Shown here in pieces: positions 1 to 35,689 of a stretch of DNA of 35,689 nt. The notes below the pieces were generated by a model. It was not told the DNA's origin. It ran no database searches and saw only the letters and a program-made list of their open reading frames with translations. A program made the translations under genes and the position numbers. Each line of letters starts with the position of its first letter. Position 1 is the first letter of the stretch. The stretch comes from a virus, in the IMG/VR virus record IMGVR_UViG_3300030104_007095, positions 5,388 to 41,076 of that record; one strand, written 5' to 3'.

Positions 1-73
1 CGACAACTTTTGAAATGGTTGCTAAGGCTCCGCCTTTTCCACCACCAAGTAAACCGCCGAGTAAATTAAGCAC
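1..73 (-). CDS. Partial Gly-rich small protein, possibly holin-like (5' end only)
   Basis: The gene runs off the left edge; only the first 24 codons are visible. It would start at GTG (71-73), which shares one base with the TAG stop of the upstream 44-aa gene, so the two are translationally coupled. The visible residues read VLNLLGGLLGGGKGGALATI and continue SKVV. A Leu/Gly-rich amphipathic N-terminus of this kind is seen in small phage proteins next to lysis and head genes, some of which are annotated as GTA-type three-helix holins. That family link is a guess from 24 residues. The gene itself is fairly likely; its function is not established. Confidence 0.4.
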   Translation of the reverse strand, partial: MLNLLGGLLGGGKGGALATISKVV

Positions 74-207
74 TATGCTGCTCCGCCTGTCATCCAGCTA
101 ATTACCCAGAGAACAATTATTGCTACAATAGCAGCTTTAATCCAGTCCTTCATTTGCCAGTCACTCCACTCTTTGATGTGTGACCATAGATCTTTTAATA
201 GGTTCAT
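73..207 (-). CDS. 44-aa single-span membrane protein
   Basis: A 44-codon reading frame starts at ATG 205-207 and is preceded by a strong ribosome binding site (AGGAGG on the minus strand, 211-216) at normal spacing. The N-terminal half is amphipathic and Trp-rich (W8, W14, W17, W22). Residues about 24-39 are a clear transmembrane helix (AAIVAIIVLWVISW). It lies in the head-gene operon, downstream of the portal and before a GTG-started Gly-rich gene. Its size and topology fit a small phage membrane protein such as a lysis accessory or holin-type peptide, but no family motif fixes this. Confidence 0.65.
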   Translation of the reverse strand: MNLLKDLWSHIKEWSDWQMKDWIKAAIVAIIVLWVISWMTGGAA

Positions 208-237
208 AAAACCTCCTTTGTTAAGTAGCGAATTATA

Positions 238-477
238 CTATTTTAAACCTTTGAATGCTACCTTTTTAATCTGTACTTTACTACGTTGACCTTTAGGTCC
301 AGATCCTAAGTTTTGTGTAACTTTTGGGCCTTCCATAGTAGCGCTATAAACATCAGCTATTGCTGTTTTATTTACATGAGGGCCCGAGTAAGGATTCATG
401 TCGTTAGAAACAGTCATTTTAGCATTAGGATATAGAGAACCATTTATAAATTTTGGTTTAGGATTGTTAAGTGCCAT
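238..477 (-). CDS. Hypothetical 79-aa protein of the head operon
   Basis: The ATG at 475-477 follows AGGAGA on the minus strand with 5-6 bases spacing. The product is basic and rich in Pro, Gly, Asn and Lys (NNPKPKFINGSLYPNAK near the N-terminus, QRSKVQIKKVAFKGLK at the end), with no membrane segment and little predicted order. It lies 8 bases after the 74-aa gene in a run of minus-strand genes after the portal. The composition suits a small virion or scaffold-associated protein, but I do not recognise the family. Confidence 0.6.
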   Translation of the reverse strand: MALNNPKPKFINGSLYPNAKMTVSNDMNPYSGPHVNKTAIADVYSATMEGPKVTQNLGSGPKGQRSKVQIKKVAFKGLK

Positions 478-485
478 ATTATCTC

Positions 486-710
486 CTAGTGTATTGTGGG
501 TTTGTTATCTTCTAATTCTTGTATCGCATGTTGCACAAATAGTAAAGCATCGTGTTCTTTGTATCCTTTACCTTCAAATAACTCTTTTAATTTTACCATC
601 AAAACCTCAGCCATGATTAATGCATCCGTTTCACTTTTTACATTATCATTAGCAAATTTATCCATCTTAGAAATAAGCTCATCAAATATTTTTTGTGCAT
701 TAAAAATCAT
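486..710 (-). CDS. Hypothetical 74-aa helical protein
   Basis: The product is an all-helical, mildly acidic small protein (FDELISKMDKFANDNVKS, then MVKLKELFEGKGYKEHDALL). There are no cysteines and no membrane span. The start ATG (708-710) is 2 bases from the portal stop codon, so translation is probably coupled to the portal gene. Small genes directly downstream of the portal in similar phages are often head-assembly accessories; here that is only positional inference. Confidence 0.6.
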   Translation of the reverse strand: MIFNAQKIFDELISKMDKFANDNVKSETDALIMAEVLMVKLKELFEGKGYKEHDALLFVQHAIQELEDNKPTIH

Positions 711-712
711 AT

Positions 713-3100
713 TTATTTACCTTGATTTTTGTATTGAAAACCTGGTCCTTTACCTTGAGAGTCAAGTTTTTTAAGGTTTATCTTTGCTCTCAACATAGCT
801 ATATCTTCTTGTGAGTCAATTCTAGCATTATCAATTTTATCTTTTTGTTGTAATTTTTGCTGCTCAAATCCAAGTTTAGTTTGATCAAATTGTAATTTAG
901 CCTGATCATTCATTGCTCGTTGTTGTAGTTCTTGCTGTTTTAATTGAATAACAGGATCTGGTTGACCTGCTCCACTCATTTTTGCTTGTAATTGCTGTAC
1001 TTCTTGTAAGAACTGAGCCTCTAACATAGCTATCTGTCCTTCAGTCATTGATTCAAGATCTTCTCCCTCAGCTACTTGCCCCATCTGTTGCTCTGCTTGT
1101 TGGATCTGCATTGCTACTGCTTCTTTTGCTTTTAATGAAACATGTTGTAAAATATGTTTATTTAATTCAACACCAATTTGTGGCATTAACTGAACAATCG
1201 ACGATAAACCAAACGTAACATGCGCTTGAATATGTGCATCATGATTTTGTCCTTCATATGCTTCAATCTTGTCCTCTTCAATTAATTTACGGTTCTCCAT
1301 GGTTGGGCTCATTGGTTCGGGTTTTTCCAATTTCATAATCTTGTCAATATCCGAAACACCCAAAGCCTCGTACATGCGAATATAAGCTTCTTTCACGTTA
1401 TGAAGTTGAGGCGCACTCGTTGCTAACTGAAGCTGAGTCTGTGCCAACTGAATGCGTTGTGCCATGGAGAATATATTCGGATCAGCCACGGGTATAATGT
1501 CCACGCGTTCATCGAAATCAGTTTGCTTAATAGCTCTATCTCCTCCAACAACAGCATAAGGATACTCTTCAGGAAGATATGTTTGAATAACATTTGCCAA
1601 TAGTTTGAATTCTTTTTGCATCGCATAATACATTCTTTTATGTATAGTGCTCATGATACGCGAACCGCGTTCTAATAAAGCAATAGTCGTTCCAACAGGC
1701 GCTCCTTGATTTGCATCACCAACTTGCATGTCAGCAATTTGCGCAAATCGTTGTCCTGCTTGTACAACAAATCCAAGTAAACCAAATAATGTTTGTGATG
1801 GTTCTTTGTATGGTAAAGGAAGTAATCCTTCTCGAATAGCACCAGATGGTGCGTCAACATCTCTAAACTCACCTGGTTGTAATGGTTCATCATTATCGGC
1901 GATCCGTAGACCACGTGTCTTGAAACCTGCAGGAAGGTTAGCTAATGTTCCAGCATCAATTAATTGACGTAATGCTTGTGTCGCGGTACGCGATAGGCCA
2001 CCAATTAAATGTATTAATCCAAAACCATAAAAACCTAAACCTGGTAAAAATTTAAAGTGAACAAAATATTGTTTCTTTTTGTAAAGCTCATCTCCCTCTT
2101 CATAGTTTCTTCTTATAGCTAAAACTTTTCCTGATGTTTCATCAATAGTAACAATGTAAGGTAATTTAATTCCTGTTGGTTCACCGCTACTGTCTACATC
2201 TTCGTATCCTTCTAGATCTAAATCAACATGCATTTCTAATAGTGTTACAATATAAGAGTCGCCTGTTTGTTGAATGCCATCTAAGTTACTAATAGTGCTT
2301 TGAATATTTCCTGTACTGTATGTTGATGTTTCAGGAGGTGCAGGGTTAATATCTATATCTCTATAAAAACCTGCTACTTGTTTTTTACGTACATCGTTTT
2401 CTGTTAATTTAACAACATGAGTAATACGCTCACATGAATCTAAATCGCTTGCGCTATATGGCACAATAAGATCTTCTGCTGGTATAAATTTAGAAACAGC
2501 TCTTCCTAGTTGCCCATCGTAATACACTTTTTTAAATGTTGAACCACTCAGTGGTAGATAAAATAACATTTGATCAAGCTCAGGTGTGTACTCTTCCATC
2601 ACGTTAGTGATTTGATAATTCATAAATTCTTTTACGCGTTGCGCTTGTTGATATACTTCAACATCTTCTTTTCCTATAACACGTGTTCGAACAGGGCCAT
2701 CCGCAGGCATCATTTCTTTAAAGGCGGTAGAACTAAATTGTGTAACTGCTTCCGCTAATAAAGGATGTGTCACGGAACTCGCACCGCGAAACGGTCTTGT
2801 TCTTTCTTGAAACTTTACTCCAAGTAGATCTAATCCCTTTGTATATGTTGTAGCCCATTCATCTCTTGATGATTTGTCATTTTCAAAATCAGCCACTAAA
2901 TCACTAGCAATTATTCCTAGTTCATTGTCATCCATATTTTCTGCTAGATTAGCATAAAAATCTTCTTCTATTTCTGGTTCATCAGAAACAATTGTTTCCT
3001 CCGTAACTACTTCAATCTCTACTGGTTCTTCATTTTGAATTGCTTCTTCGATTGTTTCACCAACAACAGATTGTATTTTTTGATCTATATTATCAGCCAT
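713..3100 (-). CDS. Portal protein (head-tail connector), 795 aa
   Basis: This is the head vertex ring subunit through which DNA enters and leaves. Recognition rests on overall resemblance to large portal proteins of marine podovirus-like phages. There is an acidic N-terminal extension (about 1-60), then a core with RTRPFRGASSVTHPLLAEA near 100-120, AFKEMMPADGPVRTRV, the F-L-P-L-S-G-S-T-F-K stretch and FIPAEDLIVPYSASDLDS. The last 170 residues are Gln-rich and coiled-coil-like (LQAKMSGAGQPDPVIQLKQQ and following), as in the barrel or crown region of long portals. At 795 aa it is longer than T7 gp8 (536) and P22 gp1 (725). It lies after terL and an 817-aa unknown gene, on the same strand and with only 6 bases between it and that gene. 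The ATG start at 3098-3100 has no better alternative. Confidence 0.85.
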   Translation of the reverse strand: MADNIDQKIQSVVGETIEEAIQNEEPVEIEVVTEETIVSDEPEIEEDFYANLAENMDDNELGIIASDLVADFENDKSSRDEWATTYTKGLDLLGVKFQERTRPFRGASSVTHPLLAEAVTQFSSTAFKEMMPADGPVRTRVIGKEDVEVYQQAQRVKEFMNYQITNVMEEYTPELDQMLFYLPLSGSTFKKVYYDGQLGRAVSKFIPAEDLIVPYSASDLDSCERITHVVKLTENDVRKKQVAGFYRDIDINPAPPETSTYSTGNIQSTISNLDGIQQTGDSYIVTLLEMHVDLDLEGYEDVDSSGEPTGIKLPYIVTIDETSGKVLAIRRNYEEGDELYKKKQYFVHFKFLPGLGFYGFGLIHLIGGLSRTATQALRQLIDAGTLANLPAGFKTRGLRIADNDEPLQPGEFRDVDAPSGAIREGLLPLPYKEPSQTLFGLLGFVVQAGQRFAQIADMQVGDANQGAPVGTTIALLERGSRIMSTIHKRMYYAMQKEFKLLANVIQTYLPEEYPYAVVGGDRAIKQTDFDERVDIIPVADPNIFSMAQRIQLAQTQLQLATSAPQLHNVKEAYIRMYEALGVSDIDKIMKLEKPEPMSPTMENRKLIEEDKIEAYEGQNHDAHIQAHVTFGLSSIVQLMPQIGVELNKHILQHVSLKAKEAVAMQIQQAEQQMGQVAEGEDLESMTEGQIAMLEAQFLQEVQQLQAKMSGAGQPDPVIQLKQQELQQRAMNDQAKLQFDQTKLGFEQQKLQQKDKIDNARIDSQEDIAMLRAKINLKKLDSQGKGPGFQYKNQGK

Positions 3101-3106
3101 AATTTT

Positions 3107-5560
3107 TTATAACCTATTAATGTCTATAAAGCCACCAAAATGAAATGTAGGTATTTCAATAGAACCACCTTTGCTTTTAAGCTTTATATTATTCTTAGTC
3201 AGTAAGTTTATGACTTTTGTGGAGTCGAGGATTTTTCCGTAACCTTCGTTTCGCGACGACGCAATTGCTTTGATCGTGGAGATGATACTGTCGAGATACT
3301 CGATATTGAAGCTGGTAGCCCCATCGCCTTCCATTCTTTCGCTGATACTTTCTTGAAGCCCATTTATATTCTCCTTATATTCATTGGATTCTATATAGTC
3401 TGAAACCCATTCAGACGGAATATACATCATATCCTTATCTTTTCCAAATACTTTTTCAAAGCTGTTCTGCATGTCTTTTTCGCTAGGCATACCATCACTT
3501 AGTGCTGAAGCCACAAAACCTCCTGGAACTGGGGTAATATTAAAGTCTAATCCTGTTAATTTATGTAACTGCTGCACATCTTCTTGGGTAAAACTTGATT
3601 GAATATATAGTTGAATTGTAGGTGTTGCATTAGGATTAATACTCTCTCCTTCATCAAGAATATTAAAATTACTTGCTCCCATAGCATCTTGATCTAAATG
3701 CAATCCTAATAAAGATAATATTTGTTTTCTTTGACTCTCTTCTAAAGGAACAACTCCATTTTTAGTCTTAACAGTCAAGGGAACAATAACGTTAAAATTA
3801 GCTTTTCCATCATACGTACCTAAACCTGTTATCATTCTAGATACTTCTGCTTTTTCACCTATAACTGCTGAAATAAGATTTTCCATAACTGAAGGCTGTT
3901 TATTTTTTTTGCTTATCAGTTTAGTTAAATTACTTTTATGGACCTGATTAATTTGATTCATTAATACAGTGTCATTAGGAAAATTATTAATTAACTGTTC
4001 TATTTTTTTACCGTTAGGCGTAAGATAACTTCCCACTTCAATAGTTGCTTTCATTGATTCTGAATAAGGGCCAACTGTAGCTTGAAGTTTTTCTACAAAC
4101 TGAGGATCAACTAACTCTTCACGATTTAGTTTATCATCTTGAAATACAAATCCTTGATCTTGTAAATCCTTTACTAACTTTTCTCCCATTTGAGCATAGT
4201 TTGTAGCACCGCCTAAGTTTTTGCTTTCTCTAAAAGCTGACCATATTTTTGCCTGTAATTCAAAAGGTTGTAACTCTTCTCCTTCAGGTAATGTTTTGTT
4301 TACCTCATCGGTTAAGTTTCCTAACGCTTCCGTTACCAATGCATAAAGCTCAGGTTTAGATGTTAACATCTTTTGATCAATTCCAAAAATTTCAGACATT
4401 TGCAAATCAATAACGGTATTCGGTTCGCGATCCGACAGACCATTAAAATATTTAAAAGTATCTACATAGTTACCAAACTTAGGGCTGTTAATATCATTCT
4501 CAGGATTTAACAAAAATTTATTTAAAGATGCTCCTTGACGAAACCCTATACGGATAGGTCTATTATTAATATGATCAGAGAAAACACCGATAGCTACATT
4601 AAGATTTTGATAAGGAGTTAAACCTCCAGACGTAACAGACAATATATCATAGAAATCATTTTGTTCTTCAGGAGTAAAATCTGATAAAAAATTATCTAAC
4701 CACTGACTTCCTTTTTGATACCAATATCTCTCATCTGCACCTCCTTCTAATGCTTTATTTATGAGATCTAAATCAGGTAATTTAAATCCACTATTATTAG
4801 CTAGTTCAACTACATCAACATTAGAATTTTTATTTATTTCTTTAATTGTATTTTGTTTAACATCGTTTAATGTTTTTACGTTAAATTTATAATCAATAAT
4901 AGGCGCTTCTTTATTTAAGTAATCAATTTCTCTAAGATCTACTTCACCATTAATTTTATCAGGGACAAGAGCTTCAATGTAAAACTTTGTGTTTTTATCT
5001 TTGGCTAAAAAATCTTTAGGGTTAATTGTTTCAACACTGGTATCTTCTGTTTGAGGGTCACTATCTGTTAAAAAATTTTTTCTTTGTTGATCTATTTTTT
5101 TGTATTGATTTGTAAGATCTTTAATTATTTTATCTGTTCCTTCTTTTGCTAATTCTTCAGCAACAGCTTCAGCACTTGTTGTAACAACTGTTTTTTTAGG
5201 ATCATTATCCTCTGGATCTGGCTCAGGCATTTGATCGGGAAGATCTGGAAGTATTCTTCCTTCTTGATCTATTGTTGTTATTTTTTCATCATCATCTTTT
5301 TTTGTTTGTAAAACAATATTATCTAAGGACGTATCGCCGACCACGGGGGGCGCATTATAAAAACTGTCTCCGTATGTTTTATATTCTTTAATTCGTTCTG
5401 ATTCAGTTTGAGGAAATAATGTTTCGAGATCTACTAAATCATTGGCACCGTAACCTGAAAGATCTATATTTTGCCCTTTAAAATATTCAATAACAGCAGG
5501 AACAGACATCCCCATCTGTGTTGCAATGACCGTTAGAGGTACTGCAGCTTGAACTACCAT
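3107..5560 (-). CDS. 817-aa virion-associated protein of unknown function
   Basis: This very large gene is inserted between terL and portal; its ATG begins one base from the terL stop, so the three are co-transcribed. The N-terminus (MVVQAAVPLTVIATQMG, then MSVPAVIEYFKGQNIDLSGYG) looks like a short helical recognition segment. Residues about 60-180 are acidic, Pro-rich and probably disordered (DQMPEPDPEDNDPKK). The middle is mixed alpha/beta without a motif I know. The last 22 residues carry a Gly-Gly tag, SKGGSIEIPTFHFGGFIDIN, followed by RL, resembling tags on other large proteins in this window. A structural or ejected protein is most likely. I see no catalytic motif. Confidence 0.7.
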   Translation of the reverse strand: MVVQAAVPLTVIATQMGMSVPAVIEYFKGQNIDLSGYGANDLVDLETLFPQTESERIKEYKTYGDSFYNAPPVVGDTSLDNIVLQTKKDDDEKITTIDQEGRILPDLPDQMPEPDPEDNDPKKTVVTTSAEAVAEELAKEGTDKIIKDLTNQYKKIDQQRKNFLTDSDPQTEDTSVETINPKDFLAKDKNTKFYIEALVPDKINGEVDLREIDYLNKEAPIIDYKFNVKTLNDVKQNTIKEINKNSNVDVVELANNSGFKLPDLDLINKALEGGADERYWYQKGSQWLDNFLSDFTPEEQNDFYDILSVTSGGLTPYQNLNVAIGVFSDHINNRPIRIGFRQGASLNKFLLNPENDINSPKFGNYVDTFKYFNGLSDREPNTVIDLQMSEIFGIDQKMLTSKPELYALVTEALGNLTDEVNKTLPEGEELQPFELQAKIWSAFRESKNLGGATNYAQMGEKLVKDLQDQGFVFQDDKLNREELVDPQFVEKLQATVGPYSESMKATIEVGSYLTPNGKKIEQLINNFPNDTVLMNQINQVHKSNLTKLISKKNKQPSVMENLISAVIGEKAEVSRMITGLGTYDGKANFNVIVPLTVKTKNGVVPLEESQRKQILSLLGLHLDQDAMGASNFNILDEGESINPNATPTIQLYIQSSFTQEDVQQLHKLTGLDFNITPVPGGFVASALSDGMPSEKDMQNSFEKVFGKDKDMMYIPSEWVSDYIESNEYKENINGLQESISERMEGDGATSFNIEYLDSIISTIKAIASSRNEGYGKILDSTKVINLLTKNNIKLKSKGGSIEIPTFHFGGFIDINRL

Positions 5561-7021
5561 TTAATAATACTCGGGTTGTTGTTCGTACAGTGGTTTAATT
5601 GGGTCTTCATAATCATCCTTCAGCGCAATAAAATTACCTTGACGATAACGCATCAATGCTTGCGTCATACTATCAACTAAATCATCATGCTCACCATAAG
5701 GAAATGCGGCGCATTCTTCAATCATTTCTTCCGCGAATTTTCTTTCAGGGGCCCATACTTGTCCTGATTCAAAAATAGGCGAAACAGAATTTACTCTTGT
5801 TAACTTATCGTTACCACGTGACGGCGAATAGCTTACCACAGGAATTCCTATTTGTCTAAGTTCTTGTATCAAGGGCATACCACTTGCTTTTGCTTCCACA
5901 ATAATTGTTTCTGGTTCCCAATACTCGTATTGCTCCAAAGCAATCTTTTTTAATTCAGGAAATTCCCATCGCTCTTTAATACAATCCAATAAAATAATAT
6001 TATCTTGGTTATAACCTGCTTTAAAAATTCCCCATGTACTAATCGCACTGAAATCTGCTTTTTCTTTTTTACTGAATGCGGTGTCATAACTTTGTATAAT
6101 GTGAACAAGTTCAGGCATATCTTCTTTTTCCCATGTCTTCCACCATTCACGTTTTATAATAGCTCCTTCTTGAGAGGTTGGTTGTTGTTGATATTGCGCT
6201 TCCCACGACATAACAGGTAAGTTTGATTTGATAGACTCTAATTCTTGTTGTTTCCAGTACTCGGGCCAAATAGGTTTACCACTTGGAAGTAAAGCAGGGA
6301 ATTCTACTACCTCCCACTGATCCGCTTTAGTTTCTGCTTGTTGTTTTATTAAACGACCCGTCAAATCGCGCTCCGACCAACGTGTCATAACGACAACTAT
6401 AGCTCCACCTGGTTGTAAACGTTGCCTTGGTCCTGACATATACCACTCAAACGCGTTATCAAAATTAGTTTCACTTATACTTTGCTCTGAATGAGGGTCA
6501 TCAATGATCAATAGATCTGCACCACGTCCAGTAATAGCGCCACCGATACCAGCTCCAAAATATTCTCCTGCATGATTTGTTTCCCAACGTCCCGATGCCT
6601 TACTATCTGCACGTAATCTAACATCTTTAAATATTTTCTTGTATCCTTCGTCGTCCATAAGGTTACGCATTTTTCTACCAAACCTATATGAGAGCTCTGC
6701 TGTGTGAGTTGCTTGGATAATCTTTGTTTTTGGTTTCTTACCCATTAACCAAGCTGGAAATAAGTACGAAGCAAATTCTGATTTAGTGTGTCTTGGTGGC
6801 ATATTAACAATTAATCGCTTTAACTTGCCAGATGCTATGTCTTCAAATTTTTTAGCCATTACATTGTGGTGATATCCATCAATAAATTCGGGCCAAACCA
6901 TTTTAACAAAGTGCATAAAGCTATCTTTTGCTTTAGCTGCATCATCCTGCATCGCAATTGCCAATAAAAGCCTTAATTCTTCGTCCGAATACTTTTCAAA
7001 TTTATTATTTTCTTGATCCAT
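5561..7021 (-). CDS. terL: Terminase large subunit (packaging ATPase/nuclease)
   Basis: This is the motor that pumps DNA into the prohead and cuts it. The ATPase domain comes first: a variant Walker A, MPPRHTKS (74-81), Walker B LLIIDD (170-175) and the coupling motif TRW (213-215). The C-terminal RNase H-like nuclease domain has the acidic set D313 (QSYDTAF), D323, E376 (IIVEAKASG) and D446/D447 with D450 (HDDLVDSMT). The 486-aa length is normal for T4-type/Terminase_6 large subunits. The ATG at 7019-7021 follows AGGAG on the minus strand with 5 bases spacing. Upstream is a 256-base structured gap. The small subunit is encoded about 1.5 kb upstream, separated by a nuclease gene. Confidence 0.95.
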   Translation of the reverse strand: MDQENNKFEKYSDEELRLLLAIAMQDDAAKAKDSFMHFVKMVWPEFIDGYHHNVMAKKFEDIASGKLKRLIVNMPPRHTKSEFASYLFPAWLMGKKPKTKIIQATHTAELSYRFGRKMRNLMDDEGYKKIFKDVRLRADSKASGRWETNHAGEYFGAGIGGAITGRGADLLIIDDPHSEQSISETNFDNAFEWYMSGPRQRLQPGGAIVVVMTRWSERDLTGRLIKQQAETKADQWEVVEFPALLPSGKPIWPEYWKQQELESIKSNLPVMSWEAQYQQQPTSQEGAIIKREWWKTWEKEDMPELVHIIQSYDTAFSKKEKADFSAISTWGIFKAGYNQDNIILLDCIKERWEFPELKKIALEQYEYWEPETIIVEAKASGMPLIQELRQIGIPVVSYSPSRGNDKLTRVNSVSPIFESGQVWAPERKFAEEMIEECAAFPYGEHDDLVDSMTQALMRYRQGNFIALKDDYEDPIKPLYEQQPEYY

Positions 7022-7054
7022 TGGGACTCCTACCCTCTTTATACTAAAAAAAAG

Positions 7055-7064
7055 GGGTATACCC
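7055..7064. promoter_or_regulatory. Perfect 10-bp palindrome upstream of terL
   Basis: GGGTATACCC is its own reverse complement and lies about 35 bases upstream of the terL start codon, next to an A/T-rich stretch that reads TATAG and AGTATAAAG on the minus strand. A palindrome at this distance from a start codon could be an operator or part of a promoter. The sequence alone does not show that any protein binds it. Confidence 0.3.
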
Positions 7065-7252
7065 TATAAAAAAGTGTTTCATATGAAAAATTGGTGGCTG
7101 AAAATTTAAAACATGCGCTAGAGCACCTCGCGCGCCAGAGCGTGGGGCGTTTTTAGGGGTCGGGTATCCGCGGTTTTCCGCCATTTTTTTTATAATTCAC
7201 AGGTACCCTAACGTTTTTCGCGATTTATGGCAGATTTCCCACGATTACCAAT

Positions 7253-7276
7253 GTACGATAATTGTAGTTATCGTAC
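7253..7276 (-). terminator. 9-bp perfect stem-loop just after the nuclease gene
   Basis: GTACGATAA (7253-7261) and TTATCGTAC (7268-7276) are perfectly complementary around a 6-base loop, beginning one base after the stop codon of the minus-strand nuclease gene (7278-7280). The position suits a transcription end or mRNA 3' stabiliser, but no run of U follows on the minus strand. A classic Rho-independent terminator is therefore not demonstrated, and a processing or operator site is equally possible. Confidence 0.4.
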
Positions 7277-7277
7277 C

Positions 7278-7712
7278 TTATCCTGTTTTACCGCAGATTT
7301 CCTCGCTTTTCGTGGGGCGCGAACCGTGAACTTTTTCAAGATAACTAGATATAGTACCCCAACCTTCCCTCGTTGGCGGTTCGTTTACACCGTTTCGTGA
7401 GAGATCCAGCGAAAGCCTTCCCTCATATAGATTTATTATCTCTAGGGGAAGGTGCTTCGCGTGTTTCTGATAAACCAATATGTAATTGCAACCTCCAGTC
7501 TCCTTCCACAATTTAATGTTCATTGCTATTTGATGTGGGCTCAACTTAATCTTATTACCAGTTGCAACTTTAGCCTCAATGAAGATCGTATCTAAACGTG
7601 GAGCAACTCCAACCATGTCAGGGAACCCGTGAAGGGTTGTAGTCTCAATGCGCAACCAGTTATAAATAGTAAGCTTTTTCTTTATTAATTTAACAAAGTA
7701 AGACTCTTTCAT
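7278..7712 (-). CDS. PD-(D/E)XK nuclease, VRR-NUC/resolvase-like
   Basis: The 144-aa protein has the layout of a small PD-(D/E)XK endonuclease. G-F-P-D (29-32) gives the first acidic residue, IFIEAK (43-48) supplies E46-x-K48, and LSPHQ (57-61) gives the conserved downstream Gln typical of VRR-NUC and related Holliday-junction-resolvase-like enzymes. The N-terminal helix is basic and the C-terminal tail is Gly/Pro-rich. It sits between the two terminase genes, where phages often keep structure-specific nucleases that clear branched DNA before packaging. Specificity cannot be read from the sequence. Confidence 0.75.
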   Translation of the reverse strand: MKESYFVKLIKKKLTIYNWLRIETTTLHGFPDMVGVAPRLDTIFIEAKVATGNKIKLSPHQIAMNIKLWKETGGCNYILVYQKHAKHLPLEIINLYEGRLSLDLSRNGVNEPPTREGWGTISSYLEKVHGSRPTKSEEICGKTG

Positions 7713-7759
7713 TTTACTATCGTTAATTGATTATTCTCTTAAAAAACACAGATACGCAA

Positions 7760-7963
7760 TTATATGTTCTTACGAAAATCTTGAATGCATTCAATTGAGA
7801 AGCGAAAGTATTTATTCATTTCAAATTTAGTCCACTTGCCTGCAATTTCTTCACATTGTTCTTTAGGCATTGGATCTCCAAGAACCATTTGATTACCAGT
7901 ATAAACCCAAGCATCGCCATTGTAGCCCCACAAACTAACAACAAGTAAGAAGACTTTAGTCAT
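7760..7963 (-). CDS. Small secreted or membrane-anchored protein, about 67 aa
   Basis: I place the start at ATG 7961-7963, which overlaps the terS stop by 8 bases (ATGACTAA). A longer form would need a TTG start at 7979-7981. The N-terminus MTKVFLLVVSLWGYNGDAWV is a signal-peptide-like hydrophobic segment. The mature part is short, with two cysteines (KEQCEEIAGKWTKF and SIECIQDF) that could form one disulfide. This suggests a small periplasmic or lipid-facing phage protein; no family is recognised. Confidence 0.6.
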   Translation of the reverse strand: MTKVFLLVVSLWGYNGDAWVYTGNQMVLGDPMPKEQCEEIAGKWTKFEMNKYFRFSIECIQDFRKNI

Positions 7964-8495
7964 TAATCTTTTCTTGCTCAATTAGTTTTGGTTCAGGCTT
8001 TGTCTCTTCCTGTTCGATGACATTCTCTTCATTAACAATTGGAATTCCTTTACGTTGTAATTCATTTAACTTTTGCAATAGTTGTTCACGTGGTAAGTTC
8101 TCAACAGCACTTTCCATTCTTATTGTTGGATCATACAATCCTGCAGCCTTACCTCTTAAAGCCTCAGCATTGATTGCTGCCGCATAATGTTTTTCGTCTT
8201 CAGCTTTTTTACTAAGATCATCGAGCCTTGCAACATGCTTATCCATATTAACAGAATACTTATCTGCTAATTCTTTTTTCATATCGTAAATGGCCTCAGC
8301 CACTAATGGATATTTCTTTGGATCTTGTAACTCCCAAGCAGATCTTCTAGCTGCAGAGTCAGAGTATCCTGCTTTGCGCGCAGACTCAGATGCAGATTGC
8401 AGACCCATTAATGTCTTGGTGCAAAACTCATAAACAAAACGCAATTGCATTGGTGTTAGCTTGCGTGATTTTCTTCCATCAATTATTTTAACCAT
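7956..8495 (-). CDS. terS: Terminase small subunit (DNA recognition)
   Basis: The 179-aa protein begins with a helix-turn-helix region typical of the Terminase_2 family: RKLTPMQLRFVYEF near 11-24, then SASESARKAGYSDSAARRSA near 34-53. These are the helices that recognise the packaging site. The centre (DLSKKAEDEKHYAAAINAEA) is the oligomerisation helix pair, and the C-terminus is acidic and flexible (EENVIEQEETKPEPKL), probably the contact to the large subunit. The ATG start at 8493-8495 is the first gene of the minus-strand packaging operon, next to the repeat-rich divergent region where its binding site might lie. Confidence 0.85.
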   Translation of the reverse strand: MVKIIDGRKSRKLTPMQLRFVYEFCTKTLMGLQSASESARKAGYSDSAARRSAWELQDPKKYPLVAEAIYDMKKELADKYSVNMDKHVARLDDLSKKAEDEKHYAAAINAEALRGKAAGLYDPTIRMESAVENLPREQLLQKLNELQRKGIPIVNEENVIEQEETKPEPKLIEQEKIND

Positions 8496-8528
8496 AATAC
8501 ACTATTTCTGACCCTCTTTATAAATCAA

Positions 8529-8556
8529 CATATAAATTATTTTTCTCGTGGTGCAA
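8529..8556 (-). promoter_or_regulatory. Candidate promoter for the packaging operon
   Basis: On the minus strand, TTGCAC (8551-8556) and TATATG (8529-8534) are separated by 16 bases and lie about 30 bases upstream of the terS start codon. The match to sigma-70 consensus is moderate. It is the best candidate I could find for the leftward transcript, but it is not unique in this AT-rich stretch. Confidence 0.3.
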
Positions 8557-8680
8557 AGAACAAAAGGGCTGTTTTCTGCCAATCAATGTTTTTACATGAC
8601 ACTACTACTGTCAGGCGTACACTACTAAAAACCGACAAGTGTAAGGTAGTTTATGGCTTAAACAAACGATTAATTTGCTT

Positions 8681-8698
8681 ACCTGACACACCTGACAC
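8681..8698. repeat. Tandem direct repeat, 2 x 9 bp
   Basis: ACCTGACAC occurs twice with no spacer (8681-8689 and 8690-8698), directly before the A/T-rich stretch of the divergent region. The core TGACAC also occurs at 8597 and near 8779. Iteron-like units next to an A/T-rich stretch are common at phage origins and at small-terminase binding sites. Confidence 0.6.
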
Positions 8699-8811
8699 TT
8701 ATATTTCATTTTTAAAAAATTTTTTTTTAAAAGGGGTCGGAAAAGGTGTAAGTAGTGTACGGTGACCACGGATCACGTGACACGTATCATCACTGATGAT
8801 ATATTAATCAA

Positions 8812-9099
8812 GTGAATAGAAAACATCAAAAAGGTTTCATATCGCACATCCAAGCAATTAAATTTCTATCGGATCAAGGTTACTATGTCTTTGATAATTT
8901 CTCGCGCCTTGGCCCATGCGATCTTATCGGTATCGATGAGCGCGGAGAAATATTATTAGTCGATGTTAAATCAACCAGTAAAAGAAAATCAGGAACACAC
9001 AAAGGATATCTCATTACACGCACACCAACAGACCTTCAAAAGAAACTTAAGATACACATATTAATGGTCGATGAAGAGGGAAACTGTACCCTCAAATAA
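8812..9099 (+). CDS. Small PD-(D/E)XK nuclease-like protein, GTG start
   Basis: The 95-aa protein shows a minimal nuclease core: R-L-G-P-C-D37-L-I-G-I, then ILLVDVKS with D51-x-K53. An alpha-helix precedes it (HIQAIKFLSDQGYYVFDNF), as in Holliday-junction-resolvase-like and PDDEXK-type proteins. The first acidic residue follows Cys rather than the usual Pro, and the second position is Asp. The start is GTG at 8812-8814; an in-frame ATT at 8803 is the only other option before a stop, and neither has a good ribosome binding site. It is the first rightward gene after the divergent region. Confidence 0.6.
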   Translation: MNRKHQKGFISHIQAIKFLSDQGYYVFDNFSRLGPCDLIGIDERGEILLVDVKSTSKRKSGTHKGYLITRTPTDLQKKLKIHILMVDEEGNCTLK

Positions 9100-9130
9100 C
9101 CCCAGAAAACAGCCATAATATCGATAAGTA

Positions 9131-9158
9131 TTGAATACATATAATAAATCATTATAAA
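9131..9158 (+). promoter_or_regulatory. Candidate promoter before the first early operon
   Basis: TTGAAT (9131-9136) and TATAAA (9153-9158) are spaced by 16 bases, a good sigma-70 arrangement, about 30 bases before the ATG at 9188. A copy of the recurrent word (reverse complement of GGCTGTTTTCTGGG) lies 17 bases upstream at 9101-9114. Confidence 0.4.
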
Positions 9159-9187
9159 TTATTATATAAACATAAAGGAGAAAGATT

Positions 9188-9505
9188 ATGATTACAGAAA
9201 AATACGCTAACAAACACGGTTACACGGACGTCGAACCATATGAGGTGGTTGAAATTAAAACAGACAAAAAAATAGTTATCCGAGCTCTTGATTGTAAAGA
9301 GCTTGAATGGAAAAAAGAATGGTTTGATGGTGGCTTTGCAGGCCACCTTGCTGATCAACATAAACAAAAATGGGATATTACATCCAACAAAAACAATCAT
9401 TCATTTTATATTCGCAAGCATAAGAGTGGTGAATGGAAAGATACTGGTGGTAATAAGTACACACTAGCAAATGAACCAAGAAAATTTTACGACTTTAACT
9501 TTTAG
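9188..9505 (+). CDS. Conserved hypothetical phage protein, 105 aa
   Basis: A strong ribosome binding site (AAAGGAGAAAG) precedes ATG 9188. The protein has recognisable conserved blocks: KHGYTDVEPYEVVEI at the N-terminus, WFDGGFAGHLADQHKQKW in the middle, and EPRKFYDFNF at the C-terminus. I have the impression of similar proteins in many phages and some bacteria, always without assigned function; a database search would confirm this. It is predicted soluble, mixed beta-strand, with no cysteines. It starts the first early operon; the next gene follows after 8 bases. Confidence 0.7.
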   Translation: MITEKYANKHGYTDVEPYEVVEIKTDKKIVIRALDCKELEWKKEWFDGGFAGHLADQHKQKWDITSNKNNHSFYIRKHKSGEWKDTGGNKYTLANEPRKFYDFNF

Positions 9506-9513
9506 GAGGAGAC

Positions 9514-10386
9514 ATGGCTAAAAAGAAAGAAGAGAAAAAAGACTTATTATTTTTTAAAAAGTTCCTGATTAACATTGTTTATCAGGAGCTGGATCACGAA
9601 AAAAATTTTGAAGCGTATGATCAGGAGGACTGGCGAGAACCGCTTGATCGCGAAACGCGGAGCATCAATACTGATACAAAGAAGCTTGCTTCTGTTGTAG
9701 GTGAGTATCCATGGAGCATTAATACTAATCATGAAAAAATATTACCTCTTAATTTTGGTAAAGGAATTGATCCTGATGAATGGAATACGGATGATTTTGT
9801 TGGGGATATTAATGAACCCTCCAAACAAGATTTAATCCGTCATATTAATGTAACTGGTACGTATGAGGACAAGTGGAATGACAATAAAATTGAAATCAAA
9901 AACTTTTACTCTGAGTCTTTTACTATCAATCAAGCGGAGATACTTAATATTATCTTTAGATCACTCGAGGTTAAAAACTTAAAGTTATCTAAAAAATTAG
10001 ATGAGGCAGAAAAAACGATTAAAGATTTCCGTCAAGCAGAAAAAGATAAGTCTATTTATGATAGGCTCGATCAAATCGATAAGCTTGTTAAAGAGAATAT
10101 TTTTGATCAATTAGATCATTTATATTACTCTAGTTATGCTCAAGGAAAAAAACCTTTTGATCCTTTAAAGATTGGGATGATTGAATTTCCTGATGGAGAA
10201 AAGAAATTCAAAGAGAGATATGAAAGTTATAGTTCTCAATTAAGTAATTGGGTAGTGCACTTTTATAATGCTTTCAAAGAGATACTTGATCACCCTAACT
10301 GTAAAGAAGATTTCTATTGGCGCGAGGATACTATCGAGGATATTGATAAAGCAACTAATCCTTTTAAGAAGAAAAAAGATGATTAA
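9514..10386 (+). CDS. Hypothetical 290-aa protein with a coiled coil
   Basis: The start follows TAGGAGGAGAC. The N-terminus is basic (MAKKKEEKKDLLFFKKF) and the C-terminus ends in NPFKKKKDD. The middle has a coiled coil at about 150-200 (LSKKLDEAEKTIKDFRQAEK), followed by helical segments. The charge pattern, basic ends around an acidic, helical centre, fits a nucleic-acid-associated scaffold or host-takeover protein, but no domain is recognised. The stop overlaps the ATG of the next small gene. Confidence 0.6.
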   Translation: MAKKKEEKKDLLFFKKFLINIVYQELDHEKNFEAYDQEDWREPLDRETRSINTDTKKLASVVGEYPWSINTNHEKILPLNFGKGIDPDEWNTDDFVGDINEPSKQDLIRHINVTGTYEDKWNDNKIEIKNFYSESFTINQAEILNIIFRSLEVKNLKLSKKLDEAEKTIKDFRQAEKDKSIYDRLDQIDKLVKENIFDQLDHLYYSSYAQGKKPFDPLKIGMIEFPDGEKKFKERYESYSSQLSNWVVHFYNAFKEILDHPNCKEDFYWREDTIEDIDKATNPFKKKKDD

Positions 10387-10588
10387 GTTTGTGGTCGCGT
10401 GTATCACGGTGGGCGTATGTTGTTACCTTTATGTTTATCATACGCCTTACCAAACCTTCATGCGCGACTGCAGGTACGATGAATTCCTACAAGGTAATTT
10501 AAGTGATCAATATTGTACGTGGTTGTACTTTGAAATGATCGACGAGAACTCATGGGTTCGACAAATAATAGAGGCATTAGATGGCTAA
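10379..10588 (+). CDS. Small membrane/periplasmic protein, 69 aa, Cys-containing
   Basis: ATG 10379 overlaps the stop region of the upstream gene by 8 bases; a longer in-frame opening at 10268 lies entirely inside that gene and lacks a ribosome binding site. Residues 2-19 are a hydrophobic anchor or signal (IKFVVACITVGVCCYLYV). The remaining part has HTPYQTFMRDCRYDEFLQGN and YCTWLYFEMI, with two further cysteines. It looks like a conserved kind of small phage inner-membrane protein with a periplasmic domain. The product ends 8 bases into the methyltransferase gene. Confidence 0.6.
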   Translation: MIKFVVACITVGVCCYLYVYHTPYQTFMRDCRYDEFLQGNLSDQYCTWLYFEMIDENSWVRQIIEALDG

Positions 10589-11375
10589 AAAATTAAAAAA
10601 TTTTTATTTAGGAGATTGTTCAAACATATTACCAACAATTAATAAGGAAACTGTTGATGTAATAATAACCTCTCCTCCTTATAATATTGGAAGATTATAT
10701 AATCAGTATGATGATAATAGAAAAGATTATATTGAGTGGCTAACAATAATACTTAATGATTGTTGTAGAATACTAAAATCAAATGGTCATTTATTTTTAA
10801 ATTTAGCTTCAACAAAAAAAGACCCTTTTGCTTGTTATAAAATAGCAGAACGCTTAGATTGGAAATTACAAAATAATATTATCTGGGCAAAGTCAGTTGA
10901 GATTGATGGATATGTAAAAGGATATAATACTCCAACTCTTAGTAAAAGATATTTAAAAAATGGTTGGGAACATATTTTTCATTTTACTAAAGAGGGTAAT
11001 ACAGAAATAGATTTAGAATGGTCTGGAGTGCCTTATAACAAAGATTATAATAATGCGGAAAGAGCATTCAAAAGAACTGGAAAAACTTGGACTCCGACTA
11101 CTACTTGTTGGTATTACACTTATAAAAGTAAAGCTACTAAAGAAATTAACAAACAAATAACAGGCGATAAACTACACCCAGCTATTTATCCCAATAGTTT
11201 AGTTGAAAAATGTATTAAAGTTTCTGGGTTAAAAAAAGGTATTGTTTTAGATCCTTTTATGGGAACTGGTACAACAGGTTTGGTAGCAAAAAAATATAAT
11301 TTAGATTTTGTAGGTATAGAGATAGATGAAGACTATTTTGCATTTGCAAAAAATAGAATATTGGAGAGTAAATAA
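10581..11375 (+). CDS. DNA methyltransferase, beta class (N4-cytosine or N6-adenine)
   Basis: Motif IV, TSPPYNIG (30-37), comes first and the AdoMet-binding motif, DPFMGTGTT (224-232), near the C-terminus, the beta-class order. F-Y-L-G-D near the N-terminus is motif X-like. S-P-P-Y is usual in N4-cytosine methyltransferases but also occurs in N6-adenine enzymes, so the base is undecided. The length (264 aa) is normal. No restriction enzyme gene is adjacent, so it is a phage orphan enzyme, probably for protection against host restriction or for marking its own DNA. The gene is visibly more AT-rich than the next methyltransferase and uses AGA almost exclusively for Arg, suggesting separate acquisition. 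Confidence 0.85.
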   Translation: MAKKLKNFYLGDCSNILPTINKETVDVIITSPPYNIGRLYNQYDDNRKDYIEWLTIILNDCCRILKSNGHLFLNLASTKKDPFACYKIAERLDWKLQNNIIWAKSVEIDGYVKGYNTPTLSKRYLKNGWEHIFHFTKEGNTEIDLEWSGVPYNKDYNNAERAFKRTGKTWTPTTTCWYYTYKSKATKEINKQITGDKLHPAIYPNSLVEKCIKVSGLKKGIVLDPFMGTGTTGLVAKKYNLDFVGIEIDEDYFAFAKNRILESK

Positions 11376-11376
11376 A

Positions 11377-12678
11377 ATGACAGTTAAAATTTTACGCGGA
11401 GATAACCGCAACACATTAAAAACATTAGAAGATAAAAGTATTCATACCGTTGTAACATCACCACCCTATTGGGGTTTACGGGATTATGGAACTGCTGAAT
11501 GGGAAGGTGGAGACAAAAGTTGCGACCATGTAGCTAACCCAAATGCTACAAAAAAAATGGGTAATGAAGAATTTAATAAAAACAGACCTTCAAGAGAGGA
11601 GACAAAAACAAAAGGGTATTATGAAAATATTTGTCCTAAATGCGGAGCAAGAAGAATTGATAATCAATTAGGTCTAGAAGAAACTCCTGAAGAGTACGTA
11701 AACAACCTCGTAGATGTATTTAGAGAGATTAAAAGGGTATTACGGGACGATGGGACGGTGTGGTTAAATCTTGGTGATAGTTATTCGTCTGGCGGACGAC
11801 GAACCACGACAAATCAATCATTACGTGGTGATAAAGATTACGGTGTCACGAGACCTGCGCCCAGTAAAGGTATTAAACCAAAAGACTTAATCGGAATACC
11901 GTGGCGCGTCGCGTTCGCATTGCAGCAAGATGGATGGTATTTACGACAAGATATTATTTGGCATAAACCTAATCCCATGCCTGAAAGTGTACGTGATAGA
12001 TGCACTAAAGCGCATGAATATATTTTTTTATTAAGTAAGAATGTAAAATATTATTATGATCATGAGGCTATTAAAGAACCAAGTGCGGAGGGAACTTTAT
12101 TAAGACTGTCACAAAAAAATTTACAAAATCAAAAAGGATTAGAGAGAGCACACGCAGGTGTGAAATCTAATGGTAATATGAAAGCAGTGGGTGGTTTGAA
12201 AAAAAATAAACGATCCGTTTGGACGGTGACAACGAAACCTTTTAAAGAGGCACACTTTGCAACTTTTCCAATGGACTTAATAGAGCCTTGTATTAAAGCT
12301 GGATCTAGTGAGCATGGATGTTGTAGTAAATGTGGCAATCCTTACATCAGAGATGTTAAAGTTGTGTCAGTCCCTGAAAGAACAACAAGAAATAACATGG
12401 TAGGTGTCATACCTGGTAGAAATAAAACAACAAGAATGAACAGTAAAGAAATGAAACCTTTGGTGAGAGAACAAAAAGGATGGGTAGCAACATGTAATTG
12501 TGATGCAGATGTAATAAAATGTGTTGTATTAGATCCGTTCGGTGGAGCGGGTACCACGGGAATTGTTGCGAGTAACCATAATCGTAATGCAATACTTTGT
12601 GAACTAAATGATGAATATTCTGACATTGCAGAGAAAAGAATAGAGTCTAATTTACCGCTGTTTTCTGGGAAAAATTAG
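11377..12678 (+). CDS. DNA methyltransferase, beta class, with Cys-rich insertions
   Basis: The start is ATG 11377 after GGAGAG; an in-frame ATG at 11326 lies inside the preceding gene and is not used in my reading. Motif IV is SPPYWGLRDYG (28-38) and the AdoMet motif is DPFGGAGTT (386-394), again beta-class order. Two Cys clusters interrupt the fold: C49-x-H51 with C86-P-K-C89, and a later CCSKCGNPY with CNCD just before the AdoMet motif. Both look like zinc ribbons that could help target recognition. The 433-aa length is larger than average because of these insertions. Codon use is richer in CGN and GC than the neighbouring methyltransferase. The 3' end overlaps the recurrent word GCTGTTTTCTGGG (12657-12669). 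Confidence 0.85.
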   Translation: MTVKILRGDNRNTLKTLEDKSIHTVVTSPPYWGLRDYGTAEWEGGDKSCDHVANPNATKKMGNEEFNKNRPSREETKTKGYYENICPKCGARRIDNQLGLEETPEEYVNNLVDVFREIKRVLRDDGTVWLNLGDSYSSGGRRTTTNQSLRGDKDYGVTRPAPSKGIKPKDLIGIPWRVAFALQQDGWYLRQDIIWHKPNPMPESVRDRCTKAHEYIFLLSKNVKYYYDHEAIKEPSAEGTLLRLSQKNLQNQKGLERAHAGVKSNGNMKAVGGLKKNKRSVWTVTTKPFKEAHFATFPMDLIEPCIKAGSSEHGCCSKCGNPYIRDVKVVSVPERTTRNNMVGVIPGRNKTTRMNSKEMKPLVREQKGWVATCNCDADVIKCVVLDPFGGAGTTGIVASNHNRNAILCELNDEYSDIAEKRIESNLPLFSGKN

Positions 12679-12745
12679 ATAAATGTTTTATTTTATAATA
12701 AAATATTATATAAGTAAGACATAACAAACATACAGGAGAAAGAAA

Positions 12746-13267
12746 ATGTTTAATAGAGAAAACTTAACTAAAAAAGATTGGTTAGCTAAAGCAGAAGAAT
12801 TCAAACAATCTGCAATTGATTCTAGAACTAAAGAACAAGCAAGTTGGGAAAGATCAGATACAGATGGTTTTTTATCTCAAGCTTGTCTTAGCGCATCTTC
12901 AAGTCTTGATGATGCTAAAGCAAATATTTGTGAGAACCTAGGTAAAGATAGTTTCTTAGGTTTATATGAATTAGATCGTCGTGTTAAAGCAAAACTTATT
13001 TGGGTTAAAGATCAATATAGTTATGGTGATAAAGCTTTATGGCTTTTACATGATGATGAACAGGTGTTGTTTGGTGGCAAAAAGTTTTTACCATCAAATT
13101 ACGGCAATGGTCGTTCACGTATTTTAAATTCTTTTAATCTTAAAGAAAGATATGAAGATGATGACGCGTGGGCTTGTTTTAGTAAAGGTTGGAGCTCAAC
13201 TCCAAATATTTTTAGAGTCGGTGATGAGTGGGGCGCAACTGCAGAATTAATTAAGGAGGATCAATAA
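12746..13267 (+). CDS. Hypothetical 173-aa early protein
   Basis: It starts with CAGGAGAAAGAAA before ATG 12746 and opens a run of small early genes. The N-terminal half is helical and acidic (KKDWLAKAEEFKQSAIDSRT). The C-terminal half is aromatic and Gly-rich (WLLHDDEQVLFGGKKFLPS, FSKGWSSTPNIFRVGDEWG), suggesting a compact beta fold. No catalytic motif is recognised. The stop TAA shares one base with the next ATG. Confidence 0.65.
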   Translation: MFNRENLTKKDWLAKAEEFKQSAIDSRTKEQASWERSDTDGFLSQACLSASSSLDDAKANICENLGKDSFLGLYELDRRVKAKLIWVKDQYSYGDKALWLLHDDEQVLFGGKKFLPSNYGNGRSRILNSFNLKERYEDDDAWACFSKGWSSTPNIFRVGDEWGATAELIKEDQ

Positions 13268-13380
13268 TGACTAAATATATTATCAACGATCTTAAATTAG
13301 CGAGCAAGGAAGACTGGATCTACCTTGCTCTTTCATTACCTGTAAGTCTGGTTGCACTTGCAGATTGGTTCATATTTTAA
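13267..13380 (+). CDS. 37-aa single-span membrane peptide
   Basis: ATG 13267-13269 overlaps the stop of the preceding gene as TAATG, so translation is coupled; AAGGAGG lies 8 bases upstream. The product reads MTKYIINDLKLASKEDWIYL followed by a hydrophobic run ALSLPVSLVALADWFIF, one transmembrane helix with the C-terminus at the membrane edge. Such micro-proteins are common in early phage operons and often target host membrane proteins; no specific role can be assigned. Confidence 0.55.
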   Translation: MTKYIINDLKLASKEDWIYLALSLPVSLVALADWFIF

Positions 13381-13392
13381 CAGGAGAAAGAA

Positions 13393-13644
13393 ATGAAAAT
13401 ACATAAAATTAAAAATCAAAAAGTTACAGGAGTTCAACGATTGAATAACTCAGTCAATGGTAATCCTAAATATAAATTTTTATTTGATGGTGGCGGTGTA
13501 GCAACTACTCCCTCTGATACTATGTGGGTGTCCTCTATTAGTCAGGGTACATTTTTTTTAAAGTGGGTAGATATTACTTATCACATGACTAAAGGAGGAA
13601 AAGCTATTCTTGACTCAATAACTCTAAACAAGGAGGCTCAATAA
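13393..13644 (+). CDS. Hypothetical 83-aa protein
   Basis: The gene follows CAGGAGAAAGAA and ends in a TAATG junction with the next gene. The product is basic at the N-terminus (MKIHKIKNQKVTGVQRLNNS) and then beta-rich (YKFLFDGGGVATTPSDTMWV), with a small hydrophobic patch. There is no known domain. It belongs to the tightly packed early cassette. Confidence 0.55.
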   Translation: MKIHKIKNQKVTGVQRLNNSVNGNPKYKFLFDGGGVATTPSDTMWVSSISQGTFFLKWVDITYHMTKGGKAILDSITLNKEAQ

Positions 13645-14081
13645 TGGGACAGTATCATAAATTAGTTAATATAACTAAAAAAGAATATGTTGAACCACAT
13701 GCAATTGGAATAGGAGCCAAACACCTTGAGGGTGTTGGCTTTGAAGGCAGTATGGGAGATGTTATGTATCTCCTCTCTATTGCTCAAGGTAACGAACGAC
13801 GAGGCGGTGGAGATGCTGAAGGTCACAACTATCTTGGTAGATGGGCAGGTGATGAGGTTGTTGTTGTAGGTGATTATTATACTGAAAAAACAGACAACCC
13901 AAAATTTGCATTTCTTTATGATGTGGATGTAAGCAAAGATGGTAAAAAATACAAAAACATATCATCGTCAATTCGTGGCATGTTAACTAAAGTGATGAAG
14001 GTAAAATTTAAAAAAGAAATTTATACTACTAGGCACTTAGATGGCACCGTAACTAAATCCACTCATTGGAATAGGAGGTAA
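13644..14081 (+). CDS. Conserved hypothetical phage protein, 145 aa
   Basis: The N-terminus MGQYHKLVNITKKEYVEPHA and the central GRWAGDEVVVVGDYYTE match a pattern I associate with a widespread small phage and bacterial protein of unknown function. A Gly-rich loop, ERRGGGDAEGHNYLGR, precedes it. The fold appears to be a compact beta domain. It has no membrane span. Translation is coupled to the previous gene through TAATG. Confidence 0.65.
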   Translation: MGQYHKLVNITKKEYVEPHAIGIGAKHLEGVGFEGSMGDVMYLLSIAQGNERRGGGDAEGHNYLGRWAGDEVVVVGDYYTEKTDNPKFAFLYDVDVSKDGKKYKNISSSIRGMLTKVMKVKFKKEIYTTRHLDGTVTKSTHWNRR

Positions 14082-14083
14082 TA

Positions 14084-14458
14084 ATGGCTGCTGGAAAAAA
14101 AATAGTAGATAAATGTATTAACTGTTCTGGTAATTTTAGAAGATTTTCCAGATCACATGTTAATAAAAAAGAACCTTATAAAGGTAATATGATTTGCTAC
14201 AAAACAAGTGAGCATAAACATTATGATCAAATACTTGTCACGGATCAGTATCAATCTTTAAAAAAAGGTGATTATTCTCATTCAACTTATGATTATACCG
14301 TGTGGGATGGTGAAACATATAGAACTACTGCTGGTTCAATGTATTTTTGTAAAGGTAAGTGCGAAAAAGAATTCGGATCAGACTGCGCAAGAGCTAACGT
14401 TAGGCGTATCGGCGGAACGTTAGTCAGGTTTAATAAAGGAGATAGGAGGGCTTCATGA
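14084..14458 (+). CDS. Cys-containing hypothetical protein, 124 aa
   Basis: The ATG follows GGAGGTAATA. The N-terminus contains C-I-N-C (DKCINCSGNF), and a second cluster appears late (MYFCKGKCEKEFGSDCA). Together these can hold a zinc ion, so a small zinc-binding domain is likely. The protein is basic overall and could bind nucleic acid. The stop TGA overlaps the ATG of the ParB-like gene (ATGA). Confidence 0.6.
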   Translation: MAAGKKIVDKCINCSGNFRRFSRSHVNKKEPYKGNMICYKTSEHKHYDQILVTDQYQSLKKGDYSHSTYDYTVWDGETYRTTAGSMYFCKGKCEKEFGSDCARANVRRIGGTLVRFNKGDRRAS

Positions 14459-15222
14459 CTAAAATATTAAAATCTTTTGATTATAAAAAATTTAAATTTA
14501 TTAAAGGTAATAGGGCCATAAACGACCGCCATGTTAACGGTTTAGTTAAAAGCATGGAAAAGAATGGGCTTATTACAAATCCTTCGTGTGTTAACGAAAA
14601 GTTAGAAATCATTGAAGGTCAACATCGTTTAATGGCTTGTGAGATATTAAATCTTCCTTACTATTATTATGTAGTTCCTGGTGCTACTATCAATGATGTT
14701 ACTATTTTAAATCAAAATAGAAAAAACTGGGGCTTTACTGAATGGATGAACCGCTATTCTGAATACAATAATATGGAATATAAAATCTATAAATCATTGT
14801 ATGAGAAATGGGGTTTTGATCATTGGAGCACTATTTTTCTTTTGTGTCGTACAAAAGGATATCGTAGCCGTGCAGGATTAAAAGATAAGTTTTATGACGG
14901 CACACTAAAAATTGAAACGTTAGAGCAAGGTAAAAAATGGGCTCAACGTATCATGGACGTCGAACCATATTATAAAAATTATAAAAGACGTGCCTTCATT
15001 CAAGCAATGATCCGCGTGTTTCATGATCGTAATTACAATCATAAAATTTTTATTAATAAACTTAACATGGTTAGAGATAGATTATACGACTGTTCAACAG
15101 TCGGTTTATATCTTCAACGTATCGATGATATTATGAACTATCAAACACCTAAAAATAAAAGAGTAAATTTTGCGATGCAATGGGGCGATCCTGAATCTAT
15201 CTTTTCAGATAAAGCAGCTTAG
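14455..15222 (+). CDS. ParB/sulfiredoxin-domain protein
   Basis: Residues about 8-75 form a ParB-N/sulfiredoxin fold: FIKGNRAINDRHVNGLVKSM, then PSCVNEKLEIIEGQHRLMAC, with the signature E-G-Q-H-R (54-58) that binds nucleotide in ParB-type proteins. The C-terminal 170 residues are basic and aromatic without the usual ParB helix-turn-helix. Phage relatives are used as nucleases, transcription regulators or DNA-modification partners. There is no ParA partner and no visible parS array, so plasmid-type partitioning is unlikely. The start overlaps the preceding stop by 4 bases. Confidence 0.75.
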   Translation: MTKILKSFDYKKFKFIKGNRAINDRHVNGLVKSMEKNGLITNPSCVNEKLEIIEGQHRLMACEILNLPYYYYVVPGATINDVTILNQNRKNWGFTEWMNRYSEYNNMEYKIYKSLYEKWGFDHWSTIFLLCRTKGYRSRAGLKDKFYDGTLKIETLEQGKKWAQRIMDVEPYYKNYKRRAFIQAMIRVFHDRNYNHKIFINKLNMVRDRLYDCSTVGLYLQRIDDIMNYQTPKNKRVNFAMQWGDPESIFSDKAA

Positions 15223-15230
15223 GAGGATCA

Positions 15231-15431
15231 ATGAAAAAACTTTTTAATTTTTTTAGGAAGAAGAAAAGAAGAATTGATTTAATTAAATTTCATCTCATGG
15301 CTAATCAATACAATGGTGTGATTGGTTGGCAGGCAAACGATCTTGAAACATTATATCCTGCAACTGGTGTGTATAGCAAACCAGTTAGAGGAGAAGATAC
15401 ATGGCAAAGAGAAGGGGAGTTAAAAAAGTAA
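15231..15431 (+). CDS. Small basic protein, 66 aa
   Basis: AGGAGGATC precedes ATG 15231. The N-terminus is very basic and amphipathic (KKLFNFFRKKKRRIDLIK), which could bind RNA or the membrane surface. The rest is short and polar (NDLETLYPATGVYSKPVRGE). It overlaps the next gene by 31 bases in another frame. No family is recognised. Confidence 0.5.
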   Translation: MKKLFNFFRKKKRRIDLIKFHLMANQYNGVIGWQANDLETLYPATGVYSKPVRGEDTWQREGELKK

Positions 15432-15631
15432 TGGGGATGTTTGATGAGTTTCACGATTGTAAATCGTGCAATAGACGCTATCATCAGTGGTTGATGGTAG
15501 CAATAAAGAATAGATATCCTGATCATTTATGTATCAGGTGCTACAATTTTAAGGATGAACATGAAAAAGAAAGAGAAAAAATTAACACATTACAATCAAA
15601 TGATCACAGCGAAGACAAGAAAGTTGCTTGA
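15401..15631 (+). CDS. Zinc-ribbon-like protein, 76 aa
   Basis: ATG 15401 follows GAGGAGAAGATAC, within the last codons of the preceding gene; in-frame ATGs at 15431 and 15437 would give shorter forms. Two C-x-x-C pairs (DCKSCNRRY and LCIRCYNF) make a four-cysteine zinc site, and the tail is highly charged (KDEHEKEREKINTLQSND). A small DNA- or RNA-binding zinc ribbon is the likely fold. The 3' end overlaps the next small gene. Confidence 0.55.
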   Translation: MAKRRGVKKVMGMFDEFHDCKSCNRRYHQWLMVAIKNRYPDHLCIRCYNFKDEHEKEREKINTLQSNDHSEDKKVA

Positions 15632-15701
15632 TCAAATGTGTAAGAAAACAAAGCTATCAAGGCCTATGCAATTAGAAAAGATTGTTGAGGAGTCATCATG
15701 A
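15561..15701 (+). CDS. Ribbon-helix-helix-like small protein, 46 aa
   Basis: The gene is short: ATG 15561 lies 6 bases after AAGG (15551-15554); ATG 15555 is the alternative. The product reads MKKKEKKLTHYNQMITAKTR, then LLDQMCKKTKLSRPMQLEKI and VEESS. A beta-strand, then two helices with L-S-R between them, is the pattern of Arc/CopG-type DNA-binding proteins, although it is short and the match is by eye. It would be the only candidate transcription regulator on this strand. The stop overlaps the ATG of the next gene (ATGA). Confidence 0.45.
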   Translation: MKKKEKKLTHYNQMITAKTRKLLDQMCKKTKLSRPMQLEKIVEESS

Positions 15702-15802
15702 TAACGCATATTTTATTAGGGCTAATTCTTTTAGCCCTAGTTGGTATTGGATTTATGGTGTTCATCATTGGTAAAATAATAGATGAACGTCTTGGAAATT
15801 AA
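15698..15802 (+). CDS. 34-aa single-span membrane peptide
   Basis: ATG 15698 overlaps the previous stop as ATGA and follows GAGGAG. The product is almost entirely one transmembrane helix (LLGLILLALVGIGFMVFIIG) with a short charged end (KIIDERLGN). The stop overlaps the end of the convergent gene at 15799 by four bases. Its role is unknown; it is typical of phage early membrane micro-proteins. Confidence 0.5.
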   Translation: MITHILLGLILLALVGIGFMVFIIGKIIDERLGN

Positions 15803-15996
15803 TCCATAAAAAACTTTGGGTCTTCTTTTACAGGTCCGAGAACTTTTCTCAGGGCCTGTAGACCATCTGATAATACCTGCTCCCACTCTTCTTTTTTTAA
15901 CACTTTATTATATTGAGGGTTATAAAATTTAAGAGATACCTCGCCACATTGTGGACACTGAGATATTTTTCTCACAGGACTATTAGGTAACAACAT
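15799..15996 (-). CDS. Small zinc-finger-like protein, 65 aa
   Basis: The protein has one C-x-x-C-G knuckle (SQCPQCGEVSLKFYNPQYNK) followed by an amphipathic helix (EEWEQVLSDGLQALRKVLGP). It has its own promoter-like sequence (16026-16054) and lies downstream of the SNF2 helicase genes on the minus strand. With only two cysteines it would need to dimerise or use another ligand to hold a metal. The ATG at 15994-15996 follows AAAGG. Confidence 0.5.
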   Translation of the reverse strand: MLLPNSPVRKISQCPQCGEVSLKFYNPQYNKVLKKEEWEQVLSDGLQALRKVLGPVKEDPKFFMD

Positions 15997-16025
15997 AACC
16001 TTTGCCTTTTTTTAAATTTAAGCGA

Positions 16026-16054
16026 ATTATAGGCAATTTTTTCCAAGCGAGCAA
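16026..16054 (-). promoter_or_regulatory. Candidate promoter, minus strand
   Basis: On the minus strand TTGCTC (16049-16054) and TATAAT (16026-16031) are separated by exactly 17 bases, and TATAAT is a perfect -10. The ATG of the 65-aa zinc-finger gene lies 30 bases downstream. The -35 and spacer overlap one arm of the inverted repeat at 16041-16097, so a regulator binding that repeat would block or loop this promoter. Confidence 0.5.
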
Positions 16055-16097
16055 CCTAATTTTATAAGGAGGAAAATTGTGAATAGCCCGCTTGGAA
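16041..16097. repeat. Inverted repeat bracketing a ribosome binding site and promoter
   Basis: TTCCAAGCGAGC (16041-16052) pairs with GCCCGCTTGGAA (16086-16097) at 11 of 12 positions, including 9 consecutive pairs. The 33-base loop contains AAGGAGG (16066-16072) and a GTG (16079) in good position on the plus strand. The left arm overlaps the minus-strand promoter at 16026-16054. It could be an operator pair or an RNA hairpin. Confidence 0.55.
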
Positions 16098-16165
16098 CTC
16101 TAAAAGGGTGGCTCTCCCTTAAACTGTATTACTGGCTTACTCTCCCGAAATTTTGTAGTTTTTGA
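16079..16165 (+). CDS. Doubtful 28-codon reading frame with a strong ribosome binding site
   Basis: AAGGAGG (16066-16072) lies 6 bases before GTG 16079, opening VNSPLGTLKGWLSLKLYYWL and then TLPKFCSF. The only support is the near-perfect ribosome binding site; the frame overlaps the 3' end of a minus-strand gene, and there is no plus-strand promoter that I can see. It may be a leader-type peptide controlled by the surrounding inverted repeat, or chance. Confidence 0.2.
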   Translation: MNSPLGTLKGWLSLKLYYWLTLPKFCSF

Positions 16166-16370
16166 AGCATTCTGGATCAAGCGGTGGTCCGTAATAGATG
16201 CTAACATTGTCGTCGACACCCTCGGTCCACGATTGATGGTAGTATTTATTTTCATCGATTTCCCCTTGTGAGTGACAAACCTTACACTGTTCAATGTTTG
16301 TCTCTGCTTCAAATGATAGTTTGACATATCCGTTTCCTTTACAATTGGTGCATGGGATCATATTAACCAT
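16137..16370 (-). CDS. DnaJ-type zinc-finger protein, 77 aa
   Basis: Two half-sites of a DnaJ-type zinc finger are visible: PCTNCKGNGY near the start and QCKVCHSQGE near residue 35, i.e. C-x-x-C-x-G-x-G twice. This would bind one zinc ion. The C-terminal half is aromatic (YYHQSWTEGVDDNVSIYYGP). The start given is ATG 16368-16370 with GAGGA 9 bases upstream. ATG 16359-16361, which overlaps the helicase stop as ATGA, is an equal alternative and gives 74 aa. Another reading frame over the same bases is a shadow. It is coupled to the SNF2 helicase gene, so a helicase partner is plausible. Confidence 0.65.
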   Translation of the reverse strand: MVNMIPCTNCKGNGYVKLSFEAETNIEQCKVCHSQGEIDENKYYHQSWTEGVDDNVSIYYGPPLDPECFKNYKISGE

Positions 16371-17821
16371 TTCCTTATATCCTCAGCTAACACCGACGTA
16401 GCTAAGTTTATTTTATTTCGTAGTGAATAAATAATTTTTTCATCGACTGTTCCTGTTGAAACAAGATCAATGTAAGTGACTTTATCTTCTGTACCAATAC
16501 GATGGTTACGCGCCTCTGCTTGCTCACGGATCTCTAAATCATAATTGTTTGAATAAAAGATAGCAAGACTAGCTGCAGTTAACGTAATACCTCTACCGCC
16601 TGTCATTGGTTGACCGATAAAAAATTGTGTCTCTTGATCCTCTTGAAATCGTCTAATATTTTCTTGTCTAATATTTTGTGGTGTGTCTCCATAATACGTG
16701 ACCACGGAGCGCGGACCGTATTTTTTTAATAATGTTTTTTCAATCTCTTGAATGTCATGACGATAATTCGCCCAAATGATCGCTTTATCACCGTGCTCTT
16801 CTAGAATAGCACATAGTTCTTTAACGCGGTTATTTGGTAACGATAATACTTTACCATCATCTGTTGCCATATGACCACACACTATTTGATGAAGCCTTAT
16901 CATTTGAGCGAGCACTGACGTAGTTGTCAATGTTTCTTGCTTGAGTTGCACTAAAGCAGTGCGCTTCATTTGCATGTACGCATCAAGCTGTTCCGTTGTC
17001 ATCGGAACAATTCTTTTCATCCATACTTGATCAGGAAGATCAAGCGCATCTTTTTTTAAAACACGATAAGAAAATTGTCGTAACTTATAATTTAATTCTT
17101 CTAAGTTTTTATATCCTGTTACTTTATTAAACGAACGACCACCAAAAGATAATCTTTGCATCTGACAGTAGCGCGCTCTGAATGTATAAATAGAACTAAA
17201 CCCTAATAGATCATGATTTAAAAAATTACATTGAGCGTAGAGATCTTCAGGAGATTTAGTAATAGGGGATCCTGTCATGATAACACGATAACGCGCTAAG
17301 TTACCAAGCTTAGTAATAGCTTTAGTACGTAACGCGGTTGAGTTTTTAATGATCGTGCTTTCATCAACAGCCATCAATGCTTGACGGGTCATCAGAAATC
17401 TATCAGCAAACTTGCGTCCACGTTCCGTGGTAAACGCATCAACGTTCATAATTAAAATATTTAAATGCACCTTCGCAGGTTCTGTAATAAATAATGTTTG
17501 TAATTCTTCTTCGTGCTTTTTTGTTTTTTGTCCTGTCCATACAACAACGTTACGATCCACGTGTGTTGGCATGTGTGTTTCAATTTCTTTGACCCACGTT
17601 CCTTTGACACCGTTTGGACAAATAACAAGTAATCCAAAAATATATCCATTGTCATAAAGAAATGAAGATCCATCAATTAACACTTTTGTTTTTCCACAAC
17701 CCATCTCCATGAGTAAAGCAAACTCTTTGTTTTGCTTAGAAAAATGATTTAACATAGCCCCCATAGCAGCTAATTGATGCTCGTAAGGCGTTGTTTTAAA
17801 ACTATATTTATATTTCGGCAT
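16358..17821 (-). CDS. SNF2-family (SF2) helicase/ATPase, 487 aa
   Basis: The helicase core is complete. It has Q-like YEHQ (13-16), Walker A MGCGKT (40-45), Walker B variant DEST (153-156), motif III TGSP (183-186), and in the second lobe MTGGRGITLTAAS and motif VI QAEARNHRIG. These are hallmarks of SNF2-type translocases (usual motif VI QAxxRxHRIGQ), here a compact single-domain phage form without accessory domains. Such phage proteins move along double-stranded DNA and are linked to replication, recombination or displacing bound proteins. The gene is transcribed opposite to the early operons, together with two small zinc-finger genes. Confidence 0.9.
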   Translation of the reverse strand: MPKYKYSFKTTPYEHQLAAMGAMLNHFSKQNKEFALLMEMGCGKTKVLIDGSSFLYDNGYIFGLLVICPNGVKGTWVKEIETHMPTHVDRNVVVWTGQKTKKHEEELQTLFITEPAKVHLNILIMNVDAFTTERGRKFADRFLMTRQALMAVDESTIIKNSTALRTKAITKLGNLARYRVIMTGSPITKSPEDLYAQCNFLNHDLLGFSSIYTFRARYCQMQRLSFGGRSFNKVTGYKNLEELNYKLRQFSYRVLKKDALDLPDQVWMKRIVPMTTEQLDAYMQMKRTALVQLKQETLTTTSVLAQMIRLHQIVCGHMATDDGKVLSLPNNRVKELCAILEEHGDKAIIWANYRHDIQEIEKTLLKKYGPRSVVTYYGDTPQNIRQENIRRFQEDQETQFFIGQPMTGGRGITLTAASLAIFYSNNYDLEIREQAEARNHRIGTEDKVTYIDLVSTGTVDEKIIYSLRNKINLATSVLAEDIRKWLI

Positions 17822-17865
17822 AACTTTCTAAATTATAAAATTTAAAAACGATAACATTTTTCTTG

Positions 17866-17871
17866 TATAAT
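17866..17871 (+). promoter_or_regulatory. Candidate -10 box for the replication module
   Basis: A perfect TATAAT lies 34 bases before the ATG at 17905, in the short A/T-rich gap between the divergent helicase gene and the replication module. No convincing -35 box stands at 16-18 bases upstream, so the call rests on position and the -10 match alone. Confidence 0.25.
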
Positions 17872-17904
17872 TAAAATAAAAATAATATAGACTGCTCAAG
17901 AAAG

Positions 17905-18258
17905 ATGAAAGAATCAGAAAAAAAAGGAAATGTGTACGTTATCCAAGAGGTATCTCGATTTAATGTAATCACTGCTCAAGTGTATGGAAAGTTAATTCCT
18001 ATATTTGAGGAGGGAAAACAAATTATGTTATCACCTGGGCCAGCGACACGTAAGGCTAAAAATGTATTAAAAGATTTTAATGATAAAGATTATTTATTAT
18101 TGATTGGTGATCCATCAATGATAGGTCTTTGTTGTTCAGTTGCTGCAGAAAATAATCGTGGCAGATATAATCTTTTAAAATATGATCGCCAAACGCATAC
18201 ATATCTCCCCATACAGATAGACTTACACGAGAGGAATAACTATGACAGAGAAAGTTGA
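17905..18258 (+). CDS. Conserved hypothetical phage protein, 117 aa
   Basis: The pattern VYVIQEVSRFNVITAQVYGK, then LSPGPATRKAKNVLKDF and DYLLLIGDPSMIGLCCSVAA followed by LLKYDRQTHTYLPIQIDL, resembles a small protein I associate with phage replication modules. It is predicted soluble alpha/beta, with a Gly-Asp-Pro turn that could be a binding site. The function is unknown. It overlaps the next gene by 17 bases, and the ribosome binding site (CAAGAAAG) is weak. Confidence 0.6.
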   Translation: MKESEKKGNVYVIQEVSRFNVITAQVYGKLIPIFEEGKQIMLSPGPATRKAKNVLKDFNDKDYLLLIGDPSMIGLCCSVAAENNRGRYNLLKYDRQTHTYLPIQIDLHERNNYDRES

Positions 18259-18799
18259 TTTTACAAATTTTTTACCTGAAGAAAATAAAGTAGAAATATC
18301 TGAGGTTAAAGATGTGTCAGAAGCATCTAACAGATATTTACAAATTGAAAGCGAAATACTTTCATTAGAAAACGACATTAAAAGAAAAAAATCCGAGCTA
18401 CAACAAATGAATGATTCTATTGTTCAGATGATGGAGCAACGCGGAGTTAAAGAGATTAAACTGACAAGTGGTGAAGCAATAAGTTATAAACCCTTTTATA
18501 AAGCTAGCATCACTAAAGATAATGAAACAGAATGTTTTGGGTGGTTAGAAAAAAATAATCACGGAGAACTAATTAAAAACATTGTGTCAGTGAGGTTTGG
18601 TAAAGGAGATAATGACCAGGCGTCTAAGTTGGTTGAAGACTTAGAACAAAATGGTTTAGCTCCTGACCAAAAACGCAAGGTCGAGCCTATGACCTTGAAC
18701 GCCTTTGTTGGCGAACAAATAAATAAAGGTACCGATTTACCTACAGACATATTTAATGTGTATATGGGTAATAAAGTGAAAATTAAAAAAGGGAAATAA
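18242..18799 (+). CDS. Coiled-coil protein of the replication module, 185 aa
   Basis: The start follows GAGAGGAATAACT. Residues about 30-70 form a coiled coil (RYLQIESEILSLENDIKRKK, then SELQQMNDSIVQMMEQRGVK), followed by a beta segment (EIKLTSGEAISYKPFYKASI). The C-terminus is basic. This layout is reminiscent of Gam-like or siphovirus Gp157-like proteins that accompany recombination genes, but the match is not close enough to name it. It lies two bases before the 275-aa gene in the same operon. Confidence 0.6.
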   Translation: MTEKVDFTNFLPEENKVEISEVKDVSEASNRYLQIESEILSLENDIKRKKSELQQMNDSIVQMMEQRGVKEIKLTSGEAISYKPFYKASITKDNETECFGWLEKNNHGELIKNIVSVRFGKGDNDQASKLVEDLEQNGLAPDQKRKVEPMTLNAFVGEQINKGTDLPTDIFNVYMGNKVKIKKGK

Positions 18800-18801
18800 C
18801 G

Positions 18802-19629
18802 ATGAACGATGTAACGAAAAAAAAGAAAAGTGAAGTATCGACTAATGTTGTAGACTTTTCAGGCCACATTGGTGTTGGCTTTGAAAATGTTGGTGCACAG
18901 GAAATGGCAATTCCATTTTTAAAAATTGCTAGCTCTCAAACACCAGAGATTAAAAAATCAAATGCTAAGTTTGTTGAAGGACTTGAGCAAGGAGATATTT
19001 TTAATTCTGTTACAAAAGAATTTTACAAAAGCATAGCTGTAGTTCCATGTGCCTTTAGAGTGCGTGGGGTAGAGTGGTCACCTTTAGGTGAAGGTACTGG
19101 TGCACCTGTAAAAATTTATAAGCCTGAAGAAATGCCAGCGTTAACGCGTGGCGCGGATGGGGAAGATCATTACATGATCAATGGAGCAATCTCTCCTACC
19201 TATATTGTTACGACGGCTGAATATTTTGTTTTACGAATTAATGATGATGGATCGTTTGAACGATGCCAAATTATTATGCAGAAAACACAATATAAAAAAT
19301 CCCGTTATTGGAATACGATGATGATGAATCAGAAAATTAAAGCCAACGATGGGTCACTAAGAACATTACCAATGTTTGCAAATGTATACAAAATGGAAGG
19401 TGTACAAGAAGCAAATAAAAAGAATGATTGGTGGGGATGGAAAATCACCTTGGATAAATCAGTTAATGATATTCCTAATCCATCTTATATTGTGGAGGAG
19501 GCTAAACATTTTCATGAGCTTGTGACATCAGGATCTATTGATCCTGCTCCAGAGGCAAATAATGATAATGACGATAGCGGTTTAAAAGACATCACGCCTA
19601 ATGCGGATAGTGGCGTTTTAGGATCGTAA
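18802..19629 (+). CDS. Replication-module protein, possibly ssDNA-binding, 275 aa
   Basis: The protein resembles a phage family found near primase and polymerase genes and sometimes annotated as ssDNA-binding: IPFLKIASSQTPEIKKSNAK, VEGLEQGDIFNSVTKEFYKS, VPCAFRVRGVEWSPLGEG, then CQIIMQKTQYKKSRYWNTMM. The core looks beta-rich with basic/aromatic strands, and the last 30 residues are acidic and disordered (APEANNDNDDSGLKDITPN), like the acidic tip of many ssDNA-binding proteins that recruits replisome partners. The assignment is inferred from layout and context, with no definitive motif. A terminator follows 19 bases after the stop. Confidence 0.55.
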   Translation: MNDVTKKKKSEVSTNVVDFSGHIGVGFENVGAQEMAIPFLKIASSQTPEIKKSNAKFVEGLEQGDIFNSVTKEFYKSIAVVPCAFRVRGVEWSPLGEGTGAPVKIYKPEEMPALTRGADGEDHYMINGAISPTYIVTTAEYFVLRINDDGSFERCQIIMQKTQYKKSRYWNTMMMNQKIKANDGSLRTLPMFANVYKMEGVQEANKKNDWWGWKITLDKSVNDIPNPSYIVEEAKHFHELVTSGSIDPAPEANNDNDDSGLKDITPNADSGVLGS

Positions 19630-19648
19630 TCACCTTAATTATCTAGGT

Positions 19649-19680
19649 TAGGGGCCTTATTAGGCCCCTAGTTATTTTAT
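19649..19680 (+). terminator. Rho-independent terminator between the ssDNA-binding-type and primase genes
   Basis: TAGGGGCC (19649-19656) and GGCCCCTA (19663-19670) form an 8-bp perfect GC-rich stem with the loop TTATTA, followed by GTTATTTTAT. It is the best terminator in the window. It would reduce transcription from the ssDNA-binding-type gene into the primase, so the two parts of the module could be expressed at different levels. Confidence 0.75.
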
Positions 19681-19685
19681 TATTT

Positions 19686-21248
19686 ATGAAAGTAGAAAAA
19701 TTTAAAAATATATTTGATGGGTTAGATAGAGCTCACGGTTTCTATGAGTATACCCAAACAAAACAAAACGGTAAGCGTGATGGGCGCATGCGTACAGTTC
19801 ATGAAGAACCTACTTTACAAATGTTTCAAGATCATCTTGAAGGAAAAGATCGTGCTTTAGGTATTGTTCCCATTCGAGACGATGCAACTTGTACGTGGGG
19901 CTGTATTGATATTGACGAGTACCCTTTGGATCATAAAAAAATATTATTACAAATACGAAAATACAAACTACCATTAGTGATGTGTGCTTCCAAATCTTTT
20001 GGCGCTCATCTTTTTTTATTTTCCAAAAATCCACAACCTGCTTTTCTCTTTGATGAAAAGTTAAAAGAAATACGCGCTCATCTTGGTTATGCAAAAGCAG
20101 AGGTATTTCCTAAACAAATCAAACTCTCTGATGAGCAAGACACTGGATCGTGGCTAAACTTACCTTATCACGGCGACACACGGTACGCGTTTCTTGATAA
20201 TGGTGAAGGTGCTACACTAGAAGAATTCTTTGAGTTATACGATAAATATGTCTGTGATGATATTGGTAAAATATTAATACAGGTAGAAGATAATGACATG
20301 GCTGATGGTCCTCCATGTTTAGAAATTTTAACGGATCAAGGTTATCCTGAAGGGACAAGAAATAATGGATTATTTAATGTAGGAATTTTTTATCGTAAGT
20401 CTAATCCTGATAACTGGAAAAATTTATTAGAAAAATATAATCGTGAATACATGGATCCACCTTTAAATACAAATGAGGTAGCGATTATCATGAAACAAGT
20501 AGGCGCTGATAAAGCCGATGGTAGTATGAAATACATGTATAAATGTACGGATCAACCTATCGCAAGTGTTTGTCAAAAAGCAAAATGTAAATTGAGAAAA
20601 TTTGGTGTAGGTACATCAGGTCAAGATCATCCTGTATATGCAAACTTACGTGTCACGGATCGCGAACCACGTATTTGGTATCTTGATATAGACTCTCATC
20701 CAGTAGAAACACAAGTACAAGATGAAATAGAATACCATCATCGCTTACGTAAATTAGTTAAAAGAAAATTATTACGTTACATACCTATGATGAAACAAGC
20801 TGACTGGGAAGAGATACAGTCTGGATTATTTGAAACTATTACCACAATTAATATGCCTGAAGATGTATCTAAGGTCGGTGAGTTTAAAGATTATTTATTT
20901 GAGTTTTGTACCGCAAGAGGTGAGTCTTTTGATATTGATGAATTAGATATGGAAAAGCCTTACACTAATGTTGAAGAGAATGCGACGTACTTTCGTTTAC
21001 GAGATCTATCAAAATGGTTAGAGAATACAAAAAACTTTAAAGAGAATAGATCTTGGTTAGTACAACGAATAAAAGATTTAGAGGGTGAAGATGTAAGAGT
21101 TTATCCTAAAGGAATACAAACACGTGCATGGAAAATACCTGCTTATACGCAACCAAAAAAAATGGAAAAGATGCCTGATTTAAAAACAGAAGAAAAAACT
21201 GATAAAGATATTTTAGGCGGAACTGAAGATGAGGCTATGACATTTTAA
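19686..21248 (+). CDS. Primase of the archaeo-eukaryotic superfamily (TOTE/PrimPol-like), 520 aa
   Basis: The N-terminal 170 residues carry the archaeo-eukaryotic primase signature. WGCIDIDEY (71-79) gives the metal pair D75/D77, ASKSFGAHLFLF (101-112) gives H108 of the S-x-H type motif, and AEVFPKQ (138-144) with SWLNLPYHGDTRYAF (155-169) supplies the nucleotide and template contacts seen in TOTE-type primases. It should make the RNA or DNA primers for PolA. The remaining part includes a Cys pattern (TDQPIASVCQKAKCKL) and a helical C-terminus, perhaps the PriCT-like or loading domain. No helicase domain is fused. It abuts the SF1 helicase gene, sharing one base (TAATG). Confidence 0.8.
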   Translation: MKVEKFKNIFDGLDRAHGFYEYTQTKQNGKRDGRMRTVHEEPTLQMFQDHLEGKDRALGIVPIRDDATCTWGCIDIDEYPLDHKKILLQIRKYKLPLVMCASKSFGAHLFLFSKNPQPAFLFDEKLKEIRAHLGYAKAEVFPKQIKLSDEQDTGSWLNLPYHGDTRYAFLDNGEGATLEEFFELYDKYVCDDIGKILIQVEDNDMADGPPCLEILTDQGYPEGTRNNGLFNVGIFYRKSNPDNWKNLLEKYNREYMDPPLNTNEVAIIMKQVGADKADGSMKYMYKCTDQPIASVCQKAKCKLRKFGVGTSGQDHPVYANLRVTDREPRIWYLDIDSHPVETQVQDEIEYHHRLRKLVKRKLLRYIPMMKQADWEEIQSGLFETITTINMPEDVSKVGEFKDYLFEFCTARGESFDIDELDMEKPYTNVEENATYFRLRDLSKWLENTKNFKENRSWLVQRIKDLEGEDVRVYPKGIQTRAWKIPAYTQPKKMEKMPDLKTEEKTDKDILGGTEDEAMTF

Positions 21249-22768
21249 TGATTAATATTATTGTAGGACCTCCTGGTACAGGCAAAACAACAGAGTTGTT
21301 AAATATATGTCAGCATAAAAAAGAACAGGGTGTTCCTTGGGAAAGAATTGGTTTCTTTTCTTTTTCTAAGAAAGCAGCGTATGAAGCTAAAGATAGAGCA
21401 AGGCATAAGTTTCAAGCTAGTAGAGATGATTTAACTCACTTTAGAACGTTACATAGTTTTGCTTTTAGACACTTAGCTGTCAAAGAAGATAACTTAATGA
21501 AACAAAAACATTGGAAAGAATTATCCTCCAAAGTTGGTTTTAATTTAGTTTTTAATGATAATGATGATTCTGTTTATACGAATTCTAATCATCAATTTAT
21601 AAACCTAATTAACAAAGCACGTTTAAAAGATATTAGTCTTGCAGAAGAGGTAAGACTTTATCCTGATCCGATTAATATGGTTAAGCTAGATTATTTAAAC
21701 AGAGTTATTAATGAATATAAAAAAATTAATGAGCTTTATGATTATACCGATATGATTGTTGATTACACAACTGACACAGTTTCGACACAGTTTGATGTGC
21801 TCTTTATTGACGAAGCTCAGGACATGCCTCGCATTCAATATAATATGGTAGATAAATTAATTAGTAACAGTAAAGAGGTTTATATTGCAGGTGATGATGA
21901 TCAAGCTATCTTTCGTTGGTCAGGTGCTGATGTAGATAAGTTTATATCTCTACAAGGTACAGTAAAAGTTTTAGACAAATCGTATCGTTGTCCGCGAAGA
22001 GTGTTTCGATTAGCTAATAATATTATAACTAAAATACGAAACAGGCGTCCGAAAGTTTGGCAACCAAAAGAAGATGAAGGTAAAATATATCGTATACCAC
22101 ATTTACGACACATTGATTTATCTTCAGGTAATTGGTTAATCCTTGGCAGAACAAAAAAAATTAGAAATGAAATGATAGAAGAAATACTTTTAGAACAAGG
22201 TTATTGGTATGGACGAGGGGAGCATAGACCAGTGTCTACGACTGTTTTGGGTGCTATAGATGTATGGAAAAAATTAAAGTCTGGCAACACGGTTACCTTA
22301 ACAGAGGTTAAAACTTTATATAATAAAATAAAAACTAAAGTTGGAATAAAACATGGTCATAAAACAATGAAAGTGGAGAATGATAAACAATTATTTTCAT
22401 TACAGCAACTAAAAGATCATCATGGTTTACTTGTCGATGGAGAATGGTGGGACATACTCAGTTCATTAACACCTTTTGAAATTACTTATTTACGGCGGCT
22501 TGAGAAAATAGGTGAAGACATAACAACAGAACCACGAATTCGTGTTTCTACAATTCATCAAGCTAAAGGCGGAGAATGTGAAAATGTTATTGTGTTATTA
22601 GATTTAGGAAAAATTGTTTATAGATCTTATTTAAAAAATCCTGATGATGAGCACCGTGTTTTTTACGTTGCTGTCACCAGAGCAAAAAACAATTTGTATA
22701 TTGTTGAGGCTCAAAAACAACAAGGTTACCGAATGTACGGTGATGAAAGGATGCATGATGATTTATAA
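21248..22768 (+). CDS. SF1 UvrD/PcrA-like DNA helicase, 506 aa
   Basis: All superfamily-1A motifs are present: Walker A GPPGTGKTT (7-15), Ia FFSFSKKAA (36-44), Walker B DEAQD (188-192), III GDDDQAIFRWSGA (215-227), IV SYRCP (245-249), V VSTIHQAKGGE (about 437-447) and VI VFYVAVTRAK (about 475). It is shorter than UvrD (720 aa) because the 1B/2B domains are reduced, as is usual for phage forms. It probably unwinds DNA 3' to 5' at the fork or in recombination and is the only replicative-type helicase on this strand. The start ATG shares a base with the primase stop. Confidence 0.9.
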   Translation: MINIIVGPPGTGKTTELLNICQHKKEQGVPWERIGFFSFSKKAAYEAKDRARHKFQASRDDLTHFRTLHSFAFRHLAVKEDNLMKQKHWKELSSKVGFNLVFNDNDDSVYTNSNHQFINLINKARLKDISLAEEVRLYPDPINMVKLDYLNRVINEYKKINELYDYTDMIVDYTTDTVSTQFDVLFIDEAQDMPRIQYNMVDKLISNSKEVYIAGDDDQAIFRWSGADVDKFISLQGTVKVLDKSYRCPRRVFRLANNIITKIRNRRPKVWQPKEDEGKIYRIPHLRHIDLSSGNWLILGRTKKIRNEMIEEILLEQGYWYGRGEHRPVSTTVLGAIDVWKKLKSGNTVTLTEVKTLYNKIKTKVGIKHGHKTMKVENDKQLFSLQQLKDHHGLLVDGEWWDILSSLTPFEITYLRRLEKIGEDITTEPRIRVSTIHQAKGGECENVIVLLDLGKIVYRSYLKNPDDEHRVFYVAVTRAKNNLYIVEAQKQQGYRMYGDERMHDDL

Positions 22769-23039
22769 AAAAATACTTAACAAAGCCATTGAATTGATCG
22801 GCGGAGCACGAAACACGGATTACGGAGATCGGGTTACCAATCATCAAAACATTGCTAACTTATGGTCTGCTTTTTTAAATAAAAAAATATCAGCTCATGA
22901 TGTAGCAATTTGTATGGCTCTAGTTAAAGTAGCGCGTCTCATGCATAGTCGTAAATCAGATAGTTATGTAGATCTAGCAGCGTACGGTGCAATTGCAGGT
23001 GAAATAGCAGAACGTGAGGAGGGTAAAGATGCAGAATAA
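22758..23039 (+). CDS. DUF6378-like protein, 93 aa
   Basis: The pattern LNKAIELIGGARNTDYGDRV, TNHQNIANLWSAFL, ISAHDVAICMALVKVARLMH and SYVDLAAYGAIAGEIAE resembles the small all-helical DUF6378 family, common in phages and of unknown function (some relatives look like MazG-type helical folds). The start ATG 22758 stands 6 bases after AAGGA; ATG 22755 is adjacent, and a further in-frame ATG at 22644 lies inside the helicase gene and lacks a site. It overlaps the helicase by 11 bases and PolA by 11 bases. Confidence 0.7.
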   Translation: MIYKKILNKAIELIGGARNTDYGDRVTNHQNIANLWSAFLNKKISAHDVAICMALVKVARLMHSRKSDSYVDLAAYGAIAGEIAEREEGKDAE

Positions 23040-24891
23040 TTTTGGCTTTACAAAATCTGAGTGGGTACCGCCTCATGAATTACCTGATATTACTGATGCA
23101 AAAGTTATTGCTTTTGATTTAGAAACATATGATCCACAATTAAAAACGACTGGACCAGGATGGACAACTAAAACAGGGCATATTATTGGCGTAGCGGTAG
23201 CCGTGGATGGTTGGAAGGGTTACTATCCTATTCGTCATGAGAATGGTTTTAATTGGGATAGAAGACGTGTTTTATCTTGGGTTAAAAAGTTAATGCAAAC
23301 TAATGCTATTAAAGTAGCTCATAATGCAATTTATGATTTAGGTTGGCTATATGCTGAAGGGATTGAGGTTAAAGGACCTATAGTTGATACAATGTTAATG
23401 GCTCCTATTTTAAATGAAAATAAATTTTCTTATGCATTAAGTGCGGTGGGAAAAGATATGCTTGGTGAAATAAAAGATGAAACACTCTTAAAACAAGCGG
23501 CGACTGAGTTTGGTATTGATCCTAAAAATGAAATGTATAAGTTGCCAGCTATCTTTGTAGGTGATTATGCGGAGCAAGATGCAGACTTGACTTTACGACT
23601 GTTTCACCACATGCGACCACTCATAGAAAAACAGAGTCTAAACACAGTGTATAAATTAGAGATGAATCTCATCCCTATAATTTTTGAAATGACAAAACGA
23701 GGAGTAAGAGTTGATGGAGAAAAAGCAAGACGTTATAAAAAAAGTTTTAAGAATACAGAAAAGAAGATACTTGATGAAATACTGGCAGACACGGGTATCG
23801 CAGTTGATGTTTGGGCTGCGGCTAGTGTTGCAAAAGTATTTGATAAACTCAAAATAGATTATCCAAGAACAGAAAAAACACAGGCGCCTAGTTTTACAAA
23901 AGATTTTTTAATGCATCATTCACATCCAATTGCTAAAAAGATTCAAAGTGCTAGGGAGTTTAATAAAGTACAATCAACTTTTATTGATACTATTTTAAAA
24001 CATGGTGAGTCAGGGCGCATTCATGCAAGTATTCATCAAATGAGAGATGGTACATCAGGTACAGTGTCAGGCCGATTTAGTTATTCTAATCCAAACTTAC
24101 AACAGTTACCCTCTCGTAATAAAGAAATTAAAAAACAAATACGAGGATTGTTTTTACCTGAAGAAGGTGAGACATGGGGATCTTTTGACTACAGTCAGCA
24201 GGAACCACGGATCGCGTCACACTTTGCTTCTAGCTTAGGATGTGATGGGGCTAAAGATGTTGTGGAAGAGTATCAAAAAAATCCTGATGCTGATTTCCAT
24301 AGTATAGTAGCAAACATTGCTAACATTGGCAGAGATCAGGCAAAAACTATTAACTTAGGATTATTTTATGGCATGGGCGTTAACAAACTTTCCAACGAAT
24401 TGCAAGTGAACGTTGATGTTGCAAAAGAAATTTTAAAGGAGTACAATTCTAAGGTACCGTTTGTTAAGGAATTAACTAAACGTGTATCAAACTTCGCCAA
24501 TAGTGAGGGTTACGTCTCAACAATCAAAGGTAGAAAATGTCGTTTTGAGTTATGGGAACCGACCACTTTTGGCGTGTTCAAAGCTCTACCCGAAGATCAA
24601 GCAAAATTAAAATATGGTAAGCATCACATTTTACAAAGAGCTGGTACTTACAAAGCATTAAACAGATTGATACAAGGATCAGCGGCGGATCAAACAAAAC
24701 AAGCAATGATAGAATTGTATAAAGAAAATTTAATTCCTTTAATACAAATTCATGATGAGCTCACATTAAGTTTTAATGGTGAAGAAAAAACTAAAAATAA
24801 AATAATGGAACTGATGACACATGCTGTAAAATTAACCGTTCCAAGTAAAGTTGATTGTGATTTAGGAAAATCTTGGGGTGACGCTACTTAA
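23029..24891 (+). CDS. polA: DNA polymerase I family (PolA) with 3'-5' exonuclease, 620 aa
   Basis: I start at ATG 23029 after GAGGAGG; a GTG at 23014 would add five residues. The proofreading exonuclease comes first: FDLETYD with D30 and E32, VAHNAIYDLGWL, and YAEQDADLTL. The polymerase has motif A GSFDYSQQEPR (catalytic D387), motif B RDQAKTINLGLFYGMG with K439 and Leu443 at the position equivalent to E. coli Phe762, and motif C QIHDE (D576). There is no 5'-nuclease domain, as usual in phages. The template-path and thumb regions are normal in length. It copies the phage genome with the upstream primase and helicase. Confidence 0.93.
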   Translation: MQNNFGFTKSEWVPPHELPDITDAKVIAFDLETYDPQLKTTGPGWTTKTGHIIGVAVAVDGWKGYYPIRHENGFNWDRRRVLSWVKKLMQTNAIKVAHNAIYDLGWLYAEGIEVKGPIVDTMLMAPILNENKFSYALSAVGKDMLGEIKDETLLKQAATEFGIDPKNEMYKLPAIFVGDYAEQDADLTLRLFHHMRPLIEKQSLNTVYKLEMNLIPIIFEMTKRGVRVDGEKARRYKKSFKNTEKKILDEILADTGIAVDVWAAASVAKVFDKLKIDYPRTEKTQAPSFTKDFLMHHSHPIAKKIQSAREFNKVQSTFIDTILKHGESGRIHASIHQMRDGTSGTVSGRFSYSNPNLQQLPSRNKEIKKQIRGLFLPEEGETWGSFDYSQQEPRIASHFASSLGCDGAKDVVEEYQKNPDADFHSIVANIANIGRDQAKTINLGLFYGMGVNKLSNELQVNVDVAKEILKEYNSKVPFVKELTKRVSNFANSEGYVSTIKGRKCRFELWEPTTFGVFKALPEDQAKLKYGKHHILQRAGTYKALNRLIQGSAADQTKQAMIELYKENLIPLIQIHDELTLSFNGEEKTKNKIMELMTHAVKLTVPSKVDCDLGKSWGDAT

Positions 24892-24935
24892 AAATATTGG
24901 CGGTTTTCTGCGGTAAAATAGATATGTCTTGCGTA

Positions 24936-24944
24936 TGATATAAT
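24936..24944 (+). promoter_or_regulatory. Extended -10 promoter (TGATATAAT)
   Basis: TGATATAAT is an extended -10 (TGn plus TATAAT) about 41 bases before the ATG at 24985. The same nine bases occur at 33995-34003 before another plus-strand unit. A GGCGGTTTTCTGCGG word lies 22 bases upstream (24899-24913). Confidence 0.5.
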
Positions 24945-24984
24945 ATTATATAATATATACTTATAATTTTAGAAAGAAGGAATT

Positions 24985-25326
24985 ATGAATAATATATTAA
25001 AACAAGACTTATTTAAAATAATTGGCCCAGAATTTTTCTCTGCAATTTTTACTAAAAAAAATGGTGAGAAGAGAAAGATGCTTGCTAAACTACATGTAAA
25101 AGATCAAAAGTTTTTTGCAGGTGGTGAATTACTTGGTGACAGAAATCATTTATTGGAATGTATTGATGTTAACGTTCTTAAAAAAGTTGATGATCCAAAA
25201 TTAGCTTGGAGATCAATCCCATTAAATTTAGATCCTAATGTTAAGGGTCAAGGTTGTTTACTTAGTTTAAAAGTAAACAAAGTAGAACTTGTTCAGAAAG
25301 GAGAAAGTCATGCACAAGCCGCTTAA
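24985..25326 (+). CDS. Small phage protein of the FTKKxGxxR type, 113 aa
   Basis: Residues about 22-30, FTKKNGEKRKMLAKLHV, and the C-terminal WRSIPLNLDPNVKGQGCLLS with LKVNKVE recall a short beta-barrel-like (SH3-fold) protein found in T7-like and many other phages. Its function there is not established. It is predicted soluble and basic. It has its own extended -10 promoter and a good ribosome binding site (AGAAAGAAGGAATT), and overlaps the next gene by 17 bases. Confidence 0.55.
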   Translation: MNNILKQDLFKIIGPEFFSAIFTKKNGEKRKMLAKLHVKDQKFFAGGELLGDRNHLLECIDVNVLKKVDDPKLAWRSIPLNLDPNVKGQGCLLSLKVNKVELVQKGESHAQAA

Positions 25327-25531
25327 ATTTATTGAACCAGTACAAATAGAAATGGATTTTAATGTTCCATTTACTTTCAAAGACAGCATTGCTAAAGTAT
25401 CTAGAAAAAATCCAATGAGAGGATCTATCTTACAAAGTTTCTTAGGTGATGTTTGTCAGAATAAAAAATCTTCTTTTACTGATTGGGTGTTAGATGCTAA
25501 AGAAGAAGAGCAAGAACAGGAGGATATATAA
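25310..25531 (+). CDS. Hypothetical 73-aa protein
   Basis: The start is ATG 25310 with AAAGGAGAAAG; a TTG at 25289 would add seven residues and is less likely. The product has a hydrophobic first third (LKFIEPVQIEMDFNVPFTFK), a short helix and a strongly acidic tail (EEEQEQEDI). No family is recognised. It abuts the next gene at 25532. Confidence 0.5.
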   Translation: MHKPLKFIEPVQIEMDFNVPFTFKDSIAKVSRKNPMRGSILQSFLGDVCQNKKSSFTDWVLDAKEEEQEQEDI

Positions 25532-25714
25532 ATGCATCCTGAAATAAAAGCAGAAATAAAATCTTTAAAAGAATCTATAGCTCACTATGAAAGTGAGCTA
25601 AAGAGACCTGTGTGGAATTACATGTTTGATAAAGAAGATAGTCATACAAGGGCTAAACGACTTATTGAATTTCATAAAACAGAACTTAAAAAATTAGAAA
25701 GTTGGTACGCATGA
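25532..25714 (+). CDS. Helical 60-aa protein with an intragenic hairpin
   Basis: The product is one coiled-coil-like helix (EIKSLKESIAHYESELKRP) with a second helix (RAKRLIEFHKTELKKLES). It starts immediately after the previous stop. An 8-bp perfect stem (TAGCTCAC/GTGAGCTA, 25578-25585 and 25593-25600) around a 7-base loop sits within the first 25 codons. The last codons overlap the next gene as ATGA. Confidence 0.5.
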   Translation: MHPEIKAEIKSLKESIAHYESELKRPVWNYMFDKEDSHTRAKRLIEFHKTELKKLESWYA

Positions 25715-26121
25715 GTATTAAAACTATTAAAGTCATTCCTAATCCTGATGACGAGATTTTGGAAATACCAAAATTTTTACGTGACCTTGCTGAGAGGGAT
25801 AAAAAAGAAGGTAAGCAAGGTAAAGGTTTGAATTCTATTTCTGAGGCACCCAAGATTGTGGTGCCTTCATTACCGATGTCACCTAAACAAGAAAAGAAAA
25901 AGCGCCAACAAGAGTTGATGTCTTTTCTTGCTAGCTTAGTTGATACTGGTTTAAAGAAAAAACCACTTATTGCTAAGATGAGAGATAAGTTCCCTAAGCT
26001 TAGTTCTTCTCAGATTTGTCGATTTGTGAATAATCAATTGAAATTAAAAGTGATTGCAATTGACACTAAATATAAAACTAAACCTGTTATTATCAAAGGT
26101 AAATACTGGAGGGTCCTATGA
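25711..26121 (+). CDS. Hypothetical 136-aa basic protein, possibly winged-helix
   Basis: I use ATG 25711, overlapping the upstream stop as ATGA; a TTG at 25702 is the longer alternative. The N-terminal half is polar and flexible (LRDLAERDKKEGKQGKGLNS). The C-terminal 70 residues form helices and a strand (FLASLVDTGLKKKPLIAKMR, DKFPKLSSSQICRFVNNQLK, then VIAIDTKYKTKPVIIKGKYW), a layout like a winged helix. A DNA-binding regulator is possible. The 3' end overlaps the next ATG by 4 bases. Confidence 0.5.
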   Translation: MSIKTIKVIPNPDDEILEIPKFLRDLAERDKKEGKQGKGLNSISEAPKIVVPSLPMSPKQEKKKRQQELMSFLASLVDTGLKKKPLIAKMRDKFPKLSSSQICRFVNNQLKLKVIAIDTKYKTKPVIIKGKYWRVL

Positions 26122-26537
26122 TTGATTTGTTTGATTTAAAAAAAGGTGAGGCTAAATATTATGACAAGCCACAAAGATTTTATGTGGTAAGAAATAATAC
26201 TAACGTTCCGCGTATCACGATTAAAGAAACATATGCGGTGTGGCGAAGAAAAACTCAAAATAAAGTTTGGTTTCAATCTAAGTATAATAAAGGAACAAGG
26301 TCATTTGATTTTAGTTACACAATAGATCAATTGGCAAATACTATTCCTGATGCCTTGATTATGTCTAAACTATTTAAAATAGGAAGATCACAAGAAAATG
26401 TTAATAAATTTAGAAAGCAAGCTGACTTTCTTGAAGAGAAACTAAAAGATCCTAATAACTTTACCGCAAGTATTGATGAAGACTATTTAAGAAAATGGGG
26501 ATCAAACAATGTGACGTTTGAAAAACTAGTTATCTAA
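26118..26537 (+). CDS. Hypothetical 139-aa protein, end of the replication operon
   Basis: The gene is coupled to the preceding one (ATG inside its last codons, with GGAGG upstream). The protein is basic and aromatic at the N-terminus (KYYDKPQRFYVVRNNTNVPR) and helical later (NVNKFRKQADFLEEKLKDPN). It ends 12 bases inside the convergent minus-strand gene. No domain is recognised. Confidence 0.5.
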   Translation: MIDLFDLKKGEAKYYDKPQRFYVVRNNTNVPRITIKETYAVWRRKTQNKVWFQSKYNKGTRSFDFSYTIDQLANTIPDALIMSKLFKIGRSQENVNKFRKQADFLEEKLKDPNNFTASIDEDYLRKWGSNNVTFEKLVI

Positions 26538-26729
26538 TGCTTTCTCTAATAATACTTCAAGTCGTATCACTCGTTCTCTTATGTCTGGTATGTCTTGGAG
26601 TATTATTTTTTCTAGTTGCTGTTGCTGTGACTCAACTGCTTCTAATCGTTGTGACATCATTCCGTAAGTTACTCCAGCACTTACCAAAATCAATCCTAAC
26701 CAAATAGCATTTCTAAAATTAGTTTCCAT
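26526..26729 (-). CDS. 67-aa membrane-anchored coiled-coil protein
   Basis: Residues about 8-25 are a membrane segment (AIWLGLILVSAGVTYGMM) and the rest is an acidic, Gln-rich coiled coil (RLEAVESQQQQLEKIILQDI). This anchor-plus-coil plan is seen in phage spanin-like and holin-associated proteins, but no Cys-lipobox or partner gene is visible. It is translated from a TAATG junction with the 866-aa gene, at the end of the late operon, a location where lysis genes often lie. Confidence 0.6.
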   Translation of the reverse strand: METNFRNAIWLGLILVSAGVTYGMMSQRLEAVESQQQQLEKIILQDIPDIRERVIRLEVLLEKALDN

Positions 26730-29329
26730 TATGCAACCATTGGTTGTGGTTTTTTATTCCCTATTAATGAAGCAATCCCACCGTGTTTAGCTGTAAATAA
26801 AGGTAGTCCTACACTTTCTAATTTTGCAACTAAAGCTGGATCTAAATTTGCTTGATCTGTTGGAATAGGATCAGGAATTCCAGATACTACGGATGCCATA
26901 TCAAAATTATTATTAGGAACAGGAACATTTATATTAGATACTTCTTCTTCTATAATTTCATTACGCACATCTTCGCCTTCTTGAAGATCTTCCTCTAACA
27001 TTTTTCCTTTTTCAAATATGTTTTCTTTAACTTTAAGATCATTCAATAAATCTAAAACTTTATCTAATTCTTGCTTATTTAATGTGTCTTTCATATCATC
27101 ATAAACACCTTCAAACATTTTTACTGTTTCACCTATTGAACTTGGATCTTCATTATGATGAATGTTAAATAACTCTCTAAAAATATCTACTTTAGTATTA
27201 AACTTTAAAGTTTGTTTAGGATTATATACATCAGCTATCTTTGAAGCTAATTTTGGATTTGCAAATACTTTTCCTACACCGTATCTTATAGCCCATAAGC
27301 CTAAAATACCCTTTATACCTTTTGTAAAAATTCCATCGTCTTCATTAAAAGCCGCAGTGCCACCTTTATAAGCACCACCCGCTGCAAATATACCTCCAAT
27401 AAGGTTTTGTGCACCAGTTAATTGAAATCTTCTTTGTAAAAATGCTGATGGATTACCTATTTTTATACCTTCAATAAATGCACCAGTTGTAATTAAATCT
27501 TTAATTTGCTGTTTGTTTACACCAGCAATTTTAAATAGCTCGTCAGTAAATTCACTTTTTCCTCTTATATCAAAGCCTAAATTTTTATTTAATAATTGTG
27601 GATCAAAATCAAGTTGTCTTGATCTACCTAGTATATCTTTTGAAGTATCTGCAACAGATTTAGCAAAAGCGCTAGACAAATACTCATTTATATAAACTTT
27701 AAATTGTTCTTTTCCTAAAATAGTCTGTAGCTCATTTAGCATTTCAGGAGATTTAATTTTTAAAAGATCTCCTAGTATTTGATCTCTTGGTTTTTTTGAA
27801 GTTATAAAGCCCGGTTTAAAAAGATTTTTTTCATATTTACCAAAAATATTTCCTGTAGGTCCTTCATACAATGATTTTAAAGCAGCGGTAAAGGTGTTGG
27901 CGTTATCATGTGCTCTTAAAATATCAGGCAAAAAATTGTCAGATATACCTTTTTTAATTAAATTTTTTTCAATGTTTAATAATATGTCATCATTTGCTTC
28001 TCTAAATTGAGATAATAATCTTGAAAAGGAGTCTTTAAATACTTTATCACCTTCTGTTAAATCTTTAAAAAGACCAGTTATATCCTCATTAAAGTTTCTA
28101 ATTGTTTCATAACTTACTTTATTTCCGTTTTTTTGTACCTCAATTTGATAACGACGCATTGTTTCAATTAAATCTTTTAGTCCTTTTCCTTCGACTCTAC
28201 TTAAACCAGCGTTTTCAAAAAACCCTGATTTTACTATGGTTTCATAACTTTCAATAATACCATTTTCATTTGTAGGAAGATTTTTAAACTGTCTTAAAAC
28301 TTTACCATCAACTAAATTAGTAAAAAATTTACTTAAATCATCTGCACGAAAAACATTTTTGTCTATTAACATAGCATGAGCATCGTAAGCTTTATCCCAT
28401 AGTCTACCCATTAGCTTATTCATTGTGTTAAATCTTTTATCAACTCTAGCAAAAATATCTGTCCCACCTTTAGTAAAAGTTGTTATAGGTGCATAAAGTT
28501 CTACCAATTTTTGAAACTTTTCATTTATTGTTCCTACTTGTGTTGCAAGAGTTTTTCTAACTTTACCACCAATATAAGGTAAAGGAGATAAAGCTCTTTG
28601 CATGCCACTATATTTTGCTATTTGTCCAAAGTTAAATTGAATACCTAATCTTTCTGCCGCTCGATAAGCTTGTTGAACGATAGGATCTTTCAAATCAGTT
28701 AATTTTCTAAAGCCTGCTCCAATTAGTTGAGGTAAACCTAAGCCTAAAGCTTCATAAAACATCGCCTCTTTAGTATCAGCATCTACAGAGTTTAAAAATT
28801 TTAACATATCAGGATCTCCTGATAAAATAAAATTAGCAATATCAAAAACAGCTCTTCCCGCTACATCACCAAATACTCCTCCAAAATAAGTTTTACCTCC
28901 AGCTATAGCTAAATTTTTAGGATTAAATAATTTTACTCCCTTATAAAGTTTTTTTAAATTTTCTTCATCTTTAAGGTTCATCATTTCTTTAAAACCGCCT
29001 GATGACGCAAGCATAGAACCAATTATTCCTGATGTTGTTCTATCGATACCAAGCTGTTCAACAGGAGATAACTCTTCTTTATCTATAAAACTAAGATCAT
29101 CTAAAAGGTTTAAAGCATTCTTTTTTTCTTCTGATTGCATTGCCTCATCCAGTAAAGGAATTTTAAAACCTTTATCTTCTTCTAATGCGCGAAGGTCTCC
29201 CTCTCCTGTAACTTTTACCTCATCTAATCTTTCAACTAATTTTAATATTCTTTGAGCTTCGTTTTTTGTAGGAGTATCTCCCTCTATAGTTATAGAAAAG
29301 GGTAAACCATCTATGAATATTTCTCCCAT
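26729..29329 (-). CDS. 866-aa large virion protein, probable internal/ejection protein
   Basis: This is a long, mostly helical protein with short strongly hydrophobic segments (NLIGGIFAAGGAYKGG, GIKGILGLWAIRYGVG near residue 680-705). A central region (QQAYRAAERLGIQFNFGQIA near 214-233, then ALSPLPYIGGKVRKTL) resembles long proteins ejected with DNA in marine podovirus-like phages. The C-terminus carries a Gly-Gly tag (FTAKHGGIASLIGNKKPQ). It sits last of four large late genes. No lytic transglycosylase motif was found. The call is inference from size, order and composition. Confidence 0.6.
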   Translation of the reverse strand: MGEIFIDGLPFSITIEGDTPTKNEAQRILKLVERLDEVKVTGEGDLRALEEDKGFKIPLLDEAMQSEEKKNALNLLDDLSFIDKEELSPVEQLGIDRTTSGIIGSMLASSGGFKEMMNLKDEENLKKLYKGVKLFNPKNLAIAGGKTYFGGVFGDVAGRAVFDIANFILSGDPDMLKFLNSVDADTKEAMFYEALGLGLPQLIGAGFRKLTDLKDPIVQQAYRAAERLGIQFNFGQIAKYSGMQRALSPLPYIGGKVRKTLATQVGTINEKFQKLVELYAPITTFTKGGTDIFARVDKRFNTMNKLMGRLWDKAYDAHAMLIDKNVFRADDLSKFFTNLVDGKVLRQFKNLPTNENGIIESYETIVKSGFFENAGLSRVEGKGLKDLIETMRRYQIEVQKNGNKVSYETIRNFNEDITGLFKDLTEGDKVFKDSFSRLLSQFREANDDILLNIEKNLIKKGISDNFLPDILRAHDNANTFTAALKSLYEGPTGNIFGKYEKNLFKPGFITSKKPRDQILGDLLKIKSPEMLNELQTILGKEQFKVYINEYLSSAFAKSVADTSKDILGRSRQLDFDPQLLNKNLGFDIRGKSEFTDELFKIAGVNKQQIKDLITTGAFIEGIKIGNPSAFLQRRFQLTGAQNLIGGIFAAGGAYKGGTAAFNEDDGIFTKGIKGILGLWAIRYGVGKVFANPKLASKIADVYNPKQTLKFNTKVDIFRELFNIHHNEDPSSIGETVKMFEGVYDDMKDTLNKQELDKVLDLLNDLKVKENIFEKGKMLEEDLQEGEDVRNEIIEEEVSNINVPVPNNNFDMASVVSGIPDPIPTDQANLDPALVAKLESVGLPLFTAKHGGIASLIGNKKPQPMVA

Positions 29330-31960
29330 TTAACCTCCTACAATGGATTCTAATTCTTCAAGTGAAAAGCTTGTTTTTTTACCCGTATAATTGTCTGGGT
29401 TTATTTCTTTAATTTTAATTCTTATCTGCTCTATATTATCTTTAAATTTAGGAAAAGTTTCTGCATTAAACTGTCCTGATAATACTCCAAATATTTTTGT
29501 TTTATCAATTAAAAAATCAGTTAATTTATCTATTCTTCTAAACACGATATCTTGTGGCTCAAAAGTAGTAACCGCAGTTCTCTCTTCCGCTCTTGCTCTT
29601 ACTGACTCAGGTGTCCCTCTTTTACCTCTTAAACTCATTATATCTGCTACAGCATCTGATAATTGTTGAACTGATGATTTTACCTCTGCAATTTCAGGTT
29701 TAGTTACATATTGCATTGCTGACCCTAAAGTTGTTGAACTGTCATCAGGAAAAATTTTATCACCAGCAATATTATCTAAATCATTTATAACCCCTGCAAT
29801 TTTATTGAAAGATTGTTGGAACTTTCCTGTGTAACCAACTAAACTAGGATCAGCAGCAATTATTTGTTTTAACGCTAGTAGTTCATTTATTCCATCATAA
29901 GCAGCCGTATATAAAGAATTAAAGAAAGATCTATCTGCTTCTGTTCCCGCTGCTTGCAAAGAACCTTTACTAATTAAATCTTCCGCATCGGTTATAAGTC
30001 CTTCATAATATGCAGAACCTCGCTCACCGTCTTCAGGAGTGCCATCTGCTCTTTTAACAACAGAACCTCCTTGTGCAAATAAATCTGTTACAGAACCTTT
30101 TTCAATACTTGTTTTAGAGTTAGGAACTATTTGATATCCACCAGTAATTTTTTTACCTACATCTTCAATACGAACATCAATAACTTCATCGTCTTTTTGC
30201 ATTTTAACAAAAGTTGTTCCTGCACTTACTGTTGTTAAATTCTCTCTCATTACGCTATCTAAGTCTTCAAATTCTTTGTCAGAGTAAAACTCTACTTTTT
30301 CAGATAACTTGTTGAAATATGCTTCTTTATCAGCAACAGGTTTTACCGTTGTTGTTAATTTATTATTAGAGTCTAAAAATAATGTAGATCCCTCTGGCGC
30401 CCCTGCTAAAATAGTTTGTATGTTAGGTATAGCTGAAATGTTATCAGGTAAATTTACAACTTCGCCATTTTCTTTTTTCACAACATAAGTTGTGCCTTTA
30501 GTTGAGTCAGCCGCTTCATCTATATTAATTAAATTATCGCTTCCGTCGTAAGTAAATTTTGTTCCTGGATTATATACTTCATAAAATGCTTCCATATCCA
30601 CTGTCGTTTTTGGCCCATCATCTGTTTCAATTACTTTTGTAAATCCTGATTTAAGAGCAAGCAAATAATCGGACGTAGAGTTATCTCCTTTTATAATTGA
30701 TATGTTTTTTGTATTTTTTAATTTATCCGATAAATTTTTCTTTGCTGCTAAATCAGCTTGAACCGCTGCAGACAAAGCACCTGATGCTAGCTGTCCTGAT
30801 ACGGCTTGCTCTGTAGCCGCTCGTTTAGATCCTTTTTTACCAACTTCATCAAAAAATAATGCTCCTGCTTCTTCTGGTTGAGCTCCCATTCCATATGCAA
30901 ATCCAGCTTTAGATAAAGACATTAATGCATCAGCTATTCCTGCATCTTTATTTGGTAAGTAATAATCTTTTAATCCCATGTACATTGGTAAATATTCTTC
31001 TTGAAAAGATTTATTAACACTCCCTGCAGTGTTAAATTTTTGAATAGGTTGAACTGCTCCACCCATTGCATAACCCATGATACCTCTGTTCATATTTTCA
31101 AACTGTAAATTTTTCATAATACGATCATCAATGTTATCACTTGCTGACAATGATTCTGTATTTAAATTTTGATTAGGAAAAGAGCTCATGTAACCACCAC
31201 TAGCAACACCTACTGGCTGTTGAGGCATTTCCATACTGCCGTCTTCTATTTGTGCAATACCTGTGTTTGCCGTTTCAGCGTTCATCATTTGCATAACAGG
31301 CTGTACTAAAGTTAAAACACTATCAGGTGTTCTATCTGCATCTTCTCTACCAACAATAGAAGCTAATTCATCACGTCTATCTTCTTCCGTTAAATTATCT
31401 CCTCGTATAGCTTGCATTAATTCATCATATGTGTCAGACTCTGCAACTTCTTTTCTTGACTGTTCTCCTTCTACTAAAACTTTTTCTGCTACTGCTTGAG
31501 GATTTTCTTCTTTAAAACCATCCATGATACCAACGTTTTCAACGTCTACTTGTTCTTCTACCATTTCTCCTTGAGGAGGTGATCCTTCAGCTCTTTTCAT
31601 ACCTTGCATTTTTGCTATATCTTGCTTAAACAAATCAATAGCTTTCATTCCATCCTCAGATAGTATAAAATTATTTTCATCACTAAAAAGAATAGATCCT
31701 TCAGGTAAATAATTTAATAATACTCTTTGAAAACCTTGGTCTTTAATATCGTATTGTCCTCCATATTCACCAAAATCGTAAACAGTAGAATCATCTCCTT
31801 GATTTCTTCCTTTAGTAAAAAAATCTCCTATCGTTTTAAAAATTCCTTGAGACCCTGTTTCCCCTGACATGGGCGATCCTTCTTCTCTTTTTACAACGGG
31901 AGATGTTTCACGGATCACGGGCATCGGTCGTTGAAACATTGATCTATTTATAACAGCCAT
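29330..31960 (-). CDS. 876-aa large virion protein with repeated peptide tags
   Basis: The product is low in cysteine and has long polar segments between short motifs. A tag of the form R-[AE]-[DE]-G-[ST]-P-x-x-G-E recurs at 25-34 (REEGSPMSGE), 123-132 (RAEGSPPQGE) and 637-646 (RADGTPEDGE); the last is preceded by GGSVVK (631-636). Gly-Gly tags also occur at 251-258 (GVASGGYM) and 296-303 (GYAMGGAV). It is co-transcribed with the 292- and 353-aa genes through a TAATG junction. An internal or capsid-associated structural role is likely. No enzyme motif is seen. Confidence 0.6.
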   Translation of the reverse strand: MAVINRSMFQRPMPVIRETSPVVKREEGSPMSGETGSQGIFKTIGDFFTKGRNQGDDSTVYDFGEYGGQYDIKDQGFQRVLLNYLPEGSILFSDENNFILSEDGMKAIDLFKQDIAKMQGMKRAEGSPPQGEMVEEQVDVENVGIMDGFKEENPQAVAEKVLVEGEQSRKEVAESDTYDELMQAIRGDNLTEEDRRDELASIVGREDADRTPDSVLTLVQPVMQMMNAETANTGIAQIEDGSMEMPQQPVGVASGGYMSSFPNQNLNTESLSASDNIDDRIMKNLQFENMNRGIMGYAMGGAVQPIQKFNTAGSVNKSFQEEYLPMYMGLKDYYLPNKDAGIADALMSLSKAGFAYGMGAQPEEAGALFFDEVGKKGSKRAATEQAVSGQLASGALSAAVQADLAAKKNLSDKLKNTKNISIIKGDNSTSDYLLALKSGFTKVIETDDGPKTTVDMEAFYEVYNPGTKFTYDGSDNLINIDEAADSTKGTTYVVKKENGEVVNLPDNISAIPNIQTILAGAPEGSTLFLDSNNKLTTTVKPVADKEAYFNKLSEKVEFYSDKEFEDLDSVMRENLTTVSAGTTFVKMQKDDEVIDVRIEDVGKKITGGYQIVPNSKTSIEKGSVTDLFAQGGSVVKRADGTPEDGERGSAYYEGLITDAEDLISKGSLQAAGTEADRSFFNSLYTAAYDGINELLALKQIIAADPSLVGYTGKFQQSFNKIAGVINDLDNIAGDKIFPDDSSTTLGSAMQYVTKPEIAEVKSSVQQLSDAVADIMSLRGKRGTPESVRARAEERTAVTTFEPQDIVFRRIDKLTDFLIDKTKIFGVLSGQFNAETFPKFKDNIEQIRIKIKEINPDNYTGKKTSFSLEELESIVGG

Positions 31961-32838
31961 TAAATTACTCCTAACTTTTTCAATCCACCGAGACCAGCTA
32001 ATGCGCCAATACCTGTTCCTATTCCTGCTTGAAGAGGACTAACACCAGCATTTTGAGCCGTGTTAATCATTTGTGCGGAAGATGGAGCTCCTTGTAAAAT
32101 ATCTCCATAAAAACCTAATTGTTGATACGGTTGCATAATTTTTTGTAATTGATTTTGTCTTGCGATATCTAGTGATTGTTGTCCAAATTGTTGTTGCAAT
32201 CCACCAATACCAAGTAAATTTTGAACATCTTGGCCACCCATTGCTTGAGCTTGTGAACCTAGTTGTGCATATTGGCCACCTAGTGCGCCAATACCAAGAC
32301 CAGCTAAACGTTGTCTCTCTAATTGATTTTGAGCTCCTTGTAATGCTTGAGAATAATTTTGTGCATTAAGACCAGCTAAAGCTTGTGCCTGTGCTTGTTG
32401 TTGAGCTCCTGATAATTCTGCTTGTTGAACCCCGTAACGCGAACCACCAAACACACCACCTTGAACTGCATCTCCTGCTAATTGATTTTGTTGTTGAGCT
32501 GCTTGTTTATTTAATTGAGCCATTGTAGCATCAATAACTTGTTGCTGAAATGGGTTCGAATAAGACTCTATTTGTGCTGTGGTAGGAGCTTGAGCAATAC
32601 CTGCTAATAAATCTTGTCCTTGTTGTGTAGCCGCTTGTGCTTGTTGTAAGTAAGGTTGATAAGCTCCAATTCCTTGTAATGCGTTAGCAAAGGCAAGTTG
32701 TTGAGGAAAACTAAATTGTGCTTGTTGTAAATCAGGAAGAGTATAACCTTGTTCCGTTAATGCTTTTGCTGTGTCTATAAGACCAAGCTTACGTGCCTCA
32801 ATATCTGGGGCTTCTCTTTGTACGTATTCTTGAACCAT
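31960..32838 (-). CDS. Gln/Ala-rich virion protein, 292 aa
   Basis: The protein is dominated by Gln, Ala, Gly and Leu and is almost entirely helical. SNPFQQQVIDATMAQL (94-109) and GGSRYGVQQAELSG (131-144) are conserved-looking blocks that I associate with a podovirus-type internal-virion protein. The C-terminus is Gly-rich (AGIGTGIGALAGLGGLKKLG) and could insert into membrane. No Cys. It is coupled by TAATG to both neighbours. Such proteins are usually ejected with the DNA and form part of the membrane channel; that function is inferred. Confidence 0.65.
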   Translation of the reverse strand: MVQEYVQREAPDIEARKLGLIDTAKALTEQGYTLPDLQQAQFSFPQQLAFANALQGIGAYQPYLQQAQAATQQGQDLLAGIAQAPTTAQIESYSNPFQQQVIDATMAQLNKQAAQQQNQLAGDAVQGGVFGGSRYGVQQAELSGAQQQAQAQALAGLNAQNYSQALQGAQNQLERQRLAGLGIGALGGQYAQLGSQAQAMGGQDVQNLLGIGGLQQQFGQQSLDIARQNQLQKIMQPYQQLGFYGDILQGAPSSAQMINTAQNAGVSPLQAGIGTGIGALAGLGGLKKLGVI

Positions 32839-33899
32839 TAAGCTACTCCTCTTGTTTCAGTGGATAGATTACCACCTTTTTCTAAATTTTTCATCACTTG
32901 ATACATTCTTTTTGCACCTTCTCTTCTATCACCATCACCTGCATTTCGTACAGCTTTTGCTGTAAATACAAATTCTCCATCACTTAACATAGCAGGTATA
33001 TCATCGCTTGTCCCTGTTCCAGGTCCATCTATCTGACCATTTTTGCGTGGAAAATATTTTTCTGATCCATCTGCTAATTGTATTATTCCACCTTCTGCTA
33101 CCTCTAACGGTCTATAAAAATCTGTTGGTAAATCTTCTATTGGTACACCAAACTCATCTTGTAAATTTGTATAATAGTATGGGTTAACACCTTGGCCCGA
33201 TACTTGAAACTCTTCAGGATTTTGATAGTATAAAGCATTTAGTGCATTAGGGTCACCAGGAACAAAATTATCTTGTGCATTTTTAGCTGCCATGTAAGAT
33301 GCAATAGGTAATCCTACTGAGCCCACCGTTGCAGCGGTTCCAAGATTAAAACCAAAACCTTTTTTATTTGCATTGTCTACAATTTTTTGTGCATTAGAAA
33401 CTTCAAACATACTAAAATTATCTGGATTAGATAAAATTTTATTAGCTTTTTCTAACTCAGCATTAACTGCTACATTTTGCGAAGGATCTCCAAAAGGATT
33501 TATTTTTTCAAAAAATTTACTTCCTAAATCTTTTGATAAAAGTTGTCCTTGCGAACCAATACCACTAAATAAATTACCATCAGTTAATCCAAATGTGGGA
33601 ATTCCTTTACCACCAAAACCTTGTATAGTTTTACCAAAAAATCCTGAACCTGCTAAGTTACCAATACCGTAAGCCATTAATGCACTCTTTAATGCATTTT
33701 CTGGTTTTTTCCCTGCAATAAGAGAACCAATACCTGCGCCTAAAGAAGCGCCCGCTGGTCCAGCAATCATAAAACCTAAAGCAGCGCCCGCTGGTTCGGC
33801 TACTTTTTTTACGGCTTTTTTTACTTTTTTAAATATTCCACCAACAAAACCACCAATTCCGTACTGAGGTATTGTTTGTAAAAATTGTTCGTCAATCAT
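32838..33899 (-). CDS. 353-aa virion protein with the SDGEFVFTAKAV domain
   Basis: It opens the late operon at ATG 33897-33899 (AAGGA upstream). The N-terminus has a basic and then Gly-rich hydrophobic segment (FMIAGPAGASLGAGIGSLIA near 43-62) like a membrane-active ejection protein. The last 65 residues contain DGPGTGTSDDIPAMLSDG (291-308) and EFVFTAKAVRNAGDGDRREG (309-328), a module that recurs in many phage tape-measure and virion proteins and whose exact role is not settled. It is preceded by VAEGGIIQLADGSEKYFPRK (268-287), another tag-like repeat. A virion or ejection protein is the best reading. Confidence 0.7.
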   Translation of the reverse strand: MIDEQFLQTIPQYGIGGFVGGIFKKVKKAVKKVAEPAGAALGFMIAGPAGASLGAGIGSLIAGKKPENALKSALMAYGIGNLAGSGFFGKTIQGFGGKGIPTFGLTDGNLFSGIGSQGQLLSKDLGSKFFEKINPFGDPSQNVAVNAELEKANKILSNPDNFSMFEVSNAQKIVDNANKKGFGFNLGTAATVGSVGLPIASYMAAKNAQDNFVPGDPNALNALYYQNPEEFQVSGQGVNPYYYTNLQDEFGVPIEDLPTDFYRPLEVAEGGIIQLADGSEKYFPRKNGQIDGPGTGTSDDIPAMLSDGEFVFTAKAVRNAGDGDRREGAKRMYQVMKNLEKGGNLSTETRGVA

Positions 33900-33994
33900 G
33901 CATAATCCTTCATAGCAACTTGTTTTTGGTTGAATAGCAAGATGGCGAGGCTTGGAGAAATGCGCCTATTTTATTCTATATTTATATGTGTTTT

Positions 33995-34003
33995 TGATAT
34001 AAT
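33995..34003 (+). promoter_or_regulatory. Extended -10 promoter (TGATATAAT)
   Basis: The nine bases TGATATAAT repeat the element at 24936-24944. They stand 19 bases before the ATG at 34023, so the transcript would begin just upstream of that codon. This argues against upstream TTG or ATG starts (33930, 34002) for the downstream gene. Confidence 0.5.
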
Positions 34004-34022
34004 GTGCAATGAGAAATTAGAC

Positions 34023-34304
34023 ATGGATATAGATATTAAGAAAGTTCCTATGGTTCGTCTCACGTGGCGCGATGCACGGGACACGGAAACTGGATGGTTA
34101 GACATAAAAGATGTGATAAATGCTCCGTTAGCCGTGTGTCAAGAAGTAGGGTGGATGATACATAATAACGAGGAAAAAGTTATTATTATGCGCTCTTACA
34201 GTAAAGATAAAGATGATATATCAGGTGGTGGTGCTATCGCTATACCTAAAGGGTGGGTAAGTAAAATAGAATACCTTTCAGTTGACTACTCAGAACAAAA
34301 ATAA
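34023..34304 (+). CDS. Conserved hypothetical small phage protein, 93 aa
   Basis: The protein begins MDIDIKKVPMVRLTWRDARD, with TGWLDIKDVINAPLAVCQEV and GWMIHNNEEKVIIMRSYS, then IPKGWVSKIEYL. I recognise the pattern as a small beta-rich protein seen in many phages and without known function. I take ATG 34023 because it follows the promoter; an ATG at 34002 lies within the -10 element. This plus-strand gene is embedded between minus-strand late operons. It contains a dense GC-rich patch (34060-34090). Confidence 0.6.
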   Translation: MDIDIKKVPMVRLTWRDARDTETGWLDIKDVINAPLAVCQEVGWMIHNNEEKVIIMRSYSKDKDDISGGGAIAIPKGWVSKIEYLSVDYSEQK

Positions 34305-34399
34305 GTTGTCAAGAAAACAATTATAAAAAGATTACTTGATAATACTACCAGACGTGTTTAAATTAGATCTCACCCAAAAATTAAATCACAGGAGATATT

Positions 34400-34621
34400 A
34401 TGGACAATCAAGAAGTATTGAAAGCTATAGCTGTCCTCGCAGATAAGGTGAGTCGCTATCATGAACGTTTATTAGCAGTAGAAAGAGATCAACACAGACA
34501 TGAAAGTAATTGTTCGTGTCAAACAAAAGCTCCTACTATGGGTAGACCTTTAACAGAAGATGAAAGAGTCTTTGTTCAAGAAAACATGGCAAAACATAAG
34601 GTGGTAGCAAATGGATCCTAA
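34400..34621 (+). CDS. Hypothetical 73-aa protein
   Basis: A good ribosome binding site (CAGGAGATATT) precedes ATG 34400. The product has a helical N-terminus (EVLKAIAVLADKVSRYHERL), two close cysteines (NCSCQTKAP) with two flanking His, and a C-terminal helix (EDERVFVQENMAKHKVV). It overlaps the next micro-gene by 11 bases. A small metal-binding regulatory or virion accessory protein is possible. Confidence 0.5.
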   Translation: MDNQEVLKAIAVLADKVSRYHERLLAVERDQHRHESNCSCQTKAPTMGRPLTEDERVFVQENMAKHKVVANGS

Positions 34622-34691
34622 TTGCCCTACTTGCGGTTGTCAAAAAGACAAATGTATTTGTGATGATTTCTGTGAAAACTGTGGAGCTTAG
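34611..34691 (+). CDS. 26-aa cysteine-rich microprotein
   Basis: ATG 34611 follows AAGGTGG at a good distance and overlaps the preceding stop by 11 bases. The product reads MDPNCPTCGCQKDKCICDDF and then CENCGA: seven cysteines in 26 residues, in C-x-x-C-x-C and C-x-C-x-x-x-C-x-x-C order. It could bind one zinc ion tightly, like a knuckle or a miniature metallothionein. The TAG stop (34689-34691) interlocks with the TAA stop of the convergent minus gene (34688-34690). It lies below the length most gene finders report. Confidence 0.5.
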   Translation: MDPNCPTCGCQKDKCICDDFCENCGA

Positions 34692-34945
34692 TCGTCTTTA
34701 GTTTTACCAAACACATCAGGTAATTTAACTACTTTAATTTCTATATTTTTTTCAATATCGTCATTTGTAGTATTGGTAGATGGATTATCAACGTCTTGTT
34801 GAGCATGTTCTTCTGACTCGTAATCTGTTCCTGTTTTTTTATTTTTTACTTCCATATGTACTTCTGGTTGAATAATAGGAAGTTCTTGACCATCAATAAT
34901 TTGTTTGCCTATTTCTTTTGATTCTTGTACTTTTTTAAATGCCAT
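34688..34945 (-). CDS. Conserved hypothetical acidic protein, 85 aa
   Basis: Blocks such as AFKKVQESKEIGKQIIDGQE, LPIIQPEVHMEVKNKKTG and DVDNPSTNTT, then IEIKVVKLPDVFGKT, form a pattern I associate with small late phage genes near tail or decoration genes. It is acidic and probably partly disordered in the middle. It begins one base from the stop of the next gene upstream (34945), so it is coupled. No function can be named. Confidence 0.6.
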   Translation of the reverse strand: MAFKKVQESKEIGKQIIDGQELPIIQPEVHMEVKNKKTGTDYESEEHAQQDVDNPSTNTTNDDIEKNIEIKVVKLPDVFGKTKDD

Positions 34946-35304
34946 TATGTTATCTCCATTACACTTACTAAAATTTTAATACCAGCTCCTGTTAAAGTCA
35001 GGGTATCTGCTTTTTCTAAAACAATTGGTTGATCTAGCAACTGTAGTTGAGCACCGTCAGCCATACTATCTTTATACAATTCAGTAGTCACTGAAGCACT
35101 TGAGTCGACAGCAGCTACGGTTGTTGTAACAGCACCTCCAGTTTCATTCGATATATAAATACTTTTTACCAATGTTGTTGTAGGTAAAATAGGAGGAACT
35201 GCTCCTTCATTTGCTGTTGGAACAGTGTAAGCTGTACCCGTACCTGTTCTAGAAAAACTTAAAAACGCATCAGCCAAGGAACCAACTCCTTGCTGTTGAC
35301 TCAT
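34945..35304 (-). CDS. Small beta-rich virion protein, 119 aa
   Basis: The product is Thr/Ala/Val-rich and beta-stranded, without cysteine: LVKSIYISNETGGAVTTTVA, then DGAQLQLLDQPIVLEKADTL and TLTGAGIKILVSVME. This is the pattern of a jelly-roll-like head-decoration or neck protein in many phages. Overlap with the neighbouring gene at 34945 and 35270-35304 shows tight coupling. The structural role is likely but unproved. Confidence 0.6.
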   Translation of the reverse strand: MSQQQGVGSLADAFLSFSRTGTGTAYTVPTANEGAVPPILPTTTLVKSIYISNETGGAVTTTVAAVDSSASVTTELYKDSMADGAQLQLLDQPIVLEKADTLTLTGAGIKILVSVMEIT

Positions 35305-35437
35305 CTTTTAAATCTTGTTGAAAACCAAAATTTAATTGTTGAGTTATTTGTTCAAGCAATCTTATTAACACATCAAATTGTGATGCTTGATATTGCGGTG
35401 TTGCTTGAGGAAATCTTGTTGTACTTATTTTAGCCAT
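35270..35437 (-). CDS. Hypothetical 55-aa late protein
   Basis: The product reads MAKISTTRFPQATPQYQASQ, then FDVLIRLLEQITQQLNFGFQ and QDLKDESTARSWFLG. Helical, with a conserved-looking R-F-P-x-A-T start and a W-F-L-G end that I associate with a small late protein in other phages. The ATG (35435-35437) overlaps the previous stop as TAATG, and the 3' end overlaps the 119-aa gene by 35 bases. Function unknown. Confidence 0.55.
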   Translation of the reverse strand: MAKISTTRFPQATPQYQASQFDVLIRLLEQITQQLNFGFQQDLKDESTARSWFLG

Positions 35438-35689
35438 TATCTGCCTCCATCTGGTTGAACGTCTAATCGTAATGTACCATAACGCCAGTTATCTCCTGTA
35501 GCATCACTTTCGATCTTTATGTTTGCTTGTCTTCCTCTACCTCTTAAATCAAATTTTTCTGTTGTCGAGACAATTGTTCTTGTTACCGAAGTTGGAGTTG
35601 TAGAACTCGGATATGTTTTAAATTTTAAAGTAACATCTACAGATCCCGCTAGATCTTTAAAGTTTGGTATACCTCTACCTATGTGTAAA
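35437..35689 (-). CDS. Partial late protein, C-terminal 83 residues
   Basis: The gene continues beyond the right edge. The visible end reads HIGRGIPNFKDLAGSVDVTL, then KFKTYPSSTTPTSVTRTIVS, TTEKFDLRGRGRQANIKIES and DATGDNWRYGTLRLDVQPDG followed by GR. The Arg-Gly segment and the W-R-Y-G-T-L-R-L-D-V end are like the C-terminus of a tail or neck structural protein in many marine phages. I cannot name the family from a fragment. Confidence 0.55.
   Translation of the reverse strand, partial: LHIGRGIPNFKDLAGSVDVTLKFKTYPSSTTPTSVTRTIVSTTEKFDLRGRGRQANIKIESDATGDNWRYGTLRLDVQPDGGR

What the first reader, a model, noticed from the sequence alone, without database searches (positions are those of the whole stretch)
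26729..33899. Shared peptide tags in four large virion proteins
The same short motifs appear in otherwise unrelated large proteins. A Gly-Gly tag (TFHFGGFID, KHGGIASL, GYAMGGAV, GGFVGG, VAEGGIIQ) and the form R-[AE]-[DE]-G-[ST]-P-x-x-G-E occur in the 876-aa gene (three times), with Gly-Gly tags at the C-termini of the 817-aa and 866-aa genes and in the 353-aa gene. They look like a common recognition, processing or oligomerisation signal that marks proteins for packing into or ejection from the head.
Basis: partly seen in the sequence, partly recalled or inferred. Interest (0 to 1): 0.6.

Follow-up and report, generated by a model that had tools for sequence, protein, structure and literature searches.

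The report
Docking tags on injected phage proteins
A marine phage and its many relatives carry the same short peptide tag on otherwise unrelated large proteins of the kind stored in the virus particle and injected into the host, which looks like a shared 'load me' or 'hold me' signal and could be used to predict which unknown phage proteins are injected.

Summary
The tags are real. All quoted strings are present, although the 817-aa gene lies at 3107-5560, outside the stated range, and plain GG counts are at chance. The extended tag is not at chance. A permuted peptide gave 6 hits in that collection. In 257 Gb of cellular genomes the tag gave 70 hits, 24 in frame. The 817-aa protein and a relative share 161 N-terminal residues (74%) and an identical last 20 residues around non-homologous cores. 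In loci found by portal homology only, the genes between TerL and portal form 40 families; 31 end in a GG tag, against 18 of 53 families of other genes. The tag also flanks the 'hook' of siphophage tape-measure proteins (8 of 10 sampled), and the 353-aa protein carries that hook. R-x-x-G-[ST]-P-x-x-G-E is a second real shared motif. Best reading: a docking/sorting peptide for virion-internal, ejected proteins, analogous to T4/P1 capsid-targeting sequences and encapsulin cargo peptides. Particle location, binding partner and cleavage are untested.

The parts
3110..3169 (-). C-terminal tag of the 817-aa slot protein, GGSIEIPTFHFGGFIDINRL (aa 798-817)
   Evidence: 20 of 20 residues identical to the C-terminus of L058, whose core is not homologous; conserved at 50% overall identity
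3107..5560 (-). 817-aa gene between TerL and portal (variable 'cargo' slot); aa 1-161 (5078-5560) are the conserved N-terminal module
   Evidence: AlphaFold2 low confidence, 756-817 below pLDDT 50
26732..26812 (-). C-terminal tag region of the 866-aa protein, VGLPLFTAKHGGIASLIGNKKPQPMVA (aa 840-866)
   Evidence: Kept in homologues at about 30% overall identity, and in L007, whose match covers only the C-terminal half; conservation peak; in a stretch below pLDDT 50 (778-866)
26729..29329 (-). 866-aa putative internal/ejection protein
   Evidence: Foldseek: weak matches to uncharacterised phage proteins, two carrying LT_GEWL or M15B domains (E about 1e-3; low-confidence model)
30059..30079 (-). 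FAQGGSV tag in the 876-aa protein (aa 628-634), directly before the third R..G[ST]P..GE copy
   Evidence: homologues FADGGIV, FAKGGAV, KAEGGIV at the same place
31052..31072 (-). YAMGGAV tag in the 876-aa protein (aa 297-303)
   Evidence: homologues YAMGGLV, YANGGQV, FAMGGPV
31859..31888 (-). R-x-x-G-[ST]-P-x-x-G-E copy 1, REEGSPMSGE (aa 25-34)
31565..31594 (-). R-x-x-G-[ST]-P-x-x-G-E copy 2, RAEGSPPQGE (aa 123-132)
30023..30052 (-). R-x-x-G-[ST]-P-x-x-G-E copy 3, RADGTPEDGE (aa 637-646)
31960..32838 (-). 292-aa protein, DNA-ejection-protein-like neighbour of the tagged genes; no extended tag
   Evidence: phrog_4287 'DNA ejection protein', E 6.5e-11
33075..33098 (-). AEGGIIQL tag upstream of the hook in the 353-aa protein (aa 268-275)
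   Evidence: A-x-GG lies upstream of the hook in 17 of 20 non-redundant hook proteins, counted by eye from the listing; FAxGG in 8 of 10 siphophage/podophage tape-measure proteins
32937..33044 (-). Tape-measure 'hook' segment GQIDGPGTGTSDDIPAMLSDGEFVFTAKAVRNAG (aa 286-321)
   Evidence: Matches JBD30 TMP residues 1023-1056 (8rk3) and Douge TMP (8zdo) by sequence; 593 phage records, nearly all those listed being tape-measure genes; PHROG TMP families

Best explanation
The tags are short linear docking (sorting) peptides on proteins that are carried in the virion and ejected into the host. A protein with a folded or swappable core ends in, or contains, a flexible stretch with F/Y/M-A-x-G-G-[I/L/V]-[A/V]. 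A common virion component recognises this stretch, so that the protein is recruited into the particle during assembly and/or held in the portal-tail channel until ejection. Shown: the tags exist, are selected at peptide level, are phage-specific, are exchanged as modules, and sit on slot (TerL-portal), ejection-cluster and tape-measure-type proteins. Inferred: the tagged proteins are in the particle; the tag docks as a short strand (modelled on the siphophage tape-measure hook, which has the same FAxGG element at its edge, and on T5, where the retained end of the tape measure forms a beta sheet with the hub protein); the partner is a portal, hub or shell protein.
For: Phage-specific and in frame: at least 120 hits against 6 for a permuted peptide in viral contigs; 117 of 120 in frame in viruses against 24 of 70 in cellular genomes. 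Diverse codons, 73 distinct 27-mers of 116, about 39 families. Modularity: core replaced, last 20 residues identical. Slot enrichment in loci found by portal homology only: 49 of 64 non-redundant slot proteins have GG in the last 45 aa against 17.2 expected; 31 of 40 families against 18 of 53, Fisher p 5e-5. Ten or more of 38 tagged family representatives match tape-measure PHROGs. The tag flanks the hook in siphophage tape-measure proteins. Conserved ends after variable linkers. [quoted passage not shown] P1 DarB has an N-terminal one (PMC9024508).
Against: No mass spectrometry for these phages was found, so virion location is inferred from gene neighbourhood and weak homology. A test for tags resembling each other within one genome, expected if the partner is phage-encoded, gave no support, though its null was biased. 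Both AlphaFold2 models are of low confidence in the tag region, which shows missing structure, not binding. Nine of 40 slot families lack a C-terminal GG. Part of the TMP signal could reflect the common hook module rather than a free-standing tag.
Confidence: 0.58

Rival explanations
1. The tag acts only during infection: like the tape-measure hook, it anchors the trailing end of an ejected protein in the tail hub so that the protein forms a channel in register with the tail. It plays no part in packing.
For: FAxGG is at the edge of the hook in 8 of 10 sampled tape-measure proteins. The JBD30 segment 1022-1066 is predicted to be a hook that anchors the tape measure in the baseplate (PMC11445458). 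The retained T5 pb2 C-terminus sits between hub subunits in a beta sheet (PMC10038345).
Against: The 817-, 866- and 876-aa proteins have the tag without the hook core. Internal tags and two or three tags per protein fit a trailing-end anchor less well.
Confidence: 0.25
2. The tag is a chaperonin-binding peptide that imitates the GroES mobile loop (GGIVL) and brings large late proteins to host GroEL.
For: These phages encode GroES, whose GG-hydrophobic segment (KTKGGIVLAEE, KTKGGLILGQE) resembles GGIASL or GGLVxI.
Against: Tags have small or polar residues where GroES has its second and third hydrophobic residues; many tags (GGEV, GGRIGF, GGSV) do not fit. No test was run.
Confidence: 0.06
3. 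The tag is a maturation protease site cut after Ala-x-Glu/Gly-Gly or similar.
For: Tags lie in flexible stretches; tape-measure proteins and T4 internal proteins are processed (general knowledge; JBD30 cleavage at 1066 is a prediction).
Against: The residue before GG varies freely (E, D, N, K, M, Q, H, R), and the residues after GG are the more conserved ones. Cleavage a few residues from the C-terminus would have little purpose.
Confidence: 0.07
4. A mobile or repeated DNA element inserted in frame in many genes, like Rickettsia palindromic elements.
For: The same short sequence occurs in unrelated genes.
Against: All synonymous codons are used, 73 distinct 27-mers of 116; length and flanks vary; 117 of 120 in frame.
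Confidence: 0.01
5. Chance or low-complexity glycine-rich sequence.
For: Plain GG counts are at expectation.
Against: Permuted control, cellular-genome control and shuffles.
Confidence: 0.03

Closest known systems
T4 capsid targeting sequence and P1 DarB N-terminal packaging signal
   Same: A short terminal peptide is the only conserved part of a highly diverse set of internal proteins (T4, PMC3012670); in P1 the N-terminal 30 residues direct a reporter to the capsid (PMC9024508)
   Different: The P1 signal is N-terminal, and so is the T4 one (recalled); here the tags are mostly C-terminal or internal with another consensus, and also on tape-measure proteins
Family 1 encapsulin targeting (cargo-loading) peptides, consensus SDGSLGIGSLKRS (PMC8346489)
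   Same: Short, Gly/Ser/Leu-rich, usually C-terminal, on unrelated cargo of an HK97-fold shell; some phage tags look alike (FAEGGIASLKK; L216 ends MAQGGSVGIGSLF)
   Different: No shell binding shown; phage core is FAxGG-[I/L]-[A/V]; likeness could be coincidental
Siphophage tape-measure 'hook' (JBD30 gp46 residues 1022-1066; analogous T5 pb2 end)
   Same: The 353-aa protein has the hook core GPGTGTSDDIPAMLSDGEFV with a GG tag upstream; the FAxGG element lies at the edge of the hook in 8 of 10 TMPs
   Different: The 353-aa protein is far shorter than a tape measure; the other tagged proteins lack the hook core
Podophage and crassvirus ejection/cargo proteins (T7, P22, crAss001 gp45-gp50; PMC10172136)
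   Same: Large proteins stored in the head or tail and ejected; 292-aa protein matches a 'DNA ejection protein' PHROG
   Different: No loading tag turned up in the crAss001 passages read; homology to those proteins not shown here

Membership tests
Tape-measure hook module | Core GxGTGxSDxIPAxLSxGE[FY]V | tested here: met
   353-aa protein aa 286-321; 8rk3 1023-1056 E 1.7e-4 and 8zdo E 4e-7 for the 56-aa query; 593 phage records
Tape-measure hook module | GG tag just upstream of the core | tested here: met
   AEGGIIQL in the 353-aa protein; A-x-GG in 17 of 20 hook proteins by eye; FAxGG in 8 of 10 TMPs
Tape-measure hook module | Hook core present in the 817-, 866- and 876-aa proteins | tested here: not met
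   No TMP PHROG match; these are tag carriers, not hook members
Tape-measure protein (full) | Long alpha-helical protein that sets tail length | tested here: not met
   353 aa only; TMP matches in the 353-aa protein are confined mostly to the hook region
T4/P1-type capsid targeting sequence | N-terminal position | tested here: not met
   Tags are C-terminal or internal
T4/P1-type capsid targeting sequence | Sufficient to direct a protein into the capsid | not testable with these tools
   Needs reporter fusion and particle purification
Encapsulin targeting peptide | Consensus SDGSLGIGSLKRS | tested here: inconclusive
   Partial likeness by eye in some tags; no statistical comparison
Encapsulin targeting peptide | Binds the inside of an HK97-fold shell | not testable with these tools
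   No complex prediction available
Phage ejection protein | Present in particles and ejected | not testable with these tools
   Inferred from neighbourhood and PHROG/Foldseek matches
In-frame mobile DNA element (RPE-like) | Conserved nucleotide sequence between copies | tested here: not met
   73 distinct 27-mers of 116, all synonymous codons used

The most novel reading that the evidence does not exclude
A general injection tag: tailed phages of many kinds use one family of short peptides (F/Y/M-A-x-G-G-[I/L/V]-[A/V] and dialects) as an address that loads swappable cargo proteins, encoded in a variable slot between TerL and portal, into the particle for delivery to the host. Unknown injected phage proteins could then be recognised from sequence alone.
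Probability: 0.35. Interest if true: 0.87.

Novelty: new variant of a known kind. Interest (0 to 1): 0.68.

Why it matters
How phages choose which large proteins to carry and inject is known for only a few model phages. A short, widespread, phage-specific tag on diverse uncharacterised proteins would give a sequence-only marker for injected proteins, make the loading question testable with simple fusions and deletions, and explain why the genes between TerL and portal in marine podophages can be exchanged so freely. It also links podophage ejection proteins and siphophage tape-measure proteins through one common element.

Tried and rejected
Plain GG enrichment: rejected, counts at expectation. 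DNA-level mobile element: rejected by codon diversity. Within-genome similarity of tags (phage-encoded partner): observed mean 0.08 against null 3.64, but the null was dominated by seed-like tags and the pairs by loose matches, so not interpretable. AlphaFold2 of the 817-aa protein: mean pLDDT 44, no usable fold. AlphaFold2 of the 866-aa protein: core 290-560 confident, tail disordered; Foldseek PDB gave nothing, and BFVD gave only weak matches to phage proteins. Pfam and PHROG on large slot proteins gave almost nothing, so 'cargo' function is not established. A strict [FYM][AN].GG test upstream of the hook in podophages gave 5 of 20, because they use A-x-GG without the aromatic; the looser count of 17 of 20 was made by eye on the same listing. 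Literature: no text hit relevant to GGIASL-type strings in open-access papers, and no paper on a GG motif in phage or tape-measure proteins.
Full report
What the window is. The window is part of a 41-kb virus record. TerL (5561-7021), an 817-aa gene (3107-5560) and portal (713-3100) lie in a row on the minus strand; four genes (353, 292, 876 and 866 aa; 26729-33899) form a second minus-strand block. TerL, portal and the small terminase are recognised by PHROGs. The 292-aa protein matches a 'DNA ejection protein' family, and the 353-aa protein matches tape-measure families, mostly in one short stretch. The nearest named relatives by portal are Phage DSL-LC04 and the Pelagibacter phages HTVC023P and HTVC027P, about 52% identical.

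Check of the observation. Every quoted string is there. The 817-aa gene lies far outside the given coordinates. The pattern R-[AE]-[DE]-G-[ST]-P-x-x-G-E occurs three times in the 876-aa protein. Plain GG is at expectation in these proteins, so the claim cannot rest on GG. GGFVGG is a conserved N-terminus of the 353-aa family but is not the tag.

The extended tag is real. A degenerate DNA pattern for FA[DENK]GGIA[ST..][L/F] was run over the viral contigs. A pattern for the same residues in permuted order gave 6 stretches in the whole collection. The same tag pattern over 257 Gb of bacterial and archaeal genomes gave 70 stretches, 24 of them in frame. All synonymous codons are used, with 73 distinct 27-mers of 116, so the peptide and not the DNA is kept. 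The tagged proteins fall into about 39 families, several with the tag in the last 9-15 residues. Ten or more of 38 representatives match tape-measure PHROGs. In other proteins of the same loci, [FYM]A.GG[ILVAEYK][AVIY] exceeds shuffles 10- to 20-fold; L, W or V in place of F/Y/M is not clearly enriched.

The tag is a module. The 817-aa protein and L058 share their first 161 residues (74%) and their last 20 (100%, E 1.7e-9), while the roughly 575 residues between have no detectable similarity (best E 0.5). In the 866-aa family the ending VGLPLFAxxGGIASLMxxKKPQQMVA persists at about 30% overall identity. In both families the tag is a conservation peak after a variable linker. AlphaFold2 leaves both tails below pLDDT 50, which fits a flexible tail but proves nothing.

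The TerL-portal slot. To avoid choosing loci by the tag, 80 loci were fetched with a portal profile. The genes between TerL and portal in these loci range from about 90 to 1786 aa. In the non-redundant slot proteins, GG occurs in the last 45 residues in 49 of 64, against 17.2 expected from shuffles; other same-strand genes give 24 of 77 against 18.9. By family of cores the numbers are 31 of 40 against 18 of 53 (Fisher p 5e-5); where TerL is confirmed, 25 of 29 (p 6e-6). Typical endings are FANGGIATLGV and ASGGIARMLGE, EGGLVVNIFA and RHGGIMSLRRR. In two-gene slots the second gene often ends PPxxGPxPQGLxxL. The window's 817-aa gene occupies this slot. Almost none of these slot proteins has a recognised domain; the exceptions are a PcfJ-like domain in DSL-LC04 and DUF6973 in L254.

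The second motif. R..G[ST]P..GE occurs 1-5 times in the 876-aa homologues from viral contigs, with none expected from shuffles; the distant DSL-LC04 homologue (L033) lacks it. It also occurs in a few proteins of other families: the DSL-LC04 slot protein, the L254 slot protein, a 353-aa homologue (L028) and L168. In the window its third copy follows a GG tag directly.

The link to tape-measure proteins. Residues 286-321 of the 353-aa protein match JBD30 tape-measure residues 1023-1056 and two places in the Douge tape measure, and 593 phage records hold the module, nearly all those listed being tape-measure genes. [quoted passage not shown] In T5 the retained tape-measure end sits between hub subunits and forms a beta sheet with a hub hairpin (PMC10038345). 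In ten sampled tape-measure-type genes, FAxGG stands just before the hook core in eight, and often again after it. In 20 non-redundant hook proteins from the held loci, 17 have A-x-GG in the 45 residues upstream, counted by eye from the listing. So the tag of the 353-aa protein is part of a known module, and the free-standing tags on the other proteins have the same core.

Interpretation. Shown: a phage-specific, modular peptide tag under selection, found on tape-measure proteins, ejection-cluster proteins and variable slot proteins. Inferred: it is a docking or sorting peptide that brings proteins into the particle or holds them in the exit channel. [quoted passage not shown] It is not a member of these families: position and sequence differ, and function was not tested. 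Whether it acts in assembly, in ejection or in both cannot be told from sequence.

Limits. Virion location is not measured. The cellular control used one pattern. ORFs were called mechanically. Homology at the level of remote folds between slot cores was not excluded, so 'non-homologous' means not detected by BLASTP.

Noticed in passing
L218, L221, L223, L240, L243, L248, L266; L034 18717-19322: A second C-terminal ending on small proteins near TerL/portal: MVKARGCKLGRxKPTKxY or ARGGGMARxKPTKxY, and RGxGAAxxGxKF (L221, L228). Possibly another sorting tag.
   Followed up: partly
L131, L132, L138, L163, L165, L232, L245, L258: The second slot gene next to portal ends in GG...PPxxGPxPQGLxxL, a distinct C-terminal tag dialect.
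   Followed up: partly
L151 1367-2650: Protein with a weak RelA/SpoT-region match (E 6.5e-6, just under the Pfam cut-off) that ends in VVEKFAEGGIATLQFGDYR.
   Followed up: no
L033 10344-12821: DSL-LC04 slot protein (825 aa) with PcfJ-like domain, three N-terminal GG tags (FAMGG, MADGG, FAEGG) and one R..GSP..GE motif.
   Followed up: partly
L086 6535-8988, L165 4833-6161, L132 4944-6236: Slot proteins with twin-arginine-signal-like segments (weak PF10518 matches inside L086 and L165; N-terminal MDRRTLLKIMGG in L132), perhaps membrane-inserting stretches of ejected proteins.
   Followed up: no
L035 21952-26083 and 49164-50000; several tag-scan loci: A related motif GGR[IV][GP][FYM] (GGRIGF, GGRVGY) is far above shuffles (10 observed, 0.13 expected in the tag-scan loci).
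   Followed up: partly
window 10581-12678: Two adjacent genes with DNA-methyltransferase-like sequences (TSPPYN / TSPPYW motifs) read by eye in the early region.
   Followed up: no
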